Part shown: in pieces, positions 1 through 64,000 of the stretch
Layout of the letters: the number at the start of each line of letters is the position of its first letter
How positions within the stretch are numbered: the stretch's first letter is position 1
DNA from: Rhodobacteraceae bacterium HTCC2083
Lineage (GTDB): Bacteria; Pseudomonadota; Alphaproteobacteria; Rhodobacterales; Rhodobacteraceae
Assembly: GCA_000156115.1 (NCBI GenBank)
Contig: DS995276.1
Location: 934,017-998,016, forward strand
DNA: 64,000 nt
Reading direction: 5' to 3'
The notes under the pieces: model-generated
The model's database searches: none
The model's input: only the letters and a program-made list of their open reading frames with translations
What the model was told of the DNA's origin: nothing
Position numbers and translations under genes: made by a program

Positions 1-14
1 AATTTACTTTCACA

Positions 15-28
15 ACCCTCGAAAGGGT
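15..28 (-). terminator. short UUCG-capped hairpin after the cold-shock gene
   Basis: Read on the minus strand, just after the cold-shock stop codon, ACCCT and AGGGT pair around a TTCG tetraloop. An A/T-rich stretch follows but there is no clean T run. It may be the 3' end of the cold-shock transcript. The stem is only 5 bp, so the call is weak. Confidence 0.3.
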
Positions 29-34
29 ACTGGC

Positions 35-241
35 TTATGCCAGAGCGATGTTGATCGCTGCCTCACGACCGTCACGGCCGGGCTCGATGTCGAAAGTAAC
101 TTTCTGGTTGTCAGCAAGGCCTGTCAAGCCGGAACGCTCAACTGCAGAAATGTGTACGAACACGTCTTTGCTGCCGCCGTCTGGCGCGATGAAGCCGAAG
201 CCTTTTGTAGTGTTAAACCATTTTACGGTGCCAGTAGCCAT
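35..241 (-). CDS. CspA-family cold-shock protein
   Basis: A 68-residue single cold-shock domain, the usual length for the family. The RNP1-type KGFGFI (residues 14-19) and RNP2-type VFVHISA motifs are present and the protein opens with GTVKWFN. These small beta-barrel proteins bind single-stranded RNA and DNA and act as RNA chaperones in the cytoplasm. The ATG at 241 is preceded by GGAG at 7 nt. An upstream in-frame extension lies in the 5' leader and has no family similarity. It is single-gene and not part of the PGC. Paralogues are common in alphaproteobacteria, so no letter is assigned. Confidence 0.95.
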
Positions 242-482
242 CGTAATTCTCCTAATATACTGCCCACGGAATGCGGCAGGTCGGCTAGTCAGTGCAAGAT
301 CGAAACTGAGCCGTAAGAGAGGAGCAGTAGGGTCGATAGTGGTAACGTCGCATCCGTCATATACGAAAGGTGCCTTCATTTTGCAAGGGATTCGACTTTT
401 ACGGGTAGCAGCGCACGCTAAAAAAGAATTAGAGGAACACGCGCCACAGCAGGAAAATGCGTCGATCTTTTAACCAAGGTTT

Positions 483-1307
483 CTACAAACCTAATGGCGC
501 GTGACGGTTCACATCTTTGTAAAGCAAGTATCGGAATGGGCCAGGCCCACCAGCGTAACATGCTTGCGGGCAGAAGGCGCGGAGCCACATAAAATCACCC
601 GGGCCCACTTCGACCCAATCAGAGTTGAGTTTGTACGCAGCCTTCCCCTCAAGCACATAAAGCCCGTGTTCCATCACATGGGTTTCCATAAATGGGATCA
701 CATTTCCAGGCATAAGTGTCACAATCGTCACGTGCATATCGTGGCGCATATCGCTGGGGTCAACAAAGCGAGTCGTCGCCCAACCACCATTCGTGTCCGG
801 CATTACAGTTGGTGCAATGTCGTTCTCATTCGCGATAATTGGATCAGGTGCATCAAGGCCATCAACAGCGACGTAAGCCTTTCTCAGCCAGTGGAACCGC
901 GCAGTGTTTGCACCATCATTAATCAGCGTCCACTCCATCCCCGCAGGCAGATAGGCATAGCCACCCGCTTGCAGAATATGGCTTTGGCCCATGAAACTTA
1001 CAGTCACCGCGCCCTCGACGACGAACAAGACACCCTGCGCAGTCTTATCAAGCTCTGCACGTTGACTGCCGCCGCCCGACTGCACTTCCATGATGTATTG
1101 CGAGAAGGTTTCCGCGAAACCCGTCATAGGCCGCGCAATCACCCACAGGCGGGTTTTGTCCCAAAATGGCAGAAAGCTGGTAACAATGTCCCGCATCGTG
1201 CTGGCAGGCAAGAAGGCATAGGCCTCGGTAAAGACCGCTTGACTTGTCAGCATTTCCTGCTGCCCCGGATGCCCGCCACTGGGTGCGAAATATGTACGTT
1301 TTTTCAT
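483..1307 (-). CDS. allE: (S)-ureidoglycine aminohydrolase (bicupin)
   Basis: A 274-residue two-cupin protein that opens with MKKRTYFAPSGG. It matches the ureidoglycine aminohydrolase (AllE/YlbA) family, which releases ammonia from (S)-ureidoglycine to give ureidoglycolate in purine/allantoin breakdown. The C-terminal cupin carries the metal-site pattern with E-T-H and E-H around VIPFMETHVMEHGLYVLEGKA. The ATG at 1307 is chosen because GGAG lies 6 nt upstream; a TTG four codons earlier lacks a ribosome site. No other allantoin gene is visible here, so its pathway partners must lie left of the window or elsewhere. It is unrelated to the adjacent PGC. Confidence 0.88.
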   Translation of the reverse strand: MKKRTYFAPSGGHPGQQEMLTSQAVFTEAYAFLPASTMRDIVTSFLPFWDKTRLWVIARPMTGFAETFSQYIMEVQSGGGSQRAELDKTAQGVLFVVEGAVTVSFMGQSHILQAGGYAYLPAGMEWTLINDGANTARFHWLRKAYVAVDGLDAPDPIIANENDIAPTVMPDTNGGWATTRFVDPSDMRHDMHVTIVTLMPGNVIPFMETHVMEHGLYVLEGKAAYKLNSDWVEVGPGDFMWLRAFCPQACYAGGPGPFRYLLYKDVNRHAPLGL

Positions 1308-1458
1308 GACGGGCTCCAAAGGTGTGTTGTCCTAAACCTGACGGGTCAGTCCCCAAGCGCCAAGCATGTGTTTCGCTAAAGCAACCTTCTGAATTATTTG
1401 AAAATCTCTGGCTGACGTTTTGTTTTTCAATGAGAGCGTGCACAGACTTCGACTATCC

Positions 1459-1472
1459 AATTGGCGCATATT
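1459..1472. promoter_or_regulatory. degenerate copy of AATACG-N2-CGTATT palindrome upstream of heme oxygenase
   Basis: AATTGG-CG-CATATT matches the arms of the palindrome seen upstream of ppsR at 9 of 12 positions. The flanks agree as well: CCAAT before it and a T-rich TCT after it, as at ppsR. It lies about 55 bp before the heme-oxygenase start. It is proposed as a possible operator of the FixJ-type regulator encoded in this operon; the link is inference. Confidence 0.2.
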
Positions 1473-1527
1473 TCTGTTTGTTGTTTTGCGGCCTTGCACT
1501 ATCGTGCAGTTAGGTAAGGGATAAGGA

Positions 1528-2193
1528 GTGGGCGCGTTGGCAGAGCAAAGTGCAAAGCAACCGACCACCGTACGCGACAGGTTGCGTGCGCAGACCCGCG
1601 ACGTTCATGAACAACTGCATCATCATTCCACCTTCGTCGATCTGTTCAAGAACACCATTTCATTGGACGACTACAAAGCTCTCATTTTGCGGTTTTATGG
1701 CTTCTATGTTCCTCTGGAACGCGCGATTGAAAGAGTATTTGCAGGCATGAGTAATGACGCATCATCCTATTTCTACGAGACCCGGGCACATCATTTGAAG
1801 ATTGATCTGCTGGATCTAGGCTTCGATCCTTCCGAGATAAAAAACGCGCCACTGTGCGACGACGTCTTTGATGTGGTTTCAAAAACATCGCTTGGCGGTG
1901 TCCTTTATGTTATCGAAGGGTCCACACTAGGGGCCGCTCCAATCGACCGCGCAGCACAGCGTTTGCTAAGTGGAGACGTACTCGATGGACGACGCTTTTG
2001 GGCGTGGTGTAGATCCCAGAACAAGAACCGCTGGTCTTTGACCAACGACTACATCGAAACCTTGGAAGCAAATGGGGTCGCTTTTGGTCATCTCGCGAGA
2101 GGTGCCAATGATACGTTCCAAGCCTTGGCCGATTGGCTCGCCCCTATGGATCATAACAACGTAGCACTCGACACCCGCGAGGTTTTCGCGTGA
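1528..2193 (+). CDS. bphO: biliverdin-producing heme oxygenase (bacteriophytochrome-associated)
   Basis: A protein of up to 221 residues of the heme-oxygenase fold. It opens heme to biliverdin, the chromophore of the phytochrome encoded next. The proximal-histidine segment LRAQTRDVHEQLHHH (His27) and the family motif YVIEGSTLGAA (about residues 131-141) are visible. The stop overlaps the phytochrome GTG by 4 nt (GTGA), so the two are translationally coupled. Start uncertain: GTG at 1528 is served by GGTAAGGG upstream, while TTG at 1537 sits 8 nt after AAGGAG and may be the true start. It is unlikely to serve only iron scavenging given the coupling. Confidence 0.9.
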   Translation: MGALAEQSAKQPTTVRDRLRAQTRDVHEQLHHHSTFVDLFKNTISLDDYKALILRFYGFYVPLERAIERVFAGMSNDASSYFYETRAHHLKIDLLDLGFDPSEIKNAPLCDDVFDVVSKTSLGGVLYVIEGSTLGAAPIDRAAQRLLSGDVLDGRRFWAWCRSQNKNRWSLTNDYIETLEANGVAFGHLARGANDTFQALADWLAPMDHNNVALDTREVFA

Positions 2194-4481
2194 GTGATGC
2201 AGACCAAATCGATCTAACCACCTGCGATCAGGAACTCATCCACTTTATTGGAGCGGTACAACCTCATGGCGCTTTGATCGCTATCGATGCCAAGACCCAC
2301 ATCATCGACTACGTAAGCGAAAACACCGAGCACTTCGTTGGCTTCACTCCAGAGATGATCCTCGGAAAACCCCTGTCCTATTTGATTGGCGAGGAAAATT
2401 CCGCGCGCGCGCAGCAAATGTCGCTACAGCCATCTACGCCAGAACTGTTGAAACCTTGGTTCATTTCTTTCGAGCGCCCTAATGGAACAACGATCAACGC
2501 CGAATGCTTACCTCATGGCAATGACGGCCATGTCATATTCGAATTTTTCGAACCAGAACCGACGCCTGCCCCCGTGTGGGAGGACGAACTGTCCCGCCAA
2601 GCGGTGATTTCCGAACTGCTGAAACCCGGTGATCTAAACAATCTCGCCGATGCGAGCGCGCGTTTGATCCGCGATGTTATTGGCTTTGACCGGGTGATGA
2701 TCTACAAATTCGCAGAGGACAAGCATGGCGAGGTGATCGCCGAAAGCACCAGTCGTGATGACAGCTTTTTGGGCATGCACTACCCAGCCTCTGACATCCC
2801 TGATCCTGCACGACGTCATTTTACGTTGAACGTCATGCGATCGATCCCCGATATCAACAGTGACCGCGTCCCCATCGTGAGCCGATCTGGTCAAATTGCG
2901 GATGCGGACTCAGCCACGCCATTGGATCTCACCTTCTCTAAACTGCGCGCTGTGGCGCCGGTGCATGTGCAATACCTCAACAACATGGGTGTCAGCGCGA
3001 GCATGTCGATTTCTTTGGTTACCAACAATGAGCTTTGGGGGCTTGTGGCGTGCCATCATTATAGCAAACGCCTCATCTCTTCGAGCCGTCTGCGCTTTGC
3101 GGAACTGTTGGGGAGCACCACGTCAACTTTGCTTCAAAACCTGGAGAACACCGCGCAGTTGCGTACAGGTATTCAAGCCGAAAAGACTGCTTTCTATATT
3201 GAACAGCAAGTTCGTTCAGGTAGAGCATTGCGCGATCTGATCGAAGAACAAGCCTTAAAGATAATGACGCTGATTGATGTTCAAGGCATGTGTCTTGTTC
3301 TCGGGGGCGCAGTACTACACGTCGGCAAAGTTCCAAAAGAACTATTGGATTTCACCGTCTTTCGCGACGAATTGAATGAAGGCATTGCGACGACCGAGCA
3401 TCTGCCGTCGATTATAAAGATGAATGAGGACCAAAAAGAGTGTGCAGCTGGCGCCGCTCTCTTGGACTTGTCCGATGATGGTGAAGATTATCTGGTATTC
3501 TTGCGGCGGAGCTATGATCAAACGGTCAACTGGGCAGGCAAACCCGAGAAAATTGAAACCATCGACGAAAACGGGATTAAAAGGCTGTCACCCCGAGGGT
3601 CTTTCGCCCTCTGGAGCGAGGAGCGACGCGGCAAAAGCAAACCCTTTGATGCGATCATTCGCGATGCGCTGCGCATCCTCAGGCGCGCATTCTTTGCACT
3701 CAATAGCCTTGAACGCGAACGGATCGCGCTTGACGCCCAGAAACAAGCTGAAGCCGAGGAAATTCGCTTACGTCATGCATTGCTCGATGCAGCACGCGCC
3801 AACTCTCTGGGGGAACTCGCTTCCGCAATTGCACACGAATTAAACCAGCCGCTGTCAGCGATTGCGAACTACGTCAGCGCTTGCCGTCAAGAACTGCGCA
3901 ACGCCAATGTGACGATCCCAGAGCGTGCAGGGGTTTTGATCGAAGACGCAGTTATTGAAACCGAACGTGCCGGGGATTTGGTACGCCGCGTACGAGATTT
4001 TATCACGCGCGGCGATCTGAACACGGAATACATCGATCTAAACAAAGTGATCCAGCAAGGCGTCGATCTTGCATTAGTGACGTGCCAGTTGCCCGATCTT
4101 AAGGTCAATGTCCGGCAAGATCTGACCATTCCAAAAGTGCTCGCCGATCCAGTTCAAATTGGACAAGTCATGCTTAATTTGGCGCGCAATAGCATCGCTG
4201 CGATGAAACATTCTGACAATCAGGTCTTAACGATCGGCGTCACTCAGCAGACTGGGTTTGTCCAAGTGACTGTTTCAGATAGTGGCTCTGGAATTCCGGC
4301 AGACGTTGCAAAATACATTTTCGAGCCGTTTCACACCTCAACAACCAAAGGCATGGGAATAGGTCTGTCCCTATGTCGCTCAATCATCGAGGCACATTCC
4401 GGCAAGATTTGGTTTGAACCGTCCCAATCGGGCGCTATCCTCTCTTTCAAGCTCCCAATTTCGGAGAATGAAAATGGATAA
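2190..4481 (+). CDS. bphP: bacteriophytochrome sensor histidine kinase with FixL-like transmitter
   Basis: A 763-residue red/far-red photoreceptor. In order it has a PAS domain (about 15-120) with biliverdin-binding Cys12 in LTTCDQELIHFIGAVQPHG, and a GAF domain (about 140-320) with the PASDIP signature at 199-204. A PHY domain (about 325-510) follows with the tongue motif PRGSF at 468-472, then a coiled linker. The HisKA has phosphoacceptor His549 in AHELNQPLSAIANY, and the C-terminal ATPase has SDSGSGIP and GMGIGLSL. The kinase end resembles FixL rather than the usual phytochrome transmitter, matching the FixJ-type regulator that follows with an 8-nt overlap. The GTG start overlaps the heme-oxygenase stop. 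The protein is cytoplasmic with no membrane segment. Its position beside ppaA/ppsR suggests light control of the PGC; that is inference. Confidence 0.95.
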   Translation: MSDADQIDLTTCDQELIHFIGAVQPHGALIAIDAKTHIIDYVSENTEHFVGFTPEMILGKPLSYLIGEENSARAQQMSLQPSTPELLKPWFISFERPNGTTINAECLPHGNDGHVIFEFFEPEPTPAPVWEDELSRQAVISELLKPGDLNNLADASARLIRDVIGFDRVMIYKFAEDKHGEVIAESTSRDDSFLGMHYPASDIPDPARRHFTLNVMRSIPDINSDRVPIVSRSGQIADADSATPLDLTFSKLRAVAPVHVQYLNNMGVSASMSISLVTNNELWGLVACHHYSKRLISSSRLRFAELLGSTTSTLLQNLENTAQLRTGIQAEKTAFYIEQQVRSGRALRDLIEEQALKIMTLIDVQGMCLVLGGAVLHVGKVPKELLDFTVFRDELNEGIATTEHLPSIIKMNEDQKECAAGAALLDLSDDGEDYLVFLRRSYDQTVNWAGKPEKIETIDENGIKRLSPRGSFALWSEERRGKSKPFDAIIRDALRILRRAFFALNSLERERIALDAQKQAEAEEIRLRHALLDAARANSLGELASAIAHELNQPLSAIANYVSACRQELRNANVTIPERAGVLIEDAVIETERAGDLVRRVRDFITRGDLNTEYIDLNKVIQQGVDLALVTCQLPDLKVNVRQDLTIPKVLADPVQIGQVMLNLARNSIAAMKHSDNQVLTIGVTQQTGFVQVTVSDSGSGIPADVAKYIFEPFHTSTTKGMGIGLSLCRSIIEAHSGKIWFEPSQSGAILSFKLPISENENG

Positions 4482-5079
4482 AGACGCAGACAAATTCTCA
4501 ATCTATGTTGTTGAAGACGATGACGCCGTCTTAAGATCTCTGTGCGCACTTCTAATCGCGCATGGGTTTGAAACGGTTGCGTGTACCTCTGCCGAACAGT
4601 TTTTAGACCGCTACGACCCTGCCAAAAAAGCATTCATGATACTGGATCTGCGTCTCCCGGGGATGTCTGGACTTCAACTTCAGACGCATTTGAACGAGCT
4701 GAACGTCAAGATCCCGATTGTGGTTGTGACAGGGCATGGCGACGTGCCTATTGCAGTCCAAGCGATGCGCGCTGGAGCGGTTGACTTCATCGAAAAGCCT
4801 GCGCACGAGGACCGTATCCTCAAGGCTGTCGAAACCGCGTCGGGGCTACTGTTTAACAGGCGACCTGCGCTCGTTTCCAAAAAGATCGTCGTAGATCGAC
4901 TTGAAAAATTGACCGACCGCGAACGCGAAGTGTTGCATCACCTTCTGCTCGGTAAGTTGAACAAGGAAATCGCAAGTGAGCTGGACGTGAGCCAACGCAC
5001 GGTCGAAGGTCATCGCTCGCGTATTCGCGACAAGATGCAGGCGCGTGGGATCGCCGATCTCATTCGTATGGTTGGGTAG
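4474..5079 (+). CDS. FixJ/NarL-type response regulator (partner of the bacteriophytochrome)
   Basis: A 201-residue two-domain regulator. The receiver domain (about 10-125) has acidic residues EDD at 14-16, phospho-acceptor Asp58 in MILDLRLPG and the conserved Lys in IEKPA. A LuxR/FixJ-type helix-turn-helix (about 140-200) reads LTDREREVLHHLLLGKLNKEIA followed by VSQRTVEGHRSRI. The ATG at 4474 is 7 nt after GGAG; an ATG 6 nt earlier is too close to that site. It overlaps the kinase gene by 8 nt. It is expected to be phosphorylated by the phytochrome and to act as a DNA-binding activator. Targets are not known; see the palindromes at 5096 and 7783. Confidence 0.93.
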   Translation: MDKDADKFSIYVVEDDDAVLRSLCALLIAHGFETVACTSAEQFLDRYDPAKKAFMILDLRLPGMSGLQLQTHLNELNVKIPIVVVTGHGDVPIAVQAMRAGAVDFIEKPAHEDRILKAVETASGLLFNRRPALVSKKIVVDRLEKLTDREREVLHHLLLGKLNKEIASELDVSQRTVEGHRSRIRDKMQARGIADLIRMVG

Positions 5080-5494
5080 AACGAAACAGCGTATTAGTAC
5101 GTGCGTATTTATCCGAACTAGTGACAGCACTTAGACACGCTCTAGAGTTTCCCTGGCGGGATCGTCGAGACCCGTGTGTAGTTGTATGTCTTTGTCTATC
5201 TATTTTCGCCCTTTGCGGTGAATGGATGGCTTTTTACAGCGCTTCAAATCTGATTTGTCGAGAGTGGGGACCCTCGGCGTAGAGTGTTCGAAGAACCTGC
5301 GTAACGGCTTATTTCAGGAAACCAAAACCTTGCGTCGCACAACAACGCTCTCTGTATTTACCCGATTATAACAACATCTTAGGGTTAGCCGCCCTTTGAT
5401 TTGTCTTAAAGCGACACCGCACTAACGCGGTTGAAGTGAGTTGAAATTCGCCTTCACAAGGCGCGTGGACACAAGGACTTTGGAGGGATCGTAA
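5080..5494. other. 415-bp intergenic region between the phytochrome operon and ppaA
   Basis: No convincing reading frame was found here. The left end holds CGTATT repeats and the near-palindrome at 5096-5109. No intact TGT-N12-ACA box and no strong terminator were seen. The right end has a strong ribosome site for ppaA. The region presumably contains the ppaA promoter. Confidence 0.5.
5096..5109. promoter_or_regulatory. palindrome AGTACG-N2-CGTATT between the phytochrome operon and ppaA
   Basis: AGTACG-TG-CGTATT matches the palindrome upstream of ppsR (7783-7796) at 11 of 12 arm positions. A further CGTATT lies 14 bp to the left (5090-5095). It is a candidate site for the FixJ-type regulator or another PGC regulator; function is inferred only from recurrence and symmetry. 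Confidence 0.35.
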
Positions 5495-6340
5495 ATGTCC
5501 GGCAATAATAATTTGGCCAAACGCGGGCGCGCGCATGACGCGCTACACTTTGACGTGTATGCGCGCAGCAAAACGAATATTTCGCGACTCAAAGCGCGTT
5601 TGCCAGATGAAATTGTCGCGAATCTCGCGCGAGAAGTGATACGTAGGGTCGCCTCCAAAGCAAGTGAAGTCGAAAATGTTGTCGCCGTCCCAAGCCAGAA
5701 CACATTGGAAAAGCTGTCAGAGGCGCTGATTTCAAATGATGAACTTGCAGGTGCCAACCAAATTTTAGAACTGCGATCTGTGGGCCAAAGCGCCGAAGCG
5801 ATTTATCTGTCTCACCTCGCCGCTGCCGCCCGTCTCCTTGGTGAATGGTGGGAAGAAGACCGCATAGATTTCAATAAGGTGACTTTGGGAACCGGCCGTA
5901 TATTCTCGATAATGCGCGGGATGCGACATCTGTTTGAGGCCACGCCCATTACCCAACACAAGACCGCCCTCTTCGCGTCCACCCCCGGTGAAGATCACAC
6001 GCTCGGTGTGCGTATGGCCGCGGATCTTTTTCGCAAAGACGGCTGGGATATCACCCTTAAAGTGGGTTTGGATCATGACGCGTTGGTCGCAGAGATCGAG
6101 CAGTCAAATATTAGGATTATCGGCCTGTCCATCGGCGGCGAGCATTCTATCGAAGCGCTCATGAAGTTGGTCGTCGCGCTCACCATTAACTGCCCGCATG
6201 CCTCAATCTTTGTGAGCGGTCAAAACATTGAGAGCGTGCAATCGATCCTTGATCTCATGGAGCTCTCTGGCACCGGAAGCGACATTGTCAGCGCCAAGAA
6301 ACAGTTGAACGATCTTTGGGATCAGCACGCAACGGCTTAA
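5495..6340 (+). CDS. ppaA: PpaA/AerR-type SCHIC/B12-binding photosynthesis regulator
   Basis: A 281-residue protein with a cobalamin-binding-like (SCHIC) fold. The helical cap segment LGEWWEEDRIDFNKVTLG lies at about 115-132, and the Rossmann part carries PGEDHTLG with His168 at the position of the B12/heme axial ligand. Family members (AerR of Rhodobacter capsulatus, PpaA of R. sphaeroides) bind cobalamin or heme and modulate CrtJ/PpsR repression in response to light or redox state. GGAGGGA precedes the ATG. The gene is convergent with ppsR and their stops overlap by 4 nt. By sequence this is the more typical of the two SCHIC proteins beside ppsR. Confidence 0.82.
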   Translation: MSGNNNLAKRGRAHDALHFDVYARSKTNISRLKARLPDEIVANLAREVIRRVASKASEVENVVAVPSQNTLEKLSEALISNDELAGANQILELRSVGQSAEAIYLSHLAAAARLLGEWWEEDRIDFNKVTLGTGRIFSIMRGMRHLFEATPITQHKTALFASTPGEDHTLGVRMAADLFRKDGWDITLKVGLDHDALVAEIEQSNIRIIGLSIGGEHSIEALMKLVVALTINCPHASIFVSGQNIESVQSILDLMELSGTGSDIVSAKKQLNDLWDQHATA

Positions 6341-7749
6341 GTTTTGTTTACCAAACCATATTTGCGCAGTTTCACATAAAGTGACTGCCGCGACAGACCC
6401 AGCATCTCCGCAGCAGCGACACGGTTATTCGATGTCATCTCAACCGCAGTTTCGATGCACATCTTCTCGATCACATCTGTTGATTTCGCCACGATGTCTT
6501 TCAAAGAATGACCGCCAATCAGCTCGATCACCGAGCGCATATCAACCTCGGTAATTTGCTGCATCGGTGTGCGCACAGTCTCGACACGTCTGCTATCTCG
6601 CAAGATCATCGCAAAAACATGCGAGATACCCGCTTTTAGCAAAGTGGTCGAGATTTCTACCGCGCGCTCGCTGCCATGTTCACAGAGCACCTTTGTTGCA
6701 TAGAGGCGCATACTGCCCGTGCGTCGCGCGTTTTCAAGCATAACGTTCAAATCAACCGCGCCGCGGCTGAAGAAATCGATCATCGCACGCCCTTTCAAGC
6801 TTTGAGAATGCGTGACGTCAGTAAAGTTCAAGAACGCATCATTGGCGCTTAGGATTTGGCCCGCACCATCGACAAAAACAATCGGGTCAACGCCATGATG
6901 ATAAAGGTTCATAAGCTGGGATTGTAGCCGATCACTTGGGATATCTTGCGCGCTATCCGTGCTAATCTTGCACAGCAACATTGGGCCGTCGGCACCGCGA
7001 TAGAGGGTCGGCTTGATGCTTAGGTTCACTTTCTCGTCGGCGCTTTTGACGGCGACCACGGCGCGCAATTGTTCTGACGCAGCAGAGACCAGCTGATCAA
7101 CCAGATCACCCCTGCCCTTCGCTTTGAATTCCTGTGCAAAAAAAGCACCAATCAACACTTCACGATTTTTGCTGAACATCGTCTCAAAAGCAGCGTTGCA
7201 AGCGACAGTCTTGCCCGTGCGCACTGAAATGAAAGCCGTCGAGAGATCAGAAGATTCAAGCAAAACACGAAAGCGAAGATCATGTTCGCGCTGAGCTTCG
7301 TAATCGTTTTCCAACGCGATATGCGCGGCGACCAATTGTTGCTGAATTTCTGCTGTGGAACTTAGGTCATTGCCAAGCACAAGAAGCGTGTCCTTAGAGC
7401 CAGTTCGATGAAAGCTGTAGCGCACAGGGAATTCGGCGGTATTTTCAGACGCTACATGGTTCACCTGAACCGGTTGCACCGCTGTATCCTGCTCCAAAAA
7501 CTGTGCCAAACGGCTTTCGAATTTTGGGACTGATTCAACTGTCAGAAAATCTTGGATCTGGCGACCGACCCAAGATGTCATATCATCGAGCGCAGTGAGG
7601 CTCGCGCTTGATTGCGCGGCTTTGATCTGACCTGAGTGTGACACAACAAGGGCCAAGTCCGATATGCCAGATACAATGCCCGCAACAGCGTCCGGTGCGA
7701 TCGCTGGGATCACTCCGCCTGTCCAAGACATTTCACCATCTGACGTCAT
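6337..7749 (-). CDS. ppsR: PpsR/CrtJ transcriptional repressor of photosynthesis genes
   Basis: A 470-residue redox-responsive repressor that binds TGT-N12-ACA palindromes. It has an N-terminal PAS-like domain, a Q-rich linker near 135-150, two PAS domains (about 160-265 and 280-390) and a Fis-type helix-turn-helix at the C terminus (NNRVAAAEMLGLSRQSLYVKL). Cys431 sits at the start of the HTH helix, where CrtJ/PpsR have their redox-active cysteine, and Cys260 lies near the second one (251 in R. sphaeroides). Boxes matching its site are found before bchF, bchG, bchC, crtE/D and crtI/A. The gene follows a second SCHIC gene at 58 bp, with an AATACG-CA-CGTATT palindrome between. Confidence 0.96.
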   Translation of the reverse strand: MTSDGEMSWTGGVIPAIAPDAVAGIVSGISDLALVVSHSGQIKAAQSSASLTALDDMTSWVGRQIQDFLTVESVPKFESRLAQFLEQDTAVQPVQVNHVASENTAEFPVRYSFHRTGSKDTLLVLGNDLSSTAEIQQQLVAAHIALENDYEAQREHDLRFRVLLESSDLSTAFISVRTGKTVACNAAFETMFSKNREVLIGAFFAQEFKAKGRGDLVDQLVSAASEQLRAVVAVKSADEKVNLSIKPTLYRGADGPMLLCKISTDSAQDIPSDRLQSQLMNLYHHGVDPIVFVDGAGQILSANDAFLNFTDVTHSQSLKGRAMIDFFSRGAVDLNVMLENARRTGSMRLYATKVLCEHGSERAVEISTTLLKAGISHVFAMILRDSRRVETVRTPMQQITEVDMRSVIELIGGHSLKDIVAKSTDVIEKMCIETAVEMTSNNRVAAAEMLGLSRQSLYVKLRKYGLVNKT

Positions 7750-7782
7750 TCATCGAAGTCCTTTGATTGGGCTCTCACTTCC

Positions 7783-7796
7783 AATACGCACGTATT
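7783..7796. promoter_or_regulatory. perfect palindrome AATACG-N2-CGTATT upstream of ppsR
   Basis: AATACG-CA-CGTATT has perfect 6-bp arms around a 2-bp centre. It lies 34 nt before the ppsR ATG, in the 58-bp gap after the upstream SCHIC gene. A close match lies after the FixJ-type regulator gene (5096-5109) and a weaker one before heme oxygenase (1459-1472). It is a candidate operator linking the phytochrome system to ppsR. Confidence 0.4.
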
Positions 7797-7807
7797 TCTA
7801 CGCTCCT

Positions 7808-8767
7808 TTAAAGGGCGACCTGCCTGCACGGCAACCCCCGTAGGCCCAATTTTATAGCCTCTTGCCATTTATTAGTCGCGGCGTCAGCCCCTACCCTAGC
7901 GTTCAGGTCAGATTGGACGCTAAGAAGACTACCCCCGACAATAACATTCGACTGGTTTTCCCTATCGCGAGAGGCCTGCACGAACTGGCGCAGGCTCTCA
8001 ATGTTTTGACCAATTGACGCTGAGATCAGAACTGCTTGAAATTGCTCTGATTTGACGCGTTTGGACATATGTTCCGCACTTGCATCTAAGACCAATTTCA
8101 CCACCGCGCCTGCTTGGCGAAGCTGGGCGGCAAGCACAACGGCACCAAGTGTATGCTGCGCCCCTTCTGGGACAGCAACTAAGAAATTGCCAGACTGAGC
8201 AGTTTTGCGCAAAGGACGCTCTGCAAAAGACCGCTCTAGATGATGAACACAAGCTTGCAGCCGCGCGCATCCAATTGTGACGGTGCCAAACGATGCAGTG
8301 TCTTCAACCCAATCCTGGCCAAGCCTGCGTGCGGTCTTAGGCACGAGCACCGAAATGATGTCTTCGATTTTAACGTGTTTTAACTGGATCTCTTTGATAA
8401 CGCCCGTAATTTCATGCCGGTCAGACGACATCGACGCACCATAGAGACGTTTCACTAGTTCCTGAACGAATTCTGGGTCGGTGTGCAGATTGGGCTTAGG
8501 TTTTCGGGAGGCATGCTGATCGTTGGACGCCGCCAATACCGCAAGAGCGCGAATAGCAACGTCATCAACCTTGTTCAAAGGGCGCGGCAACACGGCCGTT
8601 TGATTCGAGATCACATCACCCCTCCGAAGGTTAGCAGCTTCAATCCCACCGCCCAAAATCGGAACAGATGGCGCTATCGTTTCGTATCGCGTCAAATATG
8701 TCAATAATTCATGACACTTTTGGGCATTTTCGCCAAAACTAACAGAAAACTCAAATTTCGCAGCCAA
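7808..8767 (-). CDS. second SCHIC/B12-binding-like regulator, upstream of ppsR
   Basis: A protein of up to 319 residues whose C-terminal two thirds resemble PpaA/AerR. A helical cap with LGQDWVEDTASFGTVTIG lies at about 149-166, then a Rossmann part with PEGAQHTLG (His205 as candidate cofactor ligand). The first 100 residues are not recognised, and no BLUF domain is evident. Its place, directly upstream of ppsR on the same strand and divergent from bchF, is that of aerR/ppaA in Rhodobacter, yet the sequence is the less typical of the two SCHIC proteins here. The start is unsure: no ATG is available near the N terminus, TTG at 8767 gives the length stated, and the ribosome site is weak. It shares its upstream region with bchF and thus the PpsR box at 8783. 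Confidence 0.72.
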   Translation of the reverse strand: MAAKFEFSVSFGENAQKCHELLTYLTRYETIAPSVPILGGGIEAANLRRGDVISNQTAVLPRPLNKVDDVAIRALAVLAASNDQHASRKPKPNLHTDPEFVQELVKRLYGASMSSDRHEITGVIKEIQLKHVKIEDIISVLVPKTARRLGQDWVEDTASFGTVTIGCARLQACVHHLERSFAERPLRKTAQSGNFLVAVPEGAQHTLGAVVLAAQLRQAGAVVKLVLDASAEHMSKRVKSEQFQAVLISASIGQNIESLRQFVQASRDRENQSNVIVGGSLLSVQSDLNARVGADAATNKWQEAIKLGLRGLPCRQVAL

Positions 8768-8782
8768 ATACTGGCTTCAATG

Positions 8783-8800
8783 TGTAAATCAAAGTTGACA
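8783..8800. promoter_or_regulatory. PpsR/CrtJ box (TGT-N12-ACA) between the SCHIC gene and bchF
   Basis: TGT-AAATCAAAGTTG-ACA has exact TGT and ACA ends with 12 bp between. It lies 55 bp before the bchF ATG and 15 bp before the divergent SCHIC gene start. Its right end is TTGACA, a perfect sigma-70 -35 hexamer pointing towards bchF, so a bound repressor would cover it. No second full box was found here. Confidence 0.7.
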
Positions 8801-8855
8801 GATACACTCTATGCTGCCAAATTTTATCAAAGGCTAAGCCGTCTCAGGGGATCAC

Positions 8856-16610
<7,755 letters not shown>

Positions 16611-17276
16611 ATGACCTATGAGGCCACACGCACGCGCGTCGAAACCTATTTCGACAAGACCGCGACCCGCACATGGGAGCAGCTGACATCAGATGCGCCC
16701 GTGTCGGGCATTCGCGCCACTGTGCGTGCAGGACGTGATCGCATGCGTGATGTGCTGCTCTCTCAACTACCGCTTGATTTGCATGGTGCGCGCGTACTCG
16801 ATGCGGGCTGTGGCACGGGCACTTTGGCGTTTGAGTTGGCTAAGCGCGGTGCGGATGTGGTCGGCGTTGATATTTCACCGCAGCTTATTGGTATCGCACA
16901 GAAACGTCGCCCTGATCGTGTTGCCGGATCGCTCACATTCTCCGCAGGTGACATGCTTAATAAGCGTCTTGGTCTTTTTGATCATATCGTCGCGATGGAC
17001 AGTTTGATCTACTATACAGCTGAAGATGTTGGCCAGATTTTGGATGGGCTTGCGCCGCGTCTCAGCGGCAATATGGCATTCACTGTCGCACCGCGAACGC
17101 CTTTGTTGATGATGATGTGGCGCGCAGGAAAACTATTTCCACGCTCTGATCGCTCGCCCACAATGATCCCGCATCAATCCTTTAAAATCGCGGCTGCCAC
17201 CAAAGGCAAAATCCGCGAGATCGAACGTGTCTCATCCGGCTTCTACATCTCCCAAGCGCTGGAGTTCCGTGCATGA
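16611..17276 (+). CDS. bchM: Mg-protoporphyrin IX O-methyltransferase
   Basis: A 221-residue SAM-dependent methyltransferase that methylates the ring-C propionate of Mg-protoporphyrin IX. The SAM motif VLDAGCGTGTLAFELA is at about 63-78, followed by VVGVDIS. The N terminus, ATRTRVETYFDKTATRTWEQL, is typical of BchM/ChlM. It starts immediately after the bchL stop and overlaps lhaA by 4 nt. Its product is the substrate of AcsF, encoded later in the same operon. Confidence 0.96.
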   Translation: MTYEATRTRVETYFDKTATRTWEQLTSDAPVSGIRATVRAGRDRMRDVLLSQLPLDLHGARVLDAGCGTGTLAFELAKRGADVVGVDISPQLIGIAQKRRPDRVAGSLTFSAGDMLNKRLGLFDHIVAMDSLIYYTAEDVGQILDGLAPRLSGNMAFTVAPRTPLLMMMWRAGKLFPRSDRSPTMIPHQSFKIAAATKGKIREIERVSSGFYISQALEFRA

Positions 17277-18703
17277 TCGCGAGCAAGAACATCGTCAAAA
17301 GCATGACACTCAAGATGTTGCCGTTTGCGGATGCCGCAAGCGAGGGTTTGCCGCTGAGCCAGCTCTTGCGCCTCTCGCTATTTCAGATTTCTGTCGGCAT
17401 GGCGGCTGTCATGCTGCTGGGCACATTAAACCGCGTGATGATCGTGGAACTTTCAGTGCCTGCGATGATCGTGGCTTTGATGATCGCGATCCCCGTTTTG
17501 ATTGCGCCGTTTCGCGCGATCCTTGGGTTCAAGTCCGACAACTACCGCTCCGCAATTGGCTGGAAGCGGGTTCCCTACCTTTGGTTCGGCACGCTTTGGC
17601 AGTTTGGTGGCCTTGCGATTATGCCGATGGCTTTGTTGGTTTTGGCAGGCGATACCGCGTTGGATGCGGGCATGTTCGGCCAAGTCGCAGCGGCGCTTGC
17701 CTTCCTGCTCACAGGGCTTGGCATGCATATGACACAGACAGCAGGGCTTGCTCTTGCCGCAGATCGCGCATCAGAAGAAACGCGCGCGAAGGTCGTATCA
17801 CTACTTTATGTGATGTACTTACTCGGCATGGGAGTGTCGGCCGTCATAATCGGCACGCTGTTGCGCAATTACTCGGCGCTTTTGCTGGTGCAAGTCGTTC
17901 AAGGCGCGGCTGTGATGACCTTGGCTTTGAACATCATAGCACTCTGGAAGCAGGAAAAGCTCTCTCCCATGAGCCGTGAAGTTCGAAGTGCGCCCAAGCC
18001 AGCGTTCAGCGCCGCTTGGTCCGACTTCACCAACGAAAACAATGTGACGCGTTTGATCGTGACAATCTTCCTTGGAACGATGGCGTTCAATATGCAGGAT
18101 GTTTTGCTTGAACCTTACGGCGGTGAAATTCTGGGTCTGTCTGTTTCTGCGACGACATTGCTCACTGCGATGTGGGCAAGTGGTGCTTTGCTTGGCTTTG
18201 GCCTTGCTGCACGTTGGCTCTCGCTTGGAATTGACCCGTTTCGCATTGGGGGTCGCGGTGTGATTATTGGGATCGCTGCGTTTAGCGCGGTTCTGCTCTC
18301 TGCACCGATGAATTCACCCGTTCTCTTTTTTATTGGCGCTGCCCTTATCGGTCTTGGTGGCGGACTTTTTGCTGTTGCAACGCTGACCGCCGCCATGACG
18401 ATCGAAGTCAAAGGCGCTGCTGGTCGTGGCCTTGCGCTTGGCGTGTGGGGCGCCGCGCAAGCAACGGGCGCAGGCCTTTCGATTTTCGTCGGTGGTGCGA
18501 TCCGTGATCTGGTGAATACGGCGGGACAAAGCGGCGCTCTTGGCAGCGCGCTCACCTCCCCCTCCATCGGATATTCCGCCGTCTACCAGCTCGAAATCGG
18601 GCTACTGTTCATCACTCTCATCGCGCTTGGTCCTCTTGTTCGAGCCAAACCGCTTAACTCTTCAGAAAAACGCAGCCTCGAGCTGTCTGATTTCCCAACC
18701 TAA
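17273..18703 (+). CDS. lhaA: LH1 assembly protein LhaA (PucC family)
   Basis: A 476-residue major-facilitator-type membrane protein with about 12 hydrophobic segments. It belongs to the PucC/LhaA family (bacteriochlorophyll delivery), members of which assist LH1 and LH2 assembly. Family motifs include LNRVMIVELSVPA, an RxxxGFKSDNYRSAIGWKRVPY loop and MQDVLLEPYGGEILGLSVSATT. The position between bchM and puhA identifies it as lhaA rather than pucC. It overlaps bchM by 4 nt. A second family member (ORF428) lies at 26757. Confidence 0.94.
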   Translation: MIASKNIVKSMTLKMLPFADAASEGLPLSQLLRLSLFQISVGMAAVMLLGTLNRVMIVELSVPAMIVALMIAIPVLIAPFRAILGFKSDNYRSAIGWKRVPYLWFGTLWQFGGLAIMPMALLVLAGDTALDAGMFGQVAAALAFLLTGLGMHMTQTAGLALAADRASEETRAKVVSLLYVMYLLGMGVSAVIIGTLLRNYSALLLVQVVQGAAVMTLALNIIALWKQEKLSPMSREVRSAPKPAFSAAWSDFTNENNVTRLIVTIFLGTMAFNMQDVLLEPYGGEILGLSVSATTLLTAMWASGALLGFGLAARWLSLGIDPFRIGGRGVIIGIAAFSAVLLSAPMNSPVLFFIGAALIGLGGGLFAVATLTAAMTIEVKGAAGRGLALGVWGAAQATGAGLSIFVGGAIRDLVNTAGQSGALGSALTSPSIGYSAVYQLEIGLLFITLIALGPLVRAKPLNSSEKRSLELSDFPT

Positions 18704-18721
18704 ACCCCATAGGAGGCGACT

Positions 18722-19495
18722 ATGATAGGCATAGAATTTTTTGGAAACTTCGATCTCGCAAGTGCTGCGATTTGGATGTTTTGGATCTTTTTCGCACTGC
18801 TGATTTTCTATCTTCAGACCGAAAACATGCGCGAAGGGTATCCTTTGCAAGACGAAGAAGGCAACGCAGCACCCAACCAAGGGCCGTTTCCTGTGCCAAA
18901 TGACAAAACGTTCATTCTACCTGATGGCCGCGGTGAGTTGACTGTGCCCTCAGGTCAGCGCGGTGATCGTGATGATCTCGCACTTGAGCAAAGCGCGCGT
19001 GCTGCTGGATCCCCTTATATTCCAACGGGCAACCCAATGATTGATGGCGTTGGTGCCGCTGCGTGGGCCCCGCGCGAGGATCACCCAGAGCTAGATGCGC
19101 ACGGTCATGTGAAGATCAAGCCGCTCTCTAAGTTGCCTGATTTTGCCTTCTCTGCGGGCCGCGATCCGCGCGGCTTGGTCGTAATGGCGGGTGACGGTGA
19201 AATCATCGGACGCTGCATTGATATGTGGGTCGATGTACCAGAGCAATTGGTGCGTTTCCTGACGATTGATTTGAACCCTGAAGGATCGGGTGAGACACGT
19301 CTGTTGCCAATCAACTTCTGCCGGATCAAAGGCGATCACGTGAAAGTACGGGCGCTATACGGTACTCATTTCGCAGATATCCCCGGCACCAAGAGCGACG
19401 AGCAAGTCACGCTTTTGGAAGAGGAAAAGATCATGGCCTATTACGGTGGTGGCACGCTTTACGCGGACCCAAGCCGTTCCGAGCCATTGCTCTAA
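18722..19495 (+). CDS. puhA: photosynthetic reaction centre H subunit
   Basis: A 257-residue H subunit. A single N-terminal membrane helix (about 10-32, WMFWIFFALLIFYLQTENMREGYPL) is followed by a cytoplasmic PRC-barrel domain (about 140-245, with LPDFAFSAGRDPRGLVVMAGDGE). It caps the L/M core on the cytoplasmic side and shapes proton delivery to QB. GGAGG stands 6 nt before the ATG, stronger than neighbouring ribosome sites. An intercistronic hairpin follows at 19505, which fits the need for more PuhA than PuhB or PuhC. Confidence 0.97.
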   Translation: MIGIEFFGNFDLASAAIWMFWIFFALLIFYLQTENMREGYPLQDEEGNAAPNQGPFPVPNDKTFILPDGRGELTVPSGQRGDRDDLALEQSARAAGSPYIPTGNPMIDGVGAAAWAPREDHPELDAHGHVKIKPLSKLPDFAFSAGRDPRGLVVMAGDGEIIGRCIDMWVDVPEQLVRFLTIDLNPEGSGETRLLPINFCRIKGDHVKVRALYGTHFADIPGTKSDEQVTLLEEEKIMAYYGGGTLYADPSRSEPLL

Positions 19496-19504
19496 ACAAA
19501 GATC

Positions 19505-19540
19505 TGCCGGGCCTCTCGCCAGGGTTCGGCACCTATTTTT
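19505..19540 (+). terminator. hairpin with T run between puhA and puhB
   Basis: An imperfect stem pairs TGCCG and inner GGCCT with AGG and CGGCA around a short loop. Five T residues follow at 19536-19540. It is likely a partial terminator or 3' stabiliser that raises puhA mRNA over the downstream puhB, puhC and acsF genes. The stem has wobble pairs and a bulge. Confidence 0.45.
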
Positions 19541-19552
19541 GAGGGACTACAG

Positions 19553-20197
19553 ATGAATCACGACGACTTTAAATTTGAACCGATTCGCGGCCTTCCAGAG
19601 GAACTGCCAAGTGATGAGCAGATCCTTTGGCAGGGCAGCCCCAACGCGCTCCGTCTTGCGCGCGATGCGTGGGCGTTGAACTGGGTGATTGGTTATTTCG
19701 CCTTGCTGACGATCTGGCGCGTCGGCGTGTCCTCTGCGGATGTGCCGTTCACGACTGCTCTTCTGCACGGCGTACCATTCGTACTTGCTGGTGTCGTCGT
19801 GGCGCTATTGATTTACGCTATTGCTGCAATCCAAGCTCGCAGTACAGTTTACACGCTGACCAATAAGCGCGTGTGCATGCGCATTGGTGCAGCACTGACG
19901 ATGACCCTAAACCTGCCATATGTGTGCATCGCGAATGCACAAGCGGCTGCGCGCGCGGACGGAACAGGTACGATCATGCTTGAGCTGACGGGCGAAACGC
20001 GTCTGTCCTATCTTATGACATGGCCCCATGTGCGCCCTTGGCATATGCGCCGCACACAACCTGCGCTGCGCGCTATTCCCGAAGCCGCAAAGGTCGCCAC
20101 AATTTTCGCCGAAGCCGCAGAAACGCGTGTTTCCCAACCACAAGTCACACGCACGCAAGAGTTCGATCTTGACGCAGATGGCATAGCGGCGGAGTAG
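19553..20197 (+). CDS. puhB: photosynthetic complex assembly protein PuhB
   Basis: A 214-residue protein with a PH-like (bPH2) pattern. An N-terminal polar region containing LPSDEQILWQGSPN leads into two or three membrane helices (about 40-105), then a soluble tail. Family members help reaction-centre and LH1 assembly in Rhodobacter. It follows puhA by 57 bp and precedes puhC by 4 bp. Exact role is known only from mutants of relatives. Confidence 0.92.
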   Translation: MNHDDFKFEPIRGLPEELPSDEQILWQGSPNALRLARDAWALNWVIGYFALLTIWRVGVSSADVPFTTALLHGVPFVLAGVVVALLIYAIAAIQARSTVYTLTNKRVCMRIGAALTMTLNLPYVCIANAQAAARADGTGTIMLELTGETRLSYLMTWPHVRPWHMRRTQPALRAIPEAAKVATIFAEAAETRVSQPQVTRTQEFDLDADGIAAE

Positions 20198-20201
20198 CAA
20201 C

Positions 20202-20669
20202 ATGGCCTCTTTCAACACACTTTCTAATGAGATGAAGCATCGCGACCGCGAGATGGTTCCGAAGTTTCTTGTCGTCGCAATGTTCGCGCTAATGGCGGCA
20301 AGCCTTTTGCTGGTTGGCGTCGCACGTTTCACGGGGCGTCCTGTGACTTCTGTCGTGGCGCATAGCGACATTGTGCAAGAGATCTCTGTTACGCTGCAAG
20401 GATCACGCAGTGAAGGCGTTGGTGTCTATGATGAATCAGGGGCACAACTCGCGCATTCGACCGACGCCAAGAAAGGCTTCATCGATGTAATTTGGGTCGC
20501 CGTCACACGTGAGCGTTTGGTGCAGAACCTTTCCTCAGATGCACCCCTTCGCGTTGTGCGCCGTGAAAACGGGCACGTCGGAATACTAGACGATACGACC
20601 GGTTGGAAGATCGAACTAATCGGATACGGAAAAGACAATGTAGCCGCTTTCGCCAAGCTGCTTGATTGA
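20202..20669 (+). CDS. puhC: photosynthetic complex assembly protein PuhC
   Basis: A 155-residue protein with one N-terminal membrane helix (about 22-44, FLVVAMFALMAASLLLVGVARF) and a periplasmic domain. It fits PuhC in length and position, a factor needed for normal RC-LH1 levels in Rhodobacter capsulatus. It is translated from the same message as puhA and puhB. Confidence 0.9.
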   Translation: MASFNTLSNEMKHRDREMVPKFLVVAMFALMAASLLLVGVARFTGRPVTSVVAHSDIVQEISVTLQGSRSEGVGVYDESGAQLAHSTDAKKGFIDVIWVAVTRERLVQNLSSDAPLRVVRRENGHVGILDDTTGWKIELIGYGKDNVAAFAKLLD

Positions 20670-20694
20670 TAATTCAGCCAAAGGGACATTCAAA

Positions 20695-20991
20695 ATGGGA
20701 CTTCTGACAAGATCAAAAGAAACCGCTCCTTGCACGGTGACGATATCGCACCGTTTTGAGGAGCTATCTGCGCATGTGAAATTCAACAACGGGGCCGTCG
20801 TGAACCCCGGTGACACAGTGCAAGTACAAGGGTCGGAAATCATGGCCCCCTATGGAGAACTGGTTGAGGAAGAGCGGATCGCCACAATCACGCGCGCCTC
20901 TAAGCTGGAACAACTTTGGACCCGTGCGACGGGTGATTTCGAGTTCATGGAACTCTGCGAATTCTCCTTTTCTGAAGAGGTGCTGTCATGA
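20695..20991 (+). CDS. conserved PGC hypothetical protein between puhC and acsF
   Basis: A 98-residue soluble protein without a recognised domain. It opens GLLTRSKETAPCTVTISHRF and contains SEIMAPYGELVEEERIATITRASKLEQLW. The ATG at 20695 is preceded by AAAGGGA, so an in-frame start 33 nt earlier inside puhC is rejected. Its stop overlaps the acsF ATG, suggesting coupled synthesis. From this location it might be an accessory factor of the cyclase AcsF or of complex assembly. Function unknown. Confidence 0.85.
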   Translation: MGLLTRSKETAPCTVTISHRFEELSAHVKFNNGAVVNPGDTVQVQGSEIMAPYGELVEEERIATITRASKLEQLWTRATGDFEFMELCEFSFSEEVLS

Positions 20992-22118
20992 CCGCCCCAG
21001 TCCACTCAGCCTTCGCCAATACCGCTGAAGAAGCCATCGCCGCGCAGGACGCTCTTGATGCCGCGACGCCTATGACGTCTGAAAAAGCAACCGAAGTTGC
21101 AATGCAAAATACGCTTCTAACACCCCGCTTTTATACGACTGATTTTGAAGAAATGGATGCGATTGATGTCTCATCTGTCCGTGAAGAGTGGGACATCCTG
21201 ATTGACCAGATGAAGTCTGACCCAAACAAAGGTCACTTCAAGAAAACTGATGAATGGGACGCTGATTGGGACGGTATGGAGCCTGCGTTGAAAGCAGAGT
21301 TCATTGATTTTCTAATCTCGTCTTGTACCGCTGAATTCTCCGGCTGTGTTCTTTATAAAGAGATGAAGCGCCGTGGCTCGAACGAGGATATCACGACGCT
21401 GTTTCAACTGATGGCGCGCGACGAAGCGCGTCACGCGGGTTTCATCAACGATGCGCTGCGCGAAGCCGGTATTCGTGTGAACCTCGGCTTTCTAACGCAG
21501 AAAAAGAAGTACACCTACTTCCGTCCAAAGTTTATCTATTACGCGACATATCTGTCCGAAAAGATTGGCTATGCACGCTATATTACGATCTTCCGCCATC
21601 TTGAGCAGAACCCGGAATTGCGCTTCCATCCAATCTTCAAATGGTTCCGTGAGTGGTGCAATGACGAATTCTCTCATGGTGAAGCGTTCGCTTTGCTACT
21701 GAAAACAGATCCGAAATTGACGGAGAGTTTCACTAATAAGCTTTGGATCAAGTTTTTTCTCACGGCCGTTTATTCCACCATGTGGGTGCGCGACCACCAG
21801 CGCCCTGTATTTCACGATGCGCTTGGCGTGGATGTGACGTGGTACGGCCAGGAAGTGTTCCGCAAAACGTCGGAGATTTCCAAGCAGGTGTTCCCGATGA
21901 CGCTCGATATTGATCACCCGCGTTGGCGTCCTAATCTCGATCGCATGGAAGCGGCTTCACGTCAGATCGCAGCGGCAAAAGAGCGTGGCGGCGTCCTCGG
22001 CTTCGCAAGTCGTGTAGGCGGTATGGCCAAGGCCGCGTTCGCCTTCGTATCGATCTTCACGATTCCTGCGCACAAAAATGCAGTGCCTGACAGTCCGCGG
22101 ATGGAGCCTGCTTACTAA
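20988..22118 (+). CDS. acsF: aerobic Mg-protoporphyrin IX monomethyl ester oxidative cyclase
   Basis: A 376-residue diiron protein that uses O2 to close the isocyclic ring, giving divinyl protochlorophyllide. Iron-binding ExxH motifs are seen in DEARHAGFINDAL and DEFSHGEAFA, with a further E in ARDEARH and SSCTAEFSG. Presence of AcsF, and absence of the anaerobic bchE from the window, point to synthesis in the presence of oxygen. Overlaps of 4 nt upstream and 1 nt downstream tie it to the hypothetical gene and puhE. Confidence 0.97.
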   Translation: MTAPVHSAFANTAEEAIAAQDALDAATPMTSEKATEVAMQNTLLTPRFYTTDFEEMDAIDVSSVREEWDILIDQMKSDPNKGHFKKTDEWDADWDGMEPALKAEFIDFLISSCTAEFSGCVLYKEMKRRGSNEDITTLFQLMARDEARHAGFINDALREAGIRVNLGFLTQKKKYTYFRPKFIYYATYLSEKIGYARYITIFRHLEQNPELRFHPIFKWFREWCNDEFSHGEAFALLLKTDPKLTESFTNKLWIKFFLTAVYSTMWVRDHQRPVFHDALGVDVTWYGQEVFRKTSEISKQVFPMTLDIDHPRWRPNLDRMEAASRQIAAAKERGGVLGFASRVGGMAKAAFAFVSIFTIPAHKNAVPDSPRMEPAY

Positions 22119-22924
22119 TGCTCAGCTCGCCCTGGATCGCAGCGCTTATCGCATTATTTTCCTGGTGGTTCTCGACCGGGATCATCTTGCTTGTGGTGCG
22201 AAGTGCAGACAAAGCTAAAAGCGGTGCGCATGGTGCTTCGGTGTTCTTTAGCATTCCACTTTTCGCGCTTGGTATGGCGGGGCTTATCATCTCCGCCAGT
22301 ACTTTGAATGTGATGAATGTCTATATTGCGTTCCTTTCCGTCTTGCTGGTTTGGGGCTGGATTGAACTAGCATTTCTCTCCGGCATTATCACAGGGCCAG
22401 AACGTCAAAACTGCCCCGAAGGTCTGACCGGGTTCGCGCGTTTCAATCGCGCGTGGCACACGCTGTCACATCACGAATTGCTTTTGCTTTGCGGTCTTTT
22501 AGTCGTCACTGTGGCTACAACAGGCGCTGAAAATACCTTCGGCTTCTGGGCCTATCTCATCCTCTTTACGGCTCGCATATCTGCGAAGCTGAACCTTTTC
22601 TTTGGCGTGCCACGCATCAACACAGAGTTTGTGCCAGCGCCGCTGCAACACCTCAAAAGCTACTTCCGCAAAGGCAATGTGACGGTCGCATTTGTGATCG
22701 GTGTCACGTTCCTCAGCTTGGCGACAGCATGTTTTGCAGAACGACTTTACTCCGCCGAAACTGCGCCAATGCAAGTCGGGTTCGCCCTGCTCTTTGCATT
22801 ATCTGCTTTGGCGACACTTGAACACTGGTTGATGGTTATCCCATTGCCAGATGCGAAACTATGGCGTTGGATGTTACCTGCGCTGCCAACGACCTCTAAG
22901 ACAGGACAGTCCCATGAACTTTGA
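22118..22924 (+). CDS. puhE: photosynthetic complex assembly protein PuhE
   Basis: A 268-residue integral membrane protein with seven or more hydrophobic segments. It matches the DUF3623/PuhE family (orf274 of Rhodobacter), including [19 protein letters not shown] and [11 protein letters not shown]. It is linked to bacteriochlorophyll supply and RC-LH1 assembly. It overlaps acsF by one base and hemA by 11, so hemA is read from the same transcript. Confidence 0.92.
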
Positions 22925-24140
22925 TGCACTCTTTTCCACCCAAATCGACGCTTTGAAAGAGGACGGCAACTATCGCTATTTCGCAGAACTCGAACGCAAA
23001 TGTGGGAAATTTCCACATGCGGCGAACCACCACGAGGGCACGGTGCGCGATGTGACGGTTTGGTGTTCAAACGATTACCTTGGCATGGGTCAAAACCCAT
23101 TGGTCATCGATGCGATGTGTGAAGCAGTGCAGCGCACAGGAACAGGGGCGGGCGGGACGCGCAACATTTCGGGCACGAACCATGACCACCTTTTGCTTGA
23201 GAACGAGCTGGCGGACTTGCACGGCAAAGAAGCCGCGCTGTTGTTCACTTCCGGCTATGTTTCGAACTGGGCCGCATTAAGCACTTTGGGAAGCCGCTTG
23301 CAGGACTGCATCATCCTCAGCGACGCGGGCAACCACGCCTCCATGATCGAGGGCATCCGCCATTCTCGCGCAACTAAAGTTCTGTGGAAGCATAACGACG
23401 TCGCCGATCTTGAGGCAAAGCTGAAAGAGCAACCCGCTAACGCGCCAAAGATTGTCGCCTTTGAATCGGTCTATTCGATGGACGGCGATATCGCGCCCAT
23501 TCGCGAGATTATTGAAGTCGCCGAGAAGTACGGCGCTATGACCTATCTTGATGAAGTCCACGGCGTTGGCCTTTACGGACCGCGCGGCGGCGGTGTCGCA
23601 GAGCAAGAAGGCCTGATGGATCGGATCACTTTGATCGAAGGTACACTAGGCAAAGCGTTCGGCGTTGTCGGTGGCTATATCACCGGTTCCGCAGTTCTGT
23701 GTGATTTCATTCGCAGCTTTGCATCCGGCTTTATCTTTACAACGGCCCTGCCACCTGCGGTCGCGGCGGCGGCGCGCGCGTCTATCATGCACCTCAAAGC
23801 ATCTGGTGTGGAGCGTCAACAACATCGGGCCCAGGTCGCTAAACTACGCGCAGGGTTGGACGCTGCGGGTATTCCCCATCTCGAGAACGAAAGCCACATC
23901 GTGCCGGTGATGATCAAAGATCCGGTCAAGACCAAGATGCTTGCGGATTACCTTATGGATCAGTGGGGCATTTACGTGCAGCCGATCAACTATCCAACGG
24001 TTCCTAAGGGGACAGAGCGGCTTCGCTTTACGCCCTCGCCTTTGCACACGGACGCGGACATTGATTATCTTGTCGAAGCGTTGACGAACCTTTGGAAGCA
24101 GTGCGCAATCGCGCATGATGTGAGCCAAGAGAGCGCTTAA
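22914..24140 (+). CDS. hemA: 5-aminolevulinate synthase
   Basis: A 408-residue PLP enzyme condensing succinyl-CoA and glycine to 5-aminolevulinate, the first step of tetrapyrrole synthesis in alphaproteobacteria. The PLP lysine is Lys247 in EGTLGKAFG. The glycine-rich [19 protein letters not shown] and [17 protein letters not shown] are characteristic. The ATG at 22914 follows AGGA; an upstream extension lies inside puhE and is rejected. As last gene of the bchF-puh operon its expression would follow pigment demand. It converges on bciA with only 6 bp between stops. Confidence 0.96.
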
Positions 24141-24146
24141 ACGCGG

Positions 24147-25115
24147 CTAGAAAACAGAGTGGTCGCCGCGTTCAATTGCGACACCACTTTCGATCACTTT
24201 AGCATAATACTCAAACAGGGTCTCCGTGCCGGTTGATGGCGTTTTATCCGCATCATATTTGCCCTGCTCTGCATTCCAAACCAACATGGATTCACTCGCG
24301 TAGTATTGACCAATCTGCGCTAGCCCCGCCTTCTCAGCCGCATTAACACTGACCAATCCAGCACAGCGCAAAACATTGTGGATCACACCCATCATCGCGA
24401 TTGGCACATGTTTGAAATTAGGCTCGCGACCAAGCAATCGAAACAGCACCTCACCCTGTTCTTTTGGCGTTATCGCGTCACCTGGCCCACCAATCGGTAA
24501 GATCCGATTCTGACGCGTATCATCTTCGATACAGCCCGCAACGTAATCGCCCAAATCATCGTCACTGATCGGTTTACACGCGGTTAAAGTGCCATCGCCA
24601 AACACCAAAAATGGTTTACCCCTGCGCAGCCGCTCTATTTGGCCAGACAGGGATTTGAAAAACGCCGTGGGGCGAACGATGGAATAGGTTAGCCCAGACG
24701 CGATCAGCTTGGCTTCAAAGGCCAGTTTGGCATGTTGAAATGGTAAGGTTGGTTTTTGCACGCAGATCGCAGAAAGTAGGATGAAATGGGTCGCGCCGAT
24801 CTGTTTTGTGAGATCAAGAACCGTAACTTGCGCATCATGATCAATCGCCCATGCGTCTTTGGCACCACCACTGCGCGACGCCAAACAAGACACTACCACA
24901 TCAAATTTTTCAGCACTTAGCGCACCTGCCAAGCCCATCTCTGGCGCGGTAACATCACCGTAAACCACTTCAACACCAGCTGGCAGGGCGCTGACGCTTC
25001 GCTCAGAACGAAGCACGCAAGTGACCCCGTATCCTTGACGCAAAAGCGCACGAACAGCGCCGCTGCCTGCGGTGCCGCTCGCACCAAAAACTAGAACACG
25101 TTTGTCGAAAGCCAT
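24147..25115 (-). CDS. bciA: divinyl (proto)chlorophyllide a 8-vinyl reductase, BciA type
   Basis: A 322-residue NAD(P)-binding SDR-like protein. The Rossmann motif VLVFGASGTAGSGAVRALL is at the N terminus, and KPISDDDLGDYVAGCI and ALRQG-like elements are typical of BciA. It reduces the C8 vinyl group using NADPH. The C-terminal block (YYASESMLVWNAEQGKYDADKTPS) matches BciA proteins rather than generic isomerase-like reductases. It lies downstream of cycA on the minus strand, with a terminator between, so a separate promoter or read-through is needed. No bciB was seen. Confidence 0.88.
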   Translation of the reverse strand: MAFDKRVLVFGASGTAGSGAVRALLRQGYGVTCVLRSERSVSALPAGVEVVYGDVTAPEMGLAGALSAEKFDVVVSCLASRSGGAKDAWAIDHDAQVTVLDLTKQIGATHFILLSAICVQKPTLPFQHAKLAFEAKLIASGLTYSIVRPTAFFKSLSGQIERLRRGKPFLVFGDGTLTACKPISDDDLGDYVAGCIEDDTRQNRILPIGGPGDAITPKEQGEVLFRLLGREPNFKHVPIAMMGVIHNVLRCAGLVSVNAAEKAGLAQIGQYYASESMLVWNAEQGKYDADKTPSTGTETLFEYYAKVIESGVAIERGDHSVF

Positions 25116-25141
25116 CCGCGTTCTTAACGCATTTCTGGTAT

Positions 25142-25175
25142 CAAAAAAAGGGCCTGCTCACGAACGAGCAGACCC
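25142..25175 (-). terminator. rho-independent terminator of cycA
   Basis: Minus-strand GGTCTGCTC pairs with GAGCAGGCC around a 6-nt loop (one G-T wobble). A run of seven T follows (plus-strand A run 25143-25149). It lies 39 bp after the cycA stop and just before bciA, so it probably ends most cycA transcripts and limits bciA expression. Confidence 0.8.
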
Positions 25176-25213
25176 CTTTACCATCTACCGTTGGGTAGAG
25201 TTTAGTAAGCTGC

Positions 25214-25648
25214 TTATTCCGTACCCGCGGACACGATGTACGCCCAAACGTTCGTTGCGTCTTTTTCTTTTTTCAGCTTGAACGACATCTTGGATTTCGC
25301 TTTTTTGTCATCCAACGTTCGCTTCAAGAAATCTTTCGGGTCGGCGACATAATCCACGAATTCCGCTTCATTCCAAGCGAGACCCGCTTCGCCAGCAGCG
25401 ACGATGGACTTGCCATACTTGAAGCCTTCAAGAGACCCTGCAACACGCTCGTTCAAACCGAACAGATTCGGTCCCGTCTTGCCGCCCTTTACGATAACCG
25501 TGCCATCTCCAGCGACCATCATGTGACATGCTTTGCACTTCTTGAAAACTTTTTCGCCTGCTTCTGCGTCGCCCGATGCATGGCCGTCTGCCAAAAGCGG
25601 TCCCGCCGCGAGACCAAGGCCCAATGTGAGGATGCTCATAAGTTTCAT
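25214..25648 (-). CDS. cycA: cytochrome c2, periplasmic electron donor
   Basis: A 144-residue class I cytochrome c. A signal peptide (about 1-20, ending LLADGHA) is followed by the heme site CKACH, the GPNLFG segment typical of cytochrome c2, and a Met ligand in SKMSFKLKKEKDATNVWAY. It carries electrons from the bc1 complex to the oxidised reaction centre. Since the window has no pufC, the reaction centre is probably reduced directly by this protein. It has its own terminator and a divergent promoter region shared with bchG. Confidence 0.94.
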   Translation of the reverse strand: MKLMSILTLGLGLAAGPLLADGHASGDAEAGEKVFKKCKACHMMVAGDGTVIVKGGKTGPNLFGLNERVAGSLEGFKYGKSIVAAGEAGLAWNEAEFVDYVADPKDFLKRTLDDKKAKSKMSFKLKKEKDATNVWAYIVSAGTE

Positions 25649-25662
25649 GTTGATATTCCCTG

Positions 25663-25679
25663 TGTTTGCGATTTTGACA
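25663..25679. promoter_or_regulatory. possible shortened PpsR box (TGT-N11-ACA) upstream of cycA
   Basis: TGT and ACA are separated by 11 bp, one short of the standard, 14 bp before the cycA start. It could be a weak PpsR site or chance; the two perfect boxes in the same spacer lie at the bchG end. Confidence 0.2.
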
Positions 25680-25805
25680 TAGCGCGACTTCCAAGTAAGG
25701 GAAGGGCGCCTTCAGTATTTACCTAGTTATCAACCGCTTTTATAGTCGTGCAACGAGAATTCGGGAAACGTTTTCCCCTGGTCCTCACCGGATCTTGATC
25801 AAGTA

Positions 25806-25823
25806 TGTAAGTTATAGTTTACA
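25806..25823. promoter_or_regulatory. PpsR/CrtJ box 1 upstream of bchG
   Basis: TGT-AAGTTATAGTTT-ACA is an exact TGT-N12-ACA, 37 bp before the bchG ATG. With the second box 35 bp downstream (start to start) it forms a tandem pair able to support cooperative repressor binding. Confidence 0.75.
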
Positions 25824-25840
25824 CTTGCAGAGTCATCAAG

Positions 25841-25858
25841 TGTAAGTTTAAACTTACA
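25841..25858. promoter_or_regulatory. PpsR/CrtJ box 2, perfect 18-bp palindrome touching the bchG start
   Basis: TGT-AAGTTTAAACTT-ACA is a complete 18-bp palindrome, the best PpsR site in the window. It ends two bases before the bchG ATG, so it occupies the place where a ribosome-binding site would be. Confidence 0.85.
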
Positions 25859-25860
25859 CT

Positions 25861-26760
25861 ATGACAGATCTAGCCAATCTTCCAGAACGGACCTTTCCAG
25901 AGCCAGCCGCCATGCTGCAACTGATCAAACCCATCACATGGTTTCCGCCCATGTGGGCCTATTTGTGTGGCGCTGTGTCTTCGGGCGCATCCCCAAACGG
26001 GCAATGGCTACTGGTCATTCTTGGCGTCATTCTTGCAGGCCCGATTGTGTGTGGCATGAGCCAGGCCGCCAATGATTGGTGTGACCGTCATGTGGACGCA
26101 ATCAACGAACCGCACCGCCCAATTCCATCGGGTCGCATCCCTGAACGCTGGGGCCTAGGCATCGCCGTTGCAATGTCTGTTCTATCGCTCTTTTTCGGCG
26201 CGCAACTTGGCCCTTGGGGCTTTGGTGCAACTGTTCTAGGCGTACTTTCAGCATGGGCCTATTCAGTAGAACCAATTCGCTTGAAACGCTCAGGCTGGTG
26301 GGGGCCCGGCCTTGTGGGTCTTAGCTATGAAAGCCTGCCTTGGTTTACAGGCGCTGCCGTCCTGTCCGCAGGTGCGCCGAGTACGCAGATCGTTGTGATC
26401 GCACTGCTTTATGGGATCGGCGCGCATGGCATTATGACATTGAATGACTTCAAAGCACTCGAAGGGGATCGTCAAATGGGCGTGAATTCCCTTCCTGTGA
26501 CCCTGGGCCCAGAGCGCGCCGCGCGTCTGGCGTGTTGGATCATGGCCTTGCCACAGGCCATTGTAATCGCACTGTTGATCGCGTGGGACAAGCCCTTCTA
26601 TGCACTCGCCATCGCAGTCCTGTTGGCGGCCCAAGTTTGGGCGATGACAGTTTTGCTGAGCAATCCGAAAGCCCGCGCGCCTTGGTACAATGGTTCAGGC
26701 GTTACGATGTACGTCTCCGGCATGATGATCGCCGCTTTCGCCCTAAGGACGCTGTTATGA
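25861..26760 (+). CDS. bchG: bacteriochlorophyll synthase BchG
   Basis: A 299-residue UbiA-family membrane prenyltransferase that esterifies bacteriochlorophyllide a with geranylgeranyl diphosphate. The Asp-rich prenyl-diphosphate site NDWCDRHVDAINEPHRPIPSG is at about 77-97, and about nine hydrophobic segments are present. There is no Shine-Dalgarno before the ATG at 25861 because a PpsR box fills that space. The next Met (codon 18) has none either, and would remove the conserved N terminus. Leaderless translation is possible. It overlaps ORF428 by 4 nt. Confidence 0.96.
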   Translation: MTDLANLPERTFPEPAAMLQLIKPITWFPPMWAYLCGAVSSGASPNGQWLLVILGVILAGPIVCGMSQAANDWCDRHVDAINEPHRPIPSGRIPERWGLGIAVAMSVLSLFFGAQLGPWGFGATVLGVLSAWAYSVEPIRLKRSGWWGPGLVGLSYESLPWFTGAAVLSAGAPSTQIVVIALLYGIGAHGIMTLNDFKALEGDRQMGVNSLPVTLGPERAARLACWIMALPQAIVIALLIAWDKPFYALAIAVLLAAQVWAMTVLLSNPKARAPWYNGSGVTMYVSGMMIAAFALRTLL

Positions 26761-28043
26761 CCCTGTCTTGGACCCAGATTATGCGCCTCGGCCTTGTTCA
26801 AATGGCCCTGGGTGCGATTGTGGTTTTGACCACTTCTACACTGAACCGCTTGATGGTTGTGGAGTTCTCTTTGCCCGCTTTGCTCCCCGGATTGCTGGTG
26901 GGTCTACACTACGGAATTCAGCTGTCGCGGCCGCGTTGGGGATATACCTCTGATACAGGTGGCAATCGCACACGCTGGATTATTGGCGGCATGGTTATCC
27001 TTGCTATCGGTGGATTTGGCGCGGCCTTCTCGGTGACATTGTTCGCGCAAAGCTACGCACTCGCGCTTGTGCTATCCGTGCTGGCATATGCGCTGATAGG
27101 CATTGGTGTTGGCGCATCGGGGACCTCACTACTGGCTCTGCTTGCGACGGCGACTGCGCCCCGCAGACGGGCTGCGGCAGCGACAATTACATGGCTGATG
27201 ATGATCTTTGGCATCGCACTGACAGCTGGTCTTGCGGGTAGCTTTCTCGACCCCTACTCGCCCGAACGGTTGCTTAGCGTTGTGGCTGTTGTTGTCACCG
27301 CAGCAACGCTCATCACGATCCTCGCAATTGGTCGCATGAACAGCCGCGTGAGCGCGATGAAAGAGGAAGCCCCAACTCCTTTCCTTGAAGGTATGCGCGA
27401 TATCTGGGGCGAGCCAAAGACGCGCAACTTCACGCTCTTCGTGTTCCTCTCAATGAACGCATATTTCATGCAAGAGCTAATCCTGGAGCCCTATGCGGGC
27501 CTCGTCTTCAACTTCACGCCCGGCGAATCTACCGCCCTCAGTGGTGCACAGAATGGCGGCGTGTTTATTGGCATGCTGATAGTAGGTATCGTGGCGACCG
27601 GCCTCAAGATTGGCCAGTTGCGTACATGGGTGATCGCGGGCTGCCTTGGATCTTGCGCCGTGCTTGGCCTCATCTGCATGACAGGGTTCGCCTACACGGG
27701 TCTCAACTTTAGCTATCTTGTAGTCGCACTTGGTGTCTTCAACGGAATGTTCGCGGTTGCGGCAATTGGCTCGATGATGGCACTTGCTTCAGAGGGGCGT
27801 CACCAACGCGAGGGCACGCGCATGGGTCTTTGGGGTGCCGCGCAAGCGATTGCAGCAGGTTTTGGCGGCCTCACAGGGGCGTTACTTGTTGATGTGATGC
27901 GCAAGCTTACGCCCGATGGCCCCGCCTTTGGCACAGTTTTCGCTTTTGAAGCGCTGTTATTTCTCGCCGCCGCCCTGATGGCCGCGCGCGTTATGGAAAC
28001 CCAAAAGTCGCCGCACACCGCGTCGCTTGTCCCGGGAGAATAA
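26757..28043 (+). CDS. ORF428/Bch2-type PucC-family membrane protein
   Basis: A 428-residue MFS-like protein with about 12 membrane helices. It belongs to the same bacteriochlorophyll-delivery family as LhaA, with NRLMVVEFSLPALLPGLLVGLHY, the SRPRWGYTSDTGGNRTRWI loop and MQELILEPYAG. Its length and position between bchG and bchP match ORF428 of Rhodobacter. The role is inferred to be transfer or handling of nascent bacteriochlorophyll. The ATG at 26757 overlaps the bchG stop; the longer upstream reading lies inside bchG and is rejected. Confidence 0.92.
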   Translation: MTLSWTQIMRLGLVQMALGAIVVLTTSTLNRLMVVEFSLPALLPGLLVGLHYGIQLSRPRWGYTSDTGGNRTRWIIGGMVILAIGGFGAAFSVTLFAQSYALALVLSVLAYALIGIGVGASGTSLLALLATATAPRRRAAAATITWLMMIFGIALTAGLAGSFLDPYSPERLLSVVAVVVTAATLITILAIGRMNSRVSAMKEEAPTPFLEGMRDIWGEPKTRNFTLFVFLSMNAYFMQELILEPYAGLVFNFTPGESTALSGAQNGGVFIGMLIVGIVATGLKIGQLRTWVIAGCLGSCAVLGLICMTGFAYTGLNFSYLVVALGVFNGMFAVAAIGSMMALASEGRHQREGTRMGLWGAAQAIAAGFGGLTGALLVDVMRKLTPDGPAFGTVFAFEALLFLAAALMAARVMETQKSPHTASLVPGE

Positions 28044-28046
28044 GCA

Positions 28047-29225
28047 ATGTTTGATGTTGTTGTTATCGGTGGTGGCCCGTCTGGTGCCACAGCTGCGGAA
28101 GATCTCGCACGCTCAGGTCGCAAGGTTGCGATGATTGATCGTGATGGGCGGATCAAGCCCTGCGGCGGCGCAATTCCTCCGCGTTTGATTGAAGACTTCT
28201 TCATTCCCGACAGCCAAATTATCGCCCGCATTAACACTGCGCGCATGGTGTCACCGACGCAGCGCAAAGTGGACATCCCGATTGAGGACGGCTTTGTTGG
28301 CATGGTGGATCGCAAGGACTTTGATCCCTTCCTGCGCAATCGCGCTAAGGAAGCTGGTGCACAGTGTATGACAGGCACCTTCATGCGTATCGAACGTGAC
28401 AGCGACGGCACGCACGTGGTTTACCGCGACAAAGAAAGCGGTGAAGAGATTTCGCTCGCAACCAAGCTGATCATCGGCGCGGATGGCGCACGTTCTAAGG
28501 TGGCGAAGGCCGAAGTTCCTGGCGGCGATAAGATCCCTTATGTGATCGCATATCACGAAATTATCGAAGCGCCTGCCGCGAGCCACAACTACGACCCTAA
28601 GCGCTGCGATGTGATTTATGACGGTGCGATCTCGCCTGATTTCTATGGTTGGGTTTTTCCACATGGCTCCTCTGCCAGTGTCGGCATGGGCACGGGCATC
28701 GATGGTGTTGATCTCAAAAAAGCGACAGCTGACTTGCGCGTGGCAGCAGGTTTAGAGGGGTGCAAAACCTTGCGCCGTGAAGGTGCACCAATTCCTTTGA
28801 AACCAATGGATTGCTGGGACAATGGAACTGACGTTGTGCTTGCAGGTGATGCCGCTGGCGTCGTTGCGCCTTCCTCTGGTGAGGGAATTTATTACGCAAT
28901 GCTCGGTGGTCGCGTCGCGGCGACAGCGGCAAGTGCTTGCCTTGAGACAGGTCGTGCGAAAGATCTTCAACTCGCGCGCAAGTTGTTCATGCGTGAACAT
29001 AAGAGCGTGTTCAAAGTGCTGGGCGCGATGCAAAACGCTTACTATCGCAGCGATGAGCGACGCGAACGTTTCGTTTCGCTGTGTCATGATGTAGATGTGC
29101 AAAAACTCACGTTCGAGGCCTACATGAACAAACGTTTGATCAAAGCACGCCCCATGGCGCATTTGAAAATCGGGTTGAAGAACCTCGCGCATTTGACGCG
29201 TTTGGTTTCCGAAACACGCGTATGA
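28047..29225 (+). CDS. bchP: geranylgeranyl reductase BchP
   Basis: A 392-residue FAD enzyme that reduces the geranylgeranyl tail of bacteriochlorophyll to phytyl. The nucleotide-binding motif VVIGGGPSGATAAEDLARSG is at the N terminus. The CGGAIPPRLIEDF and VLAGDAAGVVAPSSGEGIYYAM segments are characteristic of the family. It lies 3 bp after ORF428 and overlaps idi by 4 nt. Phytylated bacteriochlorophyll a is the expected final pigment. Confidence 0.96.
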   Translation: MFDVVVIGGGPSGATAAEDLARSGRKVAMIDRDGRIKPCGGAIPPRLIEDFFIPDSQIIARINTARMVSPTQRKVDIPIEDGFVGMVDRKDFDPFLRNRAKEAGAQCMTGTFMRIERDSDGTHVVYRDKESGEEISLATKLIIGADGARSKVAKAEVPGGDKIPYVIAYHEIIEAPAASHNYDPKRCDVIYDGAISPDFYGWVFPHGSSASVGMGTGIDGVDLKKATADLRVAAGLEGCKTLRREGAPIPLKPMDCWDNGTDVVLAGDAAGVVAPSSGEGIYYAMLGGRVAATAASACLETGRAKDLQLARKLFMREHKSVFKVLGAMQNAYYRSDERRERFVSLCHDVDVQKLTFEAYMNKRLIKARPMAHLKIGLKNLAHLTRLVSETRV

Positions 29226-29755
29226 CGCAGATCATGATCCCTGCTTGGGTTGAAGGCACGCTTCAACCTGTGGAGAAGCTCGCGGCGCATGAACGTGGGC
29301 TCAAGCACAAAGCTGTGTCCGTGTTTGTCGTCTCAGGCGAGCATATCCTGATCCAGCAGCGCGCCATGTGCAAATATCACACGCCAGGTCTTTGGGCGAA
29401 CACATGCTGCACGCATCCAGAATGGGACGAAGCATCCGAGGTATGCGCTAATCGCCGCGTGAACGAAGAGCTAGGGATCACAGGCTTAAACTACCAATAC
29501 CGCGGCAAGGTCGAATACCGCGCAGATGTGGGTGGTGGCTTGATCGAGCATGAGGTGGTGCAAGTCTATCTCGCCCATGCATCGCGTGATCTGTCATTCC
29601 AAGTGAACCCAGACGAAGTCATGGCAACCCGTTGGGTCCATCGTGACACGCTTAACCAAGAACTGCGCGACACACCTGCGAAATTCACCCCGTGGCTACG
29701 CATCTACATGGCGCAGCACGCGAGTTTGATTTTTGGGGACGCAGTGAGCGCCTAA
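29222..29755 (+). CDS. idi: isopentenyl-diphosphate delta-isomerase (type 1)
   Basis: A 177-residue Nudix-fold enzyme converting IPP and DMAPP, which feeds GGPP for pigment tails and carotenoids. Catalytic Cys is in ANTCCTHPEW, the Nudix region is EASEVCANRRVNEELGI, and the glutamate pair is in KVEYRADVGGGLIEHE. It is the last gene of the bchG-ORF428-bchP-idi unit. The stop lies inside a 7-bp stem-loop and 12 bp from the convergent RNA ligase. Confidence 0.95.
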   Translation: MTQIMIPAWVEGTLQPVEKLAAHERGLKHKAVSVFVVSGEHILIQQRAMCKYHTPGLWANTCCTHPEWDEASEVCANRRVNEELGITGLNYQYRGKVEYRADVGGGLIEHEVVQVYLAHASRDLSFQVNPDEVMATRWVHRDTLNQELRDTPAKFTPWLRIYMAQHASLIFGDAVSA

Positions 29756-29783
29756 GAAAGCTTAGGCTTAGTGACACTTTTTT
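29750..29783 (+). terminator. possible terminator overlapping the idi stop
   Basis: GCCTAAG and CTTAGGC pair perfectly around an AAAG loop (29750-29767). A run of six T comes 10 bp later. It may end the bchG-idi transcript, but the T run also encodes lysines of the opposite-strand RNA ligase. Confidence 0.35.
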
Positions 29784-30397
29784 GCTAGACGGTTGGGAAC
29801 AAGGTCCGATGTCATCCAGTGTGTTTCGCTTCGGACGTGGTTCGCGCGCACATATTTACCCATGCGATTTGGCATTTCAATATCTGTGAATCCAGCGGCA
29901 TCTCGTGCAACGAAACCCTCTTGTGTTTCAAAGTCCAATTTGTCCGCAAGGCTCTGAAAAAGCCCTTCTGCGAACTGACCACGATAGAGTATTTTTACTG
30001 GAGTGATCCCAAGCTCTTTGAACCTAATAATTGTTACATCCCAAGGCTGAATGTCGTTTTCGACAATCCAGGCGAAACCCAGGAAGTATGACTGGAGAGC
30101 ATCATAACCTATTGAGTGTTGGGCATATAAGTTTTCCCCGACAATGCGCTCATTGTCTGCAAGCTGGGGAGAAATCCCAGCCGCGAATGCCTTAAGCCAA
30201 TCGCGCGATGGGTGGTAGCGACTGTCAGGACTACGAGCGTAAGTGCCTTTGCTATGGATCGTTGTGTTTTCACCATCCATCTTCTCTGTGACGACGAGAT
30301 CATCAAGCCTCAAGCCATCAAGCGAAGACATGGTTTTGTCATCACTTGTTGCCCCGAGTGAAATCGGCAGATGGAATGTACGCCCGTACTTTTTCAT
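29768..30397 (-). CDS. RNA ligase family protein (small, single nucleotidyltransferase domain)
   Basis: A 209-residue protein with the covalent nucleotidyltransferase signature: motif I EKMDGE with candidate adenylated Lys39, motif III near GENLYAQHSIGY (87-98), motif IV EGFVARD (160-166) and motif V KYVRANH (181-187). Such proteins of the RNA_ligase family seal or repair RNA after AMP transfer. It is only a catalytic core with no extra domain. It follows dxs by 50 bp on the same strand and could be read from the puf-dxs transcript. No partner (kinase/phosphatase or RtcB) is visible. It has no known place in photosynthesis, so transfer into the PGC is likely. Confidence 0.82.
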   Translation of the reverse strand: MKKYGRTFHLPISLGATSDDKTMSSLDGLRLDDLVVTEKMDGENTTIHSKGTYARSPDSRYHPSRDWLKAFAAGISPQLADNERIVGENLYAQHSIGYDALQSYFLGFAWIVENDIQPWDVTIIRFKELGITPVKILYRGQFAEGLFQSLADKLDFETQEGFVARDAAGFTDIEMPNRMGKYVRANHVRSETHWMTSDLVPNRLAKKCH

Positions 30398-30447
30398 GCG
30401 TGTTTACTTGAACACTTTGTTGTTCATCAACAAGGTCCCCGATGAGC

Positions 30448-32373
30448 TCAAAGCGGCTCACCCAAAACACCCATCTTTTGCGGATACACGTTGGCCGCCT
30501 GCAAAGCCGTCGCGGCAATATCCGTCGCGGTCAAACCCGCATCAGCATACATCGCATCGGGTGCCGCCTGATCAATAAAGCGATCCGGCAAAGTCATTGT
30601 GCGAATGGCGAGGTCGCCATCGAGCAAACCCTCCCCCGCGAGATAGTGTAGCACCATCGCGCCAAACCCACCTTGGGAGCCTTGCTCAATGGTAATCAAA
30701 GCCTTGTGAGTTTTCACCAGCTTGCGAATAAGCGCGTGATCGAGCGGCTTGGCGAAACGCGCATCCGCGACAGTGGCGCTCACGCCCTGTGCTTCCATCA
30801 AATCAGCGGCCTTCAGGCTCTCAGAGAGATGCGCGCCAAAGGAGAGAATCGCTACATCAGCGCCTTCGCGCACGATGCGGCCTTTGCCGATCTCAAGCAC
30901 TTCGCCGATCTCTGGTATCTCAACACCCGTGCCAGAGCCACGCGGATAGCGGAACGCAATCGGGCCACTGTCATGCGCGGCGGCAGTGGCAACCATGTGA
31001 ACGAGTTCGGCTTCGTCCGAAGCGGCCATCACCGTCATGTTTGGCAAAGCGCTGAGATAGCCCACATCAAACGCACCTGCATGGGTCGGACCATCAGCAC
31101 CAACAAGTCCAGCGCGGTCAATCGCGAAGCGCACGGGCAGGTTTTGCAAAGCCACATCATGCACGATTTGATCGTAGCCACGTTGGAGGAAAGATGAGTA
31201 AATCGCGCAGAATGGCTTGAGTCCACCCGCCGCCATACCTGCGGCAAATGTCACACCATGTTGCTCAGCGATGCCAACGTCAAACATGCGCTTAGGGAAG
31301 TGATCAGCAAAGATGTCCATGCCCGTGCCAGAGGGCATCGCGGCGGTGATGCCGACAATTTTCGGGTCCGCTTCAGCGAGCTTGCTCAACGCTTTGCCAA
31401 ACACGCTTGTGTAACTTGGCGCATTAGGGCGGGATTTGCTTTGAACGCCGGTTGATACGTCGAATTTCGCGACGCCATGATACTTGTCAGCGGATTGCTC
31501 AGCCGGTGCATAGCCTTTACCTTTGACAGTACAGCAATGGATCAAAACTGGGCCAGTTGATCGAGTGCGTGCAGCGCGCAAGACAGACAGAAGCTGGTCC
31601 ATATCGTGTCCATCTACAGGGCCAACATATTGAAAACCAAGGTCTTCAAACATCGTCCCGCCTGCATCAGCGACACCTGTCACCAACTGGCGCGCACGTC
31701 TGGCATGATCACGCAATGGCCCGGGTAGCGCGGCTTCGAACCCTTCGGCTATCGTCTGCAATTCACCCAGAGGGGAGGCATAAAGACCGGAAAGATACTT
31801 CGACATTGCTCCCACAGGGGGCGCGATGCTCATCTCGTTATCATTTAGAATGACGAACATGCGCCGACCTTCTGCGCCTGCATTGTTCAGCGCTTCATAG
31901 GCCATGCCAGCGCTGATCGATCCATCGCCAATAATCGCCACCGCGTCACCAGTTGGCAGACCCATATCGCGCGCGATGGTGAAGCCTAAAGCGGCAGAAA
32001 TAGAAGTGGACGAATGCGCAGCGCCAAAAGGATCAAACTCGGATTCAGCGCGTTTGGTGAAACCGGAAAGCCCGCCCTCTTGGCGCAACGTTTTCATGCG
32101 TTCGCGTCGCCCTGTCAGCACTTTATGCGGATAGCATTGATGGCCTACGTCCCAGATTAGCTTGTCGCGCGGCGTATCAAAAACAGCGTGCAAAGCGACT
32201 GTCAATTCGACCACACCAAGCGAGGAGCCGAGGTGTCCACCCGTCTCAGAAACCGCCTCGACGACTTCACTTCGCAACTCATGTGCGAGGGTCTCCAGCT
32301 CGGAATTGCTCAGGCCCTTCATATCTGAAGGAACATGGATACGATCTAAAATGGGGGTATTTGGACGCGACAT
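30448..32373 (-). CDS. dxs: 1-deoxy-D-xylulose-5-phosphate synthase
   Basis: A 641-residue thiamine-diphosphate enzyme joining pyruvate and glyceraldehyde 3-phosphate, first step of the MEP isoprenoid pathway. The ThDP motif [18 protein letters not shown] is at about 152-169. [20 protein letters not shown] and the transketolase-type C-terminal part [15 protein letters not shown] are clear. The ATG at 32373 has AAGGA upstream; a longer reading is rejected. It lies 210 bp behind pufX, separated by two hairpins, and supplies precursors for carotenoids and pigment tails. Confidence 0.96.
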
Positions 32374-32513
32374 ATCTTGGGTCCTTTCTCGACGATTTGT
32401 AATGCTCGACATTTTTGGCTAGACTGTCGGCACGGGGACAGACGTTGCAAACGAGTTTCAACATCTGCCTCCCGTAGCCAACAGGATATGTCAGGACGTC
32501 GAGATCCTAACGC

Positions 32514-32547
32514 TTCCGCATGTTTGAAGGGACCCAAACATGCGGAA
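32514..32547 (-). terminator. 13-bp perfect hairpin (second of two) downstream of pufX
   Basis: Perfect 13-bp arms at 32514-32526 and 32535-32547 enclose an 8-nt loop. No T run follows on the minus strand. With the adjacent hairpin it forms a tandem stable structure after pufX, likely protecting the puf mRNA 3' end or causing partial termination before dxs. Confidence 0.7.
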
Positions 32548-32555
32548 CTTGGACA

Positions 32556-32578
32556 GTTGGGCCAAAGTCTGGCCCAAC
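32556..32578 (-). terminator. 9-bp perfect hairpin directly after pufX
   Basis: Perfect arms GTTGGGCCA and TGGCCCAAC enclose a 5-nt loop, starting 5 bp after the pufX stop. There is no T run. It is the first of two tandem hairpins in the pufX-dxs gap. Confidence 0.7.
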
Positions 32579-32582
32579 CGAA

Positions 32583-32819
32583 TTACGTGAGCTGATTGAT
32601 CGCTGGATCGCTCAGCAGGTGCGAGAACGGGGTTGGATCTTCCGTTTCGCGAGACTCTTCTGGTAGCAACAAACCGATGCCTTGCAACGCAACGAGACTG
32701 ACCCAAATAACCAAGCAAAACATCATCGCGTAGCCAGCGCCCTTGAGCATCAAGAACGTAGCATCCGCGGTCAAGCGTGACGTGTTGCCAGTTCCCAGAT
32801 AGTCGTGATTATCACTCAT
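32583..32819 (-). CDS. pufX: PufX, LH1-associated core complex polypeptide
   Basis: A 78-residue single-helix protein directly after pufM. The helix is about 26-52 (LMLKGAGYAMMFCLVIWVSLVALQGIGLLLP). The KGAG element matches the start of the Rhodobacter PufX helix, but a full GxxxG dimer motif is not evident. PufX opens the LH1 ring to let ubiquinol leave. It replaces pufC, which many roseobacters carry at this place. GAGGAG precedes the ATG. The call rests on position, size and the MLKGAGYA match, since PufX is poorly conserved. Confidence 0.85.
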   Translation of the reverse strand: MSDNHDYLGTGNTSRLTADATFLMLKGAGYAMMFCLVIWVSLVALQGIGLLLPEESRETEDPTPFSHLLSDPAINQLT

Positions 32820-32849
32820 GATAAAACTCCTCTCATTCTTCTCAGCCGC

Positions 32850-33776
32850 TTAATCGAGCGGCGCATATCCGTGCTCTTGCGCCCAGATGAACCAGTTATC
32901 GACAACCGTGCCAGTCAGCAGAATTCCAATACCGCCTGTCAGCGTTGTCAGAACCGCGAACCACCAAGCCCAGCGGTGAATACCTTCCATCGTGGCGTTA
33001 AAACCCATGGTCCAGCGCCAGAACAAAGCTGCGCGCTCGGAGGCCGTGCCACGATCAACGATCTGTTCGATCTCGCGCTCGCCGCCGTAGCGAGATACCG
33101 CAAGGATCGTCGCACCGTGCATCGCAAACAGCAGTGCAGAGCCATAGAGGAAGGCGATCGAAAGCGCGTGGAACGGGTTGTAGAACAAGTTGCCATAGGT
33201 CAGCGAGAACAGGTTCGTCCAATCAAGATGCGAGAAAACGCCGTAGGGCACTGCTTCGGACCAGCTACCCATGAGGATAGGACGGAACAGGCCCAAGACC
33301 AACACAAGCCACAAAGCAGATGCAAACGCCCATGAGACGTGCTTGCCCATGCCCAGCTCTTCAGCGCGTAAATACGTGCGGATCCACCAACTGCACAGCG
33401 AGATCATGAAGAAGAAACCGGCGATTAAGAACCAGCCACCCTCATTCAAAGGAGCCATGCCAAGCCCGTATTCTTCAGCAGGCGGATCAAGCGAAAACCA
33501 GAACAGATCGCGCATGAAGATGCCTGGCGAATACTCCGCCTGGGCCCAGAAGTTCATCCCGATAATCACGAACCAGATCAGACCCGTTGCTATGGAGACG
33601 ACGCCAAAGACGCCCAAGTGAAGCGGCCCAAGTTGTGCGTTGCCAAGAAGACCAGCGAGCTTGGAAAAGGTGGTGCCCTTTGTACGCTCGCGGGAAATGC
33701 TTCCATCAGGATCCACGCCCATTTCAGGGGGTCCTTGAACCTGAACCTGTGTGAAGATGTTTTGATATTCAATCAT
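32850..33776 (-). CDS. pufM: photosynthetic reaction centre M subunit
   Basis: A 308-residue five-helix membrane protein that binds, with PufL, the special pair, accessory pigments and the quinones. It begins [20 protein letters not shown], as typical M subunits do. Pigment and iron ligands fall in [25 protein letters not shown] and [19 protein letters not shown]. Length is normal and no cytochrome-binding extension was seen. It is 13 bp after pufL and 30 bp before pufX. Confidence 0.98.
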
Positions 33777-33789
33777 TGTTCATACCCTC

Positions 33790-34620
33790 CTACAGGTCAG
33801 CCCACCAAGGCAGTTCAGCATACCAATCCCACCACGCGCTCCAACTGTCGAACCAGATGGTGCCGGAAATCACGATACAAATGGCGCTCCAGACAACCGC
33901 GCTAAGCGCAAGAAACAGACCAAGACGGTGAATACCCAAGGGTCCAATCGAATAGCCGACAAGATCGCGGAAATACGTGTCTTCATGGTCTGGCGTAACA
34001 ATCGGATTGCCTTTGCCCGTGTTGACCGCAGACAGAACGAGCGAGCCGTGAAGCGCGAGGGCAAAACACGTGGTAAAGAAGAACGTGATCGCGACCATAT
34101 GCGCTGGATTATAGTGGAAATTGCCATAGGCGTAGCCGACATTGTTCACCCAATCGAGGTGGCTAAAGATGCCATATGGGAAGCCATGCCCCCAAGCACC
34201 CAAGAGCACAGGGCGAATGATAACCAGCGTGACATAAGCAAGGATCGCAATGCTAAAGGCGAAGGGCACATGCAATCCCATGCCTAGCTTTCGCGCGATT
34301 TCAACTTCGCGCATCATCCAGCTTAGGAACGCAAATGTTGCGCAGACTGTGATGATCTGCCAAAGCCCGCCTTCTTCTAGTGGCGCGATGCCCAAACCTA
34401 CTTCTAACGCAGGTGGATTAATGGAAATCAACCATGGGTTCCATGTGTCGCCAAGCGCGGCACCATAGAAAATCATGATCGTGCCTAAAGCGGCAAAAAA
34501 GAACGTCGTGACGCCGAAAAAGCCGACATAAAAGGGACCTACCCAGAAGTCGAACAGATCCCCGCCAACCAGAGTCCCGCCACGGACCCGATATTTTCTT
34601 TCGAAGCTGAGCTGTGCCAT
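33790..34620 (-). CDS. pufL: photosynthetic reaction centre L subunit
   Basis: A 276-residue five-helix subunit. It starts [35 protein letters not shown], diagnostic of PufL. The helix-D pigment ligand region [26 protein letters not shown] and the QB-side [16 protein letters not shown] are clear. A strong hairpin separates it from pufA, which in Rhodobacter sets the excess of LH1 over reaction-centre message. Confidence 0.98.
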
Positions 34621-34688
34621 CTTCTTTCTCCTTCTTAAGCCGGCGTCCGATTGGTGCGAGCAAAGACAAATAAAATTCTTAGGTTGCG

Positions 34689-34715
34689 GCGGGCGGCGTG
34701 CAATGAGCCGCCCGC
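34689..34715 (-). terminator. intercistronic mRNA-stability hairpin between pufA and pufL
   Basis: Perfect 9-bp GC-rich arms (34689-34697 and 34707-34715) surround a 9-nt loop, 21 bp after the pufA stop. This matches the known intercistronic stem-loop in Rhodobacter that blocks 3' decay and leaves a stable pufBA message. No T run follows, so it is a stabiliser more than a terminator. Confidence 0.8.
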
Positions 34716-34735
34716 TACGATTTTCTTAAACTGAG

Positions 34736-34903
34736 TTACTCGCTTGCTTCAGCCGCGAACGCGCGGTTGAACCAGTTTGTTTCTTCATTGCTGAGCAGAA
34801 CGAGGTGAATCATCACCGCCAGCAAGAAAAGAAACACACCCTGTGCCACGAAAACGCGGCGTGGGTCGAAGATCAGCCAGACTTTGTAGAACTGTGCTAA
34901 CAT
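34736..34903 (-). CDS. pufA: LH1 alpha polypeptide
   Basis: A 55-residue single-helix antenna protein. It begins [20 protein letters not shown], as LH1 alpha chains do. His33 (VMIHLVLLS) is the bacteriochlorophyll ligand, followed by an aromatic periplasmic part (NWFNRAF). AAGGAG precedes the ATG. It is 9 bp after pufB on the minus strand and followed by the stability hairpin. Confidence 0.97.
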
Positions 34904-34912
34904 ATGTTCTCC

Positions 34913-35071
34913 TTAGCCCCAGGCGAACCAAGGCAATTTGATGTACGTCAGTACGTGAGCAACGACGGCTACGACCGTAAAGATCGCAAACCCGCTCATG
35001 TAGACTGCGTGCAGCTCTTGCGCTTGCTCGTCTGAAAGACCCGTGAAACTCAGGTCATTTTTATCAGCCAT
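34913..35071 (-). CDS. pufB: LH1 beta polypeptide
   Basis: A 52-residue LH1 beta chain. It reads [20 protein letters not shown], then His21 and the helix [18 protein letters not shown] with ligand His39. AGGAG precedes the ATG. It pairs with PufA to form the LH1 ring around the reaction centre. Confidence 0.97.
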
Positions 35072-35124
35072 GTTTTTCTCCTGAAAATATGTACTGACGC
35101 CGCGCTGCCCCCGCGACTGGGTGA

Positions 35125-35143
35125 ACAGAAGCTCGTCTTCTGT
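35125..35143 (-). other. hairpin in the pufQ-pufB spacer
   Basis: Perfect 7-bp arms (35125-35131, 35137-35143) with a 5-nt loop lie in the 108-bp leader of pufB. In Rhodobacter, 5' stem-loops of this leader slow pufBA mRNA decay. A similar role is inferred here. Confidence 0.45.
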
Positions 35144-35179
35144 CCGATATCCGCTGCCCCTTACGAGGCGGCGAAACTG

Positions 35180-35413
35180 TTAACCCCAGAAAATCCGAGG
35201 TGTGATTGATTGCGCTTCGCTCCACGCTTTGCGGATCGGCCCTTGCTCGGGCAGCGCCAAATTGCGCACCAACGCATAAGCCCAAAGCAGTGTGCAAATT
35301 GGCAAAGCGGCTAGCAGAATCAGGCCAAAGTAGACCTTGTATTCATTGCTCGACGCGGACGCAGATTTGCTCTCGTGCGCGTTCCATGAAGCGTTATTTG
35401 TAAGATCAGACAT
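35180..35413 (-). CDS. pufQ: PufQ, bacteriochlorophyll-synthesis-linked membrane protein
   Basis: A 77-residue protein with one membrane helix (about 28-50, YFGLILLAALPICTLLWAYAL). Position between bchZ and pufB and the helix pattern identify PufQ, linked to bacteriochlorophyll production in Rhodobacter. It begins one base after the bchZ stop; the GGGAGGAG ribosome site lies inside bchZ, so translation is coupled. Confidence 0.88.
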   Translation of the reverse strand: MSDLTNNASWNAHESKSASASSNEYKVYFGLILLAALPICTLLWAYALVRNLALPEQGPIRKAWSEAQSITPRIFWG

Positions 35414-35414
35414 A

Positions 35415-36872
35415 TTAGGCTCCTCCCGAAGCTGGTTGGAGGTCTTCCACAATTTCAAGGAAAACCCGTTCCGCCCCACTTTCGAGCGCGCGCTTTTCAG
35501 CAGCGTCCCGTAGCGTTTTTGCAGCAGAAATTCGTGTCAGGATGGGGTGGTTTGCCACGATCTCATCCAGTCGTTTTTGTGCATCCGCATCCCAAGGGAA
35601 ATCGCGACGCAGTTGTGTCGGTGTTGCAGGCGTTTCGTCCATTTCCGTGCCCAGTGGCAGAATATGGAAGAGGGCATCAAAGAGGCTGTTGCAGACCTCT
35701 TGCACCAGATACGTCGCCCCCGCGTAGCCCATGAAAGGCGTGCCCGTCGCGCGCCGGATGGCGGCACCAGGAAAGGACGCAGGAATGAACGAAGGCGCAG
35801 GCCCGAAGCCTGATTTCATCTCCGCAAGGTACATTTTTTCATTGATGGACCCCATCACAATGAGCGGACGTTTTTGGTGCATCATTGCGCGCACTTCGTC
35901 ATTGTTCGTCTTTTTGCCGCGAAGGCGTGCAACAGCAAAAGCGCAAGGTAGACCCAAATCATCCTCAAGAAACTTACGAACTCCACGCGTGTAGGTTTCA
36001 TTGGCAACAATTGCGAAGGACGCAGTCGCAAAGAAATCCTGAGTTACAGAGCGCCACAAATCCCAAACGGGTTTGATGGTGGAATGCTTTTCCTGTTCAA
36101 TGAACGGCTCAGGATCGAGACCTAGGTGCTCACCCAATGTGCGCAAGAATTTCGTAGTTGAATCGATGCCAACGGGCGCTTGCAAGTACGGCTTGCCAAG
36201 CACCTCGCAAAGTCCACGTCCAAACTCGCGATACATGCAGATGTTCACATCCGCATTTACCAAGCCACGCATTTCAGCGACATGCGCACCGAGCGGCATG
36301 ACCATGTTGATCTCAGCGCCAATGCCTTCAACGAGACGGCGGATTTCGGCCAGATCAGATGGCATGTTAAACGTGCCATACATTGGCCCAAGGATATTCA
36401 CGCGAGGCTTCGCGTCCTCGGTCCGTTTCTTTTCAGGTGGCATACGGCCTTTGGTCATGCCAAATTCCGTAAAGATCCAAGTCATCGCGCGATCTGCGGC
36501 TTCCCATTGATCTTCATCAATCGTGCGCGGTAAAAAGCGTTGGATGTTCGTGCCTTGCGGCGTCACGCCACCACCAATCATCTCAGCGATAGAGCCTGTG
36601 ACAACGACCGCAGGAAGCGCGGGATCAAGCACGCCCCAAGCGCGCTTCATCGACTCTTCCGTGCCAGCACCCATCTCTTCTTCGGCGAGGCCCGTCACCA
36701 CAATCGGGAGCTCATGCGGTGGCAAAGCATCGGTGTAGTGAAGCACGGATGTGACCGGGAGGTTTTCACATCCAACGGGTCCGTCAATGACACATTGCAA
36801 GCCTTTGACAGCGCAAAATGCGTAAACAGCGCCCCAGTATCCGCCCGCGCGGTCGTGATCTTGAACTAACAT
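35415..36872 (-). CDS. bchZ: chlorophyllide a oxidoreductase subunit Z
   Basis: A 485-residue nitrogenase-like subunit that with BchY forms the catalytic component reducing ring B of chlorophyllide a. It begins [41 protein letters not shown], with Cys residues fitting the 4Fe-4S cluster (CAVKGLQC and GCENLP). The ATG overlaps the bchY stop by one base (TAATG). The end of the gene would also hold puf promoter elements, as in Rhodobacter; none was picked out by eye. Confidence 0.97.
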
Positions 36873-38527
36873 TAGATCATCTCCGCTGCTTTGGCGGCTT
36901 TCGCGGCGCGTTCTAGTTTCTTAAGGTTCGTGGTACGGAAATTCGGGTGCAAGTTCGGGGATTTCTCCCACACGCCTGCAGTGTCAGCATTGCCGACGCC
37001 TTCAAAGAATTCGCGCATATTAGCCATGCGATCTTTGTTACCAATCGCAGCGTTCACGACTTGCGCAAGCGAGCCTGCCCCAGCAGCGCCCATCAGCGGA
37101 CGCGCAGAGATAAGGTTGGTGAAATAAAGCGACGGAATTCCCAGCTCTTTACCCTTCTGAACAACAGGCGTTGTCCCGATGGCGAGGTCAGGTTTAATCG
37201 CTTCCATCGCAGCGCAATCATCCTCAAGCGAAGCACGGTATTTTACTTGAACGCCTTTCGCCTCTAACCAAGCCGCATCATCTGCGGACCAAGGTGTCTT
37301 GGGGCAAGCGGTGCCCACATAAGGAACTTCAGCACCACTTTCGATCAGTAAGCGCGCAACCAAAAGTTCGCTGCCTTCATAGCCGGACAGCGTGATCGTG
37401 CCTTTGATCGGTGTCGCAGCAAGCGCTTCTTTGATCATTGGTAGGAACTGATTTTGGGCCGCAGCAATTTGATCTGCGGGCAGATTGAACGCCTCACCAA
37501 TGTTCGCAAGCCAGTTACGCGTGCCATCTAAACCAACAGGCGCAGAACCAATCACAGGACGCCCCGCTGCTTGGAATTCGCGCACGGACGCTGTGTAGAA
37601 CGGATGGATCGCAGCAACAGCACCGCAATCAAGCGCCGCATAAAGCTCACGCCATTCACGGCACGGAACCACAGGACCGGCGGCAAGGCCAAGAGGTGCG
37701 AGCATTTGACCAATCACCATCGGATCGGCTGGGAACATTTCACCAAGCAGTGACACGGTCGGGCGATCCGACTTACCGCTCGCAGGCATCGGCACAGGGC
37801 CTGCCTCGATCTCTTCACGCGCGTAATTCAGCATCGCCCCTGCAAGGACGTCTTTTGCCTCCGCGTGAGTAGGAATGCCGAAACCAGGCACGTCAATGCC
37901 AACGATGCGCACGCCGTTAATCTCCTTCGGGAGAAGACGGAGCGGAACACCAGAGGCCGTCGGAACACAAAGGTTCGTCACAACAACTGAGTCAAGCTTT
38001 TCGGGGTCCGCAATGTCATGCACCGCTTCGCGAATGTCCTCGAACAGTTTGCCCGTGACCAAGGTTTCCGAATTGAACGGAACGTAGCCGACAGAACGTC
38101 GCGCGCCATAGAAATGCGACACAAACGAGAGGCCATAAACGCAGCAGGCAGATCCACTGAGGATCGTCGCAGTGCGTTTCATCCTTAATCCAACGCGTAA
38201 AGAGCCGAATGCGGGGCACATGCTCTGCGGCTTGTCATGTGGTCCTTGCGGGTAATCCGCCGCGTATTGATCCAAAATGTCAGACTTGCCAGCAGCCCGC
38301 GCCGCCGCTTCCATCTGAGCCGTGCCAGCAGAACAGCCACCCTCAAGTGCAATCTCTTTGACCTCTGCAGGAGCGTCTTTTGGAACTTCGAACGTTATTG
38401 GAGAACTGACGTCGATAATGCCCAAATCAGCAGGTGCTTTCACGTCTTTATCGGCGGGCACAATTTGTACCTCGCCGTTCTCATCATATGCAACTTCATA
38501 GCCGTCACGGCCCAAACCTTCGCTCAT
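36872..38527 (-). CDS. bchY: chlorophyllide a oxidoreductase subunit Y
   Basis: A 551-residue partner of BchZ. Family features include [37 protein letters not shown] and [27 protein letters not shown], whose cysteines supply cluster ligands. The length is at the long end for BchY because of a polar N-terminal region (first about 60 residues). AGGAGG precedes the ATG. It is 39 bp after bchX. Confidence 0.96.
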
Positions 38528-38566
38528 GACGATCCTCCTAAGTTGAGGTTTATAGGGTCTATGCGA

Positions 38567-39571
38567 TTAAGCATCGTCATACACCACTTCAAGACTAACC
38601 TTAGGCTTGGAAAACTTGCCACGCATGTCTTCATCCGTGGCAGGCACTAGCTGGTAATCACCACCTGTATCTTTGGCGTCGAACAGACCCAAAAGACCGT
38701 CTTGATCAAGTGGCGTCGGACGCACAGGTGGCGCGATGCCAACGGCTTCGCCAAGCTGGGCAAACAGCCCACCCCACTGAGACTCTTTTGTGCCAACAAT
38801 CTGGTAGTTTGCAGATTTCTTGCGCAGATCATCATCCTGCGGAATTGCCGCGAGAACGGGAATATCGACCGCTTCAGCAAAGGCTTGCGCCTCGCCAGAG
38901 CCGTCATCTTTGTTAATCACAAGACCCGCGACACCAACATTGCCACCAAGCTTGCGGAAATATTCCACGGCGGAGCACACGTTGTTCGCCACATAAAGCG
39001 ATTGCAAATCGTTGGACGCAACAAGGATAACTTTCTGCGCCATATCACGTGCGATAGGCAGGCCAAAACCGCCGCAAACCACGTCGCCTAAAAAGTCGAG
39101 CAGGACGTAATCGAAATCCCAATCGTGGAAACCCAGCTTTTCGAGAAGCTCAAAACCATGGATAATTCCGCGACCACCGCAGCCACGACCAACCTCTGGT
39201 CCGCCAAGTTCCATCGCGAAGACACCGCCGCGCTTGAAGCAAACATCACCGATCTTGACCTCTTCACCAGCAACCTTTTTAGCACCAGACGTTTCAATGA
39301 TCGTGGGGCAAGCTTTGCCACCGAACAATAGGGATGTCGTATCAGACTTCGGATCGCAGCCAATCAGCAAAACCCGCTTGCCCTGCTCAGCCATCATGTG
39401 GCTGAGGTTCGCGAGCGTGAAGGATTTGCCAATGCCGCCTTTCCCATAGATCGCAATGATCTGGGTTTTGCTCGTCGGTTCACCTTGCGGCACTTCCAAA
39501 GACGGCTCGACAGCGGCTTCATCACGCAGGCGTTGGTCGAAGTCTTTGAGATTTGGCACTTCGTCTTTCAC
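38567..39571 (-). CDS. bchX: chlorophyllide a oxidoreductase iron-protein subunit X
   Basis: A 334-residue NifH-like ATPase that donates electrons to BchYZ. The P-loop [10 protein letters not shown] is near residue 42-51, and cluster cysteines lie in GRGCGGRGI and GDVVCGGFG. The GTG at 39571 is chosen: GGAGGGA stands at the right distance and the codon overlaps the bchC stop (GTGA). An ATG 36 nt earlier would overlap bchC by 40 nt and lacks a ribosome site. Confidence 0.96.
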
Positions 39572-40509
39572 GTCGCGTCCCTCCAATTCAGCATCATTTT
39601 GAGGCATTCAGGATCGCTGAACGCCTGCTCATATGCAGCTGGCGCATCGGCTGAATGCGCGCTGTGCGTGATAAGACCGCCAAGGCTCAGCGCGCCGCTT
39701 TCGACCAGCGCGCGTGTGGCGATCAAATCATCCCTGTTCCATTCAGCCGCGACGCGAAAACGTGCTTCCTTCATGAAAGCTGGCGGGAAGGCGAAGCTGA
39801 TGGCATCTGTGTAAAATCCGGCGAGAACGATCTCTCCGCCGCGTGCGATCCGTCCGATAAGGTCACCAAGCACAGCAGTGGACCCAGACGCATCGTAGAT
39901 AGATTTATAATTGCGACGCGGATCATCCTCTGGAGCGATCACATCATATCCAATAGCGCCTGTGCGGCGTGCCGGGTCAATTTCCCAAACCGTGGGCGCA
40001 GGCGCACCAGCGGCAAGCGTGAGACGTGCAAGTAAACGACCAAGAACGCCATGACCAACAATCAAATCAGGAACCGCTTTGCCCGGCCCCGCCATCGCGT
40101 GACGTGCAGTCGCAGCCAAAGCAAGCAAAGCACCCTCAGCGCCAAAACCTGAATCAACTTTCGTGACGCGATCCTCGTTGCTGACCAAAGTGCGCGACGC
40201 GCCACCGAACAGGCCAAACGCGCCCTCATAACAATTCGCTCCGGGGACAAAGACAGTGTCACCCGCCTTATACATGCTACCCATGGGCGCTTCGATAACT
40301 TCGCCCATGGATTCATAGCCGGGCACAAGCGGGAAACCCATTCCCGGGAAGGGGGGCATAGCACCGGACCAAAACAGTTTTTCGGTGCCCGTGGAAATGC
40401 CAGAGTGATTCACTTCGATTACCAAATCACCGTCGCTGGGCGGCGTGATCTGCAAAACGTCTAAGGCCAGATCCTTCGGGCCTTTCAGCAAAACAGCAGT
40501 TGTTTCCAT
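39568..40509 (-). CDS. bchC: bacteriochlorophyllide a dehydrogenase BchC
   Basis: A 313-residue MDR-type dehydrogenase oxidising 3-hydroxyethyl bacteriochlorophyllide to the 3-acetyl form. [19 protein letters not shown] opens the protein, and the nucleotide site [17 protein letters not shown] lies at about 148-164. The ATG at 40509 follows GAGGGGG; a longer reading runs into the promoter and is rejected. Two PpsR boxes and a TTGACA promoter lie upstream. Confidence 0.95.
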
Positions 40510-40576
40510 GTTGACCCCCTCGGTGATCTTGCCGGTCCCGCGTTCAAAAGACTCAGGTGCGACATTACTTCTCATG

Positions 40577-40594
40577 TGTAAGGTAAAACTGACA
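40577..40594. promoter_or_regulatory. PpsR/CrtJ box, proximal, bchC promoter
   Basis: TGT-AAGGTAAAACTG-ACA is exact TGT-N12-ACA. It covers the -10 hexamer of the bchC promoter and is separated from the second box by 8 bp, the spacing known for cooperative CrtJ binding at Rhodobacter bchC. Confidence 0.85.
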
Positions 40595-40608
40595 TGCTTT
40601 AGTGTCAA
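40580..40608 (-). promoter_or_regulatory. sigma-70 type promoter of bchC
   Basis: Minus-strand TTGACA (40603-40608) and TACCTT (40580-40585) are 17 bp apart, about 70 bp before the bchC ATG. Each hexamer lies inside one PpsR box, so bound PpsR would exclude RNA polymerase. Transcripts from here would cover bchCXYZ and may run into puf. Confidence 0.7.
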
Positions 40609-40620
40609 CAAAAACTGACA
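40603..40620. promoter_or_regulatory. PpsR/CrtJ box, distal, bchC promoter
   Basis: TGT-CAACAAAAACTG-ACA is exact TGT-N12-ACA. It overlaps the -35 hexamer and lies 16 bp from the crtF stop. Confidence 0.85.
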
Positions 40621-40636
40621 CTTATCCTAACGGTTA

Positions 40637-41764
40637 TTATTTACACGCATATAAACAAGTGGTCACAAAGGGGCGCATTGACTTGGGCATCGTGATATTT
40701 TCAAAGCCAGCTTCCTCACAAAGCGTTTTTATCTCAGCGGCAGAACGCGCTTTGCCGGTTTGCATCGCCAATGTATAAAGCGCAAAATAGACATCGCCCG
40801 CGCGTTCAGGTTTTTGGCCACCAGACATAGGTTCGGAAATTATCAACTGACCACCGCTTGGCAGGGCCTCATAGCATTTCGCCAAAAGTTGGCGCACCGT
40901 GCTGTCGCTATGATCATAAAGCACACGGATCAGGCTAATCGCATCAGCTCCAGTAGAGATTGGATCGGTCTTGAACGACCCGCATTCGAATCGCGCGCGC
41001 CCGCTCATACCTGCAGTTTCAAACCGCGCAGCAGAGCTTGGCGCGACCTCCGGCAGATCGAAGACAACCAGTTCTAGATCTGGATAAGCATTGCCCACTA
41101 CCTCAAGAAACGCGCCAGAACCACCGCCCACATCGCGCAGTGTTTTGATGCCGGAGAAATTGATCGCGCGCAGGGTATCTTGCGCCACCAACTCTTGGCT
41201 TTGCGCCATAAGGTCGGAATAAGTCGCGGCTACATCCGGCTCCATCCCACCGCCAAAGACGTAAGGCCAAAAAGACGCCAGCTCCGTCTCTGTTTCGCCA
41301 CGAAAGAACGAGACTGGATCAGAGAGATCGCGGTAAAGGATATCATGATGCTTGATCATCGCGCTTAGGCCTGGAACACCCACAAGTGCTGCACCCCTTT
41401 GCGTCAAAACATATAGACCACCGCGCTTTTGCTTGATCAGTTGAATCGCGACGCTTGCACGCAAAAGGATCAGCATTCGCTCTTCCGGCACACGGCAAAC
41501 ATGGGCCAGTTGCATCACCGTCATCGGCTCATCCAGCAAGCGTTTGGGGATATCAAACTGCACCAAAGCCATTAAAACTTGCGACTGGCAAAACCCTGCG
41601 AGCAAATCAAACAGCGCTTCGCCTTCGCGCCGCACAATGCCGCGTGTCAAAGGAAACCCAGCGGCCCATGTCTGAAATTTACGCGATGAAATCAGTCTCG
41701 CGAAAAAACCACCCTTAGGCTTTTTCGCTAGTGCGCTTGGTATATCCATGCGCGCATCGGTCAT
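40637..41764 (-). CDS. crtF: hydroxyneurosporene O-methyltransferase CrtF
   Basis: A 375-residue SAM-dependent methyltransferase adding the 1-methoxy group in the spheroidene pathway. An N-terminal dimerisation domain with winged-helix pattern (about 45-120) precedes the SAM motif LRDVGGGSGAFLEVVGNAYP. The C-terminal IISEPMSGGQKPERAGDVYFALYTLAM is typical of CrtF. It begins directly after the crtE stop (no gap), so the two are coupled. Confidence 0.95.
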   Translation of the reverse strand: MTDARMDIPSALAKKPKGGFFARLISSRKFQTWAAGFPLTRGIVRREGEALFDLLAGFCQSQVLMALVQFDIPKRLLDEPMTVMQLAHVCRVPEERMLILLRASVAIQLIKQKRGGLYVLTQRGAALVGVPGLSAMIKHHDILYRDLSDPVSFFRGETETELASFWPYVFGGGMEPDVAATYSDLMAQSQELVAQDTLRAINFSGIKTLRDVGGGSGAFLEVVGNAYPDLELVVFDLPEVAPSSAARFETAGMSGRARFECGSFKTDPISTGADAISLIRVLYDHSDSTVRQLLAKCYEALPSGGQLIISEPMSGGQKPERAGDVYFALYTLAMQTGKARSAAEIKTLCEEAGFENITMPKSMRPFVTTCLYACK

Positions 41765-42652
41765 TTATTCACCTGGAATTTTGTTGGCCTGACTAGCACG
41801 CCATTTCAATGGCGTAAGCACTTCTGCTTGCATGTTCACCAGCTTGGCCAAACCTGCTTCGCCAGGACATTTTGGGATCGAGGCAATCGCACCGCTTAGG
41901 ATGTCTTTCATCCGATCAATAGCGCCGTATACGCCAAATTCAGTTACCGCATTTGGGCGCCCATGCAGATCATCCTGACCCACAGGCTTTCCTAAAGTTT
42001 CTTCGTCATAGAGCGCATCACGCAGATCATCGGCCACTTGGAAGGCTTCACCAATGCGCGCGCCCAGTTCTTCCCATTGCTCGCCCTCTTGGCCCGCTGC
42101 AATCGCGCCCATTTGTGTCGCTGCAATGAACAATGCACCGGTTTTGGAACGATGATAGGCGGCAAGATCAACCGTGCTTTCGCTTTCCCACCCCTGCCCT
42201 GCGCAAATGCCGTTGGGCATGCCTGTGCGATCTGCGAGAACCTTCATCAAGCCAATCGCACGCATGGGATCAAGGCCGGCAACTTCGGTGAGAACAGAGA
42301 AGGCCATGACGATAAGGCTGTCACCTGTGAGCACCGCGAGCGGCTCGCTGAATTCGATATGTGTCGTTGGCTTGCCGCGCCGCGTATCTGCGTCATCAAA
42401 ACAGGGCAAATCATCATGGACGAGCGATGCGCAGTGAATCAACTCAAGCGCGACTGCCGCCGCATCGGCAATTTTGGGGGCATCATCACCACAGGCCGCA
42501 GCGACGCTGAGCAAAATGTTCGGACGAATGCGTGCTCCACCAGGACTGACAGAATAGTGCAACGCGCGCGCGAGTTTGTCAGGGGATGGCACCGCTTGAC
42601 CGGCCTTGATTGCACGCGACATGGCGCTTTCGATGCGCTTTGCAAAATCCAT
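41765..42652 (-). CDS. crtE: geranylgeranyl diphosphate synthase CrtE
   Basis: A 295-residue trans-prenyltransferase making GGPP for phytoene and for pigment tails. The first Asp-rich motif is HDDLPCFDDAD and the second is QVADDLRDALYDEE. It is first gene of the crtEF unit. GGAG stands before the ATG. A PpsR box between crtE and the divergent crtD can control both. Confidence 0.95.
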   Translation of the reverse strand: MDFAKRIESAMSRAIKAGQAVPSPDKLARALHYSVSPGGARIRPNILLSVAAACGDDAPKIADAAAVALELIHCASLVHDDLPCFDDADTRRGKPTTHIEFSEPLAVLTGDSLIVMAFSVLTEVAGLDPMRAIGLMKVLADRTGMPNGICAGQGWESESTVDLAAYHRSKTGALFIAATQMGAIAAGQEGEQWEELGARIGEAFQVADDLRDALYDEETLGKPVGQDDLHGRPNAVTEFGVYGAIDRMKDILSGAIASIPKCPGEAGLAKLVNMQAEVLTPLKWRASQANKIPGE

Positions 42653-42686
42653 CCGGCACTCCTTTAGCGGTTCGACAGCTCAAGTT

Positions 42687-42704
42687 TGTATTTTCTTGAA
42701 GACT
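42687..42704. promoter_or_regulatory. near-match PpsR box (TGT-N12-ACT) in the crtE-crtD spacer
   Basis: The left end is exact TGT; the right end is ACT instead of ACA. It is 7 bp from the perfect box at 42712, close to the 8-bp spacing at bchC, so it may act as the weaker half of a pair. Confidence 0.4.
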
Positions 42705-42711
42705 ACTAATA

Positions 42712-42729
42712 TGTAAACTAAACTGGACA
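42712..42729. promoter_or_regulatory. PpsR/CrtJ box between crtE and crtD
   Basis: TGT-AAACTAAACTGG-ACA is exact TGT-N12-ACA, 59 bp before the crtE ATG and 47 bp before the divergent crtD ATG. It probably represses both carotenoid operons in oxygen. Confidence 0.75.
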
Positions 42730-42776
42730 CATTCGAGCAGCCTGTCAATCCAAAGCCTGCGAAGGGAACCTGTTTA

Positions 42777-44264
42777 ATGACCACAGCTGCCCCTCATATT
42801 GCGATCATTGGTGCTGGTATCGGTGGCCTTGCGGCTGCGTTGCGCCTTTCATACGCTGGGTGCCGGGTTACTGTTTTAGAGCGTCACGCGGGTCCTGGTG
42901 GCAAGATGCGCACGCTGCCGACGATCGCTGGTGACGTGGACGCGGGTCCCACTGTTTTAACGATGAAATCTGTTTTTGAGGACCTCTTTGCCGATGCAGG
43001 TTTGCGCCTTGAGGATCACGTGACGCTACAAGCTGAGGATATTCTCGCCCGCCATTTCTGGCGCGATGGCAAAGTGTTAGACCTTATGCGCGACGCAGCG
43101 CATAGCGGCGAGAATGTGGCGCGTGCGTTCGGATCCAGCGGTGCCGAAGAGTTCACAGCTTTCTGCCAACAAACAGACCATCTCTTTGATGCATTCGATG
43201 GTCCAATGATTCGCTCAGCGCAGCCCTCCCTCGCTGAGCTTGCACTCACCGTTGCAAAATCCCCCAAGCTTCTGCGCGCGATGAGACCACTCAGCACGCT
43301 TACGCAAAGCTTGAACAGGCATTTCACCGATCCCCGTCTCGCCCAGCTTTTTGCACGCTATGCGACCTATGTCGGGGGCCTGCCCACGCAGTCACCCTCG
43401 CTTTTGAGTTTAATTTGGCAAGCTGAAAATCAAGGAGTCTGGTACGTCAAAGGGGGTATGCATCAACTTGCAAAAAGCATCGTAAATGCCGCGCGCGGGT
43501 TTGGCACGGAATTTGTGTATAACGCTCATGTCACGCGCATCAAAACACAAGATGGCAGCGTTTGCGCTGTGCAAACCGAAGACACGCGCTACGCCGTGGA
43601 CGCCGTGCTGTTCAACGGCGATCCAAATGCACTGCAAACTGGCCTGCTTGGTCCAACAATTGAGCAAGCCGTCAATAAAGGCATGACCACCCCTCGCAGT
43701 CTATCGGCCAATGTCATGTCGTTTGCAGCCATTCCCAAGGGCGTGGACCTCGCCGCACACAACGTCTTTTTCGCGAGAGATCCTCAATCGGAATACGCCC
43801 CGCTCGCCAGGGGCCAGCAACAGCGTGATCCAACGCTCTACATTTGCGCGCAAGATCGGTTTGGCGGTGCAACGCCTGATGGTCCTGAACGCTTCGAAAT
43901 TATCCTCAACAGCCCGCCAAATAATAAAAATGCCGCCCCAAGTAAGAAAGAAACAGAGCAATGTCAGACCTTGATCCTTCAACAGCTCGACCAATTTGGT
44001 CTCGATTTCTCTCCCCAACCTGCGCCCGACACTCTGACGATGACCAGACACTTCGCTCAGCTGTTTCCAGCGAGCCACGGATCCCTTTACGGACGGTCCC
44101 CACATGGGATGATGGCCGCGTTCAAACGTCCGAGCGCGCGCAGCAAGGTGAAGGGGCTTTATCTGGCAGGAGGCGGCACGCATCCGGGGGCGGGGGTGCC
44201 GATGGCAACCCTCTCCGGCGCGCATGCGGCCGCGGCGATCTTGAGCGACCTAACTTCAACATAG
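42777..44264 (+). CDS. crtD: methoxyneurosporene / hydroxyneurosporene dehydrogenase CrtD
   Basis: A 495-residue FAD-dependent C-3,4 desaturase of acyclic carotenoids, in the CrtI family. The dinucleotide motif IAIIGAGIGGLAAALRLSYAG is at the N terminus, and GLYLAGGGTHPGAGVPMATLSGAHAA is the C-terminal FAD motif. AGGGAA precedes the ATG. Its end reaches almost to the crtC start. Confidence 0.95.
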   Translation: MTTAAPHIAIIGAGIGGLAAALRLSYAGCRVTVLERHAGPGGKMRTLPTIAGDVDAGPTVLTMKSVFEDLFADAGLRLEDHVTLQAEDILARHFWRDGKVLDLMRDAAHSGENVARAFGSSGAEEFTAFCQQTDHLFDAFDGPMIRSAQPSLAELALTVAKSPKLLRAMRPLSTLTQSLNRHFTDPRLAQLFARYATYVGGLPTQSPSLLSLIWQAENQGVWYVKGGMHQLAKSIVNAARGFGTEFVYNAHVTRIKTQDGSVCAVQTEDTRYAVDAVLFNGDPNALQTGLLGPTIEQAVNKGMTTPRSLSANVMSFAAIPKGVDLAAHNVFFARDPQSEYAPLARGQQQRDPTLYICAQDRFGGATPDGPERFEIILNSPPNNKNAAPSKKETEQCQTLILQQLDQFGLDFSPQPAPDTLTMTRHFAQLFPASHGSLYGRSPHGMMAAFKRPSARSKVKGLYLAGGGTHPGAGVPMATLSGAHAAAAILSDLTST

Positions 44265-44266
44265 AC

Positions 44267-45175
44267 GTGCCTGCGGGTGGATATGCATGGTGGTATGTAG
44301 ACGGTGTAAGCGATGATGGCACGCGCGCGGTTTCTGTTATTGGCTTCATCGGCTCTGTCTTTTCACCGTGGTACGCATGGTCAGGGCGCGGTGAGCCAAA
44401 CAATCATTGCTGTATTAATGTTGCGACTTACGGCAGGGGCGGGCGTTTCGCGATGACAGATCGCGGCAGTTCTGCTTTGCGCCAAAGCGAGGATTGCTTG
44501 CAAGTCGGTCCTTCTTCCATGCGCTGGGACAATGGCGCGTTGATCATCGACATTAACGAGGTGTCTTCTCTCCCTCTCATCTCGCGCATGCGCGGGCAAA
44601 TCCGCCTGCTCCCTTCCGCGGTAACCAGCGTTGAAATGCCCCTCACCCTAGATGGCGCACATGTCTGGCGCCCTTTTGCGCCAACCGCACGCATCAGCGT
44701 CGATCTGGAAGCAAAGGGTTGGCAATTCGAAGGGCACGGTTATTTCGACAGCAATTTCGGCACGCGCCGTTTGGAGGATGATTTCACCACATGGAACTGG
44801 GCGCGCTATCCAACAGCAACGGGTTCCACCTGTTTTTATGATGCGAACCGATGCGATGGGTCTGTGCTTGATGCGGCGATCAACTTTGACGAAGACGGCA
44901 ACGCGCTTGCAGTTTCTGGCCCTCCGAAGACACCGATCAAACGCACGCTTTGGGCATTGAGACGCGACACGCGCGCGGATGTGGGCACAACGCCCAAGCA
45001 AGTCAAAGCCATGCTTGATGCGCCATTTTATTCTCGCTCTGTCGTGCAGACGACAATCGATGGCGAACGTGTTGAGGGCGTGCACGAAGCGCTTAATCTC
45101 AATCGCTACGGCTCAAACCTGATCAAGCCCATGCTCGCTGTGCGCGTGCCGCGCCGCAAGAACTGGACGTTTTAG
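44267..45175 (+). CDS. crtC: carotenoid 1,2-hydratase CrtC (start uncertain)
   Basis: About 302 residues. It hydrates neurosporene or lycopene ends to 1-hydroxy forms before CrtD and CrtF act. PAGGYAWWYVDGVSDDG near the N terminus and GYFDSNFGTRRLEDDFTTWNWAR are family hallmarks. The only start codon near the expected N terminus is GTG at 44267, three bases after the crtD stop, with a poor ribosome site. The homologous region seems to extend a few residues further upstream (PNFNID) into crtD without an ATG, GTG or TTG. Coupling to crtD termination or a non-standard start is possible. It is convergent with tspO, overlapping by 4 nt. Confidence 0.88.
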   Translation: MPAGGYAWWYVDGVSDDGTRAVSVIGFIGSVFSPWYAWSGRGEPNNHCCINVATYGRGGRFAMTDRGSSALRQSEDCLQVGPSSMRWDNGALIIDINEVSSLPLISRMRGQIRLLPSAVTSVEMPLTLDGAHVWRPFAPTARISVDLEAKGWQFEGHGYFDSNFGTRRLEDDFTTWNWARYPTATGSTCFYDANRCDGSVLDAAINFDEDGNALAVSGPPKTPIKRTLWALRRDTRADVGTTPKQVKAMLDAPFYSRSVVQTTIDGERVEGVHEALNLNRYGSNLIKPMLAVRVPRRKNWTF

Positions 45176-45651
45176 AGCTTGGATAGATCCAGCGCTTCGA
45201 CCTCTGGGTTCAGGTTTGCAACGGAGTAATTCAGCATCGCAGCGACACTGACCCAGATCAAATACGGAAGCATCGCAAGGCCAGCCCATAGGTCTAGCGA
45301 CATGTGTGTGATGAAACATCCCAGCACTGAGAGCCATAAGAGCGCCATAACGCCAAGCGCGCCCTTCAAACGGCGCAAGCCAAAGAACATCGGCGTCCAG
45401 AGCGTATTAAACGCGATTTGCGCTGCCCAGAAAGCCATTGCAAAATGGCTGCCCTCTATCACTGCGACGCGCGCAGCGGCGAAAGAAATCAGTAGATAGA
45501 TCGTCGTCCACATCACCGGGAATACCCAATTCGGTGGTGTCCATGATGGCTTTTCCAAGCTCTGATACCATGCGCCGGGTGGGAACAAACCGCCTGTCGC
45601 GCCTGCACCAAAACATGTACCTAGAAAGAGTGCGAAGAGTAAATATTCCAT
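45172..45651 (-). CDS. tspO: tryptophan-rich sensory protein TspO
   Basis: A 159-residue five-helix membrane protein of the TspO/MBR family. WYQSLEKPSWTPPNWVFPVMWTTIYLLI and NTLWTPMFFGL carry the Trp-rich signature. In Rhodobacter sphaeroides TspO binds porphyrins and lowers expression of PpsR-regulated pigment genes in oxygen. It follows crtB by 21 bp in the crtI-crtB-tspO unit. Confidence 0.95.
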   Translation of the reverse strand: MEYLLFALFLGTCFGAGATGGLFPPGAWYQSLEKPSWTPPNWVFPVMWTTIYLLISFAAARVAVIEGSHFAMAFWAAQIAFNTLWTPMFFGLRRLKGALGVMALLWLSVLGCFITHMSLDLWAGLAMLPYLIWVSVAAMLNYSVANLNPEVEALDLSKL

Positions 45652-45672
45652 GGCGTCACCATAGAGCCGCGT

Positions 45673-46728
45673 TTACTCCGCCGCTACCCCGATTGTCGCT
45701 TTGGCGTTGACCTCGCGCGCTTTCAACTCAGACAGTACTGACAAAAGCGCCCCCGTGCGCCCCGTGCCCCAGTCCTGCGCACGTGGCTTATTCGTAGCGA
45801 CGGCGTCCACCAAAAAGCGCACTTCGTCCAAAGCAGGTGCAAACAGAACAGGCGATTTCGGCAAAACCACGCTCGCGGCGGAGCGCAGGCCTGAGATACC
45901 AATCAAACCCAGCTTATGCACCGTATTCGTGCGCGCACGGTGGTTGATGGAATCGTGCTTAAGTCGCGTCAGTTGCGTGCCAATTGCTGCATATATAAAG
46001 CGTGCTGCGAAAATGCCTGTGCGCGCGTTGAGCGGCAACGAGCTTATCCCCGTTTCAGAGCGTATATATAAACGACGTGCCTCGGCCAGCAAACGCTTCA
46101 CCATTTTGCGCACTGCAAGGGAGGCTTGCGGATCGCTCATGAACGCATCAGGCGTCATACCCGAACCTTCAATCCATTCAAGCGGCAGATAAATCCGCCC
46201 AGCGCGCGCATCTTCGCCAACATCGCGCGCAATGTTTGTCAGTTGCATCGCGACACCCAAATCACAGGCCCGCGCCAAAGCATCCGCATCGCGCACGCGC
46301 ATCAGCACACACATCATCGCGCCAACCGCAGAAGCCACGCGCGCAGAATATCCACGCACATCAGACAGCGTTTCATACCGCCGCTCCACAGCATCCCACG
46401 CCAGACCCTCAAGCAAGGCTTCCGGCAAAGCGCGCGGCATATCGAACCTTTCACACACGGCCGCAAACGCACGATCCTCCGGTGCATTGCGTGGCGTGCC
46501 TGCGTAAACTAGATCAAGCCGAGCTTGCAAATCAAGCACTGCTGCAACCTTGTTGCTGCCCTCGTCCACTTCATCATCCGCGAGGCGACAAAACGCATAA
46601 AGCGCCAAAGCAGGGTCGCGCACAGAGCCTGGCAGAAGTTTGGAGGCCGCATGAAACGACAAAGATCCTGTGCGGATCACTTCGCGGCAATGCTCAAGAT
46701 CATCAGGGTGGATCACCGGCGCGCTCAT
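45673..46728 (-). CDS. crtB: phytoene synthase CrtB
   Basis: A 351-residue enzyme condensing two GGPP to phytoene. Asp-rich sites appear as FCRLADDEVDE and LTNIARDVGEDARAGRIYLP. The ATG overlaps the crtI stop by 4 nt. Length fits CrtB of Rhodobacter. Confidence 0.95.
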   Translation of the reverse strand: MSAPVIHPDDLEHCREVIRTGSLSFHAASKLLPGSVRDPALALYAFCRLADDEVDEGSNKVAAVLDLQARLDLVYAGTPRNAPEDRAFAAVCERFDMPRALPEALLEGLAWDAVERRYETLSDVRGYSARVASAVGAMMCVLMRVRDADALARACDLGVAMQLTNIARDVGEDARAGRIYLPLEWIEGSGMTPDAFMSDPQASLAVRKMVKRLLAEARRLYIRSETGISSLPLNARTGIFAARFIYAAIGTQLTRLKHDSINHRARTNTVHKLGLIGISGLRSAASVVLPKSPVLFAPALDEVRFLVDAVATNKPRAQDWGTGRTGALLSVLSELKAREVNAKATIGVAAE

Positions 46729-48269
46729 TCTGCGGCCAACCTTGTCTCTGTCTCAACTGAATGCATATCAGGCACCATTTTGCTCAACACTTCTGCGCTT
46801 GAAACAACCCCCGGAAGACCCGCCCCGGGATGCGTACCCGCACCTACAAGAAAGAGTCCTTTCGCCTCTTCGCTCACATTGTGAGGGCGAAAATAGGCGC
46901 TTTGAAGGATACGCGGCTCAAGCGAAAAACCAGAGCCATGCGGACTAAGATACCGCTCGCGAAAAGTCTCGGGCGTAAAGACCGTTTCGGTTGTGATGTG
47001 ATCCTGAAAACCAGGAATCAGCTTTTCCACTTCAGCAGCAACCTTCGCACGATAGATCGGTTCTTCGCGCGTCCAATCCACAGGGTTATCCCAATTGAGA
47101 TGCGGAACAGGGGAGAGCACATAAAACGTATCATCCCCCTCAGGGGCAGCGCTCTTGTCAGTCACACATGGGCGATGAATATAAAGGCTCATGTCATCCG
47201 CGAGTTTACCGCGCATGAAGATATCTTTCAGCAGGCCCTTAAAACGCGGTCCATTGGCGATCGTATGATGCCCCACATCGGCCCATTTGTCCGCCGTGCC
47301 TTTGGTGCCAAAATACCAAACATAAAGCCCCATAGACCACCGCTTGCCCGCAATCTTTTTGGGGGTCCAACGACGTTTTTTATGGTTACGTAGCAAATGC
47401 GAATAAGTATGCCCCGCATCCGCATTACTGACGATCAAAGGCGCATCCAGCTCGCTACCATCCTTGAGGCGCACGGCCTTTGCAGCGCCTTGGTCAATCA
47501 GGATCTCGTCAACAGTGACGTTCTGTTTGACTACGCCACCCTGCGCGCGCACCACATCCGCCATCGCATCCGCAATCGCCTGCACCCCACCGATCGCATA
47601 ATGCACGCCGTAGGTTTTTTCGAGATGCGCGACCAAAGCGTAGATCGAGGTCACATGCGTTGGATCACCCCCAATGAACAGCGGATGAAATGAGAGCGCC
47701 ATGCGCAAGCGTTCGTCCTTCACACGCGACGCCGCTAATCCGTAGATAGAACGATCCGCGCGCAACCTTGCAAACGTAGGAAGAACTTTGATCGTTTCCC
47801 AAGCACGGTGCATCGGCTTAGCAACCATGCCCTCAAATCCAACCACATACCGCGCACGGGCATCCTTCAAGAACTTCTGAAACCCCTTCACATCGTTCGG
47901 GCTTAGCTTGGCGACCTCTGCCAACATCTTGTCGTCGTCAGAGCTTGCGTGGAACTTCGTGCCATCCGGCCAACGCACCTCATAGAACGGCTCTAAAGGG
48001 CGCAGGTCCACATCCACATGAAAATCACGGCCACAGTCAGCCCAAAGACGTTCAAACACATCAGGGACGGTCACAATCGTTGGACCAAGATCAAAACGAT
48101 GGCCATCTTGCTCAATAGACGATCCACGCCCACCCGTCCGATCCAAGCGATCGAGCACGGTAACCGCATAGCCCTTCGCGCCCAAACGCATCGCAGCCGA
48201 CAAACCACCAAGGCCCGCGCCAATCACAATCGCACGGTTGTCCAATCCATTTTCTGAAAGCTGTGTCAT
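46725..48269 (-). CDS. crtI: phytoene desaturase CrtI
   Basis: A 514-residue FAD-dependent desaturase turning phytoene into neurosporene in spheroidene-making bacteria. The FAD motif AIVIGAGLGGLSAAMRLGAKG is at the N terminus, with GLFLVGAGTHPGAGLPGVVSSAE near the end. The ATG at 48269 is preferred to an in-frame codon 18 nt upstream. A PpsR box lies 20 bp before it. It is first gene of crtI-crtB-tspO. Confidence 0.95.
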   Translation of the reverse strand: MTQLSENGLDNRAIVIGAGLGGLSAAMRLGAKGYAVTVLDRLDRTGGRGSSIEQDGHRFDLGPTIVTVPDVFERLWADCGRDFHVDVDLRPLEPFYEVRWPDGTKFHASSDDDKMLAEVAKLSPNDVKGFQKFLKDARARYVVGFEGMVAKPMHRAWETIKVLPTFARLRADRSIYGLAASRVKDERLRMALSFHPLFIGGDPTHVTSIYALVAHLEKTYGVHYAIGGVQAIADAMADVVRAQGGVVKQNVTVDEILIDQGAAKAVRLKDGSELDAPLIVSNADAGHTYSHLLRNHKKRRWTPKKIAGKRWSMGLYVWYFGTKGTADKWADVGHHTIANGPRFKGLLKDIFMRGKLADDMSLYIHRPCVTDKSAAPEGDDTFYVLSPVPHLNWDNPVDWTREEPIYRAKVAAEVEKLIPGFQDHITTETVFTPETFRERYLSPHGSGFSLEPRILQSAYFRPHNVSEEAKGLFLVGAGTHPGAGLPGVVSSAEVLSKMVPDMHSVETETRLAAE

Positions 48270-48288
48270 GATCAATCCCGGCAACAAC

Positions 48289-48306
48289 TGTCTAGTCTAG
48301 CTTACA
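48289..48306. promoter_or_regulatory. PpsR/CrtJ box at the crtI side of the crtI-crtA spacer
   Basis: TGT-CTAGTCTAGCTT-ACA is exact TGT-N12-ACA, 20 bp before the crtI ATG. A second box is 56 bp away on the crtA side, so looping or separate control of the divergent genes is possible. Confidence 0.7.
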
Positions 48307-48344
48307 ATTCTAGCGTGAGGGTGCTTCACAAAGCAAGGGATATG

Positions 48345-48362
48345 TGTCACTCTAAGTTTACA
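48345..48362. promoter_or_regulatory. PpsR/CrtJ box at the crtA side of the crtI-crtA spacer
   Basis: TGT-CACTCTAAGTTT-ACA is exact TGT-N12-ACA, 24 bp before the crtA ATG. It would control crtA-bchI-bchD-bchO-hemE. Confidence 0.75.
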
Positions 48363-48385
48363 CATTAGGGAATCTTTGGGAACAC

Positions 48386-49096
48386 ATGACGATGTCGCAG
48401 GTTGTCAGTTTCAGTCTCTTTCGCTTTGGCTCATTGCGCGCACGCGTGTGGGCTTTCGTGATGATGGGACTCGCGCGCCGTCATTTGCGCAAGGTCGAGA
48501 GCATCAATTTCTGGAAGCTGTGCGGCTCCGGCTCTGGCGAAGGGTTCACACCTATCCCCAACACATCTGTCTACGCGATTCTCGCGACATGGCCCGACGA
48601 GGCAAGCGCGACACGCGCGATAGAGAATGACCCCCTGTTTCAACGCTACAAAACCCATGCATCAGAGCATTGGAGCTTGTTTATGAGCACCGACACCGCG
48701 CGCGGTGCTTGGTCTGGCAAAACCCCGTTTATTCCAACACAACATTACAAAACCGGCCCACTGGTGGCCCTGACACGCGCTACGATCAAGCCAAGCATTG
48801 CCGCGCGCTTCTGGCGACGTGTGCCGAATATTTCCAGCGTGATTGGTCAAGATCCAAACGTCCTTTTCAAGATCGGTGTCGGTGAAATTCCATTGCTGCA
48901 TCAGGTGACGTTTTCGATTTGGCGCGACGCCGCGCAAATGGCGAATTTCGCACGCACAGGACCGCATGCAGAGGCCATCAAAGCCGTCAGAGATGAAGGC
49001 TGGTTCAACGAAGAACTCTACGCGCGTTTCACCCTTATTTCAGACATCGGAACATGGGGTGGCACATCGCCCTTAGCAAAAGTGGACATAGCATGA
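48386..49096 (+). CDS. crtA: spheroidene monooxygenase CrtA
   Basis: A 236-residue enzyme adding the 2-keto group, converting spheroidene to spheroidenone when oxygen is present. Conserved features include FKLCGSGSGEGFTPIPNTSVYAILATW-like and TRATIKPSIAARFWRRVPNIS segments. The ribosome site before the ATG is weak. The stop overlaps the bchI ATG (ATGA). Its presence predicts red, spheroidenone-containing cells under air. Confidence 0.94.
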   Translation: MTMSQVVSFSLFRFGSLRARVWAFVMMGLARRHLRKVESINFWKLCGSGSGEGFTPIPNTSVYAILATWPDEASATRAIENDPLFQRYKTHASEHWSLFMSTDTARGAWSGKTPFIPTQHYKTGPLVALTRATIKPSIAARFWRRVPNISSVIGQDPNVLFKIGVGEIPLLHQVTFSIWRDAAQMANFARTGPHAEAIKAVRDEGWFNEELYARFTLISDIGTWGGTSPLAKVDIA

Positions 49097-50100
49097 AGCA
49101 TCCATTCCCTTTCTCCGCCATTGTCGGTCAAGACGACATGAAGCAGGCGATGATTCTCACGGCCATCGACCCATCGATTGGGGGAGTGTTGGTGTTTGGT
49201 GATCGCGGCACAGGCAAATCTACCGCCGTGCGCGGGCTTGCAGGGCTTCTACCGAATATCAACGCTATCAAAGCCTGCCCAGTCAACAGCAAACACTTTG
49301 CCGATTGCCCGGAGTGGGCGAATGTCACACACAAAGACACACACGAAATTCCAACGCCCGTCGTTGATCTGCCCCTCGGTGCATCAGAGGATCGCGTCAC
49401 CGGTGCGCTTGATATCGAGCGTGCGCTGACACGTGGCGAGAAAGCGTTTCAACCGGGGCTTTTCGCCCAAGCGAACCGCGGGTACCTTTACATTGATGAA
49501 GTGAACCTTCTCGAAGATCATATCGTTGATCTGCTTTTGGACGTCGCGCAATCCGGCGAAAACGTGGTGGAGCGTGAAGGCCTCTCGATCCGCCACGCCG
49601 CGCGCTTTGTGCTTGTTGGCTCCGGCAATCCAGAAGAGGGCGAGCTACGTCCACAGCTCTTGGATCGCTTTGGTCTTTCGGTCGACGTCGCATCCCCAAG
49701 TGATATCGACGAACGTGTTCAAGTCATCAAACGCCGCGATGCCTATGAGAATGATCATGCGGCCTTCATGTTGCGCTGGCAGGCGGAAGATGCCGCGCTG
49801 CGTGATCGCATTGTCTCTGCACGCATGGCTTTGAAGGACCTTGAAACACCCGATAGCGCGCTGCGTGATGTGGCCGAGCTCTGTCTCAATCTTGGAGCCG
49901 ATGGTTTGCGTGGTGAATTGACCTTGCTCAAAGCTGCGCGCGCTTACGCGGCGTTTCGCGATGATACGCATCTTGCCACCTCCCACATTCGTGCCACAGC
50001 TGCGCTCGCCCTGCGCCACCGCCTACGCCGTGATCCTCTCGATGATGCAGGGTCTGGCACGCGGGTTGACCGCATCGTGCAAGACACGTTGGGTGTCTGA
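49093..50100 (+). CDS. bchI: magnesium chelatase subunit BchI
   Basis: A 335-residue AAA+ ATPase that powers Mg insertion with BchD and BchH. Walker A GDRGTGKS is at 36-43, Walker B is in GYLYIDEVNLLEDHIVDLLLD, and the sensor region is VGSGNPEEGELRPQLLDRFGL. The ATG at 49093 lies in the crtA stop; a longer in-frame reading is rejected. bchD starts at the base after the stop. Confidence 0.97.
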   Translation: MKHPFPFSAIVGQDDMKQAMILTAIDPSIGGVLVFGDRGTGKSTAVRGLAGLLPNINAIKACPVNSKHFADCPEWANVTHKDTHEIPTPVVDLPLGASEDRVTGALDIERALTRGEKAFQPGLFAQANRGYLYIDEVNLLEDHIVDLLLDVAQSGENVVEREGLSIRHAARFVLVGSGNPEEGELRPQLLDRFGLSVDVASPSDIDERVQVIKRRDAYENDHAAFMLRWQAEDAALRDRIVSARMALKDLETPDSALRDVAELCLNLGADGLRGELTLLKAARAYAAFRDDTHLATSHIRATAALALRHRLRRDPLDDAGSGTRVDRIVQDTLGV

Positions 50101-51744
50101 ATGACGCCTTGGCACCGCGCTACTCTCGCTCTGACTTTGCTAGCGATTGATCCGGATTCTTTCGCTGGCTTGATCGTGCGTGCGCGTGTCTCTCCTGTGC
50201 GCGATGCTTTCCTGCGTACGAGCCAGAAAATACCAATGCCACACGTCAAATTGCATCCGAACATGACTGCGCAGGTCCTTGATGACGAAATTGATCTCTC
50301 GTCCACTCTCAAAGCCAGTACGCTCATCATGCAAAAAGGCCTGCTGAATCGCGATCCGTCCCTCTTCATCCTTCCAATGGCGGAGCGCGCTGATCCATAT
50401 CTCACTGCCCGTCTTAGCCAGACGCTCGACGCGGGTAACGGACATGCGTTTCTTGCCCTTGATGAAGGTGTTGAGGATGAAACGCTCCCCAATTCCCTAA
50501 GTGATCGCGCGGCGTTCTGGATTTCGCTTGATGGTTTGGCGCTTGCGGACTTTGAGCCTGTGACACTCCCTGACAATCTCGTTCAACTCACCAAGGACGC
50601 GCGGCACGTCGATATCCCTGATGAGGTTCCTGAGCAGCTGGTAACGCTCGCAGTCAACCTCGGCATCCCGAGCCTACGCGCACCGACCTACGCGATGCGC
50701 GCCGCGCAAGCTCATGCGGCACTGCATCAGCGCAAGGTGATCACGGCAGAGGATCTAAGCATCGCTGTTGATCTTGTCTTTGCCCACCGCGCCACTCGCC
50801 TGCCTGAAACGCAAGACGAGCAGCCAAAGCAACCGCAAAACGAAACGCGGCAAAACGAGGATGATACGCTTTCCATCCCCCAAGATCTCTTGCTCGACGC
50901 TGTGAAAGCCGCGTTGCCAGCCGACGTGCTGGAGAAGCTCGCGAGCGATACCAAACGCAAAGGCACCACTGGCAACGGGGCTGGTGCCAAGCAAAACGGC
51001 AATCGGCGCGGCCGCCCCCTGCCCGCGCGCGCAGGGTCAAAAGCCAATACGGCGCGCGTCGATTTGATCGCCACACTGCGTGCCGCTATTCCCTATCAAA
51101 CTATCCGTAGAGAAGCTCAACCCCAGCGCACAGGCCCCATCATTCACCCCGGTGACCTGCGCCGCAAACGCTATCAAACGCTTTCCGATCGTTTGCTGAT
51201 TTTCACAGTCGATGCCTCTGGTTCTGCCGCAATGGCACGTTTGGCTGAAGCCAAAGGTGCCGTGGAAATGCTCCTTAGCGAAGCTTATGCACGTCGTGAT
51301 CATGTGGCACTGATCTCTTTTCGTGGCCTTGATGCAGAGGTTCTTCTGCCGCCCACGCGCTCGCTGGTACAAACCAAACGTCGTCTCGCGGCGTTGCCCG
51401 GTGGCGGTGGAACACCGCTTGCCTCCGGTCTTACAGCGGCTTTATCTCTCGCAGAAACCGCGTCACACAAAGGTATGAGCGCGACCATCGTTCTGCTGAC
51501 AGACGGGCGCGCGAATATTGCACTGGACGGTCAAGCCAACCGCACACAAGCAGGTGATGATGCGCAAACGATAGCGCGCAATATTCTAAGCGCTGGGGTT
51601 GATGCGTTGGTGATTGATACAACCATTCGCCCCGAACGCAGCCTTAAGCAACTGGCAGATATGATGCACGCCAACTACATCGCATTGCCGCGCGCAGATG
51701 CAAAACGGGTCAGCGCCGCTGTCACCGCCTCTTTGGCAAGCTAA
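50101..51744 (+). CDS. bchD: magnesium chelatase subunit BchD
   Basis: A 547-residue platform subunit. An inactive AAA+-like N-terminal part (about 1-240, no Walker A) is followed by a proline/acidic linker (about 240-260, rich in P, Q, E and D) and a basic, glycine-rich stretch near 285-315. The C-terminal von Willebrand A domain (about 360-545) has the MIDAS motif DASGS. It begins with ATG right after the bchI stop. It binds BchI and presents it to BchH. Confidence 0.95.
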   Translation: MTPWHRATLALTLLAIDPDSFAGLIVRARVSPVRDAFLRTSQKIPMPHVKLHPNMTAQVLDDEIDLSSTLKASTLIMQKGLLNRDPSLFILPMAERADPYLTARLSQTLDAGNGHAFLALDEGVEDETLPNSLSDRAAFWISLDGLALADFEPVTLPDNLVQLTKDARHVDIPDEVPEQLVTLAVNLGIPSLRAPTYAMRAAQAHAALHQRKVITAEDLSIAVDLVFAHRATRLPETQDEQPKQPQNETRQNEDDTLSIPQDLLLDAVKAALPADVLEKLASDTKRKGTTGNGAGAKQNGNRRGRPLPARAGSKANTARVDLIATLRAAIPYQTIRREAQPQRTGPIIHPGDLRRKRYQTLSDRLLIFTVDASGSAAMARLAEAKGAVEMLLSEAYARRDHVALISFRGLDAEVLLPPTRSLVQTKRRLAALPGGGGTPLASGLTAALSLAETASHKGMSATIVLLTDGRANIALDGQANRTQAGDDAQTIARNILSAGVDALVIDTTIRPERSLKQLADMMHANYIALPRADAKRVSAAVTASLAS

Positions 51745-51749
51745 GCGCG

Positions 51750-52637
51750 ATGGACTGGGCGAAAGACAGTGCAACTTGGCCCAACACTGCCCATTCGCGT
51801 TTCGTGTCTAGCGCGCCCCATCGATGGCACGTGCAGGACATCGGCGATGGGCCTCTCGTTTTGCTTTTGCATGGGGCGGGTGGCGCGACGCATAGCTGGC
51901 AACATCTGACCCCCTTACTGCAACCTCATTTCCGCGTCGTAGTGATTGATCTTCCTGGGCAGGGTTTCACCAAGCTTGGCGCGCAACAACGCTGCGGATT
52001 GGACGCGATGGCAGAGGATATTCTTACCCTATGTCGCACAGAGCAGTTCAATCCTTACGCTATAATCGGTCATTCCGCAGGAGCGGCCATTGCTTTGCGC
52101 ATGGCGGAACTTATGGCACCGGACCAGCCTAAGATCATCGGGATAAACGCAGCACTTGAACCCTTCGCAGGTGTTGCAGGTGTGATGTTCCCTTTGCTTG
52201 CGAAAGCTATCGCAGCCCTGCCCCTTGCCGCTGATTTTTTCAGCGCCACCTCCTCGCGCGGACAAGGGGTCGAGCGTATTTTGAAAAGCACAGGATCAAA
52301 CCTGCCAAAGGACGATATCACCTTTTACAAGCGTCTTGTCGCCTCGCGCTCGCATGTGAATGCAACGCTGCAAATGATGGCGCAATGGTCGCTCAATAAC
52401 CTGATTGCAGGCCTGCCGCAGAACGGTGCTGAGACGCTTTTGATCGCCGGAAAGAAGGATACTACCGTTCCCCCTAAAACATCCCGGAATGCCGCGGCGA
52501 AAATGCCAAATGCGCGGTTTGAGTTGTTGCCAAATCTCGGTCATTTAGCGCATGAAGAAGATGCAGAACGCGTCGCCACCATAATACTTGAGGCGCTCGC
52601 GCCTTTGCACATCGAAAACCAAGGAAGATCACTATGA
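51750..52637 (+). CDS. bchO: BchO, alpha/beta-hydrolase of the Mg chelatase operon
   Basis: A 295-residue alpha/beta-hydrolase. [14 protein letters not shown] supplies the oxyanion region and [10 protein letters not shown] holds the nucleophile Ser. A late [13 protein letters not shown] gives a candidate catalytic His. It is always linked to bchID in PGCs and believed to assist Mg chelatase, but its substrate is unknown. It overlaps hemE by 4 nt. Confidence 0.92.
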
Positions 52638-53665
52638 CATCCCAGAAAACCATCCTGCGCGCTCTCAGCGGTGAAACATTGCCCACGCCGCCAATCTGGA
52701 TGATGCGCCAAGCGGGTCGGTATCTTCCTGAATATCGTGCCACGCGCGCGCAAGCTGGTGATTTCCTGTCTCTTTGCTATAATTCAGAGCTCGCGACCGA
52801 AGTGACCTTGCAACCTATTCGACGCTACGGCTTTGACGCCTCTATTCTATTTGCGGACATCCTTTTGGTGCCTCAGGCCTTAGGGGCAGATCTGCGGTTT
52901 GAAACGGGCGAAGGCCCGCGTTTGTCGACAATCACCACGCGGGCAGAGCTGGACGCTTTGAAACCTGCGGATGATATCCACGACCATCTCTCTCCCGTTT
53001 ACGAAACGGTCAATCGACTGTCTAAGGCGTTGCCTGACGAGACGACTTTGATCGGCTTCGCAGGTGCTCCATGGACCGTTGCGACCTACATGATTGGCGG
53101 CAAAGGCACGCCAGACCAAGCGCCCGCGCATGCGTTGAAGGCCGAGAACTTGCCTGTCTTTGAGGGCGTACTCGATCGAATCACAGAGGCCACGATTGCC
53201 TACTTGAACAAGCAAATCGAAGCTGGCGCTGAAGTAATCAAAATTTTCGATAGCTGGGCTGGCTCGCTCAAAGGGGATGATTTCGACAAATATTCCCTCG
53301 CACCCATGCGCAAAATCGTTGATGGCGTGAAAGCTGCACATCCAAACACACCGATCATCGCTTTCCCACGTGGCGCGGGCGAGCGCTACAAAGGGGCACA
53401 TGCCGCCATTGGTGCCGATTGTATTGCCTTTGACGACGCTGTCAGCGCCGAGTGGGTTGCACAGAACGTACAGCCCGACGGCTGTGTGCAAGGCAACCTT
53501 GCGTCCAGCCATATGGTGACAGGTGGTGAGACCTTGGTGTCTGAGACGCGCCGCATCGTCGATGTGCTTTCGAACGGACCACATATTTTCAATTTGGGTC
53601 ACGGTATTACGCCTGATGCAGATCCTGAGAACGTTCAGTTGATGATTGATACAGTTCGCGCCTAA
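52634..53665 (+). CDS. hemE: uroporphyrinogen decarboxylase
   Basis: A 343-residue enzyme decarboxylating uroporphyrinogen III to coproporphyrinogen III. The two family signatures are seen: [17 protein letters not shown] near residue 19-35 and [16 protein letters not shown] at about 138-153. The ATG overlaps the bchO stop, so it is expressed with the crtA-bchIDO unit. It is the last gene of the PGC on this side. Its product is shared with heme synthesis, so placing it under pigment control is notable. Confidence 0.96.
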
Positions 53666-53993
53666 ACGGTCATCTCAATCGTTGACGGCGAGGGACGTCG
53701 ATCGTCAAGTTGCAGAGATCCAAATCAGGATTGCGGTCCTCAATCGCTACACAGCTCTTGGCAGACCTAAAATCGAGCTAGTGTGCCGACTCCGCTTGCG
53801 AAAAGGAGAAGACTGCCCTTCACCTGATTTGTGTAAAAAGCCAAGTGGCCGCTCTATTCAGTTGAGCCACGAGGCCACTCTCGAGTTGGCCTAGCGCGCA
53901 AGAAAACGAATGTCAGCGCAAAAATCACCCCATGGCACTTCGCACGGTTCCGAATTAGGGTGAGGTAACGCTAACACTCTCTTGGAGCCTACC
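53666..53993. other. 328-bp spacer after the PGC, no gene
   Basis: No supported reading frame lies here. It holds the tRNA-like hairpin at 53844-53879 and, near 54000, the ribosome site of the LacI-type gene. An additional short hairpin around 53788-53807 (CTCC/GGAG) was seen. No PpsR box was found. This is the boundary between photosynthesis and general metabolism genes. Confidence 0.5.
53844..53879 (-). other. long inverted repeat containing a tRNA D-arm-like core (possible tRNA remnant)
   Basis: Arms AGTGGCC and GGCCACT (53844-53850, 53873-53879) flank an inner GCTC/GAGC stem. On the minus strand the core GCTCAACTGAATAGAGC (53851-53867) is one base from a common tRNA D-arm, preceded by TG and a 7-nt GGCCTCG like an acceptor strand. 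Downstream there is no proper anticodon arm, and the T-loop candidate (TTCGCAA) and the 3' acceptor do not fit. It is best read as a degenerate tRNA or a tRNA-derived hairpin. Confidence 0.3.
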
Positions 53994-55019
53994 TTGTCTA
54001 AAACTGATGCTCGCCCTCTGACGCTTCGTGATGTTTCTGAAGAATCCGGTGTCTCGGAAATGACCGTCTCGCGGGTTTTGCGCAATCGTGGGGACGTCTC
54101 GGCGGCGACCCGTGAAAAGGTGCTCAAGGCAGCGAAAGAGCTGGGTTATGTTCCCAACAAAATCGCAGGTGCGCTTGCCTCCCAACGCGTGAACCTTGTC
54201 GCAGTTGTGATCCCGTCGCTCTCCAACATGGTCTTTCCTGAGGTGATGACAGGCATTTCTCAGGTGCTCGAAGACACAGAACTTCAGCCAGTTGTCGGTG
54301 TGACAGATTACCAGCCTGAAAAAGAAGAACGCGTGCTTTTCGAAATGCTGTCCTGGCGACCCTCTGGCGTGATTGTTGCGGGTCTAGAACATTCGGATGC
54401 CTCGCGTGCGATGCTAAAAGCGTCAGGCATTCCCGTCGTCGAAATCATGGATGTAGATGGCACGCCAATTGACACGAGCGTGGGTATTTCCCATCGCCGC
54501 GCCGGACGTGAAATGGCGCAAGCGATTATCAAAGGACGCTATGAGCGCATCGGATTTATGGGCACGAAAATGCCGCTCGATCACCGTGCGCGCAAACGCT
54601 TCGAGGGATTCACTGAAGGGCTTGGAAAGGCGGGCATCGAAATCGCAGAGCGCGAGTTTTATTCGGGTGGTTCTGCATTGGCCAAAGGTCGTGAAATGAC
54701 TGCGGCTATGCTTGAGCGTGATCCAGAGCTCGACTTTCTCTATTATTCCAACGACATGATTGGCGCGGGTGGTCTGCTGTATCTTATGGAAAATGGTTAC
54801 GATATCCCTGCGCAAATCGGTCTTGCGGGGTTCAATGGTGTCGAGTTGTTGCAGGGCCTGCCACGGCAATTGGCAACGATGGATGCCTGCCGACAAGAGA
54901 TTGGTCGCAAAGCTGCTGAGATTATTGCGCAACGTGTTGAAAACCCAGAAATCGAGCTGGACAAACGCGTTGAGTTGACCCCTAAAATTAGCTTTGGCGA
55001 GACGCTGAAACGTCGTTAG
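53994..55019 (+). CDS. LacI-family transcriptional regulator
   Basis: A 341-residue repressor. The LacI helix-turn-helix is at the N terminus (LRDVSEESGVSEMTVSRVLRN, about 12-32), followed by the hinge NKIAGALASQRVNLVAVVIPSL and a periplasmic-binding-like effector domain to the end. The resemblance is to the gluconate-type (GntR) branch. Start: TTG at 53994 lies 6 nt after GGAG; a TTG 12 nt earlier has no site. It has its own promoter and no sugar genes beside it, so the effector is unknown. Confidence 0.9.
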   Translation: MSKTDARPLTLRDVSEESGVSEMTVSRVLRNRGDVSAATREKVLKAAKELGYVPNKIAGALASQRVNLVAVVIPSLSNMVFPEVMTGISQVLEDTELQPVVGVTDYQPEKEERVLFEMLSWRPSGVIVAGLEHSDASRAMLKASGIPVVEIMDVDGTPIDTSVGISHRRAGREMAQAIIKGRYERIGFMGTKMPLDHRARKRFEGFTEGLGKAGIEIAEREFYSGGSALAKGREMTAAMLERDPELDFLYYSNDMIGAGGLLYLMENGYDIPAQIGLAGFNGVELLQGLPRQLATMDACRQEIGRKAAEIIAQRVENPEIELDKRVELTPKISFGETLKRR

Positions 55020-55022
55020 CAC

Positions 55023-56216
55023 GTGGCGCTGCCCGTTCTCAAAAACAAAGCCGCGCGAGCAATTTTTCTGGATCGGCACTTGCTAAGCGCTGCACCCTCG
55101 GGGTCTGGCAAGGGCGAAGACTTATTGGATCTGATCACCCAACTTGGCTTTGTTCAGGTCGATAGCATCAACACGGTTGAGCGCGCCCATCATATGGTTC
55201 TGCGCGCGCGACGAGCAGCGTATCGCCCCACAAACCTCACGCCCTTGCTGGAAAAAGATCACTCCCTATTCGAGCATTGGACGCATGATGCCTCCATGAT
55301 TCCAACCGCGTTTTTCCCACATTGGAAGCTACGCTTTGAGCGTGATGCAGAAACATTGCGGCGTCAGTGGCGCAGTTGGCGGCGTGAAGGGTTCGAAGAA
55401 AAAGTCGACACGCTTTTAGAACGCATTGAAGCGGAAGGGCCCAAGTCTTCGGCCTGTGTTGGCGAAGGCGAAAAGCGTGGTTCTAGAGGTTGGTGGGATT
55501 GGCATCCTTCAAAGACGGCCTTGGAATATCTGTGGCGCACAGGTGAATTGACCATCACGCGTCGCGAATCGTTCAAGAAGTTCTATGATGTGACCGCGCG
55601 TGTTTTGGGTGCGGGTTTGATCTCCTCAGAACCCAAAAGGCAGAGCAGCATCGATTGGCTCTGTAATGCCGCTTTGGATCGTTTGGGCTTTGCAACATCA
55701 ACCGAGATTGCGGATTTCTGGGATATCGTGACCAAGGCGGAAGCGAAGGAATGGTGCGCTACTGCGGGTCTAACTGAGATTGATGTTGAAAGTGTTGATG
55801 GCACTTTGCGTCGCTCTTTTGCGCGCGATGGGATTTTGGACGAAACGCCCCCAAAGCCCACAAGCCGCCTGCGCATTCTTAGCCCCTTTGATCCGGCGCT
55901 TCGCGATCGCAAACGTGCGGAACGTTTGTTTGGCTTTCACTATCGCATCGAGATTTTCGTGCCCGAAGCAAAGCGGCAATACGGGTATTACGTGTTTCCA
56001 ATGCTTGAAGGTGACAGGCTTGTAGGCCGCATCGACATGAAGGCCTTGCGCTCTGATGATATTTTGAACGTTACTGGCCTTTGGTGGGAAAGGGATGTTC
56101 AGGCAACACCTGCACGACGTAAAAAACTATTGGCTGAGCTGGATCGCATGGCGCGATTTGCGGGCGTTGAGCGCGTCGTGATTGACCCGAAGCTTGGCCT
56201 TACGTCAGAACACTAG
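55023..56216 (+). CDS. winged-helix DNA glycosylase of the AlkZ/YcaQ (HTH_42) family
   Basis: A 397-residue protein of the family that unhooks DNA interstrand crosslinks and excises bulky alkylated bases. The catalytic QxD-type motif appears as FVQVDSIN (about residue 43-50), followed by VERAHHMVLRARR. The three winged-helix segments and a C-terminal beta-barrel region (PLIRD-like SPFDPALRDRKRAERLFGF) are recognisable. The GTG start is 3 bp after the LacI-type gene stop, so the two may be cotranscribed. Its end overlaps the ligase gene by 4 nt on the other strand. Confidence 0.85.
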   Translation: MALPVLKNKAARAIFLDRHLLSAAPSGSGKGEDLLDLITQLGFVQVDSINTVERAHHMVLRARRAAYRPTNLTPLLEKDHSLFEHWTHDASMIPTAFFPHWKLRFERDAETLRRQWRSWRREGFEEKVDTLLERIEAEGPKSSACVGEGEKRGSRGWWDWHPSKTALEYLWRTGELTITRRESFKKFYDVTARVLGAGLISSEPKRQSSIDWLCNAALDRLGFATSTEIADFWDIVTKAEAKEWCATAGLTEIDVESVDGTLRRSFARDGILDETPPKPTSRLRILSPFDPALRDRKRAERLFGFHYRIEIFVPEAKRQYGYYVFPMLEGDRLVGRIDMKALRSDDILNVTGLWWERDVQATPARRKKLLAELDRMARFAGVERVVIDPKLGLTSEH

Positions 56217-57703
56217 CGCAACTGGTCCACGAATGTGTCGATGAGTTTATGTTTGAGCAGCTTCCCTGTCGGCGCAGCGGGCAAGCTAAGCGCAAGAATG
56301 ATCTGGCTCGGGCGTTTGTAGGGTGACAAGCGCGGTTCGACAAAGGCGCGTAAAACTTCAGTGGAGACTGTATCCAGGGAGGGGGTTTGCACAAAAGCAA
56401 GTACCTCTTCATCCCCTGTAGACGTTAGCCGACCAACGACCGCAGTCTGGATCACATCTGGATGATCGTTGAATGCTGCCTCCACCTCGGGCGGGTAAAT
56501 GTTGAAGCCGCCACGAATGATCAGCTCCTTACTGCGCCCAAGGATATGTAGCAGGCCAGCGTCGTCAATCCGACCCAGGTCGCCTGTGTGCATCCAACCT
56601 TCTGCATCCAGAACCTTGTCGGTTTCATCCTCATTGCGGAAATACCCAAGCATAATATGAGGCCCGCGCGTCAGCACCTCACCAATCCCATCACCACCGC
56701 CCGTCGCGGTTTCGTCAATCGCAATCTCGACCCCTGCCAAAGGTGGCCCAACAGAGATATCTGGATCACCAAACGCGCTTTTGGTTGTGCACACACCTGC
56801 GCTGGTTTCGGTCATGCCATAGCCGTTTTGCAAGGCGATCCCATAGAACGCCTCCGCCTTGCGTTTCCACACGGGATCAAGCGGAGCGGCGCCAGATGAG
56901 ACATATCGCAAAGACCCGCCAGCGATGGAGGCGATCCCTTGCTCTGCTGTGTATTGCATCAAAACTGCGTGCATCTGCGGAACTGCTGGCAAGATCGTCA
57001 CGCCATCGCGCAAGGCCGCATAAAGCTTGGCCACGCCAAATCGTGCTTCTAACCGGATCGTCGCGCCTGCAAACGTCGCCGCCATCAGCATCGAGGCAAG
57101 GCCAAATACATGTGTCATCGGCAGCGCGCCATAGACTGTATCGTCCTGCGTCATACCCCGTGTCTTAGCCGATGTTTTGCCCGCGTAGACCAGATTACCA
57201 TGGCTGAGCATCACCCCTTTCGGTGTACCCGTCGTCCCTGTTGTGTAAAGCATCACGGCAACATCGAGATCCTTAACAGGATCGCTGACGCCCAAATCAG
57301 CCATCATAACTGTGCCCCAAAGACCGTGCACTTCGCGAACCTCAAAAGACGCACCATGGGTTTTGGCGTCTTCGGATACGTTCGACATGAAAATGGCGAT
57401 GCGCGGCGCGGCGTGCGTAACGATGCGGTTTAATTCAGTCGCCGTTTGTCGCGCGTTCACAGGAACCGCCCAAGCACCGACCAGAGAACACGCATAAATG
57501 AACGCGCAAACAGCCGCACAATTTTCCGTCACCAGAAGCACGCGATCACCGCGTTGAACGCCAGCCAGTTTCAAAAGGTCAGCAGCGGCTTTGGCGCAAT
57601 TCCACTCTCGCTCAAACGTCCATTTATCTCCATTCCAATCCTCAAGCGCTACCCCGTAGGGCCGCTTTGATGCCTGATGTTGAAGAAACTCATGAATGCG
57701 CAT
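56213..57703 (-). CDS. class I adenylate-forming acyl-CoA ligase
   Basis: A 496-residue AMP-binding enzyme activating a carboxylic acid to its CoA thioester. The phosphate loop is YTTGTTGTPKGVMLSH (about 175-190), YGMTETSAG is the A5 motif, and GWMHTGDLGRIDDAGLLHILGRSKELI the A7/A8 part. Lys in PTGKLLKHKL near the end is the adenylation lysine. The ATG at 57703 overlaps the upstream gene by 14 nt; a longer reading is rejected. It is last in the minus-strand acyl-CoA operon. The acid used is unknown. Confidence 0.92.
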   Translation of the reverse strand: MRIHEFLQHQASKRPYGVALEDWNGDKWTFEREWNCAKAAADLLKLAGVQRGDRVLLVTENCAAVCAFIYACSLVGAWAVPVNARQTATELNRIVTHAAPRIAIFMSNVSEDAKTHGASFEVREVHGLWGTVMMADLGVSDPVKDLDVAVMLYTTGTTGTPKGVMLSHGNLVYAGKTSAKTRGMTQDDTVYGALPMTHVFGLASMLMAATFAGATIRLEARFGVAKLYAALRDGVTILPAVPQMHAVLMQYTAEQGIASIAGGSLRYVSSGAAPLDPVWKRKAEAFYGIALQNGYGMTETSAGVCTTKSAFGDPDISVGPPLAGVEIAIDETATGGGDGIGEVLTRGPHIMLGYFRNEDETDKVLDAEGWMHTGDLGRIDDAGLLHILGRSKELIIRGGFNIYPPEVEAAFNDHPDVIQTAVVGRLTSTGDEEVLAFVQTPSLDTVSTEVLRAFVEPRLSPYKRPSQIILALSLPAAPTGKLLKHKLIDTFVDQLR

Positions 57704-58670
57704 GTGTTGCCTTTGAAAGCCGACTCGCCGCTGCCTCAGCCTGCGCTTCAAGCCGCAAAATGATCTCCGCCATCGGCTCTATGTTATCCGTAAGTCCAAG
57801 CGCATGGCCCGCAGACAACATCCCGCGCGACACATCGCCTGTTTCGTAAGCCTCGCGTCCCACAGTGCCAGCCACATGCGCGCGCAAACCCCCGAATCCG
57901 ATTTCTGGGTTCTCCAATTCAAGCTTCGCAACCACGTCAGTCGTTTCATTGCGCAGCGTGCGAATTGTGTTGCGCACAGTGTGCATCGTCAGCGCTGTGT
58001 CCCGTTCTGTGGCATCGACAAGCGCTTGTTTGTAACTGCGATGCGCGTTCAGCTCCTCCGCAACAAGCAAGCGTGTGCCCATGACAACACCGCTCGCCCC
58101 CATGGAAATGGCAGCAGAAATCTGCGCGCCATGGCCAATGCCACCTCCTATGAGAAAAGGGATCTGCAACCGCTCAAGCGCGAGCGCATTGTTCACCATC
58201 GTTCCAATCAGATCGAGCCCGGGATGCCCCCCACATTCAGCGACCATATCAACGCCAATGCTTTGGGCTTTCAGAGCAAAACGGACGGAGGGCACCTTGT
58301 GAATGACAAACGATCCCTGCGCTTTCAACTGTTCCATATATTCTTCGGGGTTACGACCAGAAGTCTCAATCGCCTTAACGCCTTCATCCGCAATCAATTT
58401 GAAAATATCCGCGGTCTTTTCGCCCGGCACCAACTTGGGCAGCATAGACACGTTTACGCCAAACGGTTTATCGCCACACAGGCGTTTGGCTTTCGTGATT
58501 TCGCTTTTCAGATCTTTAGGATCAGGAAAGGAGGCAGCCGTCACAAACCCCATGATGCCCGCATGGGCACAGGCAGCAACGTAATCCGCATCCGCAAGCC
58601 ACATCAGCCCACCTGCCAACACGGGCAATCGTAGACCAAATGCTTCCGTCAAGGGCGTGTTCAAGATCAT
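57690..58670 (-). CDS. nitronate monooxygenase-like FMN enzyme
   Basis: A 326-residue TIM-barrel flavoprotein of the 2-nitropropane dioxygenase family. FMN-phosphate site residues occur in LIGGGIGHGAQISAAISMGASGVVMGTRLL (about 185-214). Earlier segments LRLPVLAGGLMWLAD and ECGGHPG are typical. In an acyl-CoA operon such enzymes may act as flavin double-bond reductases (as IpdC of steroid degradation) rather than on nitronates. It overlaps enoyl-CoA hydratase by 4 nt. Confidence 0.88.
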   Translation of the reverse strand: MILNTPLTEAFGLRLPVLAGGLMWLADADYVAACAHAGIMGFVTAASFPDPKDLKSEITKAKRLCGDKPFGVNVSMLPKLVPGEKTADIFKLIADEGVKAIETSGRNPEEYMEQLKAQGSFVIHKVPSVRFALKAQSIGVDMVAECGGHPGLDLIGTMVNNALALERLQIPFLIGGGIGHGAQISAAISMGASGVVMGTRLLVAEELNAHRSYKQALVDATERDTALTMHTVRNTIRTLRNETTDVVAKLELENPEIGFGGLRAHVAGTVGREAYETGDVSRGMLSAGHALGLTDNIEPMAEIILRLEAQAEAAASRLSKATHAHS

Positions 58671-59434
58671 GGGTAATCCGGCTTTTCTTTATTGAGAAAG
58701 GCGGCGATGCCAATCTTTGCTTCCGTATCGACAACCGCGCGGATCATCGCTTCGCGTTCCGCGTCGAGCTGTTGTACTTCACTGTTTTCATAGGCGCTAC
58801 CGATCAATTCTTTGATCGTTCCTTGAGTCTTGCGGGGACCTTTGGCGAAACTCTCTGCAATAGCATGTGCATGCCTCAAAGGATCGGTATCGATGGCGTT
58901 GATCACTCCAAGGTCCGCCAAACGTTCCGCAGTCACAGACCGCGCGAGCAGGCACATTTCACTCACCATTTGACGCGGCAACATGCGTGTCAGCGCGGAC
59001 GTCAAGCCAGCATCAGGCACGACACCAGCCTTCACATAAGAGGCCGTGAACGTCGCACTCGGCGCAGCGATGATCATGTCACAGGCCAAGGCAAGCGACA
59101 GGCCAGCCCCCGCAGCACCACCCTCAATCGCAGCGATGATCGGTACGGGCGCATTGCGCAGACCAATCACCAAATCATGCAACTCCTGAACCTTCGCGCG
59201 GCGCTCTTCTAAGCTAAGCCCACTGCGTTCGCGAAGCGTGTTCAGATCACCACCAGAGCAAAAGAAACCGCCCTCAGACGCAAAGATGATCGCGCGGATG
59301 CTGGGATCAATTGCGCGCTCCAAAGCCTGCGAAATTACGGTGTAAAGATCCGATGAGAGCGCACCACGCTTTGTGGGGTTAGCGTTTACGATAACCAAAG
59401 TGGCGCCTTGTTGCTCGATTCGTGCAAGGCTCAT
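58667..59434 (-). CDS. enoyl-CoA hydratase/isomerase family protein
   Basis: A 255-residue crotonase-fold protein. The oxyanion-hole segments are FCSGGDLNTL and EGGAAGAGLSLALACDMI. The usual second glutamate region is replaced by VVPDAGLTSALTRMLPR, with Asp in place of the typical Gly-Gly pair, so isomerase or hydratase activity cannot be fixed. It overlaps both neighbours by 4 nt. It probably hydrates an alpha,beta-unsaturated acyl-CoA. Confidence 0.9.
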   Translation of the reverse strand: MSLARIEQQGATLVIVNANPTKRGALSSDLYTVISQALERAIDPSIRAIIFASEGGFFCSGGDLNTLRERSGLSLEERRAKVQELHDLVIGLRNAPVPIIAAIEGGAAGAGLSLALACDMIIAAPSATFTASYVKAGVVPDAGLTSALTRMLPRQMVSEMCLLARSVTAERLADLGVINAIDTDPLRHAHAIAESFAKGPRKTQGTIKELIGSAYENSEVQQLDAEREAMIRAVVDTEAKIGIAAFLNKEKPDYP

Positions 59435-59841
59435 GTCAGTTTCTCCTCTGAGACACGTTTGAACACACCGCTCGACGTAGCGATCAAAGTACCATCTTCA
59501 TGACGCAGCTCGCTCGAAATGAACTTCAATGACTTGCCACCGCCTGTGATGCGACCCATCGCAGTCACGCGCCCAGGTCGGCCCGGTGCTACGAACTGCA
59601 CGTTCAGCGAAACGGACAGGAACGGCGCAAGTCCCAATGGATCAACCGTCATGCTCCCCGTTGCACCGCTCGCGCTATCTAGAAGCATGGTCGCGATCCC
59701 GCCGTGAAGCACGTCGTGACGGTTCAGGTGCTGCTTATCCAAATCAAGCCAACAGCGAGCGCATCCATCTTCATGACCCACGTCGATGACATATCCAACC
59801 AGCCTTTGCGTTCCTGTTTCATTGCGTATCTCGCGCTTCAT
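59431..59841 (-). CDS. PaaI-type hotdog acyl-CoA thioesterase
   Basis: A 136-residue single hotdog domain. RHDVLHGGIATMLLDSASGATG carries the HGG motif and a catalytic acidic residue. The C-terminal beta strands (PGRPGRVTAMGRITGGGKSLKFISSEL) are typical. It would hydrolyse stalled acyl-CoA intermediates and release CoA. It lies 1 bp after the acyl-CoA dehydrogenase gene and overlaps the hydratase by 4 nt. Confidence 0.9.
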   Translation of the reverse strand: MKREIRNETGTQRLVGYVIDVGHEDGCARCWLDLDKQHLNRHDVLHGGIATMLLDSASGATGSMTVDPLGLAPFLSVSLNVQFVAPGRPGRVTAMGRITGGGKSLKFISSELRHEDGTLIATSSGVFKRVSEEKLT

Positions 59842-59842
59842 T

Positions 59843-60958
59843 TCAGACGGAACTCAATGCAATAAAACGTTCCAGATGATGGTCCGTATCCCCGAACATA
59901 TGATCCGCCATCACCACGCGTTTCGCGATATGGGCAAGCTCATATTCTTGGGTCATCGCAATGCCGCCATGCATCTGGATCGCCTCTTCCGCAATCAAAC
60001 GCGCGGCTCGGCCAACTAGGTTCTTTGCGGCGCTTACATAACGATCCCGCAAGTATGTGTCCGCGTCCAAATATCCAGCAGCGCCAATCACTGCAGAGCG
60101 CACTTGTTCCAGTTCAATCAACATATCAGACAAGCGATGCTGCAACGCTTGGAACGTACCAATAGGCTTTCCGAATTGCTTGCGTGTTTGCAGATAGTCG
60201 ATGGTCAGCTTCGTCGCCGTTTCCATACCCCCAAGCGTTTGTGCACAAATCGCGGTGATCGCTTTGGCATAAACAGTCTCTAAATGGGGGAATGCCACGC
60301 CTTTTGAACCTAGGCGCATTGTGTCATCAACACTTAATCCATCCAAATAGATGTCCGCAGCCACACCCCCACCCATCACAGGTGTCGTGCGCATATCAAG
60401 GTCAGACGCAGGCACTAAGAATAGTGAAATGCCATTTTGATCGTCATTGCCACCGCTTTCACGTGCGGAGATAATTACAAAATCTGCATTCGGCGCGCCC
60501 ATAGCCATGGACTTGTGACCCGTGATTTTACCATCCTCATACTGGGTTTCCACACGACTTAGATCATAGCGACTGCGTGGCTCACTATGAGCAAGCGCGA
60601 TCTTGGTGCTTCCGTCAATAACAGACTCTAACAACCCCTTTTGTGCCTCAGTTCCAAGCGCAGCGATCAATCCACCGCCGAGCAAACAAGTCTCTGACAC
60701 AGGCTCAACCACACCCGCACGACCGAGTTCTTCGAAGACCACTGCAATGTCAAAACCAGCACCGCCAAAGCCACCGAGCTCTTCGTCAAACAAAGCGCCT
60801 TGGATGCCAAGTTCTGCCAGTTGCGCCCAAATTTCAGCGCTCATACCACTGTCGCTATCGAGGATCGCATTGCGTGTCGGCACGTCATATTTATCAGCTA
60901 AGAACCGTCGCAATGTGTCTTGTAGCATTTGGCGTTCTTCAGTCAGCTCAAAGTTCAT
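59843..60958 (-). CDS. acyl-CoA dehydrogenase, smaller subunit-like
   Basis: A 371-residue acyl-CoA dehydrogenase. N-terminal helices (MNFELTEERQMLQDTLRRFLADKY), the middle beta domain and the C-terminal bundle are present, with QMHGGIAMTQEYELAHIAKR near the end. No clear catalytic glutamate like that of medium-chain enzymes was seen. It is paired and 4-nt overlapped with a second, longer dehydrogenase, an arrangement of heterotetrameric enzymes acting on ring or branched acyl-CoAs. Confidence 0.92.
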   Translation of the reverse strand: MNFELTEERQMLQDTLRRFLADKYDVPTRNAILDSDSGMSAEIWAQLAELGIQGALFDEELGGFGGAGFDIAVVFEELGRAGVVEPVSETCLLGGGLIAALGTEAQKGLLESVIDGSTKIALAHSEPRSRYDLSRVETQYEDGKITGHKSMAMGAPNADFVIISARESGGNDDQNGISLFLVPASDLDMRTTPVMGGGVAADIYLDGLSVDDTMRLGSKGVAFPHLETVYAKAITAICAQTLGGMETATKLTIDYLQTRKQFGKPIGTFQALQHRLSDMLIELEQVRSAVIGAAGYLDADTYLRDRYVSAAKNLVGRAARLIAEEAIQMHGGIAMTQEYELAHIAKRVVMADHMFGDTDHHLERFIALSSV

Positions 60959-62154
60959 CGCATCGCTCCCAAGGTTGTTTTGGCAATGATTTGGCGCTGC
61001 ACTTCGTTGGAGCCTCCAAAGATCGACAACTTACGATTATTGAAATACTCTGCGGCGACAGGCGCTGCATACTCTGGTCCAAAGGGCGCTTCATTCGCGC
61101 CTTCAATTGCCTCTGACGCGAAGGGCAGCGCATAGGGTCCAACCGCACGCCGTGCGAGATCGTTGATCTCTTGGCGGATGATGGAACCCTTCACTTTCAA
61201 CATTGATGCTTCCAGCCCAGGCGCACCGCCTTTGGCGGCTTGGCTCACAATCCGCAGATTGCTGAGGCTCATCGCCATCAAATCAATCTCGACCTGCGCA
61301 ATACGCCCAGCAAAATGCGGATTTTCGATCAACGGTTTGCCAGCTGACAATTCAGATTTGGCAATGCGCTTAACGGCTTGCAAACCTGCGTTTGAAAACC
61401 CGACACCTGCAATATTCGTGCGCTCATGCGTCAGCAGGTATTTGGCATAGGTCCAACCCATGTTCTCTTCACCAACAAGGTTTGCGACGGGCACTTTCAC
61501 ATCAGTGAACCACACTTCATTCACTTCCGCACCACCATCCAAAAGCACGATAGGACGCACTTCGATTCCCGGTGTGTTCATGTCGATCAGCAGGAACGAA
61601 ATGCCCTCTTGCTGCTTCACATCTACATCCGTGCGCACCAAGCAGAAGATCATGTTTGCGTGCTGACCTAGGGTCGTCCACGTCTTCTGGCCATTGACGA
61701 TATAGTGATCGCCCTCACGCACTGCGCGCGTTTTAAGCGACGCCAGATCGGACCCGGCACCTGGTTCAGAATAACCCTGACACCACCAATCTTCGCCGCT
61801 TAGAATACGCGGCAGCCAATGATCGCATTGCTCCTGCGATCCGAATTTCTGCAACACAGGCGCGAGCATCGATAGGCCAAAAGGAATGATGCGTGGCGCA
61901 TTGGCGAGGGCAGCTTCTTCCTCATAAATGTGGCGCTGCACGGCGTCCCATTCCGCGCCGCCAAACGCTTTGGGCCAGTTCTGCGCAAGCCAGCCTTTGT
62001 CGTTCAGAATGCTGTGCCATTCGTCCATCTCAGCCTTGGTCAGATCGCCACCAAGGCGCACTTTCTCCGACATCTGCTTTGGCAATTTCTCAGCTAAAAA
62101 ATTGCGCACTTCGATTTGGAACGCGCTTTCTTCATCGGTGTAATTCAGATCCAT
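60955..62154 (-). CDS. acyl-CoA dehydrogenase, larger subunit-like
   Basis: A 399-residue acyl-CoA dehydrogenase. It begins MDLNYTDEESAFQIEVRNFLAEKLP. The FAD-binding WCQGYSEPGAGSDLASLKTRA (about 120-140) is clear, as is the late IFGGSNEVQRQIIAKTTLG. It resembles the FadE-type enzymes of steroid or cyclic-acid catabolism by eye. It lies 12 bp after the thiolase gene and overlaps the second dehydrogenase. Confidence 0.93.
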   Translation of the reverse strand: MDLNYTDEESAFQIEVRNFLAEKLPKQMSEKVRLGGDLTKAEMDEWHSILNDKGWLAQNWPKAFGGAEWDAVQRHIYEEEAALANAPRIIPFGLSMLAPVLQKFGSQEQCDHWLPRILSGEDWWCQGYSEPGAGSDLASLKTRAVREGDHYIVNGQKTWTTLGQHANMIFCLVRTDVDVKQQEGISFLLIDMNTPGIEVRPIVLLDGGAEVNEVWFTDVKVPVANLVGEENMGWTYAKYLLTHERTNIAGVGFSNAGLQAVKRIAKSELSAGKPLIENPHFAGRIAQVEIDLMAMSLSNLRIVSQAAKGGAPGLEASMLKVKGSIIRQEINDLARRAVGPYALPFASEAIEGANEAPFGPEYAAPVAAEYFNNRKLSIFGGSNEVQRQIIAKTTLGAMR

Positions 62155-62166
62155 TATCGTGGCTCC

Positions 62167-63336
62167 TTAAAAAATTTCGAACAGTCCAGCGGCGCCCATA
62201 CCGCCACCGATACACATTGTGACAACACCCAGCTTTGCACCGCGACGCTTGCCCTCAAGCAGCAAATGTCCAGTCATGCGCGTGCCGCTCATTCCGAACG
62301 GATGCCCAATCGCGATGGAGCCGCCATTGACGTTGCATTTCTCGTCATCAATCCCAAGACGATCCCGCGAATACAGCGCTTGGGAGGCGAAGGCTTCGTT
62401 CAGTTCCCACAAATCGATGTCGTCGACTTTTAGCCCATGCCGCTCCAGCAAACGCGGCACCGCATAAACTGGCCCAATGCCCATCTCGTCAGGCTCACAT
62501 CCCGCGACCGCGAAGCCTTTGAAAGCACCAAGCGGTTCGATACCTTGGCGCTCTGCCTCGCTCGCCTCCATCAGCACCACCGCAGCAGAGCCATCAGAGA
62601 GCTGGCTGGCGTTCCCAGCGGTCACATAACCGCCTTCGCGTACCGGACTTAGCCCAGTTAGACCCTCGATATTGGTCTGCGGACGGTTACACTCGTCGCG
62701 ATCTACAGTGACCTCGTGCTGCGAAATCTCACCCGTTTCTTTGTCCTTCACAGCCATAGTCGCAGCCATTGGAACAATCTCATCCGCGAACTTGCCCGCC
62801 GCTTGCGCCGCCGCCATACGCAATTGCGAGCGCAGGCCATATTCATCCTGCGCATCGCGCGAAATTTTATAGCGCTCGGCCACATTATCCGCCGTTTCGA
62901 TCATAGTCATATAGACGGCAGGCTTATGTTCTTTGATCCATGGATCATGCGATGGCACCGCGTGATTCCCCGTGAGTGAGATGCTCTCAACACCACCCGC
63001 GACCATCGGGCCCGCACCGTTTTGAATGGATTGTGCCGCCATTGCGATGGTTTGCAAACCGCTGGAACAGAACCTGTTCACAGTCGCGCCGCATACCGAC
63101 ACGGGCAGGCCTGCGCGCAATGCGATTTGACGCGCGATGTTGCCGCCTGTTGCGCCCTCTGGCGTGGCGCAGCCGATCAGCACATCCTCCACGCTGGCAG
63201 GATCAATTCCCGCGCGCGAAATTGCGTTTTGCACCGAATGCGCGCCCAAGGTTGCGCCATGTGTTTGGTTCAGAGAGCCGCGAAACGACTTTGCCAAACC
63301 GCTTCTAGCGGTTGATACGATCACTGCTTGTTTCAT
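62167..63336 (-). CDS. acetyl-CoA acyltransferase (thiolase)
   Basis: A 389-residue thiolase cleaving 3-ketoacyl-CoA. Nucleophilic Cys is in [12 protein letters not shown] (about residue 89). The late motifs [20 protein letters not shown] and [17 protein letters not shown] supply the His and second Cys. It could also be degradative acetyl-CoA C-acyltransferase of broad range. It overlaps the dehydrogenase fragment by 4 nt. Confidence 0.95.
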
Positions 63337-64000
63337 ACAGTGTCTCCTTTGTTCAGATCATCGAAAGTTTTTCCAGCCGCCACGAGGCGTTCCAAAAGCT
63401 GTGCAGGCTGCCAGAAGAAATCATCCTCTTTGGCGTAGCTTTGGATATCCGCCAGAATTCCGTCCAGCCCTTGCAGGTCCGCCCATTTCAAGGGCCCACC
63501 CCAATGGCGCGGAAATCCGTAGCCAAAGAGCAGTACCATATCCACGTCCAGGGGCCGACGTGCGATGCCCTCACCAACGACTTTGGCGGCCTCATTTACC
63601 ATCGCGCACATATAGCGGCGTTGGATTTCATCCTGGCTAAAGGCACGCGGCGTGATGCCAAGTTCGCGGCGTTCCGCCTCAATCAATGCCGTGACATTCA
63701 CATCAGGCGTGCCACCACGTTTGCCCTTTTCGTAAACGTAATAGCCCTGCCCCGTTTTCTGACCAAAATGCCCTGCTTCACACATCTTGTCCGCATATGT
63801 GGCAACGCGTTCACGGGCATCGCGCGTCGGTGCAAGGCGCTTGCGTGTAGCCCAACCGATATCGAGGCCGGCCAAATCAGCGACCTCAAAGGGACCCATC
63901 GCAAATCCGAACGCGGTCATCGCCGTGTCGATCTCAAATGGCGACGCACCGTCCAGGACCATGTGATCAGCACAAGTGCGATACGTCTTGAGGATACGAT
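63333..64000 (-). CDS. 3-hydroxyacyl-CoA dehydrogenase (C-terminal part, runs off the window)
   Basis: The frame is open to the right edge (upstream residues [13 protein letters not shown] continue in frame), so the start and N-terminal NAD or hydratase domains are outside. Visible are the two C-terminal 3HCDH domains: [32 protein letters not shown] and [36 protein letters not shown]. This pattern fits FadB/FadJ-type multifunctional enzymes, which hydrate enoyl-CoA and oxidise 3-hydroxyacyl-CoA. It is the first visible gene of the minus-strand operon. Confidence 0.88.

Follow-up and report, generated by a model that had tools for sequence, protein, structure and literature searches.

How might red light reach the pigment genes of a marine aerobic phototroph? 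Such input has been little described, and the question is raised by a set of genes at one edge of the photosynthesis gene cluster (PGC) of Rhodobacteraceae bacterium HTCC2083. Within the window (the whole 64,000-nucleotide stretch analysed), Pfam and NCBIfam profiles identify a heme oxygenase, a bacteriophytochrome and a FixJ-type regulator in one overlapping operon, with adjacent genes sharing a few bases (2190-2193 and 4468-4481); a sequence-only reading of this DNA had placed all three genes correctly. The overlaps and the conserved gene order rule out a chance neighbourhood. The features discussed below are:

1528..2193, plus strand: heme oxygenase, the predicted biliverdin source (Pfam PF01126, 1.5e-13)
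2190..4481, plus strand: bacteriophytochrome histidine kinase of 763 aa, PAS_2-GAF-PHY-HisKA-HATPase (Pfam domains; Cys12, PASDIP, WAG, PRGSF)
3738..4469, plus strand: FixL-type transmitter of that protein, residues 517-760, H-box His549 (NCBIfam FixL; PDB FixL, 1.1e-47; kinase tree)
4468..5079, plus strand: FixJ-type response regulator, receiver plus GerE/LuxR DNA-binding domain (Response_reg, GerE; receiver Asp present)
5084..5134, plus strand: conserved FixJ-like element of about 40 bp, 3′ of the regulator gene and 5′ of ppaA2 (core CGTA-N4-TACG at 5090-5101)
5495..6340, plus strand: PpaA2, an additional B12-binding PpaA/AerR-like protein (Pfam PF02310)
6337..7749, minus strand: ppsR (TIGR02040, 378 bits, cut-off 275)
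7788..7805, minus strand: another palindrome, resembling the post-regulator core and lying 38 bp before the ppsR start codon
7808..8767, minus strand: B12-binding ppaA/aerR in the standard ppsR-ppaA-bchF position (Pfam; comparison of loci)
8856..9344, plus strand: bchF, start of the PGC bch block, given for context (TIGR02020, over cut-off)

The operon supplies the only PF01126 match and the only PHY match in the genome. Along the phytochrome, the domains fall at residues 12-119 (PAS_2), 148-309 (GAF), 340-502 (PHY), 540-604 (HisKA) and 653-757 (HATPase_c). An N-terminal Cys, PASDIP and PRxSF are the motifs that define a working chromophore pocket, and the protein joins all of them (Cys12, PASDIP and PRGSF at 468) to the PAS-GAF-PHY architecture. 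For the regulator, the listed TTG start at 4414 is mechanical, and an ATG at 4468 or 4474 is likelier. The operon had also been read as lying beside ppaA and ppsR. A B12-binding gene and ppsR do adjoin it, but the former (5495-6340) is not the standard ppaA, which lies at 7808-8767 on the minus strand; the two share 29% identity over 193 aligned columns. An extra ppaA2-like gene adjoins ppsR in none of 40 regulator-less ppsR loci (E 1e-8).

The resemblance to FixL, noticed earlier at the H-box (HELNQPL, His549), extends to the whole transmitter. The kinase half is FixL-like along its entire length, scoring 1.1e-47 against FixL in the PDB versus 1.6e-11 for the best phytochrome kinase, and residues 517-760 match NCBIfam FixL, at a score under that family's whole-protein cut-off. 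In the kinase tree, the transmitter of the clade (the window's phytochrome and its 11 close relatives from Rhodobacterales and Rhizobiales, 12 in all) pairs with that of L102 (99/94), and both sit within a set otherwise made up of kinases from beside FixJ-like regulators (99/95); nine other phytochrome kinases are separate. By tree and PDB scores alike, the transmitter thus sides with FixL and is unlike those of other phytochromes. The photosensor tree pairs the clade with L102 too (SH-aLRT 99). The operon kinase has no haem-bearing oxygen-sensor domain: PAS_2-GAF-PHY stands there. Response_reg and GerE domains bear out the full LuxR-type output regulator that had been proposed. Its best NCBIfam family is FixJ (199.6 bits, under the 255-bit equivalog cut-off), and in the PDB 1yio, which is like the styrene-type regulators, and FixJ get similar scores.

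The arrangement is conserved across the clade. The regulator lies directly downstream of the phytochrome in all 12 members, and the heme oxygenase gene directly upstream of it in the window and eight of the 11 close relatives. The suggested link to the PGC held up: PGC genes occur within the stretch read in 10 of the 11, which span different PpsR lineages, and the stretch read around L006 shows none. The module was not found widely away from PGCs, the unlinked cases being L006 and a distant phytochrome-FixJ pair, L102 of G171, beside pqq-like genes. That such a module is unusual in a Rhodobacterales PGC also agrees with the survey, in which a phytochrome adjoins ppsR in two of 394 family genomes, one of them lacking the chromophore-binding domains. 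PLSDB holds no close plasmid-borne relative (four records at E<=1e-60, none above 36% identity). In Rhizobiales the gene after the regulator encodes a small protein, not PpaA2; a profile search of all loci, the window included, matched it only in L007, L009, L010 and G540, apart from a weak hit in L116 that is unlinked.

Where would such a regulator act? A candidate is a conserved element associated with the module, apparently described here for the first time. A model of the element, R1, finds a match immediately past the regulator in each of the 14 module genomes tested outside genus g46. It was built from 13 of those loci; in the held-out G798 it matches 80 bp past the regulator (E=4.7e-4). 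R1 also has weak matches at other places in module genomes (E 0.015-0.57). At five post-regulator sites outside its training set, an earlier 18-bp matrix scored 12.0-18.1, against a best of 11.4 in the 40 regulator-less ppsR loci, whose 755,632 bases contain no exact CGTA-N4-TACG. In the Rhizobiales loci L007, L009 and L153 this matrix finds nothing at or above 9 bits; their element was spotted by eye first and, for L007, by R1 too. The elements of L007 and L009 contain exactly GTACGTAG, which has been published as a FixJ motif and is absent from control loci. ACGTAG, a common word, occurs in those of L006, L008, L010 and L153; the window element has neither. Between regulator and ppaA2 the spacing ranges from about 0.2 to 0.5 kb. 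Only the window, L002, L012 and L063 were found to have the palindrome before ppsR. The HTCC2083 genome has seven RCGTA-N4-TACGY sites: two fall in 23S rRNA copies and three within long open frames, leaving just the pair at ppaA2 and ppsR between genes. A role in the PGC is more likely because the element is conserved after the regulator gene and a palindrome precedes ppsR.

In some lineages the light input seems dispensable, since the photosensor has been lost there. G370 and genus g46 keep the regulator without any phytochrome, and reading three frames by eye ahead of the G370 regulator revealed no remnant of a kinase. In g46 both element and regulator are altered. The phospho-acceptor Asp has become Glu in all four readable copies, a fixed change that may hold the regulator in a phosphorylated-like state, and the element is degenerate, with R1 finding nothing at E<=1 in any of the four genomes (in G045, of this genus, the matrix scores 12.0, yet an unrelated stretch of that locus gets 11.7). 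The two losses are perhaps independent. The PpsR tree sets G370 apart from G045; the regulator tree is still compatible with a single origin of the orphan regulators (59/73). A third lineage has kept the kinase and deleted the chromophore-binding domains.

Gene order, domains, the FixL-type transmitter, PGC linkage and the conserved element that accompanies the module can be read from the DNA itself. On that footing, the operon probably encodes a self-contained two-component switch, driven by red and far-red light, that controls transcription of ppaA2 and ppsR. Heme oxygenase would supply biliverdin to the phytochrome, whose photosensor would set the kinase/phosphatase balance of the FixL-type transmitter; the phosphorylated regulator would then bind the element just 3′ of its own gene and activate ppaA2. 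In Planktotalea-like genomes and L012 it would act also at the palindrome before ppsR, and light colour would therefore feed into PpsR/PpaA control of the pigment genes. Photochemistry, phosphotransfer, binding of the element, and activation rather than repression are steps that we infer. The sign of the light effect is close to evenly balanced; in the engineered circuit built of the same components, net kinase activity falls under red light.

Other explanations must be weighed against this switch. The phytochrome could act on PpsR through physical contact between the proteins, in the manner of RpBphP1 and PpsR2, with the FixJ-type regulator secondary. A ppsR-like gene lies divergent beside the operon in L153, L007 and L009, a second ppsR is found further along in L153/L154 and L007, and Bradyrhizobium and Rhodopseudomonas clusters are similarly arranged in the accessible text of two reports (PMC10569730, PMC6899989). 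However, RpBphP1 has no kinase output in those descriptions, whereas the FixL-type kinase and regulator are conserved here in 12 of 12, and in G370 and g46 the regulator persists where the phytochrome has gone, so that direct contact appears improbable. We consider it equally hard to credit that the sensor reads redox or oxygen, with the phytochrome fold a mere carrier. FixL itself is an oxygen sensor in the sources available, and LH4 synthesis in R. palustris is mainly redox-driven though BphP2/P3 are required (PMC6879726, in the part available), but Cys12, PASDIP and PRGSF are retained here and a heme oxygenase gene so often directly precedes the phytochrome.

The remaining doubts concern the targets. 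That the module owes its place near the PGC to history and acts chiefly on other genes would suit L006 and the pair beside pqq-like genes in G171; it is unlikely given PGC linkage across different PpsR lineages and the positions of the genome's two intergenic core sites. Less far-fetched, but still doubtful, is the idea that the element following the regulator gene is recognised by some other factor or lies at a transcript's end, and so does not point to the regulator's targets. In all 14 genomes the element does follow the regulator stop codon closely, and its attribution to the regulator comes from co-occurrence and from the FixJ motif in some relatives. As an RNA hairpin it was rejected, the window copy folding no better than chance (z 0.87), and 14 of 15 regulator-ppaA2 intervals lack the PpsR motif TGT-N12-ACA (the remaining one, in L012, has three copies). 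GTACGTAG in two relatives and the joint alteration of element and regulator in g46 also speak for the FixJ-type regulator.

The proposed switch resembles several known systems in part. FixLJ has the same transmitter type and apparently the same type of regulator, and a motif published for FixJ appears in some relatives' elements, but its sensor is a haem-bearing oxygen sensor instead of a phytochrome. BrBphP and RpBphP1, with PpsR2 in Bradyrhizobium and Rhodopseudomonas, are likewise phytochromes in a PGC near ppsR, as far as the available text describes them; RpBphP1, however, ends in a PAS/HOS region without kinase and binds PpsR2 directly, whereas the protein here has HisKA and HATPase_c and a DNA-binding regulator. 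That system also has two ppsR genes, one beside the phytochrome, while the window genome has one PpsR match (E<=1e-20). In R. palustris, BphP2/BphP3 and the cognate response regulator LhfD (Rpa3017) affect light harvesting, but LhfD is described in the accessible part of PMC6879726 as a phosphate sink, dispensable for the low-light response; the regulator here has a DNA-binding domain. LdaP of Dinoroseobacter shibae also brings light to PpsR in a Rhodobacterales PGC, but as a LOV-protein antirepressor that binds PpsR, not as a two-component system (PMC12654162, available portion). What could be consulted of that 2025 review emphasizes blue-light sensors, and the only phytochromes named there belong to Bradyrhizobium and a Methylobacterium. 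A study of 105 Rhodobacteraceae genomes (PMC6052148) contains, in its main text, neither “phytochrome” nor “bphP”, and the open PMC literature, as far as its accessible text goes (subscription papers and preprints lay outside the scope), yielded no description of a natural phytochrome-FixLJ operon or of a phytochrome in a Rhodobacterales PGC.

The closest parallel is synthetic. The pREDusk and pNIRusk circuits (PMC9594775, PMC12582566), in the available parts of those papers, carry heme oxygenase, a phytochrome photosensor fused to the FixL transmitter, and FixJ, in the same order; they are laboratory fusions, whereas the natural operon lies within a PGC, comes with a conserved element of its own and has ppaA2 and ppsR as its putative targets. 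It is a serious possibility, if a little short of an even chance, that the whole picture holds: a natural counterpart of this circuit controlling ppaA2 and ppsR through a FixJ-type element, its photosensor lost twice (perhaps independently) with the regulator kept, once with Asp-to-Glu, and blinded in a third lineage. If so, nature joined these parts in the very order that synthetic biologists chose, and the strains whose light sensor is missing or blinded are a natural experiment in which light was removed from a light circuit, so that its share in PGC control could be tested directly. The distance from PRxSF, in the photosensor tongue, to the kinase His is 81 residues in 10 of the 12 seed members (those where the search pattern caught both) and in L102 and L051 as well, and such constant spacing may offer a natural template for optogenetic design.

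The heme oxygenase, phytochrome and FixJ-type regulator genes form a single operon: open reading frames and family models agree with the sequence-only reading that the three frames overlap. The operon is followed, in order, by ppaA2 (encoding PpaA2, an extra B12-binding protein), ppsR, the standard ppaA, bchF and the rest of the photosynthesis gene cluster (PGC). Family models confirmed puhA, pufL, pufM, bchH, bchZ and tspO; the remaining PGC genes of the window were identified from the list of open reading frames, and one frame looks like PufX:

32583-32819, minus strand: PufX-like frame of 78 aa adjoining pufM, read by eye

PHY and heme oxygenase each match once in the genome. Its nearest named locus is L002, from a Planktotalea MAG (phytochrome 93% identical), and the genome is Planktotalea-like. 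An (S)-ureidoglycine aminohydrolase gene (483-1319) adjoins the operon on its outer side, at the edge of the PGC.

The kinase end of the phytochrome had been called FixL-like, and structure-database scores and a tree of 51 kinase domains both bear this out. The transmitter alone scored 1.1e-47 (166 bits) against FixL structures, versus 1.6e-11 for the best phytochrome kinase. In the tree, 13 members of the clade (the window phytochrome and close relatives) group with L102, the phytochrome locus of genome G171 (support 99/94). This group is nested in a larger set of 37 rows (99/95), the other 23 being kinases of loci that were retrieved for their FixJ-like regulator. The nine remaining phytochrome kinases fall outside the set, as do five stray kinases whose FixL-like label came from a profile match. 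On these comparisons the window transmitter is classed as FixL-type. A photosensor tree (64 rows; 40 of the 80 "other" rows kept) likewise unites the clade with L102 (SH-aLRT 99), which sits there on a long branch whose placement the program flagged as unsure. In 10 of the 12 seed members, PRxSF and His are spaced 81 residues apart (the search pattern missed the H-boxes of the other two, L006 and L153); L102 and a truncated protein from genome G123 have this spacing too. The simplest reading would be a single old fusion of photosensor and FixL-type transmitter. The distant L102 phytochrome, with its FixL-type transmitter and a FixJ-like regulator (7633-10570), lies away from the PGC, flanked by a Crp-like gene and pqq-like genes (PQQC-family, radical SAM/SPASM).

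A search of genome contigs gave 19 loci, ten of them full-length relatives (55-93% identity). The class survey (385 genomes) added one, G540 (56%), and in the phylum survey (369 genomes) only the window itself exceeded 34%, two candidates being scored per genome in both. The regulator lies directly downstream of the phytochrome in all 11 relatives, heme oxygenase directly upstream in eight, and PGC genes within the stretch read in ten, the exception being L006; those of L004 are ppsR and ppaA only. In L008 an N-terminal heme oxygenase scrap (E 0.23) adjoins the C-terminal part at 9627-9962, and the middle seems to have been lost. No heme oxygenase was found upstream of the phytochrome in L006 or L009. 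At that expected place L006 has a B12-binding protein (8881-9570).

The family set covers 394 genomes from 393 genera; a PHY domain is encoded in 71 of them and PpsR in 167. The arrangement had been thought unusual for a Rhodobacterales PGC, and indeed, among the PpsR matches listed and the stretches fetched, PHY and PpsR are neighbours only in G000 (the window genome) and G123. A FixL-type transmitter occurs in 3 of the 80 PHY matches read (G000, G123, G171; DNA was read around 80 of 81 matches, G051:C2 being left out, and for some the flank was as short as 1.5 kb). The regulator matched in 73 of the same genomes at E<=1e-30, and its identity exceeds 50% in four only (G000, G123, G370, G045), in each beside ppaA2 and ppsR. 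By comparison, in a hand-picked, non-random control set (40 of the 167 PpsR genomes, ~19 kb around ppsR each), neither the regulator nor a second PpaA-like gene was found at E 1e-8 in any locus; bchP was within the stretch in 35.

In the Rhodobacterales loci, photosensor-less ones included, the regulator gene is followed by one for the second PpaA-like, B12-binding protein. In L004 (14013-20171), ~6 kb with sensor kinase and tripartite tricarboxylate transporter genes separates ppaA2 from ppsR, and in L187, L198 and L199 the sole gene at the standard ppaA position is closer to PpaA2 than to the window PpaA. In a PpsR tree, the proteins of nine module-bearing clusters make up a single group with a long stem, as though PpsR had changed together with the module.

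A palindrome, CGTA-N4-TACG, is common to 7 of 15 regulator-ppaA2 intervals (several rows being near kin); the best such palindrome in 30 mononucleotide shuffles reached a count of 3. Alignment anchored on it reveals ~40 conserved bp: the palindrome, then GTGGTAaATCCGaACTATCT, with a -10-like CTA farther on. Within the 64 kb of the window the core is present twice (0.20 expected). Genome-wide, RCGTA-N4-TACGY occurs at 7 places (48 for the same pattern backwards). Copies of the 23S rRNA contain two of them and long open frames another three; the remaining two are intergenic, one following the regulator and the other lying 38 bp upstream of ppsR. Six post-regulator sites and two ppsR sites served to train an 18-bp matrix, which places a site just 3' of the regulator in 11/11 non-redundant Rhodobacterales loci. 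The five sites outside the training set score 12.0-18.1, against a maximum of 11.4 among the 40 controls (which gave 17 matches at >=9); the matrix found no such site in L007, L009, L153, L163 or L165. A sequence-only model, R1, built from 13 loci with the genome of L007 held out, matched just 3' of the regulator in 14/14 module genomes outside g46 (a genus with the regulator and without the phytochrome), the held-out one included. It gave no match at E<=1 in four g46 genomes. By the tool's own statement its E-values are rough: the best in 13 module-less genomes were 0.086 (G171), 0.51 (G300) and 0.64 (G188, two), and weaker matches elsewhere in module genomes gave 0.015-0.57.

FixJ motifs in print include GTACGTAG and GTAMGTAG. 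The elements of L007 and L009 carry exact copies of GTACGTAG, and none occurs in the 755,632 control bases. ACGTAG is a second site class of FixJ; a published FixJ passage gives GTAGTTTCCC. ACGTAG occurs in four further elements and is weak evidence because it occurs 103 times in controls. The window element has neither GTACGTAG nor ACGTAG. Just 3' of the element, three Rhizobiales members and one Roseovarius encode a small protein family (L153 5664-6017, L007 13097-13375, L009 8767-9003, L010 13050-13220). By eye it appears ribbon-helix-helix-like; it matched no Pfam family at its cut-off and was not found in the window.

Beyond the sequence, we infer that biliverdin-loaded phytochrome would set whether the FixL-type transmitter works as a kinase or as a phosphatase. 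Phosphorylated regulator would act at ppaA2, and also at ppsR in four loci: the window, L002, L063 and L012. PpaA/PpsR correspond to AerR/CrtJ of Rhodobacter capsulatus. AerR is described as a cobalamin-binding photoreceptor that modifies CrtJ action (PMC6199135). The window H-box, HELNQ, retains the Glu and Gln to which work on YF1 assigns the two activities (PMC6798134). The engineered pREDusk and pNIRusk have a three-gene order identical to that of the window operon, and red light lowers the net kinase activity of pREDusk (PMC9594775, PMC11164954); the natural protein could have this polarity or the reverse. A phytochrome in a PGC with two ppsR genes is known from Bradyrhizobium and Rhodopseudomonas, but RpBphP1 is described without kinase output, whereas the window phytochrome has a FixL-type transmitter. 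Searches of the open literature turned up no account of a phytochrome-FixLJ operon that occurs naturally in a PGC.

The light sensor has been lost in some lineages. In G123 (single contig), a heme oxygenase-like start is fused in frame to the phytochrome near residue 397 (L051 10125-11342), and the PAS and GAF domains are therefore gone; the kinase and regulator frames are still open. The heme oxygenase part is short, and its score against the L003 heme oxygenase was equalled by 1 of 500 shuffles. G370 belongs to the same genus as the window. Upstream of its regulator neither heme oxygenase nor phytochrome was seen, and the genome has no PHY match; the regulator is retained next to ppaA2 and ppsR, with, by eye, Pro as the second acidic-pocket residue and the conserved Thr shifted. 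Orphan regulators join weakly in the regulator tree (59/73). Separate photosensor losses are favoured because the PpsR tree splits G370, with the window (99), from G045, a g46 genome, elsewhere (86). The regulator is present in 5 of 20 g46 genomes (many incomplete); its dN/dS of 0.10-0.18 (five pairs computed) indicates that the gene is maintained. tspO precedes it in 4/4 copies with enough sequence, and the phospho-acceptor Asp is Glu in four of five copies, those covering it, the fifth being cut by a contig end. L101, L163, L164 and L165 each combine an orphan regulator adjoining tspO, the Asp-to-Glu change and an altered downstream element.
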